In this document: positions 1-47,837 of the stretch, one piece after another | Layout: every line of letters begins with the position of its first letter | How positions within the stretch are numbered: the stretch's first letter is position 1 | Assembly: GCA_003246895.1 (NCBI GenBank) | Contig: QKCL01000057.1 | Location: 1-47,837, forward strand | Direction of reading: 5' to 3' | Source: Spirochaetota bacterium | GTDB taxonomy: Bacteria; Spirochaetota; UBA4802; UBA5550 | Length of the DNA: 47,837 nt | Translations under genes and position numbers: made by a program | The notes under the pieces: model-generated | Seen by the model: the letters and a program-made list of their open reading frames with translations, nothing else | Database searches by the model: none | Told to the model about the DNA's origin: nothing

Positions 1-20
1 CACCGATAATACCGGAGGAG

Positions 21-1295
21 ATGCTTTCACTTAACTCATGTACAATTGACGAATACCTTTCAAAGTCCTATGTATCTCATTCGCCTGTGGAATCAGTATG
101 CTGGGCAAAGGGCACCAGTGAACCCCTCATCATAAATTCATTCAAGCTGGAGAACGAGAATCTGGCCAGCATAATAGATGACATTCCCGAGGACCTCTCA
201 GTCATTACAGGAAAACCGGGAAATCTTGACCAGTTCAGCGATATAATAAGTTTCAGCATTATCTTCACAGACCAGTGGAGAATAAATTATCTGAGTGAAC
301 AGTGCCGGTTCATTACAGGCTACACAAAAGAGGAGCTCCTGGAGAGCGGCCGGATTTCATGGACAGATCTCATCAATGAGGAGGACAGGGATAATGTCCG
401 CATGGCAAGAAAGAATGCCATTTTCAAGAAACACCCCTACAGCATTGAATACAGAATTACAGATAAAGAGGGGCATACAAAATACATCTGGGAAAAGGGA
501 GCCCCTGTCCCGGACAGCCAGGGCGCAATAAACAAAATCGACGGTTTCCTCCATGACATTACAGTAAAGATCAAGGCCGACCTGGCCATGAGATCCATAA
601 ATGAAAAAAACAACCGCAGCATACGACTCGATGCCCTTACACGTATGGCCGGCGGCATTGCCCATGAAATGAATAATCAGCTCATGGGAATCAGCGCCAT
701 TGCCGGTATCATATCAATGAAGAGCAGTGAAAGTGACATTACGGAAAGCATCAGCAAAATAAACGATATAATTGAAAAATCCGCTTCAATAATAAATGAC
801 CTCCAGAGACTTTCAACTGAGGGTGACAATGAAAAGAAAATCATGTCTGCACACACCATTCTGGACAGCGCCATTGAACACTTCACCAGTGAAACCCTGA
901 ACAGACACAGAGTTGAGTTTTCATATGGCGCCCCAAGGCATTACCTCAACGCAGACCCTGAGAAGATAAAGGAAGCCCTCTGCCGCATTCTTGAAAACTC
1001 CGATGAGGCAATGCATAAATCGGGGGGATCAATATTGATCTCCACTGAAAACAGCAAATCTGCAGAAAATACAGATATCATTGAAATAAAACTGAAAGAC
1101 ACCGGTAGGGGAATTGACGAAAAATATCTCGCAAGAATATTTGACCCGTTTTTTACAACAAAGACAAACGGTAATTCCCGTGGAATGGGCCTGTCAATAG
1201 CACTTGGAATAATCGAATCACACGGAGGGTCAATATCCTGCTCAAACGGAAAATCCGGAGGGCTTGAAGTCAGGCTTTCCCTGCCTGTTATATGA
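21..1295 (+). CDS. PAS-domain sensor histidine kinase (5' end possibly outside window)
   Basis: Two-component sensor kinase. A PAS domain covers about residues 70-182. A HisKA-type phosphoacceptor helix follows with the motif GGIAHEMNNQL (His215). The HATPase_c domain shows the N box ILENSDEAM, the G1 box DTGRGID, the F box IFDPFFTTK and the G2 box RGMGLSIALGII. No transmembrane segment is visible, so it is probably cytosolic. The ATG at 21 has a GGAGG only about 3 nt before it, too close to be a normal Shine-Dalgarno, and the frame is open to the window edge, so the real start may lie upstream with another N-terminal domain. No response regulator is visible in the window; the signal is unknown. 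The next gene is convergent and begins 2 nt after the stop. Confidence 0.9.
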   Translation: MLSLNSCTIDEYLSKSYVSHSPVESVCWAKGTSEPLIINSFKLENENLASIIDDIPEDLSVITGKPGNLDQFSDIISFSIIFTDQWRINYLSEQCRFITGYTKEELLESGRISWTDLINEEDRDNVRMARKNAIFKKHPYSIEYRITDKEGHTKYIWEKGAPVPDSQGAINKIDGFLHDITVKIKADLAMRSINEKNNRSIRLDALTRMAGGIAHEMNNQLMGISAIAGIISMKSSESDITESISKINDIIEKSASIINDLQRLSTEGDNEKKIMSAHTILDSAIEHFTSETLNRHRVEFSYGAPRHYLNADPEKIKEALCRILENSDEAMHKSGGSILISTENSKSAENTDIIEIKLKDTGRGIDEKYLARIFDPFFTTKTNGNSRGMGLSIALGIIESHGGSISCSNGKSGGLEVRLSLPVI

Positions 1296-1297
1296 TA

Positions 1298-1789
1298 TCA
1301 CTTCATGAAGCGGAATGTTGAGACAATTGTTTCGGCATCCCTGACAAATATGTAGAGGTCTATGGGAACAGATCTGCTGAAGTCTGCAAAGTAAACCTTG
1401 CCGTCCTTTTTACCCACAATCCTGCCGTTAAGATGAAACCCTTCGGGCCTGCCGTAGTAGGTTTTTTCATAGTATTCCCACTCCTTTCCGGAAAAAATAT
1501 ATATCCTGAAAAGAACAGCCGATTTTGCAGGAGCATCAACAGGCTGCCAGTCCCTGGAACGGGTAGGCAGAATAAAACTGATTCCGTATATTTCCAGATT
1601 TTCATCAATGAGCAGATGCCTGTCCGAAACACTGTACTTGCTCCAGGTTTCGGGGAACTTCATGGAAAAACCGAACCTCCTGTTCTCATAGTTCAGCTTT
1701 TCAAGAAGAAGCTCCCGGTCAGTCTTTGCGCAGCCTGCCGTGAAAAGTGTTATTGTTAAAATAATAAAAATTATACTCTTCAGGTTCAT
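1298..1789 (-). CDS. Small lipoprotein, unknown function
   Basis: 163 residues. The N-terminus is a lipoprotein signal with the lipobox FTAGC, so the mature protein should be lipid-anchored in an envelope membrane. I do not recognise the domain. It lies downstream of the sigma/anti-sigma/VWA operon but is separated from it by a strong hairpin terminator. Its start codon sits inside a 13-bp perfect inverted repeat (1778-1810) and has no Shine-Dalgarno. Expression would therefore need either readthrough plus opening of the hairpin or a promoter I cannot see. The gene is real (signal peptide plus lipobox); the function is open. Confidence 0.75.
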   Translation of the reverse strand: MNLKSIIFIILTITLFTAGCAKTDRELLLEKLNYENRRFGFSMKFPETWSKYSVSDRHLLIDENLEIYGISFILPTRSRDWQPVDAPAKSAVLFRIYIFSGKEWEYYEKTYYGRPEGFHLNGRIVGKKDGKVYFADFSRSVPIDLYIFVRDAETIVSTFRFMK

Positions 1790-1810
1790 TATATAAGAAT
1801 GAACCTGAAG
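1778..1810 (-). promoter_or_regulatory. Perfect 13-bp hairpin containing the lipoprotein start codon
   Basis: CTTCAGGTTCATT and its exact reverse complement are separated by 7 nt. Read on the minus strand, the second arm begins with AATG, so the ATG at 1789 would be base-paired in the mRNA. This is what is seen; a role in start-codon sequestration is inference. Confidence 0.6.
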
Positions 1811-1825
1811 ACGGCATATGGCAAC

Positions 1826-1851
1826 AAAAAAAGCCCCTTCCGGGGCTTTTA
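1826..1851 (-). terminator. Intrinsic terminator after the sigma/anti-sigma/VWA operon
   Basis: Stem AAAGCCCC / GGGGCTTT with loop TTCC, followed on the minus strand by a run of T. It begins 4 nt after the VWA gene stop codon. Confidence 0.88.
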
Positions 1852-1854
1852 AAT

Positions 1855-2964
1855 CTATTTAAACCTGAAGTTTTTCTTCTCCGCCTCTTTCCTGATACTC
1901 TTTATCATTGCAGAGTCAAGTGATTCCTTTTCACCGGCGTTTTTCTTCTGATCAGTAATGTACCTGTTCCGCTTTTCATTGAGTTCACCTATCCTCTTCT
2001 GAATTTCAAGCCTCTTTCTGTACATTGCCTCAACATAACGTTTTCTTTCCCCCTGGGTCATGTTTCTCATATTAGCAGGCAGATCCTCTTTTCTGATACT
2101 GTTCAGATCCGCTTTCCCGTTTTTTACCGCATCTACAAGGTCCCAGTTCGTGTTGACATAATACTTTGAGGCCTTGGAAATTGATCTCTCGGCTGCGACG
2201 GACCCGGATTTATCCATGGCTTTATTGTCTTCTTCGCTCTGTACAGCCTTGCGCTTCTCTCCAGCTGCTCCGAATGGAATGTATGTGCTGTTAAGTTCAA
2301 GCCCAAGCCTGTTTATCTCTCCGTCCTGGGGAGTGCTTACAATCTGAGGTGCATTGTTATGGTCTATATTCATGTAGGTTCCGCCGCCCAGATCAGCCCC
2401 CTCTTTCCACTTGATATTTATGCCGGTTCCGTAATCCCCGCAGAAAATTGTATTAACAGTAATACCCTTCTCCCTTGCGAACCTGATGGACTCACGGTAA
2501 TCATTGTCTCCCTGTGTAAATGACTCATTCCCTGCTATGAATATAATCTTGATATTGCCGTCATTTCTGTCCCAGTTAAGGTTCTGTACCGCCCTTTTTA
2601 TTACAAGGCCGCAGTACTCATCCCCGCCGCATGTTTTAAGGGAAAAAAGGTCTGATGAAATCCTGTCAAGGTCTCCCGTGAAAGGTGTAACCATACGCAT
2701 ATAGCCCTCTTCTCTGGAGATTGTACTCTTGCCGTATTCAAAAAGGGAAACCTCAAGAACAGGAGTCTGTGAACCCTTTTCGGCAAATGCAAGTTCGTTC
2801 ACCACCTTCCAGAGCCTTGACCTGGCCTGGTCAATGAGACCGTCCATGCTGCTGCTTGTATCAAGCAGGAGAGCAACCTGTATTCTGGGCCCTGACTTTT
2901 CCTGTGCTCCAAGTGAAACGGATAGTGAAAATAATATTATAAAAACCGGTTTTAGTGTTTTCAT
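1855..2964 (-). CDS. Secreted von Willebrand factor A domain protein
   Basis: 369 residues. A signal peptide (residues 1-20, ending SLGA-Q) is followed at once by a VWA domain. The metal-ion-dependent adhesion site is DTSSSM (Asp35, Ser37, Ser39). The C-terminal third (about 240-369) is charged and helical, probably coiled coil. VWA domains bind partner proteins through a divalent metal. It is the last gene of an operon with an ECF sigma factor and a membrane anti-sigma factor, 48 nt downstream of the latter, so it may belong to the envelope-signal pathway that this pair reads; that link is inference from position. No membrane anchor or lipobox is visible, so the product is probably periplasmic or exported. 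Confidence 0.82.
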   Translation of the reverse strand: MKTLKPVFIILFSLSVSLGAQEKSGPRIQVALLLDTSSSMDGLIDQARSRLWKVVNELAFAEKGSQTPVLEVSLFEYGKSTISREEGYMRMVTPFTGDLDRISSDLFSLKTCGGDEYCGLVIKRAVQNLNWDRNDGNIKIIFIAGNESFTQGDNDYRESIRFAREKGITVNTIFCGDYGTGINIKWKEGADLGGGTYMNIDHNNAPQIVSTPQDGEINRLGLELNSTYIPFGAAGEKRKAVQSEEDNKAMDKSGSVAAERSISKASKYYVNTNWDLVDAVKNGKADLNSIRKEDLPANMRNMTQGERKRYVEAMYRKRLEIQKRIGELNEKRNRYITDQKKNAGEKESLDSAMIKSIRKEAEKKNFRFK

Positions 2965-3012
2965 TTTGTCCTCCCTGGTGAAGGTATGACGGGAGTCAGG
3001 AGGGAGTAGTTC

Positions 3013-3984
3013 TTATTTTTTTTTCAGTTTAAGGTCAATTTCTGAAACTGTTTCTTCAGTTTTAGTCTTCACAACGGTAACTGAGTAGGAATTGCCCAGT
3101 TTAACGATTATTTTTTTCAGATCCTCATTTTTTACGACCATGGTGCAGAGGTATTCATTTTCAGAGATGTTTTTTAATTCAACAATAAGTATTTCGTGTC
3201 CCCTCAACAGAGCCTCAATTTTATCCTGTTCAGGATTCTTTTGCACAGGAATTGATGCGGGCATTGACTTCGACGCCTTTCTGTATCGGGAAACTGATTT
3301 CTTTTCAGAATAGGCTTCCTCTCCCTGTATGTCTGATTTTGCATCAGCCAGATCCATGGCCTTTTTATTCTGTATTTTCTCTCCCCCGGATTTTTCAAGA
3401 GCACGTTTCGGTTCATAGCTCTTTATGGATTCTGAAACTATGGTATTTTTGTCAGAACCGGCTTCCTTTTCAATAATATCGTTCATTACCGCTTTATCTT
3501 TCATTACAGATTCTTTCTTAACTTGAGTTCTGAGCCGTTTATTTTCGGCAGCAGGTTTTTCATCACGGACCTTTTCACTAACAGTGACGGTCCTGTCTGC
3601 AATTTCTATCTCGGAAACCGACTTGTGTTCAACAGTGAAGGGCCTGTAGACAATCACCATAATCAGCGCAAGCCCCGCAAGAGCCATGGCTTCGATGGAA
3701 AACCTGCTCCTGAGAAATACAAATGGTTCAGCCAGAACCCTCATGTTAAATTTTGACTCTGCCCTCTCCCTGAGCCTTCTTTCAACTGATTCTGTAAAAC
3801 CTGCCGGTGCATTGTGCCTTTTAAACCCCTTTACTTCAGCAGCATATTTCACCCTGAACTGCAGATAGTCTCTGCATCCGCTGCAGTCATTTATATGCCT
3901 TAAAATCTCCTCATCCTTCATGGGGTCAAGGCCGTTATCGATGTACGCATCTATGAGTTCTTTAAAATCTTTACACTTCATCAT
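3013..3984 (-). CDS. Membrane anti-sigma factor with zf-HC2 zinc finger
   Basis: 323 residues. The N-terminal zinc-finger anti-sigma motif is His30-x3-Cys34-x2-Cys37 (HINDCSGC), with Cys4 upstream. One transmembrane segment lies at about 98-114, followed by a long Lys/Glu-rich extracytoplasmic region of about 200 residues. Family knowledge: such proteins hold an ECF sigma factor at the membrane and release it on an envelope signal. The gene overlaps the sigma gene by 4 nt (ATGA type), the usual arrangement for a sigma/anti-sigma pair. The C-terminal domain is not one I can name; a short fold follows about residue 240. Confidence 0.85.
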   Translation of the reverse strand: MMKCKDFKELIDAYIDNGLDPMKDEEILRHINDCSGCRDYLQFRVKYAAEVKGFKRHNAPAGFTESVERRLRERAESKFNMRVLAEPFVFLRSRFSIEAMALAGLALIMVIVYRPFTVEHKSVSEIEIADRTVTVSEKVRDEKPAAENKRLRTQVKKESVMKDKAVMNDIIEKEAGSDKNTIVSESIKSYEPKRALEKSGGEKIQNKKAMDLADAKSDIQGEEAYSEKKSVSRYRKASKSMPASIPVQKNPEQDKIEALLRGHEILIVELKNISENEYLCTMVVKNEDLKKIIVKLGNSYSVTVVKTKTEETVSEIDLKLKKK

Positions 3985-4631
3985 ATGACCCCCTTCAGAA
4001 GACTGCGAAGCCCCTTCCTGCCTCTGGCAAGCCTTGACTTAACTGTTCCTTCGGGAATACCGGTAATACCCGCTATCTCATCATAGCTTCTCCCTTCCAG
4101 GTCCCTGAGCACAATGAGTACCCTTTCATTTTCAGGGAGCTGTTCAATTGCGCAGCGTATTGCATTTTCGGTTTCATCCCTCTCTATGGATTCATGGGGG
4201 GTCAGGTACTGTGAGGAGATTCTGTCACTCTCCTCGGGCACTGCAAAGTTTCTCACCCTTTTACGGTATGAAGTCTTCAGCCTGTCCCTGCAGAGGTTCA
4301 TTGCTATTTTATATATCCATGTGGACAATGCGGACCTGAAACCGAAGTCACAGAGCCTGTCATGCACACGTATAAATACATCCTGTGCACAGTCATGGGC
4401 ATCGTCGTAATCGTTCATGATGTTGTAGCAAAGTGAAAATACCATATCCTTGTGCCTTTCAACAATTTCATTAAATACCGGCTGCTCACCCTGAAGGAAT
4501 GCACGCACAGCCTCTTCATCGGTGAGTTCCCTGTATCTCTCCCTTCCGCATATTATTAGACGCAGAAAATCTGAAAAAGATCTCATTTTATCTGCAATAT
4601 GCGGAAAAATGTTGTTCAGCACATTAATCAT
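3981..4631 (-). CDS. ECF-family RNA polymerase sigma factor (RpoE-like)
   Basis: 216 residues. Sigma region 2 spans about 53-122, with the -10 recognition helix segment DAHDCAQDVFIRVHDRL and STWIYKIAMNLCRDRLK. Region 4 spans about 155-210, with LPENERVLIVLRDLEGRSYDEIAGITGIPEGTVKSRLARGR (quoted in pieces: the helix-turn-helix is SYDEIAGITGIPEGTVKSRL). Sigma region 3 is missing, as expected for the ECF group. The N-terminus is about 35 residues longer than usual. It heads the operon with its anti-sigma factor. An inverted repeat, CCAGTCC/GGACTGG, lies upstream at 4668-4718, separated by 37 nt; its meaning is unknown. Confidence 0.92.
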   Translation of the reverse strand: MINVLNNIFPHIADKMRSFSDFLRLIICGRERYRELTDEEAVRAFLQGEQPVFNEIVERHKDMVFSLCYNIMNDYDDAHDCAQDVFIRVHDRLCDFGFRSALSTWIYKIAMNLCRDRLKTSYRKRVRNFAVPEESDRISSQYLTPHESIERDETENAIRCAIEQLPENERVLIVLRDLEGRSYDEIAGITGIPEGTVKSRLARGRKGLRSLLKGVI

Positions 4632-4740
4632 GAAGTTTCCGGATGTATAAATAATTTCTTAAAATTACCAGTCCGGTTAAATATTTCAAGTCAATTTTAT
4701 TGTAAATCTCAGGACTGGATGTTCAGGATGAAACGGATTT

Positions 4741-4838
4741 AAGGGTGAGGGACGTGAAGGGCGGCGGAGCCGGTGCATGGCACCGGAGCGTAAGCGCAGC
4801 CCGGAACAGGCCCGGCCCCCGGAAACGGGGGACACGCC
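4741..4838. repeat. GC-rich structured intergenic element
   Basis: About 100 bp far richer in GC than its flanks. It contains a perfect inverted repeat CCGGTGC-atg-GCACCGG (4770-4786) and a second hairpin CCCCCG-gaaa-CGGGGG (4816-4831) with a GNRA-type loop. It lies just after the pepF stop codon. It could be a terminator for pepF or a copy of a dispersed intergenic repeat; there is no second copy in this window. Confidence 0.5.
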
Positions 4839-4845
4839 CGTAAAA

Positions 4846-6651
4846 TTACAGCCTTCCGTATACTTCTAAGAGCTGGTCAACGAGATGCCCGAAATGGGCG
4901 ATGGCACTTTTCACCGGTTCAGGACTTCCCATGTCCACGCCGGCGGTTTTAAGCTCATCTATGGGGTACATGCTGCCGCCCAGTTTAAGGAAGTTAAGGT
5001 AAGCATCTCTGGCGCTGTCACCCTCTGAGGTTACCCTGTCTGCAAGAGCAATTGCGGCGGAGATTCCTGTTGCGTATTTATATACATAGAATGCCGAGTA
5101 GAAATGCGGAATCCGGAGCGCCTCGAGTGAGAGCACATCGTCTATTACGAGTTTGTCTCCGAAGTATGCGTCAAGGAGCCTGTAGTATTCGGCCCTCATT
5201 ACATCCAGTGTAAGGGGCTCGTTGTTTTCAACTATTGCATGGGACCGTTTTTCAAACTCCGCGAACATTGTCTGCCTGTAGAGAGTTGCCCTGATATTGT
5301 CTATTTCACGGTTCAGGATATAGGCCTTCATGCGGTTATTGTCCTTATACTTTTCAAGGAGATACATGCTCAGCAGTGTCTCGTTGAATGTGGATGCGAC
5401 CTCTGCCACAAATATCGTGTAGTCGGCTGAAATGAATGGCTGACTGTTTTTCGAATAGTAAGAATGCATGGAGTGGCCTGCCTCGTGTATGAGGGTATAG
5501 AGGCTGTTTATGTTTTTGGGCTCATAGTTAAGAAGTATGTATGGAGGAGAGTCGTAGCAGCCTGAAGAGTATGCACCGCTTCTCTTTCCCCTGTTTTCGT
5601 AACGGTCAACCCAACCTTCAAGGAGGCCCTTTTTCATTATTCCGCAGTATTCTGTTCCCAGCGGGGCAAGGGCGTCAATTGATGTTGCCACAGCCTCTTC
5701 ATAGGACATGTTAAAGTCTATGTCGCTCACGATGGGCACGTATGTGTCGTAGAAGTGAAGTTCATCAAGGCCGAGGGCCTCCTTTCTGAACTGCAGGTAC
5801 TTGAATAGAGGTTCATTGTTTTCCCTGACTGTATCGATGAGGTTGTCATATACCTCAACCGGGACATTGTCCGAAAACAGTGAGGCTTCCCTGGAACTTT
5901 TAAAGTTTCTTACCTTTGCGTAGAATTGGTCCTTCTTGTTTGAATGAGAAAGTGTTTCTGCAATGGTAAACTTCAGGTTGTCATAGGACTCATAGTACTG
6001 AAAGAATGCCTTTTTTCTGGTTTCCCTGTCGGGGCTTATGAGGAATGTGCTGAAATTGCCGTGACTCAGTTCAACCTCTTTTCCGGATTCATCCTTTATG
6101 TTACCGAACTTCATGTCCGCATTGTCAAGCTGGCTGAAGATCTGTGAAGGGGCATGACCCACCTCCCCGGACTGTGCCAGAATCTGTTCTATTTCGTAGC
6201 TTCTGGTATGTGGCTTGTACCTGAGAATCTTTTCAAGGTAAAACCCGTAGTCTTTCATGGAAGGGTCTTCCATGTACTTTCTCACAACCCCTTCTTCTAT
6301 GCTCTGAATTTCGGGAGTCATGAAACTTGAGGATTCAGAGAGTCTTGTGTAGAGATTCATGGCCTTCTGGTACATGGCGAGATAAAACTGTTCCGATTTG
6401 TTTTCGTCGCTTTTGAGATGTGCATATGTATAGAGTTTTTCAAAGTCCCTGGATATTTCAAGGTCAAACTCAATTGTTCCACGGAAGGCTTCAAGGGACA
6501 GGGACATCTTTCCCCTGTAGTCTTCATAGCCCTTTATATCATTTTCTATTTTCTTATATAGTTTTTCCCAGTTTTCGTCATCGGCAAAGAGGGGTTTAAG
6601 ATCCCATTTATCACTTTCCTTTACATCCTTTCTTTCCGGTATTGCTGTCAT
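4846..6651 (-). CDS. pepF: Oligoendopeptidase F (M3 family)
   Basis: Cytosolic zinc metallopeptidase that cuts short peptides. The zinc site is HEAGH (His389, Glu390, His393 from the chosen start), with the third ligand likely Glu417 in AEVASTFNE. About 601 residues, the normal family length. The start chosen is the ATG at 6651, which has AGGAG 6 nt upstream and begins MTAIPERKDV, the typical PepF N-terminus (IPER...WDL.LF). A longer frame begins with TTG at 6711 and has no ribosome site. The gene is monocistronic, with a GC-rich element downstream and an envelope-protein gene divergent upstream. Confidence 0.95.
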   Translation of the reverse strand: MTAIPERKDVKESDKWDLKPLFADDENWEKLYKKIENDIKGYEDYRGKMSLSLEAFRGTIEFDLEISRDFEKLYTYAHLKSDENKSEQFYLAMYQKAMNLYTRLSESSSFMTPEIQSIEEGVVRKYMEDPSMKDYGFYLEKILRYKPHTRSYEIEQILAQSGEVGHAPSQIFSQLDNADMKFGNIKDESGKEVELSHGNFSTFLISPDRETRKKAFFQYYESYDNLKFTIAETLSHSNKKDQFYAKVRNFKSSREASLFSDNVPVEVYDNLIDTVRENNEPLFKYLQFRKEALGLDELHFYDTYVPIVSDIDFNMSYEEAVATSIDALAPLGTEYCGIMKKGLLEGWVDRYENRGKRSGAYSSGCYDSPPYILLNYEPKNINSLYTLIHEAGHSMHSYYSKNSQPFISADYTIFVAEVASTFNETLLSMYLLEKYKDNNRMKAYILNREIDNIRATLYRQTMFAEFEKRSHAIVENNEPLTLDVMRAEYYRLLDAYFGDKLVIDDVLSLEALRIPHFYSAFYVYKYATGISAAIALADRVTSEGDSARDAYLNFLKLGGSMYPIDELKTAGVDMGSPEPVKSAIAHFGHLVDQLLEVYGRL

Positions 6652-6785
6652 ATTCTGCTCCTGAAGTGTAATTCTGCAATTATCTATAAGTTCATGCTCT
6701 CTTTTAGTCAAGGTTAATTATCACTTGACTTCCAGATTATGATACATATCAAATCTTTAAAAAAAAGCGATGTTATGATATTATA

Positions 6786-7556
6786 ATGAAAAATTCAGGA
6801 TTAAAGACATTTATCTTTTTCATCTCACTTATTCTGGCTCTAGCTCTCTCAACGAAGTCATATTCACAGGATAATGATGAAACAGATTTTACACCAAAAA
6901 CCCAGTTTATCATTTTCTATGACCTTGGGTATTCAGGAGATAAGGGTATAGAAGACTATACAAGAAAGGGTGCCGGAGATATATCAGACGCCTACAACAG
7001 CTATGGATCACCGTACAGCAGTGATTACCATGCCGGTTCAACTGAAGACTCAAAAATAAGCCAGGGTGTGGGCCTGGAATTCAGAACATTCTTCGGAAAT
7101 ATAGGATATGGAATTGGTCTTGGGATTCACTCAAAAAGTACAAGTACTACAGTTGAATCATCGGATAATGAACCCATTGAAGTCAGGGCAAAACTGTTTA
7201 TAATAGACCTTGCCCCTTCCATTTTTTACAGATTCTTTTTAAGCGACAATGTATTCATAAGTACAGGACTTGGAATTGACATATTTTACGGTATTGCCGA
7301 CATTTCTGACTCCGGAGTATCAATCCCATACTCAACTGAAGAGAGCTATTTCGTTACAGCTCAGTCCAGCGGATTAGGATGCCATATAAAAACAGATATT
7401 ACATTTCTTTATAAATCGATAGGCATCACCATGGGAGTGGGTGCACGTTATATTGAGAGTGATGAATTCTATGAAAGTTTCAGCACTACAAAACTTGATC
7501 TTAAAGCCGGAATAACAGGTGTACACAGCTACATCGGAATAACATCTTATATTTAG
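6786..7556 (+). CDS. Outer-membrane beta-barrel-like protein
   Basis: 256 residues. A signal peptide (1-27, ending KSYSQ-D) precedes a run of short amphipathic strands rich in Gly, Tyr, Ser and aromatic residues, such as GYGIGLGIHSK, VFISTGLGIDIFYG and GITMGVGARYIE, ending in a hydrophobic strand. This looks like a small OmpX/OmpA-type barrel of about 8-10 strands, but no specific family is recognised. The next gene, a lipoprotein, starts 14 nt later, so the two probably form one transcript. There is no Shine-Dalgarno; a TATGAT hexamer (6774-6779) ends 6 nt before the ATG. Confidence 0.7.
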   Translation: MKNSGLKTFIFFISLILALALSTKSYSQDNDETDFTPKTQFIIFYDLGYSGDKGIEDYTRKGAGDISDAYNSYGSPYSSDYHAGSTEDSKISQGVGLEFRTFFGNIGYGIGLGIHSKSTSTTVESSDNEPIEVRAKLFIIDLAPSIFYRFFLSDNVFISTGLGIDIFYGIADISDSGVSIPYSTEESYFVTAQSSGLGCHIKTDITFLYKSIGITMGVGARYIESDEFYESFSTTKLDLKAGITGVHSYIGITSYI

Positions 7557-7570
7557 AGACAATTTAAACA

Positions 7571-8296
7571 ATGAAAATATTAAATTTTTTACTCCCGTCA
7601 TTAATCCTTATTACGATATCAGCACTGACCGGATGCGTAAGCAACTTCACACTTCAAACAGCAAAAGCCATACCTGAAGGACAGCTTGACATCGGAATGA
7701 TAATGGCCACAACGACAAACCGTGCAGCATATGACATGCAGAATGAACATGATGAAAACAGTCACAGTCCCTTTATACCCTTTACTGAAATTCCTGAGAA
7801 CACCCTGCCGTCAGGAAGACTGGGACTTGGACACAAAATCGATGCTGCACTGATACTCAACCCGTACCCGTTTCAGAATCTGCCTATTGAAATTGGAGGC
7901 GATATTAAATACCAGTTTTTCAATGCCGGAAATTTTTATTCAGCTTCAGGGTTGGGATTCTTCTATATGAATAACTACAAGGATATCGTAGATGACAATC
8001 AGCACGGTGAATTATTCCTTCCGGTATATGTCAGTTATAATCTCTTTGACAAATTCAATGTATATGGTGCTGTAAAAGGTGTATACAGATTCAGAAGAAA
8101 TGAGGTCTTCGAAGACGGCAGCTGGAAAAAGAAAAACCGGTACACTCAGCTGGTAAACTATACAGTGGGGTACATGAGAAAAACAGACAGCGGCAACACC
8201 GTATTTATCGAAACAGCCTACCAGTATGAATTCCAGACAAAATTTTCATCATACCAGGTAAACTATGGAATTTTTACAAGTCTTAACCTGTGGTAA
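7571..8296 (+). CDS. Lipoprotein with beta-rich outer-membrane-like body
   Basis: 241 residues with the lipobox ALTGC (acylated Cys22). The body has repeated amphipathic strands (GRLGLGHKIDAALIL, FYSASGLGFFYM, FNVYGAVKGVYRF), like small transporter or porin-type barrels, and ends in an aromatic-rich strand (IFTSLNLW). Function is not recognised. It follows another barrel-like gene by 14 nt, suggesting a two-gene envelope unit. A weak ribosome site precedes the ATG. Confidence 0.7.
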   Translation: MKILNFLLPSLILITISALTGCVSNFTLQTAKAIPEGQLDIGMIMATTTNRAAYDMQNEHDENSHSPFIPFTEIPENTLPSGRLGLGHKIDAALILNPYPFQNLPIEIGGDIKYQFFNAGNFYSASGLGFFYMNNYKDIVDDNQHGELFLPVYVSYNLFDKFNVYGAVKGVYRFRRNEVFEDGSWKKKNRYTQLVNYTVGYMRKTDSGNTVFIETAYQYEFQTKFSSYQVNYGIFTSLNLW

Positions 8297-8332
8297 GTTT
8301 TAAACTTCAGTAATAATTTGTTTTTTACTATT

Positions 8333-9634
8333 CTAAAAATACAGTTTCACAAATGAATATACCATGGGTGCGGATTCATATGTTTCAAAATCGGAAACCC
8401 TTTCCCTGCTTCCGGTCTTTGCTCCCATTACCCCAAGCGACACCTCTGCATTGTCGGAAACGCTGTATTTAAAGGAAGCGCTGGCAAAGAGTCCTCTGCC
8501 TTCAAAATCATAGATCAGAAAAATATCGGCCCTGAGAATAGAGATTATATCATATCCTGCGTTTAATGAAAGATAATACCTGTTGTATGTGAGGATGCGG
8601 TTTGAGAGAGTATAAAAGCTGCTTCCATTATACCCATCTGACATGAATGACGAAACAGCGTCCCTGAGGTCTTTATCTTCATTAATACAGACCTCATTAT
8701 AGAAGAATTCAGAAAGGAGATACAAACCCTTTGAAAATGTATACTCATAGCCTGTGCCTGCCTGCCAGAAACCCTTTTCCGATTCATCGGGCTTTGAATA
8801 GAGAGCTACTGCCGTGAGCTGGCCGCCGAAAAGAACAAATACGAAATCTGCCCCGGCCACCCTCCGCTTTGAAACATAACCTGCCAGAAGCGCCGCATCT
8901 GCAGATTCGCTGAGAAACTTTATCCTGACAGCGTAGTTGCTGCTCTTCATATCCGTATCTCTGATTTCATCGTTTTCCCTGAGGGGATTATATACTGCCG
9001 ATACCTCCAGGAGATTCTCCATGAACAGGTCCGCCCTGAATGCATCAATACCCTCCTGGTCTTCAGCTCCTTCAACAGATGTAGGAGAAACCGGATTAAG
9101 AAGGTCAAGGGGATTCCAGAGCCTGCTGCTTCCAAAACGCACCTGCTGCCTCCCTGCAGTGAACGTAAAAGCTCCTGCCGAGAACTTTCCGTAGGCCCTG
9201 TGAAATCCGGAACTGTAATACATGGGCGGGTCTGTTCTGTCCACTCCGCTTTTCCAGATTCTGTTGTAATCTCCCGCCTGCCACTCACTTTCAAATTCTC
9301 TGGAATCTGTATAGTTAGACCAGACCGCTTCGCTGTCGTAGTCCATATGGAATACAAAACTGCTGCCGTATGTGACCTCGGGAGAAAGCCGCAGCCGGTT
9401 AAGGTCAAGAAACATGTTTTTATCAGTTGAGGCTTCACTTCCCGTACCGTAATAGTCGCTGTTTCTCCGGTACATGAACATGTTCTTGTAGTGCCCCTTG
9501 AACGAAAAATTCCATCCTGAACTCTCAAAGGGGTCTTCCGCTTCACCTGAAAAGGCCGGACCGCTGTAAAAAAAAACAAAAAGCAGAACTGTGCAGAATA
9601 TTCTTTCCCATGAAAAGATAATACCAATGATCAT
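8333..9634 (-). CDS. Outer-membrane beta-barrel protein, last gene of an ABC export operon
   Basis: 433 residues. A signal peptide ends near GPAFSGEA. The rest alternates polar and aromatic residues in porin-like strands and ends with a C-terminal strand terminating in Phe (VYSFVKLYF), typical of proteins inserted by the BAM machinery. The protein resembles alginate-export or DUF1302-type barrels in style (FTAGRQQVRFGSSRLWNPLD), but I cannot fix the family. It overlaps the ATPase gene by 4 nt (ATGA), so it belongs to the TetR - LolA-like - permease - permease - ATPase operon. Its likely role is the outer-membrane exit or acceptor of that transport route (inference). Confidence 0.78.
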   Translation of the reverse strand: MIIGIIFSWERIFCTVLLFVFFYSGPAFSGEAEDPFESSGWNFSFKGHYKNMFMYRRNSDYYGTGSEASTDKNMFLDLNRLRLSPEVTYGSSFVFHMDYDSEAVWSNYTDSREFESEWQAGDYNRIWKSGVDRTDPPMYYSSGFHRAYGKFSAGAFTFTAGRQQVRFGSSRLWNPLDLLNPVSPTSVEGAEDQEGIDAFRADLFMENLLEVSAVYNPLRENDEIRDTDMKSSNYAVRIKFLSESADAALLAGYVSKRRVAGADFVFVLFGGQLTAVALYSKPDESEKGFWQAGTGYEYTFSKGLYLLSEFFYNEVCINEDKDLRDAVSSFMSDGYNGSSFYTLSNRILTYNRYYLSLNAGYDIISILRADIFLIYDFEGRGLFASASFKYSVSDNAEVSLGVMGAKTGSRERVSDFETYESAPMVYSFVKLYF

Positions 9635-10302
9635 AGAGTGATTCTACCGTCTGTGATCCTGATGAGCCTTTCTGCCCTGTCCATGACCATGGGGTCGTGA
9701 GTTGAAAAGAGAAAGGTTGTTCCCCTCTCATGGTTCAGGTTCTTCATGAGATCGAGGAGTGATGAACCTGTCTTCTGGTCAAGGTTTGCAGTGGGTTCAT
9801 CGGCCAGTACAATTTCAGGGCCCGAAACAATGGCCCTTGCCACCGCCACACGCTGCTGCTGGCCGCCCGAAAGCTGTGCCGGCCTGCGGTGTGACTCCTT
9901 CTCAAGACCAACATCCCTAAGCATTGCAAGGGCCTTCTCCCTCCGCTCATGTTTCTCAACACCCTGAAGAAGCATGACATACTCTACGTTCTCGACTGCC
10001 GAAAGAACAGGTATGAGATTATAGGCCTGGAATATGAACCCGATCCTGTTCAGCCTGATCTTTGAAAGTTCACTTTCACTCAGGCCCTTCATGGTCTGTC
10101 CGGAAATAATTACATCTCCTTCATCCGGCCTGTCAATACCGCCCATGACATTGAGAAGTGTAGTCTTTCCCGAACCTGAAGGCCCTGCAATGGCCGAGAA
10201 CTCTCCGCTTTCAATGTCAAGGTCGATTCCCCTCAGGGCATGAACCTCCTGTCCGTTTGACTGGTATGTTTTATGAAGGTTTTTTATTTCAATTACTTTC
10301 AT
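9631..10302 (-). CDS. ABC transporter ATPase, LolD/MacB type
   Basis: 223 residues from the chosen start. Walker A is GPSGSGKTT, the signature is LSGGQQQRVAVARA, Walker B is IVLADEPTANLD, and the switch histidine is in FSTHDP. Length and motifs fit the LolD/MacB/FtsE group, which powers mechanotransmission permeases rather than channel-type transporters. The start used is the ATG at 10302, with AAGGAG 5 nt upstream; a frame six codons longer is less likely. The two permeases it should energise lie directly upstream, and the barrel gene overlaps its stop. A short CCCC-ttac-GGGG hairpin lies in the 47-nt gap before it and could tune ATPase expression. Confidence 0.93.
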   Translation of the reverse strand: MKVIEIKNLHKTYQSNGQEVHALRGIDLDIESGEFSAIAGPSGSGKTTLLNVMGGIDRPDEGDVIISGQTMKGLSESELSKIRLNRIGFIFQAYNLIPVLSAVENVEYVMLLQGVEKHERREKALAMLRDVGLEKESHRRPAQLSGGQQQRVAVARAIVSGPEIVLADEPTANLDQKTGSSLLDLMKNLNHERGTTFLFSTHDPMVMDRAERLIRITDGRITL

Positions 10303-10349
10303 TCTTACTCCTTTTCCCATAGTTCCCCTTACGGGGGGATTATGGGTTT

Positions 10350-11582
10350 CTAAATAAAATGAAGGGCCTTAAGGGGCCTGATTCTCGCAGCCTTCACTGC
10401 CGGATAAAGGGCTGCAATGACTGCAGTACATGACACAATCACCATGGATGCAAAAAAATCCTTCACAGTTACTACAGGATAAATAACAGTTCCCGAGCCC
10501 AGGATTGACATTGTCTCGGAAAAAAAAGACAGGTCAAGTCCCGTGACCGTGAGAACACCCAGAACAAGCCCGCCGGCGATCATGCCTGCAGCCATCCCCA
10601 GAAGTCCAAGATTAAGGGACTCAATAAGTATCATGATAAAAATATTCAGCGGCTTCGTGCCCAGGCATTTCATTACACCGATTTCATGGAAGCGCTCCAT
10701 TATGGCCATGACCATGGTGTTGGCCACTGAAAATACAATTGTCGTAAACACTATCGCAAAAAAAACATACATCATTGAATCATATAGCCTGATTGCGCTG
10801 ACAATGGACGGGGCCATCTCCTGCCATGTTTTCACCACGACATCAGTGCTTTTCAGCCACGGCTCCACTCTTTTTTTTATTCTGTAGGAGAGGTCCCGGT
10901 TTTCTGCCTTGATCGTAATCTCGGATATACGGCTTCCGATGCCCGTTATTCTCTGAAGATTTTTCAGTCCCGTGAACACCACGTGCTTGTCAAAATCCCC
11001 CACCGGCGATGAGAAGATCCCCTTCACAGTAAGAGCTTCGCCTGTCATCTCTCCATGAACATCCTGCAGTATCAGAACAAGCCTGTCTCCAACCACAAGG
11101 TCAAGTTTCTCCGCTGTTCTCTTTGATATCAGAATATCTCTGGCCTCTGAGCTTTTCAGGAAGTCACTGCCGTTTTCTTTCGAAGTGTATTCATAAATTC
11201 CGGAAACGGTTCTCTCCCTTTCCGGGTCTATTCCCGCAATCATGACTCCCCTTGAACTTTCACTTGACCTTATCATGGCCTGCACCTTGACCCGCGGAGC
11301 CCATGAGAACCCCTTTGAGGATTTCATTCTTTCCATGAAATCCTCATCCGGTACAAAACTGTATGAGGGTTTGATATTGTCCAGGAAGCCCTTTCTGTGA
11401 ACAGAGACATGTCCCAGTGATGTGCTGATTGTATTGTCCACCATCTGATAATTCATGCCCTTTGATATCCCCATCATGAAAAACATCATGAGTATGCCAA
11501 GGCCTATTGAAGTAATAACAACCAGAGACCTTCTCCTGTTACGCCAGACATTTCTCCAGCTAAGCAAAAATATCATCTTCAT
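10350..11582 (-). CDS. FtsX/MacB-family ABC permease (LolE-like), copy 2
   Basis: 410 residues with the family architecture: one N-terminal transmembrane helix (about 20-40), a periplasmic MacB-PCD-like domain to about 265, then three C-terminal helices (near 272-292, 320-345 and 370-395) of the FtsX domain. The conserved N-terminal RNVWRNRRRSLVV and the cytoplasmic loop EIGVMKCLGTKPLNIF are typical. It is paralogous to the gene just upstream (12-nt gap), so the transporter is probably a heterodimer like LolCE. LolCE and MacB pull lipoproteins or small molecules from the periplasmic face of the inner membrane; the substrate here is not known. Confidence 0.9.
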   Translation of the reverse strand: MKMIFLLSWRNVWRNRRRSLVVITSIGLGILMMFFMMGISKGMNYQMVDNTISTSLGHVSVHRKGFLDNIKPSYSFVPDEDFMERMKSSKGFSWAPRVKVQAMIRSSESSRGVMIAGIDPERERTVSGIYEYTSKENGSDFLKSSEARDILISKRTAEKLDLVVGDRLVLILQDVHGEMTGEALTVKGIFSSPVGDFDKHVVFTGLKNLQRITGIGSRISEITIKAENRDLSYRIKKRVEPWLKSTDVVVKTWQEMAPSIVSAIRLYDSMMYVFFAIVFTTIVFSVANTMVMAIMERFHEIGVMKCLGTKPLNIFIMILIESLNLGLLGMAAGMIAGGLVLGVLTVTGLDLSFFSETMSILGSGTVIYPVVTVKDFFASMVIVSCTAVIAALYPAVKAARIRPLKALHFI

Positions 11583-11594
11583 TAAATCAGCCTC

Positions 11595-12833
11595 CTAGAG
11601 TTCCCGCATGGACGTTACAGGGTCAAGACGCGATGCCCGCCTGGCCGGAAAGTAACTGAATACCCCGGCCAGCAAAAATACAATTACCGAAGCCCTTATG
11701 AAATCTGAAATTTTTATCTTTGCATAGTACACAAGTGTCGATACCTGATACATCTCCATCTCGCTCTCATATTCCGAAAAATCCATTGGGTAGACTGTGA
11801 AATACCAGCTCAGTCCATAGCCTAGAATCATCCCCAGGGCTATGCCCATTGCAGAGACAAAAAAGGACTCAGTCAGTATCATTCTGAAGATGCGTTCAGG
11901 GCCTGTACCGATTGAAAGCATGATACCGAACTCACGCGTCCTTTCATAGACAGACATCTGTATTGTATTTAAAATTCCAAAGGCCACAATTAGATAGAGT
12001 ATCATTACAAATATGTGTCCGCTGGCCCTGTCAAGGGCAATGAACTGCAGAATTTCCGGGTTGAGCCTGTCCCATGACATTACCTCGAATGTGTCATCCG
12101 TTACAGACCTTATACGTGCGGCGAGCCCCGCCACACTGTCTATGTCACTGGCCCTTATGGCATATGCAGTGACATGGCCCATCATTGAAAAAACTTCCCT
12201 TGCGGCATCCAGTGAAATTATTCCAAGGGTTCTGTTGTACTGAACATTTGGAGACTTGAAGATTCCCCTTACCATGAAATTTTTTGCTGCAATGGAACCG
12301 TCGAATCCCTGGGAAACAAGAGAGACCTCATCACCCACACCCGCGTCAAGAACCCTGGCAAGGGCCCTGCCCAGTACTATTCCGTTTTTATCAGAAGGAG
12401 AAATAAACTTTCCGCCGGGAAGGACATATCTGTCCATGGTGATGATATCCCTCTCCCTTTCCGGATCAATTCCAAGTATTTCACACCCCGCAGAGGAATC
12501 CCTGTGTGTAAGGAGGCCACCTGTTGAGATTCTCTTTGAAATTCCCTTAACGTTTTTCATGGAGGATATTTTATTGAAGAGTTCGTTATCGTCCATGAAC
12601 GCATACTCAAGGGTCATGTTCTCCCAGAATCCCTTCTCGTGGACCTGAATATGGCCTGTTCTGGGCGCAACACTGTCCTCAATCATCTGGGCATAACCGC
12701 CATTCTGGAGTGAACGCATGAACAGTATGAGTGCCGTGCCCGCCGCAATAGTCATGAATGTGAGAAATGACCTGCGCTTGTTTCTCCAGACATTTCTCCA
12801 TGCCAGCATCACTGTCATTTTATAGCCGGACAT
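11595..12833 (-). CDS. FtsX/MacB-family ABC permease (LolC-like), copy 1
   Basis: 412 residues. The N-terminal helix follows the motif AWRNVWRNKRRSFLTF. A large periplasmic domain then leads to three C-terminal helices with the conserved loop REFGIMLSIGTGPERIF. It shares the same motif order and length with the next gene, so the two are paralogues from an old duplication. It begins 1 nt after the stop of the LolA-like gene, implying translational coupling between carrier and permease. Its ATPase partner lies two genes downstream. Confidence 0.9.
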   Translation of the reverse strand: MSGYKMTVMLAWRNVWRNKRRSFLTFMTIAAGTALILFMRSLQNGGYAQMIEDSVAPRTGHIQVHEKGFWENMTLEYAFMDDNELFNKISSMKNVKGISKRISTGGLLTHRDSSAGCEILGIDPERERDIITMDRYVLPGGKFISPSDKNGIVLGRALARVLDAGVGDEVSLVSQGFDGSIAAKNFMVRGIFKSPNVQYNRTLGIISLDAAREVFSMMGHVTAYAIRASDIDSVAGLAARIRSVTDDTFEVMSWDRLNPEILQFIALDRASGHIFVMILYLIVAFGILNTIQMSVYERTREFGIMLSIGTGPERIFRMILTESFFVSAMGIALGMILGYGLSWYFTVYPMDFSEYESEMEMYQVSTLVYYAKIKISDFIRASVIVFLLAGVFSYFPARRASRLDPVTSMREL

Positions 12834-13580
12834 CTATCTCCCCTTGAGATTCTGTATTGTAAAAACCCTATCCGGAATGGCGACGTTAAAACGGATAAAC
12901 TTTATCCTCAGCATGGTGTACCTGTCCTTCTTTGAAAGTGTCTCCATTTTGTAGACTGCCGGTATTACCCTGCCGCCCATTTCAGTGAATTCCGACATTG
13001 TCATGGTCTTTTTCAGGACATTGTGCTGGTTGTAGAATTCCTCTTTCACCGGAAGATAATCATGCTTCCTTGCATAGTATACTATTTTACCCCATACCAC
13101 TGCTGATTCCGGTTTAGGCACAAGAGTAATCCTGTAGCAGTCGTGTCCCGCAATATTTTCAGACCCGGAAAGTGTATGGGTGTAGTCCTTTGTAATACTC
13201 GATTCCTTTACAATGTCATCATTGGTAAAATCAGAACCCATCCATGACTGAAGCATCATGGAAGGAGATATCTTTATGGCCTTCTGCAGTCCCGGAATGA
13301 AATGCCTCATCTCATGACCTATAAGAAGAAACCTGTTGCCAGCGTCTTTCTTGGGAGATGTAATTACGGAGAAACTCTTTCTCCCGTCCCTGACGTTCCA
13401 GCTCTTCATCTCCATTGTACGGGTCCATTTTCTTGTCTTGATTGTTACCTCATATACTGCAGTCTGTGTATTCCCCCTGACAGCATCCTCAGATTTTTTT
13501 ATAATTTCCCCTGCAGTCATTGAGAAAAGCGGATGGGCAATGATCATTGTTATAATTACTGAAAATATTCTAAAGGTCAT
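12834..13580 (-). CDS. Periplasmic LolA-like outer-membrane lipoprotein-sorting protein
   Basis: 248 residues. A signal peptide (about 1-20) is followed by a LolA/LolB-type beta sheet. Features of this family (often annotated outer membrane lipoprotein-sorting protein) are visible: early EIIKKSEDAVRG, then basic-aromatic strands (TIKTRKWTRTMEMKSW), SFSVITSPKKDAGNRFL and QSWMGSDFTNDDIV. Relatives often sit beside RND/MMPL or ABC exporters of hydrophobic molecules. Here it is coupled on both sides: its ATG overlaps the TetR stop by 4 nt, and its stop is 1 nt from the first permease. Inferred role: periplasmic shuttle taking a lipid-like cargo from the permeases to the barrel. Confidence 0.87.
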   Translation of the reverse strand: MTFRIFSVIITMIIAHPLFSMTAGEIIKKSEDAVRGNTQTAVYEVTIKTRKWTRTMEMKSWNVRDGRKSFSVITSPKKDAGNRFLLIGHEMRHFIPGLQKAIKISPSMMLQSWMGSDFTNDDIVKESSITKDYTHTLSGSENIAGHDCYRITLVPKPESAVVWGKIVYYARKHDYLPVKEEFYNQHNVLKKTMTMSEFTEMGGRVIPAVYKMETLSKKDRYTMLRIKFIRFNVAIPDRVFTIQNLKGR

Positions 13581-14215
13581 TCCTGATCCCCCTGTACTTT
13601 TTCTGCTGATATACTCTGAAAAAACATCTCAAGAAAACTCTCAATTCCCTTCATCATATCTATCCTTGAAGGGTTCAGGGCGCAGTGAAGCCCCACTCCG
13701 TCCAGGGACGCAACAAGGAGCATTGACTTTTCAGAAATGTCCAGGTCACTGCGGAAAACTCCTTCATTAACCCCCCTGCGGATAATTCTTTCAAACATGC
13801 CCTTCATGGAATCCACAATACGGTTGAAAATTTCACCAAGTTCAGGAACCTTCCCCTTCAGTATCAGTGAAAAAACTTCGGTGAATATTATGGTCATTTT
13901 CTTAAGTGACATGAGGTCATTATCAAAGAACCTGCATATTTCATCAATTGCAGACCTTATAAGGTCCCTTTCATCTGAAAGAAGCTCCTCAAGTGCCTGA
14001 ACCCTCTGCTCGGTCTGGAGCCAGAGAAAATTCATGACATAGAGAAGAATCTCCTCCTTTGAATCAAAATACTGGTAAACCAGCCCCTTTGAAATTCCCA
14101 CTGCTGATGCGATATCGATTATGCGTGAATTTTCAAAACCCTTTTCCATGAAGACTTCCAGTGCCCCGAAGGCAATCTGGTTCTGCTTCTCTTCCCTGTT
14201 AATTATCTTCGGCAT
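13577..14215 (-). CDS. TetR-family repressor of the LolA-like/ABC export operon
   Basis: 212 residues from the chosen start. An N-terminal TetR helix-turn-helix is seen at about 25-45 (IIDIASAVGISKGLVYQYFDSKEEIL is in two pieces: IASAVGISKGLVYQYF and DSKEEIL). The C-terminal half is a ligand-binding helical domain. The longer frame starting at 14335 would run through the promoter, so ATG 14215 is preferred: it begins MPKIINREEKQ, a normal TetR start. There is no Shine-Dalgarno; the -10 TATATT ends 6 nt before the ATG, predicting a leaderless mRNA. First gene of the operon, with a perfect operator in its own promoter, so it is almost certainly autoregulated. Confidence 0.92.
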   Translation of the reverse strand: MPKIINREEKQNQIAFGALEVFMEKGFENSRIIDIASAVGISKGLVYQYFDSKEEILLYVMNFLWLQTEQRVQALEELLSDERDLIRSAIDEICRFFDNDLMSLKKMTIIFTEVFSLILKGKVPELGEIFNRIVDSMKGMFERIIRRGVNEGVFRSDLDISEKSMLLVASLDGVGLHCALNPSRIDMMKGIESFLEMFFQSISAEKVQGDQE

Positions 14216-14221
14216 AAAACA

Positions 14222-14254
14222 AATATACCTTTTATTGACCCATTGGTCAATAAA
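14222..14254 (-). promoter_or_regulatory. Autoregulated promoter with TetR operator (minus strand)
   Basis: On the minus strand: -35 TTGACC (14250-14245), 17-bp spacer, -10 TATATT (14227-14222), then 6 nt to the ATG at 14215. A perfect inverted repeat TTTATTGACC-4 nt-GGTCAATAAA occupies 14231-14254, covering the -35 and most of the spacer. This is a classical position for repressor binding. Confidence 0.82.
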
Positions 14255-14387
14255 AAAATAATGTAACCAGAATTTCATACAGTTTACAGAATTTAATGTA
14301 TTAAAAAAGAGGGTATTTTTTATAAATACTTTCAAAAAGGGGTTGTAAGCATATCAGGCTTGGCCAACAATCCCTCAGGATTAAAAA

Positions 14388-14402
14388 AAATGATTATCAT
14401 TT
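14388..14402. promoter_or_regulatory. Perfect 7-1-7 palindrome upstream of htpX
   Basis: AAATGAT-t-ATCATTT, 16 bp before the htpX ATG and next to its GGAGAGG ribosome site. The 7-1-7 shape recalls Fur-type boxes, but the bases match only partly. Regulator unknown. Confidence 0.4.
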
Positions 14403-14418
14403 AATCGGAGAGGAAAAA

Positions 14419-15306
14419 ATGTTTAAACGCGTAGGTTTATTTTTACTTACCAACTTTCTGGTCGTCATCACAGTGAGCCTCATTCTCAATATTCTGCTGC
14501 CCAAACTCGGAGTACAGCTTCAGGGGGCAACATACCTTGCCGTATTCTGCGGTGTTTTCGGTATGGCAGGAGCGTTCATTTCACTTGGAATGAGCAAGTG
14601 GATGGCCAAATCGGCATACAACATACATGTAATTACCCAGAATGACCAAGACTATTCGCTTCGCGAACTCCATGCAATGGTTGTTAAACTTTCAAGACAG
14701 GCAGGACTGCCGAAGGTTCCGGAAGTGGGAGTATACCAGTCCGACGAACCCAATGCATTTGCAACGGGCCCTACAAAGAGCAGCTCAATCGTTGCGTTTT
14801 CAACAGGCCTCCTCAATGCCATGAACAAAGAAGAGGTTGAAGCCGTTGCTGCCCACGAGATTTCACACATAGCAAACGGAGACATGGTAACAATGACGCT
14901 CCTTACCGGTGTTGCAAACGCACTGGTAATGTTCCTTGCAAGAGTAATAGCATGGGGAATAAACAGCGCCATCAGCCGTGACGAAGAGGGGGAAGGCCTC
15001 GGATACTTTGCATACATAATGGTAGTAATGGCCCTTGAAACGGTTCTCATGCTGCTGGCTTCAATTCCAATTGCGGCATTCTCAAGGTACAGGGAATATA
15101 AGGCAGATGCAGGTTCAGCGAAAATGACTTCACCAAGGTCCATGGCAGATGCACTCAGGGCACTTGGAAAAATTTCAGGAAGGATTGAAGAGGAGAAGGA
15201 CCAGTTTGCAATTGCAAAAATCAGTTCCGGAAAGAGAACTTCACTCTGGGCAACTCACCCTTCACTGCAGGATAGAATAAAAAGACTTGAATCAGGAAGA
15301 TTTTAA
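14419..15306 (+). CDS. htpX: Membrane zinc metalloprotease HtpX (M48)
   Basis: 295 residues, usual length. Two N-terminal membrane segments (about 5-27 and 37-57), the zinc site HEISH (His146, Glu147, His150) and third ligand Glu226 in REYKAD, with further hydrophobic segments at about 157-180 and 195-222. Family role: membrane-protein quality control, cutting misfolded inner-membrane proteins on the cytosolic side. The protein ends with ATHPSLQDRIKRLES, the conserved C-terminus. GGAGAGG sits 6 nt before the ATG. Monocistronic, with a strong terminator after it and a palindrome before it. Confidence 0.96.
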   Translation: MFKRVGLFLLTNFLVVITVSLILNILLPKLGVQLQGATYLAVFCGVFGMAGAFISLGMSKWMAKSAYNIHVITQNDQDYSLRELHAMVVKLSRQAGLPKVPEVGVYQSDEPNAFATGPTKSSSIVAFSTGLLNAMNKEEVEAVAAHEISHIANGDMVTMTLLTGVANALVMFLARVIAWGINSAISRDEEGEGLGYFAYIMVVMALETVLMLLASIPIAAFSRYREYKADAGSAKMTSPRSMADALRALGKISGRIEEEKDQFAIAKISSGKRTSLWATHPSLQDRIKRLESGRF

Positions 15307-15341
15307 TTCCTGAACTTTGAGAGAATTCAGACCATATAAAG

Positions 15342-15370
15342 AAACTCCCGGTCCATGCCGGGAGTTTTTT
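15342..15370 (+). terminator. Intrinsic terminator after htpX
   Basis: Ten-bp stem AAACTCCCGG / CCGGGAGTTT, loop TCCATG, followed by a T run on the plus strand. It also lies beyond the stop of the convergent ferredoxin gene, where it could act less strongly. Confidence 0.9.
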
Positions 15371-15413
15371 AATTATAATCTGTTCATTCTGTTTCTTAAA
15401 GTATTATATGTAA

Positions 15414-15587
15414 CTACTCGGCGATAATAGCACCGAATCCGCATTCTGATTCGCATGCGCCGCAATCGATACAGGCGTCAGAAATGGTATAGAAATTTGA
15501 GCCCTCTGGAGCCGAAATCGCATCCACAGGACAGGCGCTCTTGCATGCACCGCAGAACTCACATTTATCAGGATCAATCTTATGCAT
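15414..15587 (-). CDS. Small 2[4Fe-4S] ferredoxin
   Basis: 57 residues, short enough to be missed by length-filtered gene calls. Two cluster motifs are present: Cys9-x2-Cys12-x2-Cys15-x3-Cys19-Pro (CEFCGACKSACP) and Cys39-x2-Cys42-x2-Cys45-x3-Cys49 (CIDCGACESECG). The second lacks the usual proline after the last cysteine. The family carries low-potential electrons in the cytosol of anaerobes, for example for pyruvate oxidoreductase or hydrogenase; the partner is not in this window. The ATG at 15587 has a perfect AGGAGG 8 nt upstream. Start, stop and both motifs agree, so the gene is secure. Confidence 0.95.
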   Translation of the reverse strand: MHKIDPDKCEFCGACKSACPVDAISAPEGSNFYTISDACIDCGACESECGFGAIIAE

Positions 15588-15794
15588 ATTGCTCCCTCCT
15601 TTTATGTATTTTAAACTACAGAACAGCCCATGACCCCTTTGTATGCAAATAATTTTTCAAATAAAAAAGACTCCATTATTGTTTTTTAACATCCCGGAAA
15701 AAATTCCGGCCCAGATAATATTAAAAATAAATGATACTGGAAATAATAACACAAAATTGTTTAAAAACAGCCTATATGCACTTTTGGAAAAAAC

Positions 15795-16475
15795 TTATTT
15801 CTTCAGTCCTGTTACTTCTACTATCTTGTCGGTAAGCTCACCGGATACTTTATTAAGCAATTGCTCCACATATTGAGCTTTTGACTTTGAGAAATCCAGA
15901 AAATCATGTTTCTGATTGTATGATTCATATGTAAATCCCACTACTTCATTTTGAGGATACTCCAATAATCGCCCATCAATATATACACCCGTAAACTTAC
16001 CACCACCACTTAATTCATATAAATGATCAATCCAAACTACATAAAGATATTTGGTCCCCAATGTCTTTTGCGCAGACAAAATCCGTTGCTTGTTTTCATT
16101 AGAAATCCAGCTTGCACCCTCTTTAGTTTCCCTTGATACTGATGTTACTCTGGACATTGTTACACCTCCACCTGACATTAATGGAGCTTCCTTTTTTATA
16201 AGATTACCTTTCTCTTTTACTACAGAATAAACCTTATCAAAGCTTACCACTTCGAATGAAGATTTCTTGCTAAGATCTCCGATTAGACGTTTAATCAGTA
16301 AAAAATTAGCATCATTATTCATACCAGGAAGAATGGCAATTGTCCCTTTTTTAATCTGCTTTCCTTCTGGTAGAATTTCAAAATCCTTCTGATAAAATCC
16401 TCTGGGAGAGGAACATGATCCAATAAAAAAAACTGATAATAATAAACAAGGAACCTTTAAAATATTAAACTTCAA
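15795..16475 (-). CDS. Lipoprotein, unknown function (paralogue of the upstream gene)
   Basis: 226 residues, with lipobox IGSC (Cys21). No family is recognised. The layout is an early strand GTIAILPGMNNDANFLL, a helix-strand region, then LGTKYLYVVWIDHLYEL. This matches the order of the neighbouring protein (LGVDYIYVIWNPSNVEELKL), so the two are diverged tandem duplicates. Both end with a helix and a ...EVTGLKK / ...ESTGMIKE tail. The gap between them is 22 nt, so they are one operon. AT-rich codon use contrasts with most neighbours and may point to later acquisition. Confidence 0.8.
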   Translation of the reverse strand: MKFNILKVPCLLLSVFFIGSCSSPRGFYQKDFEILPEGKQIKKGTIAILPGMNNDANFLLIKRLIGDLSKKSSFEVVSFDKVYSVVKEKGNLIKKEAPLMSGGGVTMSRVTSVSRETKEGASWISNENKQRILSAQKTLGTKYLYVVWIDHLYELSGGGKFTGVYIDGRLLEYPQNEVVGFTYESYNQKHDFLDFSKSKAQYVEQLLNKVSGELTDKIVEVTGLKK

Positions 16476-16497
16476 AATATTACTCCTTAACTGTTAT

Positions 16498-17100
16498 TTA
16501 TTCCTTAATCATGCCGGTTGATTCCGCTATTTGCCTAGCGGCTTTTTCGGCAAAATTATGAATTGCATCCTTAATTGGTTTTCTCACTAAACCAAATTTA
16601 TTATATTCAATATTGTAATTTGCATTGGCTATCTCTGTAGCATCCTTTCCCTGGAACAGTTGGGCAATCAGATAACTTTTGACGGTACATGATAGTTTAA
16701 GTTCTTCAACATTTGAAGGATTCCAAATGACATAAATATAATCAACACCCAGTTTTCTCTGAATTTTAGTAATATAGCCAACGTCGGTTAATGAAAAGTC
16801 GATATCAATCTCTTCAAAATATGCGGATTTATAAGGTCCTCGAATGGGTTTAAGATTATCTTTTATTCCATTTAATATGTCACTGCTCGACAAAACTGAA
16901 AATTTACTGATTTCACGCAATGATTCCGAAATTCTAGCTGCAACAGCAACTGAAAGCGGACTTTCATCACCTGCTATAACTGCAAACCTATTTCCTTTGT
17001 AATTATATTTATCTTTTTTAAAATGAAAATCAGAAGTACTGCAGGTGATTATGACTAAAATGAGGATCAACAAGCAAATTATATTAAAAAATTTTCTCAT
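16498..17100 (-). CDS. Lipoprotein, unknown function (paralogue of the downstream gene)
   Basis: 200 residues, with lipobox VIITC (Cys20). It shares motif order with the next gene: GNRFAVIAGDESPLSVAVAARIS, then KLGVDYIYVIW, then a C-terminal helix ending IAESTGMIKE. Function unknown; the fold may resemble small periplasmic lipoproteins that bind partner proteins. A ribosome site GGTGGAG precedes the ATG. The promoter reads TTGACT (minus, 17171-17166), 18 nt, AATAAT (17147-17142). It is first in the two-gene operon. Confidence 0.8.
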   Translation of the reverse strand: MRKFFNIICLLILILVIITCSTSDFHFKKDKYNYKGNRFAVIAGDESPLSVAVAARISESLREISKFSVLSSSDILNGIKDNLKPIRGPYKSAYFEEIDIDFSLTDVGYITKIQRKLGVDYIYVIWNPSNVEELKLSCTVKSYLIAQLFQGKDATEIANANYNIEYNKFGLVRKPIKDAIHNFAEKAARQIAESTGMIKE

Positions 17101-17141
17101 AAAGATGACTCCACCTTATCTGTGAGATGTATTAAATAATA

Positions 17142-17171
17142 ATTATTGATTTAAAAATATTTAGAAGTCAA
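17142..17171 (-). promoter_or_regulatory. Sigma70-type promoter of the tandem lipoprotein operon
   Basis: Minus strand -35 TTGACT, 18-bp spacer, -10 AATAAT, about 41 nt upstream of the ATG at 17100, with a GGTGGAG ribosome site between. Confidence 0.5.
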
Positions 17172-17546
17172 GCTCTTTTTTGTAGTAAAAAGTTATATAA
17201 ACATGTCATAATTTTCAAAAATTGATGATTCAATTTTGAACCCAATATTAGTCTGGCAAAACCTGAGAAATCAAAATTTTATGCAAGTGTCTTTGCTGAA
17301 TTGATATGTTTTTCTATAACAGTTGTAATAAAAAGTAATTATGCTATTATCAGATTCAATACATCATTCAAAAACAGGCAAATTAAGTTGAAACAATTCC
17401 CCCCCAAACAAGTGCAAAATTTAAGAGTACTTTATCAGGTAATTATTCATGCGGTTTATTACAGGTTGCATTGCGGGACTTCTGTTTTTTCATTTTCACA
17501 GGGATTCTACACATCGAAGGTGATGCTTCCAGATCACTGCAGCGGG
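17172..17546. other. AT-rich intergenic stretch, no supported gene
   Basis: No Shine-Dalgarno-supported start, protein-like frame or strong hairpin is seen. A 91-codon plus-strand frame runs into the 3' end of the opposing gene and looks like chance. Confidence 0.5.
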
Positions 17547-17975
17547 TCAGTATTTCATCTCCGGCCAAAGGTGTGAAGAGAGCACTCTGCCTGACAGCGC
17601 AAGCCTTACCTTTTTGTCACCATCTGTAATTTCCATCTCCACATAATTTTTCAAAAATACTGATCTCTGTTTCATGGAAAGGATGGCATCCCATGGAATA
17701 AAAAGTCCGGGATGAAAGGGACTGAACAGCTTCATTACAGACAAAAAGATTCCGTCCCCGCTTACAGCTACATTGAGTACTGATCTGTAATTCACAATTC
17801 CCATTTGACCGCTCATCCATCTGAAGAAATCTCCACGGGGAGTTGCGGCAGAACGGAATGACCTGTCCAGCCTTCTCCAGCCACCCGCCATGGAGAGCAA
17901 GAAAAGTACCGCACCCCAGAAAATGATAAATAACAGTACTGCTCCCGAAACCAAAAGAAGAACTATTAATTCCAT
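17547..17975 (-). CDS. Small membrane protein, unknown function
   Basis: 142 residues. One long N-terminal transmembrane segment (about 4-30) is followed by a soluble beta-rich domain with pleckstrin-like or DUF-type strands (NVAVSGDGIFLSVMKLF, GLFIPWDAILSMKQRS, YVEMEITDGDKKVRLALSG). The pattern 'hydrophobic strand - IPW - strand' is common in membrane-anchored PH-like domains, but the identity is a guess. It is 51 nt downstream of the RimK-fusion gene, on the same strand, so probably cotranscribed. Confidence 0.65.
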   Translation of the reverse strand: MELIVLLLVSGAVLLFIIFWGAVLFLLSMAGGWRRLDRSFRSAATPRGDFFRWMSGQMGIVNYRSVLNVAVSGDGIFLSVMKLFSPFHPGLFIPWDAILSMKQRSVFLKNYVEMEITDGDKKVRLALSGRVLSSHLWPEMKY

Positions 17976-18026
17976 AATATCACCGTCTTAAAAATTGTAA
18001 AGCATACATAAGAGCCGGGCATACTT

Positions 18027-19442
18027 TTACACATCCTGATCCTCCACGAATTCTTCTTCCTCATGTACCAGCTGTGTCCTCTTCCACCGCAGGTTTTTTT
18101 CTATTGATGAAATCAGCATGCCCGCAATATCCTTACCGGTTGCGCCTTCTATGCCTTCAAGTCCAGGCGATGAATTGACTTCAAGAAGCAGTGGCCCCTT
18201 GGCTGAACGGATAATGTCAACTCCGGCAACTTTCAGTCCCAGGGTTTTTGCAGCAATTACTGCCAGAGTCTTCTCCTCCCTGCTTACCTTTACAATAGAT
18301 GCAGTCCCGCCCTGATGTATATTAGCTCTGAACTCACCCGGAGCGGCCTCCCGCTGAATCGATGCCACAACCTTGCCGTCCACAACGAAACACCGAAGAT
18401 CCTTGCCCTTGGCCTCTTTAATGAACTCCTGAACCAGCAGATTCGCCTTGAGGCTTTTCATGGCATTTATTACAGACTCTGCCGCCTTTCTGGTCTCCGC
18501 AAGGACAACGCCCATACCCTGGGTTCCTTCAAGAAGTTTTACAATGAGAGGAGGCCCCCCGACCATTTCAATGAGGTCATTTGTATCCATGGGGCTGTTT
18601 GCGAAACCCGTGGTTGGAATATCAATACCGTTTTTCTGGAGAACCTGGAGAGAATAGAGCTTGTCCCTGCTCTTTGTGATTGATTGTGCTGAATTAAGGG
18701 CAAATACACCCATACTCTCAAAATGGCGTACCAGTGCGGTGCCGTAAAAAGTCATGCTGGGCCTTATGCGGGGAATAACTGCATCATAGCTAGACAGTAC
18801 CCTCCCCCCCCTATAATGGACCTCGGGACTCACCGCATCAAGGCGCATATAGCACTGCTTGATGTTCAGAAAATCAATTTTATGCCCCCGCTCTTCTGCA
18901 GCCTCCATTATTCTCCGGTTTGAGTAGAGATTCTGGTCACTGGCCAGGAGACCGATTCTGAGGCCATTAATTGGCTTATCCTCGGTGATATAAATTTTTT
19001 TCAGTTTCTCATCGGAAACCCTTCCCAGCTGAAAAGACGTTGACGGGTCTATCACAAACCGCCCGGTCATGGCTTCCCGGCCAAGAAGCATTCTGTAGCC
19101 CATGGAATCCCTGTTTGCAAGTGTTACCTCAATGTCAAATTCCTTTTCCCCGATTCTGACTCTGGTTAAAATTACATGCCGTTTCTCTGAAATTCCAGAT
19201 GTACTCTTTACGTTCCGTGTGTCAATGGCCCGCGCTTCACACCGCAGTGCAACTCTCCTGTTATTCTGAAGGGGATGAACCTCAAAGCTGACCCATTTTT
19301 CATGATTCCGGCGAAACGGGGTTATATTGAATGCATGTATGGAGGATGTTTTCGCTCCGGAATCAACTCTTGCCTTTATGGCGGGAATTCCAAGTTCAGG
19401 GAAAATACACCACTCCTCACTGCCTATAATCTTTTTTTCCAT
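18027..19442 (-). CDS. RimK-type ATP-grasp ligase fused to a retropepsin-like (RimB-type) domain
   Basis: 471 residues. Residues 1-140 match the retropepsin-like ATP-dependent zinc protease family (RimB/PF05618), with the aspartic motif Asp27-Ser-Gly-Ala (VDSGAKTSSIHA). Residues about 155-450 are a RimK ATP-grasp domain with PPLIVKLLEGTQGMGV, LVQEFIKEAKGKDLRCFVV and a metal-binding LLEVNSSPGLEGIEG. RimK adds glutamates to ribosomal protein S6 or makes poly-glutamate, and RimB-type proteins can trim the tail, so the fusion could join adding and removing activities. Similar fusions are known in other bacteria. The C-terminus ends in acidic EEEEFVEDQDV. Confidence 0.92.
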   Translation of the reverse strand: MEKKIIGSEEWCIFPELGIPAIKARVDSGAKTSSIHAFNITPFRRNHEKWVSFEVHPLQNNRRVALRCEARAIDTRNVKSTSGISEKRHVILTRVRIGEKEFDIEVTLANRDSMGYRMLLGREAMTGRFVIDPSTSFQLGRVSDEKLKKIYITEDKPINGLRIGLLASDQNLYSNRRIMEAAEERGHKIDFLNIKQCYMRLDAVSPEVHYRGGRVLSSYDAVIPRIRPSMTFYGTALVRHFESMGVFALNSAQSITKSRDKLYSLQVLQKNGIDIPTTGFANSPMDTNDLIEMVGGPPLIVKLLEGTQGMGVVLAETRKAAESVINAMKSLKANLLVQEFIKEAKGKDLRCFVVDGKVVASIQREAAPGEFRANIHQGGTASIVKVSREEKTLAVIAAKTLGLKVAGVDIIRSAKGPLLLEVNSSPGLEGIEGATGKDIAGMLISSIEKNLRWKRTQLVHEEEEFVEDQDV

Positions 19443-19907
19443 GATACCTCAAATCATAATTATCTTTAATTTCATAACTGACTGTTTATTAATTAATCTA
19501 GCTCAAGTGATTAGTTAAATCAACAATATACACGGCATAAAACGGGATGAAGCTTAAAAAATATTGGGCAGTAAAAATGATGCTGTATTTTCTGTCAGCA
19601 AAAACTTTCAGGGAACCAATAAATACAGTAAAAATGATTCTCCTTCAATAAACCTCTCCTGTGCAGATGTTGGATCTGCGGACCTATGATGCATGCATAC
19701 TGAAATTTCACAATACTATATACTGAAATAATAATTGAAATGCAAACAAATTCTAGACAGGTTCCGGCCCTATGCCAGCCTTTCAGAAAAAAAGTCAACC
19801 GGCAGGATTCTGATTAAATTCTGAATATCATGTATCCAATAGAAATAAGCACACAATATACAACAGGGCTATACCGGGAGTATAACCCTGTTGCGGATTT
19901 ATAACTA
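19443..19907. other. Intergenic stretch without a supported gene
   Basis: 465 bp. A minus-strand 67-codon frame (19595-19798) has no ribosome site or recognisable motif and is judged spurious. The stretch holds one good hairpin close to the next gene (listed separately). Otherwise nothing is visible. Confidence 0.5.
19861..19893 (-). terminator. Hairpin after the BamE-like lipoprotein gene
   Basis: CAACAGGG...TATAC-cggga-GTATA...CCCTGTTG, a near-perfect stem, 14 nt past the stop at 19908. No T run follows, so it may be a weak terminator or a 3'-end stabiliser. Confidence 0.5.
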
Positions 19908-20294
19908 CTAAATTTTGGATGTAAAGAACACCCATTTTACGACTTTATCTTTTTCAAAATGAAACTCAATCCGGTTGTTCCCTTTTTTATAATTTCTGTA
20001 TGTGTATACTTCCCTGTCAGTTTCCTTATCAAATGTTTTCGATGTGGGGTTCCCCATACGGGTTACGATTTCGGATTTTGTCTTATTCAGCAACTCATCG
20101 AGCTCAGCACGTCTTGTTTTCATCTCCGGTGACTCATATGAGAGAACTGCATCACTTGACTGTTTTTCACTGGCAAGACTGTTTTTGTGGACATTGTCAT
20201 CAATGGTCTGCATTGTATCCTCAATTGTGGAACAACCTGAAAATAGAGAAATCAGCACCGCAATAAAAGATAATGTAATAATTTGTTTTTTCAT
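19908..20294 (-). CDS. BamE/SmpA-like lipoprotein
   Basis: 128 residues, with lipobox FSGC (Cys21). The C-terminal half has the SmpA/OmlA shape: a helix (RRAELDELLNKTKSEIVTRMGNPTSKTF) shown here as TKSEIVTRMGNPTSKTF, then strands EVYTYRNYK and IEFHFEKDKVVKWVFF. In this family a Met-Gly-xx-Pro turn sits between helix and strand, as here. BamE helps outer-membrane protein assembly, but many unrelated small lipoproteins use the same fold, so the BAM role is not proven. A purine-rich AGGGG precedes the ATG. Monocistronic. Confidence 0.72.
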   Translation of the reverse strand: MKKQIITLSFIAVLISLFSGCSTIEDTMQTIDDNVHKNSLASEKQSSDAVLSYESPEMKTRRAELDELLNKTKSEIVTRMGNPTSKTFDKETDREVYTYRNYKKGNNRIEFHFEKDKVVKWVFFTSKI

Positions 20295-20505
20295 AAAAAC
20301 CCCTGTTTAAATTCTATAACTCCATTAAAAGAAATCTGAATTCAATGGATTAAAATTCAATCATTTTTCTCCTTATAACCGCGCAGAATCCTTTTTTATC
20401 AAATGTAAATAATTAACCGTAAACAGACTAATACATATATTGTTCAGATAACTATATTTCAAAATCACCGGGATCTAAAAAAAGAAATAGAAGGCACAAA
20501 AAAAC

Positions 20506-20541
20506 TTGACCTTAAATGAATGTTCATTTATTTATGCCCCC
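20506..20541 (+). promoter_or_regulatory. TetR autoregulated promoter with palindromic operator
   Basis: -35 TTGACC (20506-20511), 17-bp spacer, weak -10 TATTTA (20529-20534), then 7 nt to ATG 20542. The palindrome TAAATGAA-tg-TTCATTTA (20513-20530) fills the spacer. The same core recurs before the next operon at 21128. Confidence 0.72.
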
Positions 20542-21114
20542 ATGAGAATGAAAGATGAAATAAAACAAAGAGCTCTCATCAGCGCAACAATCGCGACTGT
20601 AAATGAATCCGGCCTTGCATCAAGTTCTGTGTCAAAAATAGCAAAAAAGGCAGGTCTCTCACCGGCTACACTTTATATCTATTACAAGGACAAGGAGGAT
20701 CTTCTGGCTTCTATCTACATGGATGTAAAAATTGAAATGAGCAATTATATTATCAACGAAATAACAGAAGAGTCTTCTCTAAAAAAAATATTCTCACAAT
20801 TATGGAAGGCCATGTTTAAGTATATTTCATGCCACAGGGAAGAATTCATGTTTATTGAACAGTTTTCATCCTCCCCATGCTGTGACATTGTAAATAAAAA
20901 AGAAATGGAAAAGCATTTTGAACCAATAACCGGGCTGATAAAAGACGGAATTAAAAAGGGTGAAATAAAAAATGTAGACATGGGCCTTATCAAACTTTTT
21001 CTTTTTTCACCGCTCATGGTTCTTGCAAAGGATATGATAAAGCAGGGGGGAGAGTTCAAAGAAAAACTGATAAAAGAAGCATTCGAACTATCATGGGATT
21101 CAATAAAGTTATAA
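20542..21114 (+). CDS. TetR-family regulator of the MBL-lipoprotein operon
   Basis: 190 residues from ATG 20542 (MRMKDEIKQ). The helix-turn-helix is SSVSKIAKKAGLSPATLYIYYKDKED at about residues 29-54, followed by a helical ligand domain. The longer frame starts with TTG at 20506, which is really the -35 box, so it is not used. There is no Shine-Dalgarno; the -10 ends 7 nt before the ATG, so a leaderless transcript is predicted. The operator palindrome lies in its own promoter and again in the 59-bp gap before the next gene, so it should repress both itself and the MBL-fold operon. The inducer is unknown. Confidence 0.9.
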   Translation: MRMKDEIKQRALISATIATVNESGLASSSVSKIAKKAGLSPATLYIYYKDKEDLLASIYMDVKIEMSNYIINEITEESSLKKIFSQLWKAMFKYISCHREEFMFIEQFSSSPCCDIVNKKEMEKHFEPITGLIKDGIKKGEIKNVDMGLIKLFLFSPLMVLAKDMIKQGGEFKEKLIKEAFELSWDSIKL

Positions 21115-21127
21115 AAATTTTGTCAAG

Positions 21128-21153
21128 TTTATAAATGAATATTCATTTATAAA
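21128..21153 (+). promoter_or_regulatory. 26-bp perfect palindrome before the MBL-lipoprotein operon
   Basis: Arms TTTATAAATGAAT / ATTCATTTATAAA with no spacer. It contains the same core TAAATGAA-NN-TTCATTTA found at 20513-20530. A -10-like TATAAA (21148-21153) overlaps the right arm, at the same distance from the core as in the TetR promoter. An AGGAG ribosome site follows at 21163. Confidence 0.85.
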
Positions 21154-21173
21154 CCAAAAATTAGGAGCCAAAC

Positions 21174-22358
21174 ATGAAAATAAAAAAACGGCACATCACT
21201 GCAGGTGTTCTGTCAATAATCTCTGCATTGCTAATAACTGCCTGTTCAACTCTGGCTGACATAGAATACATGGAGGGTACAAGGAAAACTGTAATGAAAT
21301 CAGATAACTATAAAAATGGAAAATTTATCAATACAATAGGTGAAATTGAAATGCTCACCTCTGGCACATACATGGGCCTTATAAAAAAAATGATTTTCGG
21401 CAGGGAGGAGAGAGAACCTGAAAGACTCCTGAAACCGCTCATTGTGGATGCAGATTCAATTACAGGTGGAAAACCCGGTGAACTGAAAGTAACCTGGCTT
21501 GGTCACTCATCCACCATAATTGAAATAGAAGGAAAGATAATTCTCACAGACCCAGTCTTCTCAAAGCGCACCTCACCTCTGTCTTTCATTGGGCCGAAAC
21601 GGTATCACAGCAGTCCTGTCATCAAACCTGAAAGATTAAAAAAAATAGACCTGGTAATAATTTCACACGATCATTATGACCACCTGGACCTGGAAACAGT
21701 AAAAAAAATTCACATTACTGCCTCACATTTTGTTGTACCCCTTGGAGTAGGATCCTATTTAAAAAAATGTGGTGTCAGCACAGACAAGATAACCGAAATG
21801 AACTGGTGGGACGAAAAGGTCCTGCCCGGGGGATTAAAAATTGCAGCAACCCCCTCCCAGCATTTTTCAGGCAGAAGCCTTTTTAACAGAAACAGAACTC
21901 TCTGGGCATCATGGGTAATTGAAGGCAGCAAAAGAAAAATATTTTTCAGCGGGGATTCAGGATATACTTCTGAGTTCAGAAAAATCGGAAATAAATACGG
22001 GCCCTTTGATATGACGCTAATTGAAAACGGTCAGTATAATGAACAGTGGCAAAATGTTCATATGCTCCCTGAAGAATCCCTGCAATGCCATATTGACCTG
22101 AAGGGCAGAGTCATGATCCCGGTTCACTGGGCCGCATATAATCTCTCTGTACATGACTGGTTTGAGCCTGTTGAAAGACTTCTTAAGGCAGGAGCTCATA
22201 ACCCGAAAAGTGTGAAAATTTCAACACCTGCCATAGGGGAAAAGGTCGTTTACGGAAAAAATATACCCTCTGCACGGTGGTGGGATGCTTTCAAATCCGG
22301 ACACCGGAACATTGCTGAAAAGAACAGTAATTTAAAGCCGGCCGAGAATGAAGGGTAA
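21174..22358 (+). CDS. Metallo-beta-lactamase-fold lipoprotein (NAPE-PLD/UlaG-like)
   Basis: 394 residues, with lipobox ITAC (Cys24), so an envelope protein. The fold motifs are GHSSTIIEIEGKIILTDPVF, the zinc motif SHDHYDHLD, then PSQHFSGRS, FFSGDSGYT and MIPVHWAAYN. These match the NAPE-hydrolysing phospholipase D-like branch of MBL proteins. Known members hydrolyse lipid phosphodiesters or lactones, and a lipid-anchored enzyme suits a lipid substrate, but this is inference. AGGAG lies 6 nt before the ATG. First gene of a TetR-regulated operon with two downstream genes. Confidence 0.92.
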   Translation: MKIKKRHITAGVLSIISALLITACSTLADIEYMEGTRKTVMKSDNYKNGKFINTIGEIEMLTSGTYMGLIKKMIFGREEREPERLLKPLIVDADSITGGKPGELKVTWLGHSSTIIEIEGKIILTDPVFSKRTSPLSFIGPKRYHSSPVIKPERLKKIDLVIISHDHYDHLDLETVKKIHITASHFVVPLGVGSYLKKCGVSTDKITEMNWWDEKVLPGGLKIAATPSQHFSGRSLFNRNRTLWASWVIEGSKRKIFFSGDSGYTSEFRKIGNKYGPFDMTLIENGQYNEQWQNVHMLPEESLQCHIDLKGRVMIPVHWAAYNLSVHDWFEPVERLLKAGAHNPKSVKISTPAIGEKVVYGKNIPSARWWDAFKSGHRNIAEKNSNLKPAENEG

Positions 22359-22360
22359 AT

Positions 22361-22948
22361 GTGGCTTGCCATAAATCATTTGGGTCTGTATACGTAACCC
22401 CTGTAATGAACATGAAAAAAAGCAATAAACTCATACAGCTTAACCGGGTAGACAGCATGGAACGCTACGTGCTCGTACCTGGTAATGTGAATGGCAGGCG
22501 GAACAGAAGAATCAAGGAGCTCTCAAAGGTTCGCGGTAACTGTTTCTTTGTAAAGGGAGTTGCCCATGGACTTTTTGATTTCATATACAGGGCAACAGTC
22601 AAACTTGGCCTGAAAGACCGAAAACTCATATTTTCCCGTGGCTCGGTAAAAACCGGAAACAGGCCGGTTTCAAACCGGGTTGATATTTATGAACTTGACT
22701 GGGATCTTGGAACATCCATACTGATACCCATGAAACTGAATTACAGAGACAAAGTAAAACTGATAATCAGCGAAATCGAAACAGAGTTAAGGGTAATGGA
22801 AATTGTCGTCCTCTCGGGCCTGATTCAGATAGCCTGTCCTGATAAAAGCATAAAATGGTGCAGGGAAATGGCTGCCACGGTAATGGCCCTTGGATGGAAA
22901 CAATATGAATCCGGAATCCCGGCAGCAGTTAAAAGGCTTGAACCCTGA
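22361..22948 (+). CDS. Unknown protein, coupled to the MBL-lipoprotein gene
   Basis: 195 residues from the GTG at 22361, 2 nt after the previous stop, or 180 from ATG 22406 (MNMKKSNKL). AAGGG before the GTG supports coupling. No signal peptide. I do not recognise the family. The body is basic in the first half (VNGRRNRRIKELSKVRGN) and alternates strands and helices later (ILIPMKLNYRDKVKLIISEIETELRVME). It is always followed here by a DUF1638 gene, so a joint function is plausible. Confidence 0.72.
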   Translation: MACHKSFGSVYVTPVMNMKKSNKLIQLNRVDSMERYVLVPGNVNGRRNRRIKELSKVRGNCFFVKGVAHGLFDFIYRATVKLGLKDRKLIFSRGSVKTGNRPVSNRVDIYELDWDLGTSILIPMKLNYRDKVKLIISEIETELRVMEIVVLSGLIQIACPDKSIKWCREMAATVMALGWKQYESGIPAAVKRLEP

Positions 22949-22978
22949 CCTTTATACATCCCTGAGAAAGGAGCTTTT

Positions 22979-23653
22979 ATGAATGCCGTTATCTTCACAT
23001 GCACATCCCTGATACTTCATGTAAATGCGGCCCAGGAAAAAGAAGGTACACATTACCCGGTCATGGGCCTTGACCAGAAAAATCATATTGATCCTGTAAA
23101 GATGAATGATCTTATACGGGAAACAATGGAAACTCTCCCGCCGGAAGTTGACACAATTCTTGTGAGCATGGGACTCTGCGGCGGATCATGGTCAGGGATT
23201 GAGTTAAAACAGAGAGTTGTCATTCCGCGTGTCGATGACTGCATAACCCTTCTCCTTCACACTGATGACAAACCGGCTTTCAATTTAAAACAGCATGGCC
23301 ACTTCTATTTCCGGGATTCCATTGACGGAATTTTCTCCATAGAAGGTTTAAGAAACAGGCTCTGTGAAAAGGATGGAGAAATTGAAGGAGAGGCCATTCT
23401 GCAGAGCTGGTTTTCCTCATACACAGACGCAGACATAATTGATACCGGAATATATGACTGCCATTCAGAGAAGTATATGAAAAAAGCCAAAGAGAATGCA
23501 AACCTGGTCTCATGCAGACTCAATCATGTTCCGGGAAGCAATATCATTCTTGAAAAACTCGTCTCCGGCCGGTGGGACAGCCAGTTTATCATTGCCGAAA
23601 AAGGCTGCATTCCAGGATACACTGCCTTTATTGGAAACGGAAATAATTCATAA
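22979..23653 (+). CDS. DUF1638 family protein
   Basis: 224 residues. The DUF1638 hallmark is visible: SMGLCGGSWSGIE, then VVIPRVDDCITLLLH, then a conserved region with YFRDSIDG and late FIIAEKGCIPGYTAF. Conserved His/Cys/Asp residues suggest metal or cofactor binding; the biochemical role of the family is not settled. Members often lie beside methyltransferase and corrinoid genes, which are absent here. GGAG ahead of the ATG gives a good ribosome site, 30 nt after the previous gene. Last of the TetR-controlled trio. Confidence 0.85.
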   Translation: MNAVIFTCTSLILHVNAAQEKEGTHYPVMGLDQKNHIDPVKMNDLIRETMETLPPEVDTILVSMGLCGGSWSGIELKQRVVIPRVDDCITLLLHTDDKPAFNLKQHGHFYFRDSIDGIFSIEGLRNRLCEKDGEIEGEAILQSWFSSYTDADIIDTGIYDCHSEKYMKKAKENANLVSCRLNHVPGSNIILEKLVSGRWDSQFIIAEKGCIPGYTAFIGNGNNS

Positions 23654-23786
23654 TATCATTGATTCTCCTCCCTTAACAATCTCAACGGGAGCAGAATTAT
23701 AAATTCATTTACCCCAAAAGCCCGGTTTATATTATCAAACCAGTAAAGTTTAAAACATAAAACAAATCCCCCTGTGGAATTATAAG

Positions 23787-24734
23787 TTATTTTAAAACTC
23801 GTACCGGCTCACCTTCAAGATATGCCTTGATATCCTCAAGGGCCTGCTCAAAGTATATTCTGTAGTTCATATCTGTTACATAACCAAGATGGGGTGTTGC
23901 CAGCACATTGTCCAGTCTGCGCAGCATATGATTTCCCGGAAGAGGTTCCTCGTCAAAAACGTCAAGCCCTGCTCCTGCGATTATCCCTTCCTGAAGAACA
24001 CTTATCAGGCCTTTATTATCAATAATTGCTGACCTTGAAGTATTTATTATATATGCACTGCTTTTCATAAGCCTGAGGTCACTCTCGGCAACAATCCCCC
24101 TTGTTGAGTCGCTCAATACAAGATGTATGGAAAGAAAATCTGATACTTCAAAGAGCTCCTCTTTTGAGTGACAGAAGCCTGCTCCCGCTTCCCTGCACCT
24201 CTCCTCATTAAGATTCGGGCTCCATGCTGTTACATTCATTCCAAAAGCCCTGGCCACAGGAACCATCATTTTCCCTATACTGCCCAGACCAAGCAGTCCC
24301 AGTGTTTTACCATGTAAAGCCATACCTAAAGTGCTCTGCCATGGACCTGATTTTCGGAATGAGAAATTTTCACTGCAAATATTCCTGGCAAGACCGAGTA
24401 TAAGCGCCCACGTCAATTCCATGGGTGACTCCTTTGGGCTGTCAGTACCGCATACTGTAATTCCACGATCCACTGCGGCATCAGTATCAATTGCGGAATT
24501 TCTCATGCCTGAGGTGACAATCAGTTTAAGTTTCGGAAGTGATTCGATGAGCTGCGCAGTAACCGGTGTCCTCTCCCTCATGACCACTATTATTTCCGCA
24601 TCCTTAAGGCGGTCCGCGAGATCTTCTCCTTCATGCTTGTCCGTGAGATTTATTACATTAACACCATTAAGGCTGTGCCAGTCCGCAAGGGACATTGCGG
24701 CATTCTGATAATCATCCAGTATGATACACTTCAT
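23787..24734 (-). CDS. D-isomer-specific 2-hydroxyacid dehydrogenase
   Basis: 315 residues. The NAD-binding Rossmann motif is LGLLGLGSIGKMM (about 150-160), with a following acidic position. The catalytic positions include the Arg in NTSRSAIID, the Glu in DVFDEEPLP and the His in ATPHLGYVT. The family reversibly oxidises D-2-hydroxyacids (phosphoglycerate, glycerate, lactate and others); the substrate cannot be assigned from sequence. GGAGG precedes the ATG. Monocistronic; tail-to-tail with the DUF1638 gene. Confidence 0.93.
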   Translation of the reverse strand: MKCIILDDYQNAAMSLADWHSLNGVNVINLTDKHEGEDLADRLKDAEIIVVMRERTPVTAQLIESLPKLKLIVTSGMRNSAIDTDAAVDRGITVCGTDSPKESPMELTWALILGLARNICSENFSFRKSGPWQSTLGMALHGKTLGLLGLGSIGKMMVPVARAFGMNVTAWSPNLNEERCREAGAGFCHSKEELFEVSDFLSIHLVLSDSTRGIVAESDLRLMKSSAYIINTSRSAIIDNKGLISVLQEGIIAGAGLDVFDEEPLPGNHMLRRLDNVLATPHLGYVTDMNYRIYFEQALEDIKAYLEGEPVRVLK

Positions 24735-24836
24735 AATAAAACCTCCGAAATCAGAAAAATATATTTTACGCCCATGACCGGAAAGTTCCCATAAAAACCG
24801 GTTATGAATACCCCAAAACCTGCAGCTCTTTATGCA

Positions 24837-25604
24837 TTATTTTATTGAATTATTAGTCTGGCTGTAGATGAGGTAGTCAAAAAGCGATGAGTGCCTGATC
24901 TCCCCGTAGGGAAGCACAATCTCAAAGTCTGCAAGGCCTGCATCATCCATATCTTCATCAGTATTGATGCAGTCTATCTCCAGAAATTCATCGGAAAGTA
25001 TATTCAGTACATGCCTGTACTTGTTTTTAAAAATCACAGTTCCCGTATCATCACGGTATCCGCTCAGAACAGGAAGCATCCTGAGTTCTGTCCTTTCCGC
25101 CTCGGGATCAATTGTGCGGATAACATATCCTACATAAACCTTGCCGTTTGACATTGTCACCTGCAGAAGGGAACTCTGTTTTATGGCCCTGTAAATGAGC
25201 CTTTCAAAGTCGCGGTTTTTTATGGCCCTCTGGTAAACACGGTCAGAGAGACTGTAGGATTTCGAAATTATGAAATTTAAAGGGAAATGAAAACAGCTGA
25301 AAAACAGCGTAATAAATCCCACGATTCCCGTATAGATTATCTGGGAATTGGTAAAACCGTCCGCATCAAACCTGCCGTAATACCTGTCAATGAGATCAAT
25401 AACTTCATCGATCAGCCCCGTAGAGTTTTTCAGCAGAAGAAAGGTTATAAAGGCAAGCATAAGCATAATCATGCCGTAAAATGATATTCTGAAATAATAG
25501 CTGTAGCCGCTGTTTCTTGAAAGTGAATAGCGTGTAATTTTGGAATTGGCGCCGAAATAGTATCCGGCAAGGAGTGTAATAAATATCAGGGTTATTGATT
25601 TCAA
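24837..25604 (-). CDS. Membrane protein, unknown function
   Basis: 255 residues. Three hydrophobic segments lie at about 1-18, 38-60 and 88-115, and a soluble C-terminal domain contains a beta-rich stretch (LLQVTMSNGKVYVGYVIRTID) resembling an Sm/SH3-like strand order. It overlaps the small gene before it by 4 nt (ATGA type), so the two are translationally coupled. No family is recognised. TM segments and coupling to the next gene are what the sequence shows; function is open. Confidence 0.72.
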   Translation of the reverse strand: MKSITLIFITLLAGYYFGANSKITRYSLSRNSGYSYYFRISFYGMIMLMLAFITFLLLKNSTGLIDEVIDLIDRYYGRFDADGFTNSQIIYTGIVGFITLFFSCFHFPLNFIISKSYSLSDRVYQRAIKNRDFERLIYRAIKQSSLLQVTMSNGKVYVGYVIRTIDPEAERTELRMLPVLSGYRDDTGTVIFKNKYRHVLNILSDEFLEIDCINTDEDMDDAGLADFEIVLPYGEIRHSSLFDYLIYSQTNNSIK

Positions 25605-25774
25605 TGCTGTGAAGTGAGCTTACTGTCCTCAAGAATCTTTCTGGCAGTATCCCTTACTTTTTTTGATTTTCTGAGTTCAGAAGATTTTATATGCACAATA
25701 CCGTTGCCGGTAATTGTATATTTTAATTTTGGTTCATCTTCAGTATATTTATCTTTTGTGAACAGTGAAATCAT
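25601..25774 (-). CDS. Small basic protein, coupled to a membrane protein
   Basis: 57 residues from ATG 25774 (MISLFTKDKY), which has GGAGG exactly 5 nt upstream; a start four codons earlier is possible but has a poorer site. Charged, with a C-terminal helix (SELRKSKKVRDTARKILEDSK). No domain recognised. The stop overlaps the start of the membrane-protein gene by 4 nt, which supports both being real. Confidence 0.75.
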   Translation of the reverse strand: MISLFTKDKYTEDEPKLKYTITGNGIVHIKSSELRKSKKVRDTARKILEDSKLTSQH

Positions 25775-26129
25775 GTAATCCTCCACTTCTGAATATATTA
25801 TATAGATTTTACCGGATCTGTCAATAATTTATCGGCAAAAAAGAGCCGCCTTTACTGTTAATTTTATTCATTTTCTCTCCCTGTTCTTTCATGCCCTGAC
25901 AGAAATTGCAGTATATTGTTACAGAGCCTTTGCAGTTCATGACGAAGTGGCAGCCAGGCTGATGGGAAGGAACCTGTTAAAGAATATAAAATACCGGAAG
26001 GAAGCCCCGGCTGTTCTTTACTCCATGAAATAAAAAAATTTTTCAGACGCAAAATGGAACCAATTTTTCTTGACCAGGGTCTAACTTATTTTAAAATAGT
26101 AGAAAGCATTAATAATCAGTACAGGTTTT
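25775..26129. other. Intergenic stretch with promoter of the YecM-like gene
   Basis: 355 bp. A plus-strand frame without a usable start (about 25870-26034, ending VLYSMK) has a protein-like look but is not supported. A promoter (TTGACC, 16 nt, TAAAAT at 26070-26097) sits about 32 nt before ATG 26130. Otherwise nothing is seen. Confidence 0.5.
26070..26097 (+). promoter_or_regulatory. Sigma70-like promoter of the YecM-like gene
   Basis: TTGACC, 16-bp spacer, TAAAAT, then about 32 nt to the ATG. Good match at both hexamers. Confidence 0.55.
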
Positions 26130-26633
26130 ATGAATAAAATAGATTCAATTCTCGGCGACCACTCTCAGTTTCTGAACAGAATATTCAGCTCCCTGACAAA
26201 AGACGGTATCGATGTAAAGGCATACGAACTTGACCACCTCTGCTACCGCGTTGAAACATTCGAACGCTATGAAATTCTCAAAAAAGACATGGAGGAGATC
26301 GGAACACTCCTTGCTGAAACAGAAGTCAGCGGGAGGCCCATAGCGTCCTACAAACTCAACACCCCGGTCGTACACCTGAACAGGAAAATATCTGTCATTG
26401 AAATTCCGGCCCCGAAAAAAAACAGTTTTTATCCGGAAGGTTATGAACACGCCGAATTCGTAACGGACTGCCCACTGAAGGATTTCATGGACCAGTACAG
26501 GTCAGTAAATTTTGATACCGGAGCACTATCAAAAAAAGTCAATGCAGAGCTGGTACGGCAATACGGTGACATCGCTGTAAAATTTCATACACTTTCGCTT
26601 GAAGAGGTTATAAAATCTGAAAATGCTGAATAA
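26130..26633 (+). CDS. YecM-like VOC-superfamily protein
   Basis: 167 residues. The pattern DHLCYRVETFERYEILKKDM, then LLAETEVSGRPIASYKL, then VIEIPAPKKNSFYPEGYEHAEFV matches the YecM family, a VOC-fold (glyoxalase-like) group. The conserved His32-region (ELDHLCYR) and EHAEFV residues form the presumed metal site. Function in other species is unknown. The ribosome site is weak, but promoter spacing supports ATG 26130. Confidence 0.9.
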   Translation: MNKIDSILGDHSQFLNRIFSSLTKDGIDVKAYELDHLCYRVETFERYEILKKDMEEIGTLLAETEVSGRPIASYKLNTPVVHLNRKISVIEIPAPKKNSFYPEGYEHAEFVTDCPLKDFMDQYRSVNFDTGALSKKVNAELVRQYGDIAVKFHTLSLEEVIKSENAE

Positions 26634-26716
26634 CACACACTTATTCATATTGACCATTAGTAACTGTCTCTCACACTATCCCCATGATAATGTGAAGCAT
26701 AAGGAGATCAATTATC

Positions 26717-28489
26717 ATGAAACTCAAAGGTAAAATCGTCAGCCTCACACTGGCTTCATCAATAATTTCACTTTGCCTGCTTCAGGCATACAACATTTAC
26801 AGATCCTTTGACCTGAAGGACACAAGTGTTGCTGAATTCAGAAACCTTCTCAACCAGGAATATGACAAAAATATCAAAAACCAGGTTGAGAATGCTGTAT
26901 CCGCAATTGACGGCATATACAAACTTCAACTTCAGGGAAAAATGACCCTTAAGGAAGCGGAAACAATTGCAAAGGAAACAGTAAGAAACATCAGATACAA
27001 CAAAGACGGTTACTTCTGGATAGACACAACTGACGGTATAAATGTAATGCACCCAATAAATCCTTCTCTTGAAGGCACCAACCGGATCAGTTCAAAAGAC
27101 ATCAGAGGCAAACTTCTGATCAAGGAGATAATCGAAAACGGATCAAAGGAAAACGGCGGTTTCACCGATTTCTACTTTCCAAAACCCGGTGAAACAGATC
27201 CATCTCCCAAAAGAGCCTATTCTCTTATATTCAAACCATTTAACTGGGTAATAAGCACGGGAAACTACATAGACCATATCGAAGCTGTGGTAAACAGGCA
27301 GATTGAGTACTACAATAATGAGCTGATTGAGAAAATTATTGTATCCCTCTTTGTATTTGCGGCAATTATCATTGCAACCTTCATCTTTACCGGCCTCTTC
27401 TCCGGCAGATATATAGTAAATCCCATAAGCAGTCTCCTGAATGCATTCAGAAATGTGACAAGCGGAGACGGTGATCTAACAAGAAAAATAGAAATAAGTA
27501 CAAAGGATGAGCTCAACGAACTTGCTCTTGAGTTTAATTCATTTACTGATAAAATCAGAATAATAATAAGGGATATAAAATCGGTTGCGGAAAATCTTGC
27601 AGCTTCAGCCTCGGAAATGTCAATGGCGACCATGTCCTTTTCCGAAAACAGTCAGAGCCAGGCTGAATCATCAAAGAAGGTTACTGAATCCACAAACGAT
27701 ATTACCATGGGCATGAACGATGTGGCGGAACATACTGGAATGCAGTTTGAAAGCCTCACCAGAATAAAGGAGAAAATGGACATACTCACGGTTGACGCCA
27801 GGGAGCTCAGCCAGAAAGTGGATGAATCAACAATGGTAATAACCAGAATGACAGAGAATGCCAGAACAGGAATGGATTCCCTGAAAAAAATGAATGTGAG
27901 CATGAACGAAATCAGCGGCGCGTCCAAACAGATGGAGAATATTATTTCAATAATCAACGATATTTCAGACCAGATAAATCTGCTGTCACTGAACGCAGCC
28001 ATTGAGTCAGCCAGGGCAGGTGAATCCGGGCGTGGATTTGCAGTAGTGGCAGATGAAATATCAAAACTTGCCGAGGAGACGGCGGGAAGTATAGGCGAAA
28101 TTGCATCGCTCATCAAAAAAAATGATGAGGAGATAAAAGACGGTGTCAGGGATCTTAACGAGGCCAACAGTACAATCGGTGAAATTATATCCGGAGTAAA
28201 CGCCATCAACATGCTTGAGAAACAGATCAGTGAATTTATGAAAACCCAGCTTAATCACAACAATGATCTTAATTCGAATGTAAATGCAATACAGGAACTT
28301 GCAAGAAACGTCAAAAATAACACCGACCAGCAGAAAATATCAATGAACGATATATCTTCAACCATTGAAAGAATAGACAGAATAACACAGCAAAGCGCAA
28401 CAGGTTCAGAAGAAATGGCCGCAACAGCTGAAGAAATATCAGCCATGGCAGAACAGCTGAATCACAAGGTAAGCTTCTTCAAGGTATAG
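26717..28489 (+). CDS. Methyl-accepting chemotaxis protein with sCache_2 sensor domain
   Basis: 590 residues. Transmembrane helix 1 (about 7-25), a periplasmic single Cache domain (30-200, with the hallmark [18 protein letters not shown] and INPSLEGT), transmembrane helix 2 (208-230), HAMP (about 232-285), then a methyl-accepting signalling domain with the conserved tip [18 protein letters not shown] and [12 protein letters not shown]. It senses small ligands such as short-chain acids in related proteins and controls the CheA kinase. No other che genes are in the window. AGGAG lies 9 nt before the ATG. Standalone gene. Confidence 0.95.
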
Positions 28490-28800
28490 ACTAAAAAACA
28501 ATATCCCCATTCAAAAATACAGGTGAACCATCAGATACATGGGTTTTTCCGGGCAATTTAATAATTATGCTCTCAAGCACAGAATAAAAAAGAACAGGAA
28601 ATCTTAGATGAAGCATATATGGCGGGAGAATAAAAAAGAAATACATCTCCCGGAACATGGGAATGTTACTGAATACAAAATAAATGAATGGCTCATATTC
28701 TTCTTTAAATATGGTATAAAACAATAACTATCATAACTTCCTGTTTAAAATCTCCTGACTTTATATTATATTGTCAAAAATGAAAACCATGAGGTAAAAA
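28490..28800. other. AT-rich intergenic stretch after the chemoreceptor
   Basis: 311 bp. A 77-codon minus-strand frame (28491-28724) lacks a ribosome site and has hydrophobic, low-complexity content, so it is not called. No clear terminator is seen. Confidence 0.5.
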
Positions 28801-29463
28801 ATGCATAAAATCATGAAGTATCAGATCTTCCACCTTGCAGGATATGCATTATTAACCGGTTTTCTCTATTTCTTTTTTCATAGATCCGTCTCAGCCGGAA
28901 ATTTCCTGGGACTAAGAGCAGGTGAATGGCTTGCTCTGTCATGGGTCTGTGCATTCCTGCACCAGTTCTGGATTTCCATGTTCTGGAGGCTTGAGTTATA
29001 CGGCGGACATATTTCTAAAAAATTAGGCAAAGGAAGTTTCACCCTGTACAGGGCAGGTTTCATACTCTTTGGTTTTATAAGACTCTTTTCCATCATACCA
29101 TTCTCATATCTGACCAGAGGCACTCTGAATATAAACCCTCACCTCAGTCTGGGAATAATAATTTTTTCAACACCATTTATAGTATGGGCCCTCTACTCCG
29201 TCATATTTTATTTCGGAATAAACCGGGCATTCGGTGCTGACCATTTCTTCGTAAAGTACAGAAACAGCAGCCTTGAGCTGAGAGGGACATTCAGGTTTAT
29301 CCCGAATTCAATGTACACTGTTGTACTCATCCTGCTCTACCATCCTGGTCTCCTCTACCTCAGCCTGGAAGGATTAATTGCGGGTCTCATACATCATGTA
29401 TTCGTATGGTTCCATTACTTTTGTACTGAAAAACCTGACATGAAGGAGATATACGGGAACTGA
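28801..29463 (+). CDS. Membrane protein with PEMT-like phospholipid methyltransferase features
   Basis: 220 residues with about five hydrophobic segments. The C-terminal signature HHVFVWFHYFCTEKPDMKEIYG, given here as FHYFCTEKPDM, matches the end of the PEMT/ICMT-type membrane methyltransferases, where the E-P-D region lies near the S-adenosylmethionine site. This branch methylates phosphatidylethanolamine or prenylcysteine, or acts on other membrane substrates. Several other PEMT features are weak, so the activity is a guess. GAGGT lies before the ATG. Confidence 0.6.
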   Translation: MHKIMKYQIFHLAGYALLTGFLYFFFHRSVSAGNFLGLRAGEWLALSWVCAFLHQFWISMFWRLELYGGHISKKLGKGSFTLYRAGFILFGFIRLFSIIPFSYLTRGTLNINPHLSLGIIIFSTPFIVWALYSVIFYFGINRAFGADHFFVKYRNSSLELRGTFRFIPNSMYTVVLILLYHPGLLYLSLEGLIAGLIHHVFVWFHYFCTEKPDMKEIYGN

Positions 29464-29552
29464 AAAATACAGTGCGGCAATCTCCTGCAGCATTCATGAG
29501 AATCGAAGTTTTTTCCTTGTAAAAATACAGATTGCTTCTATATAAGTAGTTT

Positions 29553-30020
29553 ATGAAAAAACTTGTACTGATAATAATATCTTTATGCTGCGGAGTGACG
29601 ATCTATCTCATGCCATCACTCCACGCTTCCGATGGAATAGCCGCCAGTTGTCAGGAAAGGTGTCAGGCCTTTCAGGGAATGTCAAAATACAACTGCATTT
29701 CAAGGTGTACAAAATTCAGTAAACACAATAGCAATAATTCAGGTTCAACCTCCACCGTAAAGGAACACTACCAGCAGTGCAGTGAAATCTGCAAACAGTT
29801 CAAGGGGATAAAGAATGTCCAGTGCATGCGCGTCTGCCTTGACCGGATAAAGGTTCCTGACCGCAAGGACCCGAACAATATTCAGAACTACAGCCAGGCC
29901 TGCCAGAACAGGTGCAGAAACATGCCCGACAAGTATAAGTTCAAATGTCTTCAGCGCTGTAAAAAAAGTGAGGAAACCGGCGGACAAAACAGCGGTTCGG
30001 GTTCGACAAAGGTGTGGTAA
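29553..30020 (+). CDS. Secreted protein with three twin-CX3C cysteine hairpins
   Basis: 155 residues. Signal peptide 1-25 (ending LHA-S). The mature protein holds three copies of Cys-x3-Cys-x10-Cys-x3-Cys: starting at CQERC, CSEIC and CQNRC, and closing with CISRC, CMRVC and CLQRC. Spacing is identical in all three. Linkers are Ser/Asn/Gly-rich. Twin CX3C motifs form disulfide-locked helical hairpins in mitochondrial small Tim proteins; here they occur in an exported bacterial protein, so the cysteines probably form two disulfides per hairpin in the periplasm. No enzyme motif is visible. Function unknown; see findings. Confidence 0.8.
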   Translation: MKKLVLIIISLCCGVTIYLMPSLHASDGIAASCQERCQAFQGMSKYNCISRCTKFSKHNSNNSGSTSTVKEHYQQCSEICKQFKGIKNVQCMRVCLDRIKVPDRKDPNNIQNYSQACQNRCRNMPDKYKFKCLQRCKKSEETGGQNSGSGSTKVW

Positions 30021-30271
30021 AATCAGAAAACATTAACATGCCTGAAAAGACAGAAGATCCCCCCCCGTTCAATCTGCTCACTGGATATTTGAAGAAAATA
30101 CAAGATCAAAAAAATTTACCCGATTCACTTTTAATCCCAAAGGGAATCTACTTACTCTCAGATATCAATCAAAGTTTTATTCCGCAACTGTACCCATAAT
30201 TTTTTTAAAACTGTATCTTGTATATTTATTTAATCCGGTTATTTTACACTAAATCGTAACCGGAGGTTCCT

Positions 30272-30865
30272 ATGGAATCAATGATACTTTCAGTGGTAAT
30301 TTTTTCTTTTACAATGGCCATCACTCCAGGGCCAAACAATATGATGCTCACCACATCAGGTGCCAACTTCGGATTTAGAAGAACAATTCCCCACATTGCA
30401 GGAGTAATAATGGGGATGACTGTCTTATATATTTTGAGTGCTCTCGGAATTTGCGGACTGTTTTATACATTTCCACGCCTTCACTTATTTTTGAAAATTT
30501 CAGGCTCGGCTTATTTAATCTATTTCGCATTCAGGCTTATGGTTTCAAAAAGAAGCGAGTATAGGAAATCAGCTTCAAAACCTTTGAATATTTTACAGGC
30601 ACTGGGATTTCAGTTTTTAAATCCGAAGGCATTGATGATAACAATAACTGCAGTTTCCGCCTACTCACTAAAGGGGGAATATTATGTGACTTCTGTCATT
30701 ATTATGATTACTGCTTTCATGTTTATCGGAACACTGTGCATTTCAATTTGGGCCGGTTTCGGGGCGGCAATGGGAAGTTTGCTGAAAAACGACAGGGTAT
30801 TCAGACTGTTTAATATTACTTTAGGAATTTTAACAGCATCAACTGTAATTCTTATTATCAGATGA
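30272..30865 (+). CDS. LysE/RhtB-family amino-acid exporter
   Basis: 197 residues with six hydrophobic segments. The N-terminal family motif AITPGPNNMMLTTSG, then GVIMGMTVLYILSALGI and QFLNPKALMITITAVSAY are typical. Family members export lysine, threonine, homoserine and similar compounds; the substrate is unknown. GGAGG sits 6 nt before the ATG. Monocistronic; the cupin gene is convergent, with a hairpin between them. Confidence 0.92.
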   Translation: MESMILSVVIFSFTMAITPGPNNMMLTTSGANFGFRRTIPHIAGVIMGMTVLYILSALGICGLFYTFPRLHLFLKISGSAYLIYFAFRLMVSKRSEYRKSASKPLNILQALGFQFLNPKALMITITAVSAYSLKGEYYVTSVIIMITAFMFIGTLCISIWAGFGAAMGSLLKNDRVFRLFNITLGILTASTVILIIR

Positions 30866-30989
30866 TGACATCATGTTGTCGAAATATGACTTCATAAATA
30901 AAAAAATTCACCACCCACTCTCTGCGCTCGTTGGAGACACGGAGAAAAAATTTGAGAAAGAAATTAAAATTTTAATCAAATATGATAAT

Positions 30990-31022
30990 CTCCCTCCGGG
31001 GAATTATCCGGCCGGAGGGGAG
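30990..31022. terminator. Hairpin between the convergent LysE and cupin genes
   Basis: CTCC-CTCCGG / CCGGAGGGGAG, a stem with one bulged base and no T run. Possible bidirectional terminator. Confidence 0.4.
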
Positions 31023-31033
31023 CATAAAACATA

Positions 31034-31432
31034 TCAGGACAACCATGATGGTTTCACCTCAACTGGTAAACCGTCATTTTCAGTAAATTGATTTAAACTG
31101 TTTGCCTGTGTCTGAATACAGATAAATTTTAAAGTAGAATTATCATCAGCCTTGAAGCACCGTGCCGCAGCAGGATCAATGCGGATAATATTATCCTTTT
31201 CAATACAGAATTCCTCTCCATCAAGAAACAGCTGCCCTTTACCTTCCAAAACAATATACACTTCTTCATTCATCTTGTGTGCATGAACAAAAGGTACAGA
31301 AACACCCGCAGGTAATTCATTAACTGAAATTTCTGAACCTGTCAGTGCAAGTCTGTCATGAAGCGTATCACGTCCGGCTTCCTTGATATTCTCAAGTAGA
31401 GAGAGTCTGTAATTTTTTCCTGTTTTTTCCAT
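31034..31432 (-). CDS. Small cupin-domain protein in a MarR regulon
   Basis: 132 residues. The cupin motif is seen: FVHAHKMNEEVYIVLEGKG (metal His/His/Glu) and later GEEFCIEKDNIIRIDPAAARCFKA. Such small cupins act as metal-dependent dioxygenases, isomerases or sensors. AGGAG is 6 nt before the ATG. The promoter has the same inverted repeat as the MarR gene just upstream, so it is under the same regulator (see findings). Confidence 0.88.
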   Translation of the reverse strand: MEKTGKNYRLSLLENIKEAGRDTLHDRLALTGSEISVNELPAGVSVPFVHAHKMNEEVYIVLEGKGQLFLDGEEFCIEKDNIIRIDPAAARCFKADDNSTLKFICIQTQANSLNQFTENDGLPVEVKPSWLS

Positions 31433-31453
31433 TTTGTACTCCTGTTGTTTTAT

Positions 31454-31483
31454 ATTAAGTTCGTAGCCGAACTATTTGTGCAA
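31454..31483 (-). promoter_or_regulatory. Cupin promoter with MarR operator
   Basis: Minus strand -35 TTGCAC (31483-31478), 18-nt spacer, -10 CTTAAT (31459-31454). AGTTCG-tagc-CGAACT (31458-31473) lies in the spacer. Confidence 0.65.
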
Positions 31484-31490
31484 AAAAATA

Positions 31491-31928
31491 TCAGATCAAA
31501 TTCTCTTCAATCCGCCCCAACAATTTTACGAGACATTCCCTGTCTTCATCAGACATATCACCATAAACTTTCTGTATCAGCAGATCTGAAATCTCTTCAA
31601 AATCAGATTTGATAGACCATCCCTTTTCAGTAAGTCCGATATGAAAAGACCGGCCATCCTCCAGGCATGCCTGCCTGTATATATAGCCGTACCGCTCAAG
31701 GGTTTTAACCATGCCTGTGACAGTTGATTTGGCCCGGCCTGATTTTTTCACCAAAGACACTATGGGCACCGGCCCCTGCTGCTGAAAGAGGAAAGAAAAA
31801 ACCGATCCATGGGCAGGCATTACCCCTTCAATACCTCGTGAAATTAATTCACGATCGATCAGAAGATTTGCAGCCTCCCGAATCTTCGAGATCTGATCAA
31901 TTATGTTTCCAGTCAGATTTTTTTTCAT
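31491..31928 (-). CDS. MarR-family repressor
   Basis: 145 residues from ATG 31928 (MKKNLTGN). The wHTH region VSLVKKSGRAKSTVTGMVKTLERYGYIYRQ is shown as SGRAKSTVTGMVKTLERYGY; the wing is QACLEDGRSFHIGLTEKG. The longer frame starts with TTG inside the -35 box, so it is not used. No ribosome site; the -10 ends 7 nt before the ATG, predicting a leaderless mRNA. The palindrome in its promoter also occurs in the cupin promoter, giving a two-gene regulon. Likely effector: a small aromatic or oxidant, as in MarR relatives (inference). Confidence 0.92.
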   Translation of the reverse strand: MKKNLTGNIIDQISKIREAANLLIDRELISRGIEGVMPAHGSVFSFLFQQQGPVPIVSLVKKSGRAKSTVTGMVKTLERYGYIYRQACLEDGRSFHIGLTEKGWSIKSDFEEISDLLIQKVYGDMSDEDRECLVKLLGRIEENLI

Positions 31929-31934
31929 GAAGCA

Positions 31935-31964
31935 CATATAGTTCGCATGCGAACTATATGTCAA
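31935..31964 (-). promoter_or_regulatory. MarR autoregulated promoter with 26-bp perfect palindrome
   Basis: Minus strand -35 TTGACA (31964-31959), 17-bp spacer, -10 CTATAT (31941-31936). The palindrome 31935-31960 has arms CATATAGTTCGCA / TGCGAACTATATG and fills the spacer. Confidence 0.9.
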
Positions 31965-32029
31965 GGATTTTTTCCATGTAAAGTTAAAGCATTTTGAACC
32001 ACCTGGAGAGCAGTTGGTTTTCGTTATAC

Positions 32030-32060
32030 AAAAAAGACGATCCCGTTTAGAGATCGTCTT
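32030..32060 (-). terminator. Intrinsic terminator after the carboxyltransferase gene
   Basis: Nine-bp stem AAGACGATC / GATCGTCTT followed by a T run on the minus strand, 9 nt after the stop. Confidence 0.9.
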
Positions 32061-32068
32061 CCAAAATT

Positions 32069-33598
32069 TTATAGTGGTATATTTCCGTGCTTACGTTTAG
32101 GCCTGTTAACTTCCTTGTTCTCAAGCATTCTCAGTGCGGCAATAAGTCTCGGCCTGGTCTCTTTAGGCTCGATAACCTGGTCGATAAACCCTCTTTCTGC
32201 CGCTTTATAAGGAGTAGAAAACTCGTCTATATACTCCTGAGTCTTTTTCTCTATTTCCGGGTCTCCACGGAAAATAATTTCAGCAGCTCCGGAACCACCC
32301 ATTACGGCAATCTCGGCTGTGGGCCATGCAAGAACCATGTCCGCTTTCAGATGCTTGGAACACATTCCGATATAGGCACCGCCATATGCCTTACGTGTTA
32401 CAAGTGTCAGTTTAGGCACAGTTGCCTCGGCATAGGCATAAAGGATCTTTGCACCGTGACGGATGATGCCATTGTGCTCCTGCTGAACTCCCGGCAAAAA
32501 TCCGGGGACATCCACTATAGTCAGGAGAGGAATATTGAATGCATCACAGAAACGGATAAAACGGGCTGTTTTATCTGATGAGTCTATATCGAGACATCCT
32601 GCCATTACCTTTGGCTGTGTTGCGATTATACCGATCGTGCTGCCGTCCATACGGGCATAACCGATAACTACATTTTGTGCAAAATAGGGCTGTACTTCGT
32701 AAAACTCTCCATTATCTACAACATGCTTAATGACATCTTTAATATCATATGGCTTTGCAGGATTATCAGTCACAACAGTATTGAGCTCTTCATCCATTCT
32801 GTCCGCGCTGTCGCCTGTGTCATAGAAAGGAGGTTTCTCCTTATTGTTGTCTGGAAGGAATCCAAGGAGATAACGGATATGCTCAAGGCACTGCTCGTCA
32901 GTATCTGCAATAAAATGCGCCACACCGGATACTGTATTATGGGTTGAGGCTCCACCAAGAGTTTCGGCGTCAACATCCTCGTTTGTTACAGTCTTGATAA
33001 CCTGGGGTCCTGTAATGAACATCTGGCTTGTCTTGTTAACCATAAAAATAAAGTCTGTTATGGCAGGAGAGTATACCGCTCCTCCCGCACATGGCCCCAT
33101 GATGACAGAGATCTGGGGAATTACGCCTGAGGCCATGGTGTTGTTGTAGAAGATATCACCGAAGCCGCCCAGTGCATCGGGCCCCTCCTGAATTCTCGCC
33201 CCGCCTGAATCATTGATGCCGATAATTGGCGCGCCTGCCTGCAGAGCAAGCTCCTGAACCTTTACGATTTTAGCAGCATGCATCTCCCCCAGAGAACCGC
33301 CGGATACGGTAAAATCCTGTGCGTATACAAATACCTGACGCCCGTTGATTTGGCCGTAACCGGTAACGACACCCTCACCGGGATTTTCTTTCTTTTCCAT
33401 ACCAAAATTTGTACATCGGTGTTTAACAAACTGATCCAGCTCTTCGAATGTGCCCGGATCGAAAAGTTTCCCGATACGTTCTCTGGCAGTGAGTTTGCCG
33501 TTTTTATGCTGTTTATCGATACCATTTTGGCCGCCACCAAGTTTGATAACTTCCTGGCGTTCTTTTAAATCCTGAATTCTTTCTTTGACTGTAGACAT
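32069..33598 (-). CDS. Acyl-CoA carboxyltransferase subunit (MmdA/PccB-like)
   Basis: 509 residues, full length. Two crotonase-like halves are seen: N-terminal TARERIGKLFDPGTFEE, DFTVSGGSLGEMHAAKI, INDSGGARIQEG; C-terminal IVDVPGFLPGVQQEHNGIIRHGAKILYAYAEA (quoted as VPGFLPGVQQEHNGIIRHG), VTRKAYGGAYIGM and AVMGGSGAAEIIF. This family moves carboxyl groups between biotin and acyl-CoA in propionyl-CoA carboxylase or methylmalonyl-CoA decarboxylase. The biotin-carrier and other subunits are not in the window, so the partner complex must be encoded elsewhere. GGAGGAG precedes the ATG. A palindrome at 33673-33690 may regulate it. Confidence 0.95.
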   Translation of the reverse strand: MSTVKERIQDLKERQEVIKLGGGQNGIDKQHKNGKLTARERIGKLFDPGTFEELDQFVKHRCTNFGMEKKENPGEGVVTGYGQINGRQVFVYAQDFTVSGGSLGEMHAAKIVKVQELALQAGAPIIGINDSGGARIQEGPDALGGFGDIFYNNTMASGVIPQISVIMGPCAGGAVYSPAITDFIFMVNKTSQMFITGPQVIKTVTNEDVDAETLGGASTHNTVSGVAHFIADTDEQCLEHIRYLLGFLPDNNKEKPPFYDTGDSADRMDEELNTVVTDNPAKPYDIKDVIKHVVDNGEFYEVQPYFAQNVVIGYARMDGSTIGIIATQPKVMAGCLDIDSSDKTARFIRFCDAFNIPLLTIVDVPGFLPGVQQEHNGIIRHGAKILYAYAEATVPKLTLVTRKAYGGAYIGMCSKHLKADMVLAWPTAEIAVMGGSGAAEIIFRGDPEIEKKTQEYIDEFSTPYKAAERGFIDQVIEPKETRPRLIAALRMLENKEVNRPKRKHGNIPL

Positions 33599-33981
33599 TT
33601 CTGCTCCTCCAATAAAAACTGAATTTATTATTATTCAATTTTTTCCTGAATAGAATTTTCCGTCCTTCTCTCGGACGGACTAGTCCGTCCATAGATCAAA
33701 AACAGGATTCTTTGTCAATACAAAATCGCAAAAGTGTAAACTTTCAGGCTGGAATACTTAAAAAAATTACATTTTTGATCTGTTTTATTAAAAACATTGA
33801 AAAACAGGAAGTGCCGAAAATGCCAAGGAGGTCCTTTCACCGCCTCTCATTTTAACTGTAAAGAATACGACTCACAAGTTTTATACTTGATCTCATGGCC
33901 CTTTTATCAACACTTGAGCCATTATCATTTCCATATTACTTTATGGAAATAGAGACAACCATAGACATGAGAGGTGTTGAT
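33599..33981. other. Divergent intergenic region with regulatory palindrome
   Basis: 383 bp between the carboxyltransferase and NifX-like genes. It holds a -35-like TTGACA (minus, 33718-33713), an 18-bp palindrome, and the start area of the plus-strand gene. A longer upstream reading frame (from 33895) is not used because its first Mets lack ribosome sites. Confidence 0.6.
33673..33690. promoter_or_regulatory. 18-bp perfect palindrome, likely operator
   Basis: GGACGGACT / AGTCCGTCC, about 75 bp before the carboxyltransferase ATG and downstream of a TTGACA -35 element. The GGACGGACTAGTCC style resembles known TetR-type operators; the regulator is not known. Confidence 0.6.
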
Positions 33982-34335
33982 ATGAAAATAGCATTACCAA
34001 CCAGGGACTCAAAAATTGATGACCACTTCGGCCACTGTGACCACTATACAGTTTATACCGTTGACGATAATACAAAGGAAATCATTTCAAAAGAGATTCT
34101 TCAGTCTCCTGAAGGCTGCGGGTGTAAATCAGATATCGCCTATACTCTGGCTGATATGAAAGTGACCATGATGCTGGCCGGGAACATGGGCGGTGGAGCC
34201 AAAAACGTTCTTAACAGGCAGGGAATTGATGTTATCCGCGGGTGTTCCGGAGATGTTGAAGCCGTTGCAAAATCATGGCTGGACGGGACTCTTACAGATT
34301 CCGGAATAGGGTGCAATCACCACGACTGTGAATAA
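33982..34335 (+). CDS. NifX/NafY-like dinitrogenase iron-molybdenum cofactor-type protein
   Basis: 117 residues from ATG 33982 (MKIALPTRDSKIDDHFGHC), which has AGAGG 8 nt upstream. The FeMo-co-binding family motif is DDHFGHCDHYTVYTV. The C-terminus is Cys/His-rich (GIGCNHHDCE), a possible metal site. Many relatives in anaerobes are unrelated to nitrogen fixation and bind metal clusters or act in redox maintenance; no nif genes are in this window, so a nitrogenase role is unlikely. The next hairpin (34349-34388) may end its transcript. Confidence 0.88.
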   Translation: MKIALPTRDSKIDDHFGHCDHYTVYTVDDNTKEIISKEILQSPEGCGCKSDIAYTLADMKVTMMLAGNMGGGAKNVLNRQGIDVIRGCSGDVEAVAKSWLDGTLTDSGIGCNHHDCE

Positions 34336-34348
34336 TTTTAATACCAAT

Positions 34349-34388
34349 CCGATAGTAGGGAATGGTGACGACGATTCCACACTATCGG
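34349..34388 (+). terminator. Long hairpin after the NifX-like gene
   Basis: CCGATAGT / ACTATCGG outer stem with an inner GGAAT / ATTCC pair. No clean T run. Likely terminator. Confidence 0.55.
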
Positions 34389-34688
34389 CGATCTTTATTT
34401 TCCACTAACAACAATGCTGGATTTTTAACAATAAAATTCCCTGTATTTGAAATCATACTTTTTACGAGAGTTTGGAATGTATCTCTACAATTACAGCACA
34501 GTGGACAACCTTTCATCTGACCTGCCATAATCAGCACAGCACATTTCACCATGCCGCCCAGAGTTTCTGATTCATTTAAGTAAATTTCCACAGGCCTGCC
34601 TGTATAGTTATTGCATACTGACAAATAATTGAATATAATTATTTAATGCTGACAAACATATCCATGTTTTATAGAAGGAGAAATCTCA
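34389..34688. other. Intergenic stretch before the nitroreductase gene
   Basis: Contains a weak minus-strand frame (34382-34624; TTG start, Cys-rich GCPLCCNCRD) that lacks a ribosome site. No supported gene. Confidence 0.45.
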
Positions 34689-35270
34689 ATGAATGAGGTT
34701 ATTGAAACCATATTAAAAAGAAGAAGCTGCAGAAGTTATGAGGCCGAAGTTCCTTACAAGGAGGAACTGGATGCGATTATTGAAGCCGGAAGATTCGCTC
34801 CCAGCGGCGGAAACAACCAGAAGAGTCACCTCATTGTATTTTCAAAAAAAAAGGATCTGGAAGTCATCAAGTCTGCAGTTAGAGAGGGGTTTAGAAAATT
34901 ATCGGTTTATGACGGCATGTATCCAAGTCTCAAAAATGCCGTCATTAAATCTGAATCTGATGATTATGACTTTATATACAATGCCCCGGTTCTTATAGTT
35001 GTGGCAAATGAAAAAGGTTACGGAAACGCCATGGCCGACAGTGCCTGCCTGCTTGAGAACATGATGATCGCCGCAGCTTCATTGAATATCGGATCCTGCT
35101 GGATTAATCAGTTACACTGGCTCGATGAGGATGAAGACATTAACAGATTAATGAAATCCTATGGATTACTGGAGAATGAAACAATATGCGGAGCACTGTC
35201 TTTGGGCTACCCGAAGACAATGTCCAAAGGCATACTGGAACGTAAAGGCAATTCTGTGACCTATGTTTAG
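34689..35270 (+). CDS. Nitroreductase-family oxidoreductase
   Basis: 193 residues. FMN-binding family motifs: RRSCRSYEAEV at the N-terminus, EAGRFAPSGGNNQKSHLIVF, a central ADSACLLENMMIAAASLNIGSCW and the late GALSLGYPKT. The family reduces nitro-aromatics, quinones or other electrophiles with NAD(P)H and FMN. The ribosome site AAGGAG lies 8 nt before the ATG. A broken copy of its 3' end lies at 38848 (see findings). Confidence 0.93.
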   Translation: MNEVIETILKRRSCRSYEAEVPYKEELDAIIEAGRFAPSGGNNQKSHLIVFSKKKDLEVIKSAVREGFRKLSVYDGMYPSLKNAVIKSESDDYDFIYNAPVLIVVANEKGYGNAMADSACLLENMMIAAASLNIGSCWINQLHWLDEDEDINRLMKSYGLLENETICGALSLGYPKTMSKGILERKGNSVTYV

Positions 35271-35932
35271 ATCACAGAGAATATCCCCGGCCCAGGACTC
35301 GTGCAATAATACAATTTATAAGGCCTGTCTCTTCGCCACCCTAAAGATGTTCATGGAATTCAGTAAAAAATAATTTTTCAGAAGTATAAGGACAGATGCA
35401 CGCAGACAGAAGTGAGAAAAGCAGTAATAGGGCAAAGTTGTTAACTCATGGAAGCTTTAGAGAGCAACTTCATGTGCAGGCAGGCTATCAGGATAATTTA
35501 TATGGAGATTGACGTAAACCATCAGTCTCATGGAGAATTAAGAGTAGCCCTTATGATAGCCTCCAGACCGGTGGATAGTAAAACCTCCTGCCCGCACTCG
35601 AGCCTGTACCGGATTTACAAAAAAGGCCTACCTGCCTGCGTTCTGCAGTTTCAGCCCTTTATGGATATTAGAACATCCATTTCTACAATATAAACCAGAA
35701 GCACAACTATTTCAGTTAAAGACCTTCGAGATAATTAAATTTCTCTATCACATATTTGTTGCCAGTTCCATACACAGAGTCCCCCGATGTTCTTCCCCTG
35801 CATACTGCCATCTCTTAAATAACAGTCACAGCAGATATTAAAATATACGCTGAGTATTATCCCCTTTTGTGGCAGAATATATAATTTTATATTATATTAT
35901 CTTATCCTAAAATGTAAACAATTTCCGGAGGG
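35271..35932. other. Stretch holding the ankyrin relic and no intact gene
   Basis: 662 bp between the nitroreductase and the DUF1566-like gene. Apart from the ankyrin fragment (listed) I see nothing that supports a gene. An operon-style SD precedes the next gene. Confidence 0.6.
35448..35693 (+). pseudogene. Degenerate copy of the ankyrin-repeat gene
   Basis: About 36 codons align with residues 107-142 of the intact ankyrin protein (27 of 36 identical, e.g. NHQSHGE and ALMIA). After that the sequence jumps about 60 bp and resumes near the SKT...GLC region, then the frame drifts. No signal peptide or ribosome site. It is a truncated relic, not a functional gene. Confidence 0.75.
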
Positions 35933-36532
35933 ATGATGAAAGTTTACCGCTGGTATTTTATTCAGGTTTTAATCTTTTCTTTGACAGTATTTGCGGCATA
36001 TAAAACAGATGCCGCTGATAAAATTTATAAAGTCGGAGACAGGGGCCCGGCAGGGGGATGGATATTTTTTGACAAGGGTAATGATTCCGGAGGGTGGCGG
36101 TATCTGGAAGCTGCACCGGAAGACCAGAGTAAAGGTGTCAAATGGGCGGCAGAGCCTTACAGGGAAACCGGTGCAAAAAATACATATTCCGGCAGCGGAA
36201 GATATAATTCAAAAAAAATTTTAAAAAAAACAGGGCACGGTAATTACGCTGCAAAAATATGTGAAGATTACAGAGGAGGAGGTAAAAGCGACTGGTTCTT
36301 GCCTTCAAAAGATGAAGTTGATCTGATGTATAAAAATTTACACAAATCCGGAATCGGCAGCTTTGCCAATGAAGGTTACTGGAGTTCCTCTGAGGGTATT
36401 GCGGAAAAGGGAAATATTAATTTTCGTCAGATAAATAGGAACTATGCATGGTATCAGCATTTTTATAATGGGTACCAGAATATGCAGCTTAAGATGTATC
36501 CTTTTTTTGTAAGGGCAGTCAGAGCTTTTTAG
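35933..36532 (+). CDS. Secreted DUF1566-type protein
   Basis: 199 residues. Signal peptide 1-28. The domain pattern YKVGDRGPAGGWIFFDKG, WRYLEAAP, GKSDWFLPSKDEVDLMYKNL and EGYWSSSE, ending FFVRAVRAF, is the DUF1566 layout (often seen in cell-surface proteins). Function unknown, probably ligand binding at the surface. GGAGG is 6 nt before the ATG. The next gene starts 15 nt later, so the two form an operon. Confidence 0.82.
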   Translation: MMKVYRWYFIQVLIFSLTVFAAYKTDAADKIYKVGDRGPAGGWIFFDKGNDSGGWRYLEAAPEDQSKGVKWAAEPYRETGAKNTYSGSGRYNSKKILKKTGHGNYAAKICEDYRGGGKSDWFLPSKDEVDLMYKNLHKSGIGSFANEGYWSSSEGIAEKGNINFRQINRNYAWYQHFYNGYQNMQLKMYPFFVRAVRAF

Positions 36533-36547
36533 CTAGATGGAGGCTGA

Positions 36548-36922
36548 ATGTATATTATAGACATATTGAAATCATTGACAAAAAAAATTGTATCATTATT
36601 TATTATTGATGAAGAAATAATCACATTAAAAAAAATCATCTCAATCGATTCAAAAAAAATAGCCGCAGTTGATACACATGGGAATGATATTTTAATTGAT
36701 GTTTCAGAATGTAAAAAAAATTTCTACCTTGAGTTTATGGGGCCTGACTACAGTATTTTAAAAGAAGATAATATAATCGGAGAACGTAATGGAATGGCTG
36801 ATCCAAGGTATATAATATTTTATTCAGAACCGCCATACTATATAGAACTTGATTATGAAGATTATACAAAAATAATAGATATGATCGAATCCTGCGGATT
36901 ACAGACTTTTGATATCACCTGA
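36548..36922 (+). CDS. Unknown protein, in operon with the DUF1566 gene
   Basis: 124 residues; AT-rich codons. GGAGG lies 6 nt upstream of the ATG. An N-terminal hydrophobic helix (1-20) may be a membrane anchor or just a helix. Mixed alpha/beta with acidic C-terminus (YEDYTKIIDMIES). No family recognised. It follows the DUF1566 gene by 15 nt, so a paired function such as a partner or immunity factor is possible. Confidence 0.7.
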   Translation: MYIIDILKSLTKKIVSLFIIDEEIITLKKIISIDSKKIAAVDTHGNDILIDVSECKKNFYLEFMGPDYSILKEDNIIGERNGMADPRYIIFYSEPPYYIELDYEDYTKIIDMIESCGLQTFDIT

Positions 36923-37176
36923 TTTTTAGAGGAACCTGATAAAAAAAATATTATTTTTCTTCATAATATTGATAACTTCCTGTCCCTGTCTGTACGCAGT
37001 ATCTGAAAATATTATCTGAACTAGTTAATTTATTACCCACCCTGTTTCCCTGTAAGAGCTTGACTTTTTATGTATAAAGCTATTCAGTATGTATTATTTT
37101 CCGACAGAACATATGAAGGCGGTATCCGGTAATATCAGCATCAATGTTCATTATTTAAAAAAATCAGGAGAAAAAA

Positions 37177-38529
37177 ATGAAAATAATTAAACTGCTTGTT
37201 GCCCCGATTACAATTCTTTTATTAACTAACCCTGCTCTCTACGCCTACACTGATAAGGAACGCAGTGATGCAATATGTGGTTATGACTTAAATAAAGTAA
37301 AAAATATGTTCAGCACCAAATCTGAAATAGATAAAAAGGTAAACGGCGTCTACCCACTTTCACTGGCCTCTTACTGTTACGGAGGGAACGCTAAAGCTGT
37401 AGAATACTTCCTCGATAATGGCGCTGCAGTTAACCACTCAGATGAAAAGTACAACAATGCGCTAATGTGGGCGTTACGCAGCGTAAATAAACCTTTAGAG
37501 ACCAATTACATGCGCAGGCAGGCCATCAGGATGATTAACATGGGAATTGACGTAAACCATCAGTCTCATGGCGAAGGAAGAACAGCTCTTATGATTGCAG
37601 CGAGTCTCGGTGACAGGGAAATAGTGAACATGCTGCTCAGCAGAGGAGCGAGCAAAACACCGCGCACTAAACCCGGCCTGTGCATCAGCGGTAATTATAA
37701 TGTAAAGTGTGGGGTCGCGGATTACGCGCGTCTGGGAGGCTATGTAGACCTGGCACTTGAACTCGACGGCCAGAGCTCCGATTTTTACAAAACACAGCTT
37801 AATTACGCCATCAGGAGCGGAAACACCTCCCGTGCCCTGAGCATCATTTCAGGAGGGGTAAACTTAAATGAAAAAGAAGAACTTTCAAATCTTACTCCCC
37901 TTCATTATGCGGTAAAAGCCGGCAACCTGCAGATAGTGCGGGCTCTCCTGAATGCAGGTGCCAACCCCAATGTTCAGGACTACGCAGGAGTAACCCCTCT
38001 CAGAGACGCTGTAGTATACTATAAAACAGATATTGCCAAAGCGCTTGTTGACGGAGGGGCAAAGGCAGGCAACGCCCAGACCCAGGGATGCGGCGGAGGA
38101 CTGACTGAATTCGCATGGGCTGTCAGTTACTCACAGAGGGAAATAGCTGAATACATGATAAACAACGGTGCAATAGATATTGAAAATCCCGGCAATGCCT
38201 TTGAGTCACTCTACGGACGGAACAAATGGGATATCGAACTTGCCAGACTTCTGATAAGTAAAGGGGCAAAACCCACACAGGCAGATATTGACAGGCTGCA
38301 GTTAATAAAAGAAAACAATACCTGGCTGAAATACACGGATGATATAATAGCCGTTCTTAAAAATTCCATTTCAAATAACAGCGGCAAAAAATATCCTCCT
38401 GCACCGGAGAATTATTTGAGTGTACGAAGCAGTATGAACGGCAAAAATAAAGACAAACAAAAAGACAAGATAATCCTGAACCGAAAAAATGGCAAAATAG
38501 ACGCCGACACCACGATGGATCCCCGCTGA
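37177..38529 (+). CDS. Secreted ankyrin-repeat protein
   Basis: 450 residues with a signal peptide (1-23, ending LYA-Y). About eight ankyrin repeats follow, with canonical G-x-TPLHYA-x5-G-x2-x-V-x2-LL-x3-GA turns: GNAKAVEYFLDNGAAVN, GDREIVNMLLSRGAS, LTPLHYAVKAGNLQIVRALLNAGA, VTPLRDAVVYYKTDIAKALVDGGA. The last 70 residues are Lys/Asn-rich and low complexity. Ankyrin repeats bind proteins; an exported one may act in the periplasm. AGGAG sits 9 nt before the ATG. A relic of the same gene lies at 35448. Confidence 0.9.
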   Translation: MKIIKLLVAPITILLLTNPALYAYTDKERSDAICGYDLNKVKNMFSTKSEIDKKVNGVYPLSLASYCYGGNAKAVEYFLDNGAAVNHSDEKYNNALMWALRSVNKPLETNYMRRQAIRMINMGIDVNHQSHGEGRTALMIAASLGDREIVNMLLSRGASKTPRTKPGLCISGNYNVKCGVADYARLGGYVDLALELDGQSSDFYKTQLNYAIRSGNTSRALSIISGGVNLNEKEELSNLTPLHYAVKAGNLQIVRALLNAGANPNVQDYAGVTPLRDAVVYYKTDIAKALVDGGAKAGNAQTQGCGGGLTEFAWAVSYSQREIAEYMINNGAIDIENPGNAFESLYGRNKWDIELARLLISKGAKPTQADIDRLQLIKENNTWLKYTDDIIAVLKNSISNNSGKKYPPAPENYLSVRSSMNGKNKDKQKDKIILNRKNGKIDADTTMDPR

Positions 38530-38539
38530 TTGACTTTAT

Positions 38540-38577
38540 GCCTCCTGTGATCCGAAGCAGGGGGCAGTACTGTTTTT
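38540..38577 (+). terminator. Probable terminator after the ankyrin gene
   Basis: GCCTCCTG / CAGGGGGC stem (one wobble pair) with a T run a few bases later. Confidence 0.55.
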
Positions 38578-38617
38578 CCTCTAATACCTGAATTATGCCT
38601 GAAAATTAAATTTCATC

Positions 38618-38848
38618 CTATTCACTATATCTCTTGTTTTTATTTAATATTACATAAGACAGTATTATCAAACCCACAATCATTACTGTAATCACAGTAA
38701 TGTCTTTCAGATATTTATTAATCAGCACCTGATTTCCCTCAATAAGATACCCCAATGCTGTTAAAACTACTATCCAGATTAATGCACCGGCTGCTGTATA
38801 AACCGTAAATTTAATCCCGTTCATTTTCGCAAGGACGGCCGGTAATAA
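38618..38848 (-). pseudogene. Truncated DedA-family gene (3' end only)
   Basis: The 3' part of a DedA membrane-protein gene: LPAVLAKMNGIKFTVYT and AAGALIWIVVLTALGYLIEG match the second half of the family, with two hydrophobic segments. The 5' half, including the start and first membrane segments, is missing. Homology ends at about 38848, exactly where the nitroreductase fragment begins on the other strand, so a rearrangement removed the rest. A short frame from ATG 38824 could still be translated. Confidence 0.7.
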
Positions 38849-38939
38849 AACAATATGCGGCGCCCTCTCTTTGGGTTACCCGAAGACAATGCCCAGGGGC
38901 TTACTTGAACGTAAAGGCAACATAGTGACCTATGTTTAA
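38848..38939 (+). pseudogene. 3' end relic of a second nitroreductase gene
   Basis: Twenty-nine codons in frame to a TAA match the last residues of the intact nitroreductase (25 of 29 identical: TICGALSLGYPKTM..., ERKGN.VTYV). No 5' part exists. Left by the same breakpoint as the DedA relic. Confidence 0.85.
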
Positions 38940-39035
38940 AAGAAATACCCATGGTATCTAATATTAGAAAACTTTGATATTTAAACCTTGACAGATAACA
39001 TAACACCGTTATTTTAATTATAGAGGAATCATCAT

Positions 39036-39497
39036 ATGACTATTATAAAAAAGACTTTCACAATCAATGCTACTCCGGCAGATATCTGGAATGCCATTTC
39101 AAATTTCGGGGAAATTGACCTTTACCATCCTGAAATAGTAAAATCATGGTTAACCTCGGACATAAAAAGCGGCCCGGGAACAACAAGAGAATGCACTCTT
39201 GCAAATGGAGGCCGGGTCGTCGAACAGGTTACAGAATGGCAGCCTCATAAAAAACTGGCGGTTGAATTACTGGAAATGACGATGCCATTTAAATCAGCTT
39301 CCGGTTTTACTGAAATAGTTCCCATAACCGGAACTACCACAGAGATAACAATTGGAATGGAATTCAAAGTAAAATATGGCTTTCCTGGAGAACTGATTGG
39401 ACAGGTAATGAAGCCGTTGTTCTACAGAATGTTCAGGAGAACGGCCCTGTCCCTTGAATTTTTTATACACAATGGTAAAAAGATGGCAAGAGCCTGA
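39036..39497 (+). CDS. SRPBCC/START-like protein
   Basis: 153 residues. The polyketide cyclase/START-type fold is visible: KKTFTINATPADIWNAISNFGEIDLYHPEI, given here as FTINATPADIWNAISNF, then GPGTTRECTL, GRVVEQVTEWQPHKKL and a final long helix after TEITIGMEFKVKYG. This fold binds hydrophobic ligands in a deep cavity. Ligand unknown. A weak GAGG lies near the ATG. Monocistronic. Confidence 0.88.
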   Translation: MTIIKKTFTINATPADIWNAISNFGEIDLYHPEIVKSWLTSDIKSGPGTTRECTLANGGRVVEQVTEWQPHKKLAVELLEMTMPFKSASGFTEIVPITGTTTEITIGMEFKVKYGFPGELIGQVMKPLFYRMFRRTALSLEFFIHNGKKMARA

Positions 39498-39557
39498 TGC
39501 AGCCGCAAACCCCTTTCCCGAATCCAAAAAAAGTCATCTGCTGATCAGGCAATTCAG

Positions 39558-39584
39558 GAACCGGTCTCGTGCCGGTTCGCTTTA
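39558..39584 (+). terminator. Hairpin after the SRPBCC gene
   Basis: GAACCGG / CCGGTTC with a 7-nt loop; only a short T stretch follows. Probable weak terminator. Confidence 0.5.
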
Positions 39585-39617
39585 ACTCCTGCAGGCAGTT
39601 TCAGAATAAAACTATTG

Positions 39618-40880
39618 TTAATTAAACAAACTGACAAATAAAAAAATGTTCAGCACAGTCACTATGGCACCAATGGTATAGAGCATGTACTTTAACGCCG
39701 ATGAGTTTTTGTATTTTCCCATAACTTTTTCCGATGATGTAAGATATACCTGTACAAAAATGGTAATGGGCAGCTGAATACTTAAAAACATCTGCGAAAT
39801 TATCAGGCCTTTAAAGGGATTCGATATAAAAAAAATAAGTGCCAAAGCGGCAAATATTGAAATTCCGACACCTGTTCTGGAATGGTTATCCTTGATATCA
39901 TAGGGTTCGTTGTAGATTCCGGAAAAGATTGTTCCGGCTGCCATCCCTGAGGTTATGGTAGAGGAAATTCCCGCGAAGAGCAGAGCTATGGCAAAGACAT
40001 TTGAAGCATGACTCCCCAGCAATGGGACAAGCAGATGATTCGCCTGCTGCAGTTCATTCACAGGAGTTTTAGCAGAAAAAAAGGTTGAAGCTGCCAGAAG
40101 GATCATTGCGCTGTTAATGGCCCACCCGATACCCATGGCAAGAATAGTATCAAAGAATTCATAGTTCAGCTGTTTTACAATAACCTTCTCATCCTGAAGA
40201 TTCCACTTTCTGCTCTGAATAATCTCTGAGTGTAAAAACAGGTTATGGGGCATAACAACAGCTCCCAGAACACTCATTATGACAACCATGGACCCACTGG
40301 GAAAACTCGGGGTTACCCAGCCCTTAATTGCCGAATTCCAGTCAATATTAACCAGAGATAATTCGTACAGAAAGGACAATCCGATAACAGAAACAAATGC
40401 AATAATCCATTTCTCTACCATCCTGTATGTATTTGAAACCAGCATAATGATTGTAAACAGTGCAACCAGAACAGCACCGGCACGAATGGGAATTTCAAAT
40501 AACATATTCAATGCAATGGCGCCGCCCAGAATCTCAGCCAGGGAAGTCGAAATTGAAGCCAGCATGGCCGATGACAGAATGGCCTTTGAATATCTGTTTC
40601 TTATGTATTTTGTTGCAGCCTCGGACAGACATAGGCCTGTTGCAATTCCCAGATGGGCCACATTGTGCTGCAGAAGAATCAGCATAATGGTGGATAGAGT
40701 AACCATCCAAAGCAGAGAATATCCATAGTCAGCCCCGGCTGCAAGATTTGACGCCCAGTTTCCTGGATCAATAAAACCCACAGTTACCAGTAAACCCGGA
40801 CCAATGAATTTAAAAATATCTAAAGCTGTATTTTGAGCTTTATATCCCTTACGGTCTATGTTTTTCAATAACCGGAACAT
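39618..40880 (-). CDS. NRAMP-family divalent metal transporter (MntH-like)
   Basis: 420 residues from ATG 40880 (MFRLLKN), with AGGAG 9 nt upstream; a GTG two codons earlier is less likely. About 11 membrane helices. NRAMP metal-site motifs: GFIDPGNWASNLAAGADYGYSLLW in TM1 (Asp-Pro-Gly-Asn) and MPHNLFLHS in TM6. Family role: proton-coupled uptake of Mn2+ or Fe2+. Inverted repeat GGAAAT-n5-ATTTCC upstream (40927-40943) could be a regulator site, but no metal regulator gene is near. Confidence 0.95.
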   Translation of the reverse strand: MFRLLKNIDRKGYKAQNTALDIFKFIGPGLLVTVGFIDPGNWASNLAAGADYGYSLLWMVTLSTIMLILLQHNVAHLGIATGLCLSEAATKYIRNRYSKAILSSAMLASISTSLAEILGGAIALNMLFEIPIRAGAVLVALFTIIMLVSNTYRMVEKWIIAFVSVIGLSFLYELSLVNIDWNSAIKGWVTPSFPSGSMVVIMSVLGAVVMPHNLFLHSEIIQSRKWNLQDEKVIVKQLNYEFFDTILAMGIGWAINSAMILLAASTFFSAKTPVNELQQANHLLVPLLGSHASNVFAIALLFAGISSTITSGMAAGTIFSGIYNEPYDIKDNHSRTGVGISIFAALALIFFISNPFKGLIISQMFLSIQLPITIFVQVYLTSSEKVMGKYKNSSALKYMLYTIGAIVTVLNIFLFVSLFN

Positions 40881-40945
40881 ACACACGATCTCCTGAATAA
40901 AACTGAATAGCTGCCGGTCAAATCATGGAAATACCTAATTTCCTA

Positions 40946-41737
40946 TTACGCCAGCAGCGCCTCATCATTGGTGAACTCTTCATGGCTCACATCATAGAAC
41001 CTTTTCACCAGACCGTCCACGGTGAGGTTCTTTTTCTCTTCTCCTGCAATATCAAAAATTATCTGCCCCTTGTGCATCATGAGCAGCCTGTTCCCGAACT
41101 TGATCGCGTGACTCATATTATGAGTGACCATCATTGCTGTAAGTTTTCTCTCCCTTATAAAACGGTCAGTGAGGTTAAGTACAATTTCCGCGTTCTTGGG
41201 ATCAAGTGCTGCTGTATGTTCATCAAGCAGTATCAGTGCAGGATTGGAAAGCACTGTCATGAGGAGAGTCAGGGCCTGCCTCTGGCCGCCCGAGAAGAGG
41301 CCCAGATTATCATCAAGCCTGTTCTCAAGGCCCATGTCAAGGACCTTCAGCTCCTCCCTGAAGAGATCCCTTGTTCTGCTGTTAAGGGTGATTTTCAGGC
41401 CCTTCATACCCTTTTTGCTGCAGATTACCATATTATCTTCCAGGCTCATGTTTGAAGCCGTGCCCAGAAGGGGGTTCTGGAAAATTCTGCCTATATATTT
41501 CGCCCTCTGGTATTCGGGCATCCTTGTTATTTTTGTATCATTGAAAAATAAATCTCCCTGTGTGGGGAAAAAGGAACCGCCAATTGAGTTGAAGAGAGTG
41601 GATTTACCGGCTCCGTTTGATCCTACAATGGTAATGAAATCTCCTTCATTTACCCTGAGACTTATATTGCGGAGAGCGGTATTTTCATTAACGGTTCCCC
41701 TGTTAAAAACCTGGGTTATGTTTTCAAGTCTGATCAT
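40946..41737 (-). CDS. ABC transporter ATPase, partner of the adjacent permease
   Basis: 263 residues from ATG 41737 (MIRLENITQVF), with AGGAGAG upstream; a longer frame to 41794 overlaps the permease end and is not used. Walker A is GSNGAGKST, signature LFSGGQRQALTLLMTVLS, Walker B LILLDEHTAALD, switch VTHNMS. It belongs to the COG1101 class, which pairs with the COG4120-type permease encoded just upstream. The usual third gene, a COG2984-type binding protein (amino-acid or tryptophan-type uptake), is absent from the window. Confidence 0.92.
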   Translation of the reverse strand: MIRLENITQVFNRGTVNENTALRNISLRVNEGDFITIVGSNGAGKSTLFNSIGGSFFPTQGDLFFNDTKITRMPEYQRAKYIGRIFQNPLLGTASNMSLEDNMVICSKKGMKGLKITLNSRTRDLFREELKVLDMGLENRLDDNLGLFSGGQRQALTLLMTVLSNPALILLDEHTAALDPKNAEIVLNLTDRFIRERKLTAMMVTHNMSHAIKFGNRLLMMHKGQIIFDIAGEEKKNLTVDGLVKRFYDVSHEEFTNDEALLA

Positions 41738-41739
41738 GA

Positions 41740-42633
41740 TTATACTCTCCTGAAATAGCTTCTGTGTTTTTTGGACTGCGCCACAATGAGGCATATGATT
41801 ATGAGAAGCCCCGCGATGAGTTTGAGGTCATTGGGAGTAAGGCCGATATGATAACCGTAGTATCTGCCAAGGTACATGATGGCCTTGTATATAATTGAAC
41901 CGATAATGACTCTCAGTGTAAGAACCCATATTTTATTGGAATAGAGAACAAATTCTCCGATCATTACAGAGGCAAGTCCCATTACAACAATACCTGTACC
42001 CAGCCCCACATCGGCAAAACCCTGATACTGCGCCGCAAAGGCCCCGGACACTGCAACAAGCCCGTTGGAGAGCCCCACTCCCACAGCCTTCATGAAGTTA
42101 ACATTAACACCCTGGGAAATTACCATCTGCTCATTATTCCCCATTGCCCCCAGAGTGAGCCCCATATCTGTTCTGAAGAAAATATCGAGCAGCACTTTTA
42201 TTACCATGGCAACTATGAAGAAAAAGACCAGTATTGAATACTCCCTCGGAATAAATCCCTCTGTCACTGCAACAACATCATTTATTATATTGTCATTTTT
42301 CAGGAGAGGAAGGTTTGCCCTGTTGCCGAGTATGCGGATATTTACGGACCAGAGCATTGTCATTGTAAGAATACCTGCAAGAAGATTCGGCACCTTAAGC
42401 CTGTTATGGATTACCGCAGTAACAACTCCTGCAAGAACCCCTCCCAGAAAGGCAAGCATCAGTGCAAGCACCACATTGTATCCGTTTACTATCATGGTTG
42501 CCATTATGGCCGCGCCGAGTGGAAATGATCCGTCAACCGTCAGATCGGGGAAATCGAGAATTCTGAATGTTATGAAAACGCCGAGTACCATGATGCCGTA
42601 GATCAGGCCCTCAACCAATATTCCTTCTATCAT
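41740..42633 (-). CDS. ABC transporter permease (COG4120-like)
   Basis: 297 residues with about 8-9 membrane helices. N-terminal IEGILVEGLIYGIMVLGVFITFRILDFPDLTVDGSF, given here as LIYGIMVLGVFITFRILDF, and the HNRLKVPNLLAGILTM motif identify the COG4120/tryptophan-type ABC permease family. The stop is 2 nt before the ATPase start, so the two are coupled. Substrate unclear without the binding protein. Confidence 0.9.
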   Translation of the reverse strand: MIEGILVEGLIYGIMVLGVFITFRILDFPDLTVDGSFPLGAAIMATMIVNGYNVVLALMLAFLGGVLAGVVTAVIHNRLKVPNLLAGILTMTMLWSVNIRILGNRANLPLLKNDNIINDVVAVTEGFIPREYSILVFFFIVAMVIKVLLDIFFRTDMGLTLGAMGNNEQMVISQGVNVNFMKAVGVGLSNGLVAVSGAFAAQYQGFADVGLGTGIVVMGLASVMIGEFVLYSNKIWVLTLRVIIGSIIYKAIMYLGRYYGYHIGLTPNDLKLIAGLLIIICLIVAQSKKHRSYFRRV

Positions 42634-43030
42634 AGCCGCTTCCTTGTATAATAAATACTTTCTTTATACTGGATACCTGATATTTTCAATGTCAATTATT
42701 ATTAAGTGGGGCTCATGAATATTGGCACAGGACGCAGTATTAATGGCCTGAAATTTCCCTGCAGGCGTTTTTATGGAGGAGAGTGCAGGAAGGACTCTAC
42801 CCGTTGTGGAGAGTCAGGACAAAAATTGCCGCAGATTCATCGGATAAAGGACTGGATGGACAGGCATCTGTGTTCACCCAGCGCAGGTGGGTGTGATTCT
42901 TTCCATATAAACAGATCCCCGGTCGAAGTCGGAGATGGCAGCAGTCCTTCGCATCCATGTTTCCAGATTCAGGCTTGACTTTTATTACAAAAAGTGTTAA
43001 ATGTACTTAAAAATAATACAGGACTATTTT
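42634..43030. other. Divergent intergenic region, GC-richer and structured
   Basis: 397 bp. Higher GC than the flanks between about 42720 and 42960. One hairpin, GACTCT-a-CC...GG-AGAGTC (42793-42815), and CACCCA / TGGGTG (around 42878). An open frame on the plus strand (42706-42978) does not look like protein. Promoter -35 TTGACT (42975) serves the next gene. Confidence 0.5.
42975..43003 (+). promoter_or_regulatory. Likely promoter of the YbjN/T3SS-chaperone-like gene
   Basis: -35 TTGACT (42975-42980), about 16 nt, then TTAAAT (42997-43002) as -10. This places the ATG at 43001 inside the -10, so ATG 43031 is the true start. Confidence 0.55.
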
Positions 43031-43438
43031 ATGGAAATTTTTGACGGATTTATTTCCGGAGTTGCCAGTGAGCTGAAAATTCCCTTTCACAAGAGCAAGG
43101 ACGGAAGCTATACTGCCAGTATCGAATTTGAAAACGGCCGGTCCCAGGAAATTAATGTAATTCTGCGCAGAGATGAAGCGGGTGACAGGGTAATAAACTA
43201 TTCATCAAAGATCGGAGATGTAAACGAAGATACAGAAAAAGATATATTCAGGACATGTCTTCAGTTAAACAGAAAGTTCGATTACGGCGCACTTGCACTG
43301 GAAGGCGACACCCTGGTAATGTACAACTCCATTATGCTCAGTGATATTGAACCAAGGAGATTCATAAAGTCTCTTTTCTACATTGCAGCCAAGGCTGATG
43401 AGATAGAAGAGATTCTCATGAACAGTGATTCCAACTGA
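43031..43438 (+). CDS. Small acidic protein, YbjN / type III chaperone-like
   Basis: 135 residues from ATG 43031 (MEIFDGFISG), which has CAGGA 8 nt upstream and a promoter at the right distance. Strand-rich centre with LNRKFDYGALALEGDTLVMYNSIML and a final helix ADEIEEILMNSD. The order beta-beta-helix suggests the YbjN / CesT-type chaperone fold, but identity is low and it is stand-alone. No signal peptide. Function unknown. Confidence 0.7.
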   Translation: MEIFDGFISGVASELKIPFHKSKDGSYTASIEFENGRSQEINVILRRDEAGDRVINYSSKIGDVNEDTEKDIFRTCLQLNRKFDYGALALEGDTLVMYNSIMLSDIEPRRFIKSLFYIAAKADEIEEILMNSDSN

Positions 43439-43445
43439 CAATAGA

Positions 43446-43478
43446 GTAACTTCAGGGCAGGCAATGTTCTGAAGTTAC
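43446..43478. terminator. Shared hairpin between convergent genes
   Basis: Perfect 10-bp stem GTAACTTCAG / CTGAAGTTAC, loop 13 nt, overlapping the stop of the phosphate transporter. Bidirectional terminator candidate, without T runs. Confidence 0.6.
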
Positions 43479-44965
43479 CAGTTTATATCCTTCACTGAAA
43501 ATTTCTTTTTCAGGTAGTCCAGTTTCTCCTTAATATCACTGTTGTGAAACCTGCTCCCGGCACTTACTTCAAGATATCTCCAGCATGTATTTTCCGCAAT
43601 AAGGGCATCGTGCATCTGCCACTGATACCTGAACCTCATACCGTTGAGTTTCAGCAGAGAGTCCTTTTCATCCTCCGTAAACCAGTTCCCTGAAAATTCA
43701 TATTCGATTTTTGCAGCCCTCACATATATATTGTCAATCCTTGAATGATCAATAATAGATTCTGTATCCATTTCGAAAACTGAATTGTTCAGGTTATCAA
43801 GAGCATCCTTGAAGGAGACGGCGCTGTCGAATTTTCTGCCCATTACTGAAGAAAGCCTTTCCCGGCCCTCCCTGTCCATGCCGATTTTGTCTGCAACAGT
43901 TTTATTGAACTCATAATATACGTTGCTGTAGACCTTCTGGCTGAAAACATTCTGTATGACAAAGAGCGACACAAAACTTATTACACAGGCAATGACCGGA
44001 GTTGTAATCCACCCAGATGTTATTTTCCCCAGAACCCTGTAATTCATGCTCCTGCCTCCATGCATGAGACCGATGCCTATGAGAGCACCGATGATGGCCT
44101 GTGAACTCGATACAGGAACAAGAGGAATAGTGGGAAGCCCGTGTGAAGCAAGAAAATGTTCAAGGTCCTTTGAGGCAAAGAGAAAGAGGACTGTTGAAGA
44201 GGCCAGTACAACTACAAGAGCAGTAACCGGCGTCAGCGGTATTATGCTCTTGCCCACTGTTGTCATTACCTTGTATGAATAGGTCAGAACCCCCGCAGCA
44301 ATTGCAATTCCGCCAAGTATAAAAAGCTGTGTCTCCCCGGAGAATGTTCCCGCGGAACTGACTATGGGCCTGAAGGGTGAAACCGGCAGGAACACCCCCA
44401 TAACGTTTGCTATATTGTTTGCACCAAGGGAATATGCGCCGAAGGCGCCGATGAGGACAAGGGCCGCCCTGTTGATAAAATCCACATATAAAAGATGAAA
44501 CTTCCCCCTGTTAAGGAAGAAACGCATGAACTGATAAAAAACCACAGATATTATCCCCGCAAGGACAGGCGACATTATCCAGCTTGAAACGATTTTGGTC
44601 AGGGAGCCCATGTCAGTAAGGGAACCGGAAAACATGTTCCATCCCACAATGGCTCCTACCACAGCCTGGGAAGTGGAAACCGGCAGCTGCAGTTTGGTCA
44701 TCCAGAAAACCGTCACCCCGGCTGAAAGGGCAACCATAAAGGCACCGGCAATTTCATTTACAGCACCAAGCGCCCCGATTGTATGGGAAGTACCTGCACC
44801 TGAAATCCCGGCACCGAGAATTACAAATATACTTGTTATAATCGCTGCTGTCCGGAACCGGATCATCTTTACTCCGATTGCGGTGCCGAAAACATTTGCA
44901 GCATCGTTTGCTCCCAGAGACCACCCCAGAAACAGTCCGCTTGAAAGAAATATGAGCAGAGACAT
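43475..44965 (-). CDS. pit: Inorganic phosphate transporter, Pit family
   Basis: 496 residues. N-terminal GWSLGANDAANVFGTAIGVKMI and the second half repeat GAYSLGANNIANVMGVF, the duplicated Pit signature (GANDxAN), plus about ten membrane helices. The C-terminal 120 residues extend into a soluble region. Family role: phosphate (metal-phosphate) uptake driven by proton or sodium motive force. Overlaps the DUF47 gene by 1 nt, the well-known Pit/PhoU-like pairing. Confidence 0.94.
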   Translation of the reverse strand: MSLLIFLSSGLFLGWSLGANDAANVFGTAIGVKMIRFRTAAIITSIFVILGAGISGAGTSHTIGALGAVNEIAGAFMVALSAGVTVFWMTKLQLPVSTSQAVVGAIVGWNMFSGSLTDMGSLTKIVSSWIMSPVLAGIISVVFYQFMRFFLNRGKFHLLYVDFINRAALVLIGAFGAYSLGANNIANVMGVFLPVSPFRPIVSSAGTFSGETQLFILGGIAIAAGVLTYSYKVMTTVGKSIIPLTPVTALVVVLASSTVLFLFASKDLEHFLASHGLPTIPLVPVSSSQAIIGALIGIGLMHGGRSMNYRVLGKITSGWITTPVIACVISFVSLFVIQNVFSQKVYSNVYYEFNKTVADKIGMDREGRERLSSVMGRKFDSAVSFKDALDNLNNSVFEMDTESIIDHSRIDNIYVRAAKIEYEFSGNWFTEDEKDSLLKLNGMRFRYQWQMHDALIAENTCWRYLEVSAGSRFHNSDIKEKLDYLKKKFSVKDINW

Positions 44966-45609
44966 TAAACAATCCTTTTCATGGCCGCGATTGACAGATG
45001 GTTAGATGTATCTTCAGCAAAATCCGCAATCTGGTCAATGGCCCTGATAAAATTCTTCACATGGAGTTTCCTTGCCAGGTCAATTTCCATTTCAAAAAGC
45101 TCCTCTTTGAGCTTTCTGGCAGCATAATCAGATTCCGATTCATAGAACTTTATGCGGTGAAGGGAATCCTTCACACTGTTTACATCGTAAAAATATGATC
45201 TTGAGGCCTGCATGAGTGCATTGGCGCACTCAACAGAAAGCCCTGCAAGTTTTCTGAGCTTTTCATGGAGGCTCTCGGGAATTTCCGGTGTTTCGATTTT
45301 AAAATCAGAGAGTATGGCCTTGGCATGATCTATTACATCATCGAGGCCCTCAAGCAGAATGAGAACATCCTCCCTTGATTCAGGAATAAGTGTCTGGACA
45401 TAAAGCTGCGCCTCAATGTCCCTGCGCATGTCGTCCCCCTTGCCCTCAACTTTCACGATGATGTCGAACCTGTCCTGAAAGCCCTCAAAGTCCTTTTCAA
45501 GATAGAGGTTCATACCCTCCCTGAAGTGGAGGACGGATTCTCCCACAAGGTCAATGAAATCATCAATCTTCATGACCAGGTCTTTTGTGGTGCTGAATAG
45601 TGAAAACAT
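44965..45609 (-). CDS. PhoU-like DUF47 phosphate-transport regulator
   Basis: 214 residues, all helical. The family (TIGR00153) shows MFSLFSTTKDLVMKIDDF, ADD-type acidic patches such as KGDDMRRDIEAQLY, LLEGLDDVIDHAKAIL and a final KRIV end. It modulates the activity of the neighbouring Pit transporter, probably through its metal-binding helices. The 1-nt overlap with pit implies coupled translation. Confidence 0.93.
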   Translation of the reverse strand: MFSLFSTTKDLVMKIDDFIDLVGESVLHFREGMNLYLEKDFEGFQDRFDIIVKVEGKGDDMRRDIEAQLYVQTLIPESREDVLILLEGLDDVIDHAKAILSDFKIETPEIPESLHEKLRKLAGLSVECANALMQASRSYFYDVNSVKDSLHRIKFYESESDYAARKLKEELFEMEIDLARKLHVKNFIRAIDQIADFAEDTSNHLSIAAMKRIV

Positions 45610-45725
45610 GGCATTACCTTCCCTGAATATAATTCTTTCATGTACCGCACGATTTTAATGACATGCAGGAGACTGCTTATTCTATGCAATCCCCTTCATG
45701 GCCTTTCACACGGCTTCCGGAAAAT

Positions 45726-45752
45726 AAAAAAGGCACTTTCATAAGTGCCCTT
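45726..45752 (-). terminator. Intrinsic terminator after the SPOR gene
   Basis: Stem GGCACTT / AAGTGCC followed on the minus strand by a T run, 24 nt after the stop. Confidence 0.88.
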
Positions 45753-45775
45753 TTAATATAGTGATTTATAATGAA

Positions 45776-46648
45776 TTAGTCACGTGTAATGTAGCTGTTT
45801 GAATATCTTGAATCACGCTGTACGCCGTTTAAAAGAGAAGCAGCCATATCCCTTGACTGGACAGGTCCTATCTTGACCCTGTAGAAATTCTTCCCGTTCA
45901 CGATTGTACGGTCAACGTATGCGTCAAAGTTCCTTGATTTGAGAATACCCTTTTCACGCTCAGCCTTGTCAAGCCTGTCGTATGAAGCAACCTGTACCGC
46001 AAAACCGGAACCGCCGGAAGTGTGTACTTTTGTGGTTTTTGAAACCTGAACAACTTTCGACTGGGAAGTACTCTTTTTGGCCTGTTCCTTTTTTGAAGGC
46101 TGAACCTTCACTGCTGCAGTCTTTATCTTTTTGTCGGCCTTTTTTACAGCAACCGGTTTTGACGCCTGTTTCTTCTCGCTCTTTACAACACTGTTCCTTG
46201 ATTTACTCGCAGGAGGTATTATTTCCTTTATGTTTTCCTTTGTAAAAACATCCACCTTCTCGTCACCTTTGGTTCCTGTTCCTGAACCGGCAAGTTCAGA
46301 CCCCTTCAGGACATCTGTTGATTTAACGGTGCCGTCGGTTTTTTCATTTTCCTTTCCAATGAGTTCACTGTTTTCGTCAATTTTCAGATCATCGCCGCTG
46401 ATTTTTACATCTCCCTCCATGTCCTTGCCGAAGAGATTCTCTTTCTTGTCATTGATACCGATGTCATTTATGGCAAGATTCTTTGTCTGTGTGTTCTTGT
46501 CCTTGAAAAAGCTCATGCCGAAAAGAAATGACGCGGCAATGATGCCCACAACAACTGATGAAAGTATTATTATTCTTGGAGTGTCAAGATGAACAATATA
46601 TAGATTTTTCTCTTTTACTCTGTTTGGTTTTGGTTCAAAATTTTCCAT
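45776..46648 (-). CDS. SPOR-domain inner-membrane protein
   Basis: 290 residues. Short cytoplasmic tail, one transmembrane helix (about 28-48, IILSSVVVGIIAASFLFGMSF), a Lys/Ser-rich linker (residues 60-205), then a SPOR domain (about 213-290) with GFAVQVASYDRLDKAEREKGILKSR (given as FAVQVASYDRLDKAEREKG) and FYRVKIGPVQSRD. SPOR binds denuded peptidoglycan at the septum, as in FtsN. It overlaps the coaE gene by 34 nt on the same strand. Confidence 0.9.
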   Translation of the reverse strand: MENFEPKPNRVKEKNLYIVHLDTPRIIILSSVVVGIIAASFLFGMSFFKDKNTQTKNLAINDIGINDKKENLFGKDMEGDVKISGDDLKIDENSELIGKENEKTDGTVKSTDVLKGSELAGSGTGTKGDEKVDVFTKENIKEIIPPASKSRNSVVKSEKKQASKPVAVKKADKKIKTAAVKVQPSKKEQAKKSTSQSKVVQVSKTTKVHTSGGSGFAVQVASYDRLDKAEREKGILKSRNFDAYVDRTIVNGKNFYRVKIGPVQSRDMAASLLNGVQRDSRYSNSYITRD

Positions 46649-47202
46649 AAATTCATAACCTGCCTTCTAGTATTCTCAAGTGAACCTGAATTATCTATTG
46701 TATAATCGGCAAGTTTGATTTTTTCATTAAGCGGAATTTGATGATTTAATCTTGAAATTATTTCCTCCCGGCTGATGCCGTCTCTCAGTACCCCCCGGTC
46801 CAGAACCTGGCTGTCATTGGCTGTTACGACAATGTTTTTATCCATTATTCTGTCGTATCCTGATTCGAAAAGGAGGGGGACATTTATCATGTATATGCTG
46901 TTTCCTGAACTTCTTTTCTTTACCTCTTCAAGAATTAAAGGATGGGTAATTGAGTTCAGGAGATCAACCCTCTCCTTCTTTTCAAACACATATAGGCCGA
47001 ACTCCCTTCTTTTGAGCCTGCCCTCTTCATCGAGAAAGGATTCCCCGAAACGGCTGATGACATTTTCAAGCCCCGCCTGACCGGGCTCCATAATCTCTCT
47101 GGCAACAATATCCGTGTCAATTACCCCGGCTCCCAGCTCCCTGAAGAGCTCACAGACAGTGCCCTTTCCCGAAGCGAAAATACCTGTAACCCCTACTCTC
47201 AT
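46615..47202 (-). CDS. coaE: Dephospho-CoA kinase
   Basis: 195 residues. P-loop GIFASGKGT, then GAGVIDTDIVAREIMEPGQ with the DxD motif, the lid region RLKRREFGLYVF and later DRGVLRDGISREEIISRLNHQIPLNEKIKLADYTIDNSG (given as SRLNHQIPLNEKIKLADYTI). It phosphorylates dephospho-CoA to make CoA. The P-loop Thr (GKGT) replaces the more usual Ser. Standard length. Its 3' end overlaps the SPOR gene start. Confidence 0.95.
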   Translation of the reverse strand: MRVGVTGIFASGKGTVCELFRELGAGVIDTDIVAREIMEPGQAGLENVISRFGESFLDEEGRLKRREFGLYVFEKKERVDLLNSITHPLILEEVKKRSSGNSIYMINVPLLFESGYDRIMDKNIVVTANDSQVLDRGVLRDGISREEIISRLNHQIPLNEKIKLADYTIDNSGSLENTRRQVMNLWKILNQNQTE

Positions 47203-47837
47203 ATATAATACCCTTGATTCTTCAATTTAACTGCGCTGTAAATGTTTCTGCCGTTAAAAGCAGCACAGGTGGGAGAGTATGCCTTAAGCGATACCAAGTC
47301 AATCACGATTCATCTGTCAGGGGGAGATGGAAGGAGTTGTCTCTGTGAAAGTACCATCACAGACTTGTGCTGAGCAACGTCGAAGTATGGACATAGATAA
47401 AGGATTGGATAGATTAAGTGTATGTTGAAAGATGAAAGTGAAAAGTTGAAAGTCCCTGTTGAAAAACTTTAGGCTTTCCCCTTTCATCTTTAGACTCTGT
47501 GTTAATCTGTGTTAATCCAGCGAAGCGGATGGGGATCTTTTTAAATTTCCTGTAAAAGGCTGACCACAGATAGATTTTTCAATCGATTCAGGAGATATCG
47601 GGAATAACGGTTTTATTATGGAAATAATGATGATGTAGATATATTTTTTGAAATAAACTGACATAGAACCATCTGTGTTCATCTTCTTTTGAAATCTGTG
47701 CACCCAAAGGGCATGATATCCATCAAGCGTAGCGTCTATGATGGATGTCAATAAATTATGCTACATCCCTTATTTTTATTCCTTTTCCCTTTAAAAATAT
47801 ATCATATTCTTTCATCTTTCTTAAATGATTGAGCTCA
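47203..47837. other. Window-end intergenic stretch, repeats but no gene
   Basis: 635 bp. Contains an 11-bp inverted repeat AAAGATGAAAG / CTTTCATCTTT (47428-47438 and 47481-47491), a small direct repeat TCTGTGTTAA (near 47497 and 47508) and T/A-rich low-complexity parts. A 79-codon minus frame (47512-47751) has no ribosome site. I see nothing more. Confidence 0.5.

Follow-up and report, generated by a model that had tools for sequence, protein, structure and literature searches.

A Lol-like ABC operon with a LolA3-type carrier and an outer-membrane barrel: a probable accessory export line in Spirochaetota

Described relatives and layout of the locus

The closest published counterpart of the operon described here is the BBJ23-29 cluster of Borrelia, an export system predicted in 2026 and proposed from models only (PMC13078400). 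The present module is a variant of the same kind of assembly, in which a Lol-like ABC transporter is combined with a carrier and a barrel. In our literature search, which most subscription journals lay outside, the Borrelia paper was the only one found to describe an operon of this composition. Both are spirochaetal operons with a LolD-like ATPase, a LolC/E-like permease, a LolA-like carrier, and an outer-membrane barrel. By its published description, however, the Borrelia system has a single homodimeric permease where the module has two; its barrel is of the Omp85 type without POTRA, whereas the barrel of the module is modeled as OprD/AlgE-type; and it includes two TPR proteins, whereas our operon has no TPR gene and does have a TetR gene.

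Canonical Lol machinery (LolCDE or LolF-LolD, with LolA and LolB) shares with the module a type VII motor of LolC/E and LolD kind and a carrier of the LolA fold. It differs in that the module appears to lack the LolC hook, has a carrier of family PF17131 (LolA3-type) rather than PF03548, and has an outer-membrane barrel and no LolB in its operon. MacAB-TolC is similar in its type VII permeases, with MacB_PCD and FtsX domains, but in MacB a single chain combines ATPase and permease, and its partners are MacA and TolC. In the module these functions are on separate ORFs and the operon has no MacA or TolC family, so that identity with MacAB-TolC is ruled out by composition.

In logic, the closest systems that have been studied by experiment are AmeABCD and an aryl-polyene cluster. 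AmeABCD of Castellaniella consists of an RND pump, a DUF1302 barrel, and a LolA-superfamily protein, and its deletion lowers monoterpene tolerance (PMC6394551); the aryl-polyene cluster combines an RND pump with two further proteins, one LolA-like and the other LolB-like (PMC8253772). AmeABCD and other operons of RND pump, LolA-like protein, and barrel resemble the module in their LolA-superfamily carrier, their outer-membrane barrel and, presumably, their hydrophobic cargo. The AmeABCD motor is an HAE3 RND pump, whereas that of the module is an ABC transporter, and in the carrier tree the RND-served proteins group on a separate branch.

The window, the 47,837-nt stretch of DNA analyzed here, is contig 12 of a 3.57-Mb draft assembly from an uncultured Spirochaetota lineage. 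Six genes run in tandem on its minus strand from 14215 to 8333 (Table 1), as an earlier sequence-only reading of the window had described, and the 4-nt overlaps and very short gaps that it reported are likewise present. The tetR and carrier genes overlap by 4 nt, the carrier and permease 1 genes abut (0 nt between), the two permease genes are 12 nt apart, permease 2 and the ATPase are separated by 29 or 47 nt, according to which start codon is used, and the ATPase and barrel genes again overlap by 4 nt. The operon contains no biosynthetic gene hinting at the cargo. Two small outer-membrane-like proteins encoded on the plus strand (6786-7556 and 7571-8296) converge on the barrel gene; neither has a Pfam match, and no counterparts were seen beside the module in relatives.

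Table 1. Features of the operon, with positions in the window
Feature	Position	Strand	Remarks
TetR-family repressor (predicted)	13577..14215	-	ATG start at 14215; TetR_N, 4.7e-13
LolA_like periplasmic carrier, PF17131, LolA3-type	12834..13580	-	5.6e-52, 176.5 bits (Pfam cut-off 30)
Permease 1, LolC/E-like type VII ABC	11595..12833	-	MacB_PCD + FtsX
Permease 2, LolC/E-like type VII ABC	10350..11582	-	MacB_PCD + FtsX
LolD-type ATPase	9631..10302	-	ABC_tran, 1.9e-33; alternative ATG at 10320
Outer-membrane beta-barrel, 18 strands, OprD/AlgE-class fold	8333..9634	-	AlphaFold model; without Pfam family
Operator-like 26-bp inverted repeat	14230..14255	.	Putative function

A conserved core apart from housekeeping Lol

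The conserved core of the system is the series carrier, permease 1, permease 2, ATPase, and barrel. Of 58 other genomes, 22 have a carrier ortholog (50-66% identity), in one case as a fragment, and the distribution is patchy: The module is absent from some genomes of families whose other members carry it. The nearest named carriers of the module include HGW-Spirochaetae-5 and UBA5550 records. All 19 relatives with contigs that span the block keep the core gene order, while the flanking genes differ, and the same order occurs in Desulfobacterales, found when whole genomes were scanned at the DNA level with the barrel alignment; two loci there (L078 and L081) are complete.

Barrel pairwise distances across 16 genomes track those of the carrier (r = 0.88) and of permease 1 (r = 0.80), correlations to which shared ancestry contributes. 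In one genus (g18; loci L058, L059, and L061), opposite-strand genes lie between ATPase and barrel, the barrel remaining on the same strand and within about 2.5 kb of the ATPase. Second copies of the permease pair are present in some relatives (L055/L090 and, in G002, L053/L063), in G017 directly upstream of a module, and G002 has a second complete module.

A separate Lol set is present in the window genome: Contig 87 has LolF with LolD after it, and contigs 27 and 4 have PF03548 LolA-family matches. LolF is likewise found elsewhere in all 21 module-bearing relatives tested; each has one strong LolF-type match of 261-317 bits, compared with about 113-171 bits for the module permeases. No LolB is detectable in the window genome, and among the controls only Escherichia coli has one. 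Because LolF lies elsewhere in 21 out of 21 relatives, and LolF, LolD, and LolA elsewhere in the window genome, the module is not the housekeeping Lol system, an identity that we therefore reject. The sequence-only reading had proposed a dedicated export route apart from housekeeping Lol and had named a second, canonical Lol set and conserved gene order as what would support it. Both are found, and together they support such a route. On balance, we lean toward the view that the genes from 13580 to 8333 form one accessory trans-envelope exporter, Lol-like in its working, outside the Lol pathway, and in this genome under TetR control.

Motor, carrier, and barrel

Both permeases combine a MacB_PCD periplasmic core with FtsX and are accompanied by an ABC ATPase, the features that define type VII ABC exporters by sequence. 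They had been described as MacB/LolE-type; NCBIfam and PDB searches place both far closer to LolF, LolE, and LolC than to MacB. The two are about 30% identical to each other. Their TIGR02212 scores (137.8 and 132.6 bits) lie below the cut-off of 362, which the genome's own LolF also misses (308.8 bits). For the ATPase, LolD_lipo_ex is the best match of 195 (4.4e-71), at a score below its own cut-off.

The hook is a LolA-recruiting loop that LolC has and MacB lacks (PMC10094684). In a sequence alignment of the module permeases with E. coli LolC and LolE and with the genome's own LolF, the hook region comprises 10 residues in both module permeases, compared with 16 in the two proteins that have the hook, E. 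coli LolC and the LolF of this genome, and 15 in LolE; permease 1 has a near-invariant SQGFDGS where LolC has the hook. As judged by this alignment, both module permeases are without the LolC hook insert. Despite the shorter region, a LolA-like protein that carries lipoproteins could still dock at a different site.

The carrier has a signal peptide without a lipobox cysteine and has no PF03548 match at E <= 0.1. Its model (pLDDT 85.9) is closest among solved structures to LolA3 of Porphyromonas gingivalis (9tp6; Z 22.1, profile E 7.8e-29) and scores Z 21-22 against three other structures in the LolA3 sequence group, compared with Z of about 9-13 against LolA and LolB. According to published accounts (PMC13103446, PMC11885536), P. 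gingivalis LolA3 interacts weakly with LolB, and deletion of LolA3 in Flavobacterium johnsoniae had no observed phenotype.

An ABC motor had been thought unusual for this carrier family. In a divergent Spirochaetota sample, the neighbors of PF17131 genes are an ABC pair in 14 cases, an RND pump in 19, and neither in 30 (about 17 ABC and 20 RND if partial neighborhoods are included), so that the ABC arrangement is not exceptional. In a maximum-likelihood tree of 36 carriers, a single branch parts ABC-served from RND-served proteins (ultrafast bootstrap 93, SH-aLRT 87). The motor changes once in 92% of bootstrap trees, compared with a shuffled mean of about 12 changes, and a larger quick tree of 63 rows gives the same single change when solitary genes are set aside. 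The split of the tree by motor therefore indicates that carriers are matched to their motors.

Solitary PF17131 genes also occur. One, on contig 18 of the window genome (L067, 7325-8092), abuts an RsmE-like gene identified by eye; such genes have equivalents in many relatives, form their own well-supported clade, and have no motor gene nearby. At a further locus (L123, G033:C76:62500-70283), a single 1031-aa frame at 1789-4884 matches both an RND pump seed and the LolA_like profile. This apparent RND-carrier fusion suggests direct coupling of pump and carrier.

Sequence searches with the barrel (Pfam, PHROGs, and PDB) gave nothing useful, and DUF1302 (PF06980) has no match in 19 barrel orthologs; an RND-driven cousin (L073) pairs its PF17131 carrier with a barrel that has a weak DUF1302 match, just under the cut-off. 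The AlphaFold model has 18 long strands (pLDDT 86.7, pTM 0.81) and superposes on a BenF-like porin, OprD-family Occ channels, and AlgE at Z of about 22 (22.9 to 3jty, 316 residues, 3.5 Å; 22.2 to AlgE 4b61). OprD, AlgE, and Wzi stand at the top of the fold matches listed, among which there is no chain of Slam, LptD, FadL, BamA, TolC, or Omp85. The model thus places the barrel in the 18-strand OprD/Occ/AlgE fold class, a match of fold that does not by itself prove function. The best-conserved stretch, in a loop, reads GRQxxRxGSxxxWNPLDxxNPxSP. A motif of the G-x-G-NP-D/E type occurs in barrels near distant carriers at five of 14 ABC loci, five of 19 RND loci, and none of 30 solitary loci, which suggests a general carrier-plus-barrel unit that can be served by either motor.

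These features bear on the cargo. The sequence-only reading had allowed for lipoproteins, and the module could be a second, specialized lipoprotein-sorting system in which some of the lipoproteins, extracted by the LolC/E-like pair, would travel on the LolA-like protein to the barrel, there to be inserted or displayed at the surface. Lol families are the best matches for ATPase and permeases, Borrelia and similar spirochaetes are rich in surface lipoproteins, the authors of the BBJ23-29 model proposed such a role as possible (PMC13078400), and the window genome has no detected LolB. We nevertheless regard this as unlikely. The LolC hook is missing from both permeases, the carrier belongs with the LolA3 group (Z 22, compared with 9-12 to LolA/LolB), whose P. 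gingivalis member binds LolB only weakly and whose F. johnsoniae member gave no observed phenotype on deletion, the barrel best matches OprD, AlgE, and Wzi, with no Slam, LptD, or BamA among the matches listed, and most relatives are without the module. Given the lack of the hook, a carrier from the LolA3 group, and a barrel modeled as an 18-strand OprD/AlgE-type channel, lipoprotein cargo is doubtful; the missing hook and the barrel type argue instead for a different cargo or a different hand-over.

The best-known role of OprD-type barrels is the uptake of small polar molecules. This makes them a poor fit to a greasy cargo unless a lateral path exists, and the barrel could serve uptake and be merely co-regulated with the other genes. 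A retrograde route for the whole system, in which a compound would enter through the barrel, travel inward on the LolA-like carrier, and be placed in the inner membrane by the ABC pair, would accord with the uptake channels among the barrel's nearest fold neighbors, but known type VII ABC systems (MacB and LolCDE) act outward (PMC10094684), and we consider it very improbable.

Regulation and proposed function

The inverted repeat before tetR, TTTTATTGACCCATTGGTCAATAAAA, has perfect 11-bp arms and an imperfect center (TTTTATTGACC-CATT-GGTCAATAAAA) and ends 14 nt before the tetR start. Such a 26-bp repeat is expected 0.00 times in shuffles of the window, and it is the sole site of its pattern in the 3.57-Mb assembly; one further match at three mismatches is no better than a reversed-pattern control. 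A promoter-like TTGACC-N17-TATATT overlaps the repeat and reads into tetR, its -35-like TTGACC lying within or next to the repeat. We infer from this layout that TetR represses at the repeat: In the window genome, the local TetR would repress the whole unit through the palindrome and would probably be released by the cargo or a cargo precursor. The TetR regulon was rejected as a clue to the cargo, since no other site in the genome matches the operator pattern better than the control does, and no common operator was found upstream of the operons of relatives. The ligand also could not be named from NCBIfam, where the match of TetR to the fatty-acid regulator FadR is too weak (65.5 bits vs. a cut-off of 200).

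The sequence-only reading had taken TetR control to be part of the system. TetR is instead lineage-specific and outside the conserved core. In the closest syntenic relative (G016), the carrier adjoins HtpX as in the window, with no TetR between, and other relatives have a TetR at most 43% like that of the window, an HTH_34 protein with a membrane protein, Fur, or no regulator. At three loci (L047, L049, and L051), a membrane protein of ~210 aa and an HTH_34 winged-helix regulator stand upstream of the carrier in the place of TetR, and a distant locus of the ABC type (L070) has a comparable pair.

The regulator is central to another explanation, that a toxic hydrophobe entering the membrane is sensed by TetR and thereby switches on a pump for its own removal through the barrel. 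The TetR autoregulation layout with one dedicated operator-like site, the analogy with AmeABCD, whose loss lowers monoterpene tolerance, and the accessory distribution of the module are all in keeping with xenobiotic efflux. However, TetR is absent from G016 and replaced elsewhere by other regulators, even by Fur, and a toxin-sensing role is therefore not conserved. The operon also has no MacA-like adaptor or TolC. We judge efflux of this kind to be an improbable main function.

For the reading that we prefer, an accessory and locally regulated exporter, the most likely cargo is a non-lipoprotein amphiphile. A dimer of the LolD-type ATPase would drive a heterodimer of permease 1 and permease 2, which would hand the cargo to the LolA3-type carrier without a hook; the carrier would cross the periplasm with it, and the 18-strand OprD/AlgE-type barrel would act as outer-membrane acceptor or exit, where the cargo would be released. 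The direction of export, the hand-over from carrier to barrel, and the non-lipoprotein nature of the cargo are inferred. The five-gene line is separate from normal lipoprotein sorting and probably carries a greasy cargo to the cell surface.

More tentatively, the module may represent a distinct class of envelope-spanning exporter that is widespread in Spirochaetota and also occurs in Desulfobacterales. Its motor would be a Lol-type ABC transporter without the hook, its carrier a LolA3-type protein that has diversified together with this motor, and its barrel one of the OprD/AlgE type; by means of the soluble shuttle, the three would bring a non-lipoprotein lipid or a secondary metabolite to the surface. 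Orphan PF17131 proteins occur in many bacteria under the annotation "outer membrane lipoprotein-sorting protein." The module links one branch of this family to a particular motor of the ABC type and to a particular barrel in the outer membrane, apart from housekeeping Lol, and in the missing LolC hook it offers a concrete feature by which the lipoprotein reading can be tested. Should the cargo prove to be a lipid or pigment, a large protein family would need a new annotation.

Follow-up and report, generated by a model that had tools for sequence, protein, structure and literature searches.

Three repressor genes in the window (the whole 47,837-nt stretch of DNA analysed here) share a promoter layout in which TTGAC(C/A) lies 35–36 nt 5′ of the ATG, a dyad lies in or over the promoter spacer and no well-placed Shine–Dalgarno (SD) sequence precedes the start codon. 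The explanation that we favor, and consider likely on the sequence evidence below, is that these genes encode autorepressed, probably leaderless repressors that head small operons with SD-led effectors. The first-pass annotation had reported a shared layout for two TetR genes and one MarR gene, and we found its hexamers, spacers and distances exactly as listed: TTGACC-17-TATATT-6-ATG (site 1, 14215, minus strand), TTGACC-17-TATTTA-7-ATG (site 2, 20542, plus strand) and TTGACA-17-CTATAT-7-ATG (site 3, 31928, minus strand). Several of its details needed revision. It had placed a palindrome inside each 17-bp spacer; a dyad is indeed present at every site, but it covers the −35 at site 1, enters the −10 at site 2 and spans the −35 end through the −10 at site 3. 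Among its −10 calls, TATATT at site 1 stands, whereas TATTTA at site 2 is weak and CTATAT at site 3 is better read as TATATG. Its statement that SD sequences are missing is fair overall, in that none occurs at normal spacing before any of the three repressors, as expected of leaderless genes, although site 1 has AAAGGT 11 nt 5′ of the ATG.

The site 1 gene encodes a 212-aa TetR-family repressor (13577–14215, minus strand, ATG at 14215) whose TetR_N domain (PF00440) scores 49.1 bits against a curated cut-off of 24. Its −35, TTGACC (14245–14250, minus strand), and its −10, TATATT (14222–14227, minus strand), which ends 6 nt 5′ of the ATG, together give a promoter match of 10/12. The −35 hexamer lies within the dyad TTTTATTGACCAATGGGTCAATAAAA (14230–14255), which consists of perfect 11-nt arms, TTTTATTGACC-AATG-GGTCAATAAAA, and is a putative autooperator over the −35 and the greater part of the spacer. 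The AAAGGT element is too distant from the ATG for an SD and lies 5′ of the predicted transcription start. No second copy of the dyad was found in the window. The genes 3′ of tetR form a putative operon (8333–13580, minus strand) comprising a LolA-like gene that has an ATGA overlap with tetR and an imperfect SD (12834–13580), two FtsX/MacB permeases (11595–12833 and 10350–11582), an ABC ATPase (9631–10320) and a 433-aa protein without a Pfam match (8333–9634). A perfect, Fur-box-like dyad, AAATGATTATCATTT, occurs at 14386–14405, just 5′ of the SD of an M48-type peptidase gene (14419, plus strand) that is divergent from site 1.

The site 2 repressor, P0002, is a 190-aa TetR-family protein with TetR_N and TetR_HI_0893_C domains (20542–21114, plus strand; PF00440 score of 41.8 bits, curated cut-off 24). 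TTGACC at 20506–20511 and TATTTA at 20529–20534 (both plus strand) serve as its predicted −35 and −10; the latter, 7 nt 5′ of the ATG, agrees with TATAAT at only 3/6 positions, and the scanner called no consensus promoter here at its threshold. The putative operator is TAAATGAATGTTCATTTA (20513–20530), with the dyad TAAATGAA-TG-TTCATTTA. A second putative copy, GTTTATAAATGAATATTCATTTATAAAC, lies in the intergenic region 3′ of the repressor (21127–21154), and its dyad at 21133–21148 has zero mismatches to the promoter-dyad motif. It is followed by an AGGAG SD (21163–21167, plus strand) and the gene for a metallo-beta-lactamase-fold effector (Lactamase_B_2; 21174–22358, plus strand). Because the scanner, at its threshold, gave no consensus promoter in this intergenic region either, the second operator may act instead as an auxiliary or roadblock site.

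At site 3, the repressor P0003 is a 145-aa MarR-family protein (31491–31928, minus strand; PF01047 score of 41.4 bits, curated cut-off 24.6) preceded by TTGACA at 31959–31964 (minus strand). We prefer TATATG (31935–31940, minus strand; 18-bp spacer, 6 nt to the ATG) as the −10 over the earlier CTATAT (31936–31941): it agrees with TATAAT at 4/6 rather than 2/6 positions and aligns with the TATATT of a homologue. The putative operator is a perfect 28-bp palindrome, ACATATAGTTCGCATGCGAACTATATGT (31934–31961), and a second putative copy, TAGTTCGGCTACGAACT, is found in the intergenic region that follows the repressor (31457–31474; expected 0.00; 0/100 shuffles). An AGGAG SD (31439–31443, minus strand) then leads a cupin-domain effector (Cupin_2; 31034–31432, minus strand). 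Near this site, a carboxyltransferase-like protein (32069–33598, minus strand) has its nearest named relatives in Selenomonadaceae (71%) and Sporomusaceae (68%), followed by mixed phyla, which suggests horizontal transfer.

Compared with dinucleotide shuffles, the dyads at sites 1 and 3 were matched in 0/300 and that at site 2 had P=0.03. Start codons were assigned from domain position and alignment, with simple gene calling. The ATGs chosen by the first-pass annotation are likely correct because the N-termini align and because, at site 1, translation from the upstream in-frame ATGs would run through the promoter. At its N-terminus, P0002 aligns without a gap with a TetR homologue in genome G014, whose own ATG lies 35 nt after TTGAC, and P0003 and its homologues start within a few residues of one another (MKKNLTGNII... 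versus MNKDHII...). Counting any of the first three ATGs, roughly 68% of host genes show a 4-nt match to an SD, compared with 16% for shuffled upstream sequence. Elsewhere in the window, a 29-nt dyad, TCAGGTTCATTCTTATATAATGAACCTGA (~1780–1810, minus strand), spans the start codon of a 163-aa open reading frame without a Pfam match (1298–1789); it could be an operator or a start-hiding RNA hairpin.

To place these genes in their genomic context, we scanned the host genome (G000; 3.57 Mb, 95 contigs, ~96% complete), whose contig C12 corresponds to the window. When promoters were sought under relaxed settings (5/6 and 3/6), a modest excess appeared at a 6–7-nt gap among all other genes, and we therefore adopted a stricter rule, TTGAC at exactly −35/−36 relative to an ATG lying 5′ of the domain. 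Applied to all 13 TetR and 8 MarR host genes, and to a background of 832 non-TetR/MarR genes from stretches sampling ~1.08 Mb of the 3.57-Mb genome (~30%), the strict rule selected 6/21 and 11/832, respectively (Fisher p=1.1e-6). The difference persists when the three window genes are removed (3/18 TetR/MarR, p=0.0025); the remaining matches are a TetR gene at C1:13287 and MarR genes at C1:32477 and C32:2309. The 11 matches in the background include one response regulator and one Fur-family gene followed by a peroxiredoxin. The latter (L113:14703–15842; C1:34703) has leaderless spacing, and its SD-led peroxiredoxin comes 99 nt later, a PerR-like pair. Among other host regulator families, the layout was absent from five GntR and five HTH_3 genes and present in one ArsR gene (L251, contig C62), TTGACA-16-TATATT-6-ATG with an ArsR-like dyad, ATATGAATATATGTTCATAT, which extends the same design to a further family.

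The layout recurs beyond the host. With the rule fixed before its application and neighbouring genes as controls, a fresh sample of TetR genes from other genomes of the phylum gave 4/40 matches against 1/406 (p=2.6e-4). A −10 stands at the predicted place in three of the four matches (TATAAT, TATAAT and TATATT), and the sole control match has none there. Two other samples gave 3/30 TetR genes from relatives and 3/26 TetR genes across the phylum. None of 29 top-scoring MarR genes of relatives had the layout, which marks the design as a minority one: pooled, with the window excluded, the counts are 13/143 versus 12/1238 (p=1.6e-7), a recurrent layout carried by about one in ten such regulators compared with about one in 100 genes. 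The enrichment among repressors that the first-pass annotation expected from such a scan is present in both host and phylum, and the spacing is far rarer in the other genes counted. That consensus-like hexamers in an AT-rich genome produced the layout by chance seems highly improbable to us. Single hexamers are frequent and a match like that of site 2 is weak, but the enrichment in independent samples, the conserved register and the pairing of operators described below all speak against chance.

The register of promoter and start codon is kept in homologues from other genera. The closest TetR to site 2, the G014 protein (30% identity), reads TTGACA-ATGAATGAACATTCATT-TATTCT-6-ATG. Among MarR homologues of site 3 that share 31–37% identity with it, TTGACA (invariant across six aligned sequences), the dyad and the 6–7 nt to the start are all kept in L084, L087, L091 and L092 (ATG starts) and in L089 (GTG start), and the letters of the dyad vary (TTTGATATCAAA, TTAGACGTCTAA and AGTTCGCATGCGAACT) while the register stays. 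L090, like L089, has a GTG start, which is less well tolerated by leaderless initiation. In four MarR homologues (L085, L086, L088 and L109), the dyad abuts the start codon and the spacing is different. The GGTGAT before the GTG of L085 and L109 may act as an SD, in which case operator and ribosome-binding site could overlap.

The shifted dyads of L085, L088 and L109 fit a different account, which accepts the promoters as genuine and autorepressed but puts the transcription start further 5′, yielding short, SD-less leaders that would be translated by way of A/U-rich, unstructured starts. The same account gains from an alternative promoter at site 3, TTTACA-18-TATAGT (31982–31953, match 10/12), which would give a leader of ~18 nt, and from site 2, where the −10 is poor and TTAACC-17-TATATT occurs upstream (20413–20441). 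We nevertheless judge short leaders rather unlikely: across independent families and genera, the distance of TTGAC from the start codon stays at 35–36 nt, with other positions at background, and the best −10 elements (TATAAT and TATATT) sit at the leaderless position. The conserved register in other genera thus supports, as likely, the leaderless mRNAs that the first-pass annotation had proposed.

Each of the seven layout-bearing host genes (six TetR/MarR genes and the Fur-family gene) is followed on its own strand by a gene that begins −4 to +99 nt after the repressor, and 6/7 of these next genes have a clear AGGAG-like SD; at the window sites, the downstream genes are all codirectional with their repressors. 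A second copy of the promoter dyad lies between repressor and next gene not only at sites 2 and 3 but also at the C32 MarR gene, in most layout-bearing homologues (L053, L084, L087, L089, L090, L091 and L092) and in the unrelated TetR operons L334 and L350; no second operator was found at site 1, L015 or L310. Across 19 operons, the promoter dyad resembles the intergenic region of its own operon more closely than those in other operons, and the observed sum was reached in 0/20,000 permutations, a test that mutual homology among some MarR entries makes conservative rather than liberal. Because promoter and intergenic dyads co-vary, they are very probably the operators of the adjacent repressor. 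This duplication, together with the co-variation, is the strongest evidence that sequence offers for autorepression, and the earlier proposal of autorepression gains support from the dyads that sites 2 and 3 repeat ahead of the effector gene and from co-variation across homologues.

We propose the following mechanism for autorepressed, leaderless repressors. A sigma-70-type promoter would drive each repressor gene. Because 6–7 nt separate the end of its −10 from the ATG, the transcript is expected to have its 5′ end on the AUG or no more than ~2 nt away. A repressor dimer bound to the dyad over the −35, spacer and −10 would block RNA polymerase, and a ligand would free the repressor from the dyad and so reopen the promoter. 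The leaderless repressor mRNA would be read by 70S ribosomes without an SD, whereas the next gene (the ABC-export operon, the metallo-beta-lactamase-fold protein or the cupin) would use its own SD or translational coupling. Read-through would supply the effector, to which a second promoter, controlled in the same way, may contribute at loci that carry a second operator. An SD together with a second operator copy would, at sites 2 and 3, yield effector in larger amount from the same switch, and leaderlessness would lower the yield, and hence the dosage, of the repressor.

Whether the spacing itself serves this end bears on a further alternative, in which it is a by-product of compact promoters whose operator overlaps the promoter close to the gene, and leaderlessness does not itself help to set the amount of repressor. 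This alternative is quite conceivable, if short of probable. The host scan placed 19 and 12 non-regulator genes at gaps of 6–7 nt, against ~8, a small excess which shows that genes other than repressors can have leaderless spacing too. In Caulobacter, moreover, leaderless and leadered mRNAs are translated equally well (PMC4117421), and a low repressor yield is therefore not guaranteed. A spacer operator does not, however, force the ATG to +1, and intergenic copies of the same operators precede SD-led genes that have room for a leader. The most far-reaching extension of our model is that leaderless initiation is a selected design rule in the phylum for autorepressors of unrelated families (TetR, MarR, ArsR and Fur), with one operator used twice, in the promoter of the leaderless repressor and before the SD-led effector, so as to fix a low-repressor, high-effector ratio. 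We advance this idea tentatively and consider it somewhat doubtful.

Leaderless repressors have so far been known as single cases, and a sequence rule (TTGAC 35–36 nt before an ATG, a dyad over the promoter and another ahead of an SD-led gene) identifies them in large numbers. Such a rule predicts the operators and likely targets of uncharacterised repressors, and with it the long-standing idea of leaderlessness as a means of limiting repressor dosage can be tested directly across many independent operons.

The closest known system is the acuR-acuI-dddL operon of Rhodobacter sphaeroides, for which each step of the design has been demonstrated experimentally and in which 5′ RACE placed the transcription start at the AUG, operator mutations were analysed and the TetR-family repressor AcuR is translated less than the downstream genes (PMC3017554). 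Like the window sites, it has its repressor, of the TetR family as at sites 1 and 2, first, a −35 ~35 nt before the AUG, an inverted-repeat operator (putative in the window) over the promoter and no SD; the mRNA start at the AUG and the weaker translation of the repressor, established there by experiment, are predicted here from sequence. The two differ in that acuR has a single promoter and inactive intergenic regions, whereas a second putative operator precedes the effector at sites 2 and 3. The idea that leaderlessness keeps repressor levels low is thus backed in AcuR and contradicted as a general rule by Caulobacter. In the similar nreAXY operon of Mesorhizobium, the CsoR/RcnR-family repressor NreA has its dyad operator in the −35/−10 spacer, is leaderless by 5′ RACE and comes first with effectors after it (PMC12724321), but NreA belongs to a family other than TetR or MarR and responds to metal. 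Repressor mRNAs that begin at the AUG are further known from Tn1721 tetR and lambda cI (cited in PMC3017554 and PMC9938897), although tetR is divergent from tetA, cI is part of a phage switch and neither is a repressor-first operon with an SD-led effector. The MerR-type repressor CvkR of CRISPR-associated transposons is expressed from a leaderless mRNA as well (PMC9938897); it differs in being divergent from cas12k, which is itself leaderless too. More broadly, a survey of 953 bacterial genomes found leaderless genes to be commoner in the transcription category (PMC3160421). The design itself is therefore known, by experiment elsewhere, from AcuR and NreA, and the window genes would be further cases of it; our additions are the finding that several repressor families in a single genome share it, the comparison with other genes in each of two samples and the pairing of putative operators ahead of SD-led effectors.
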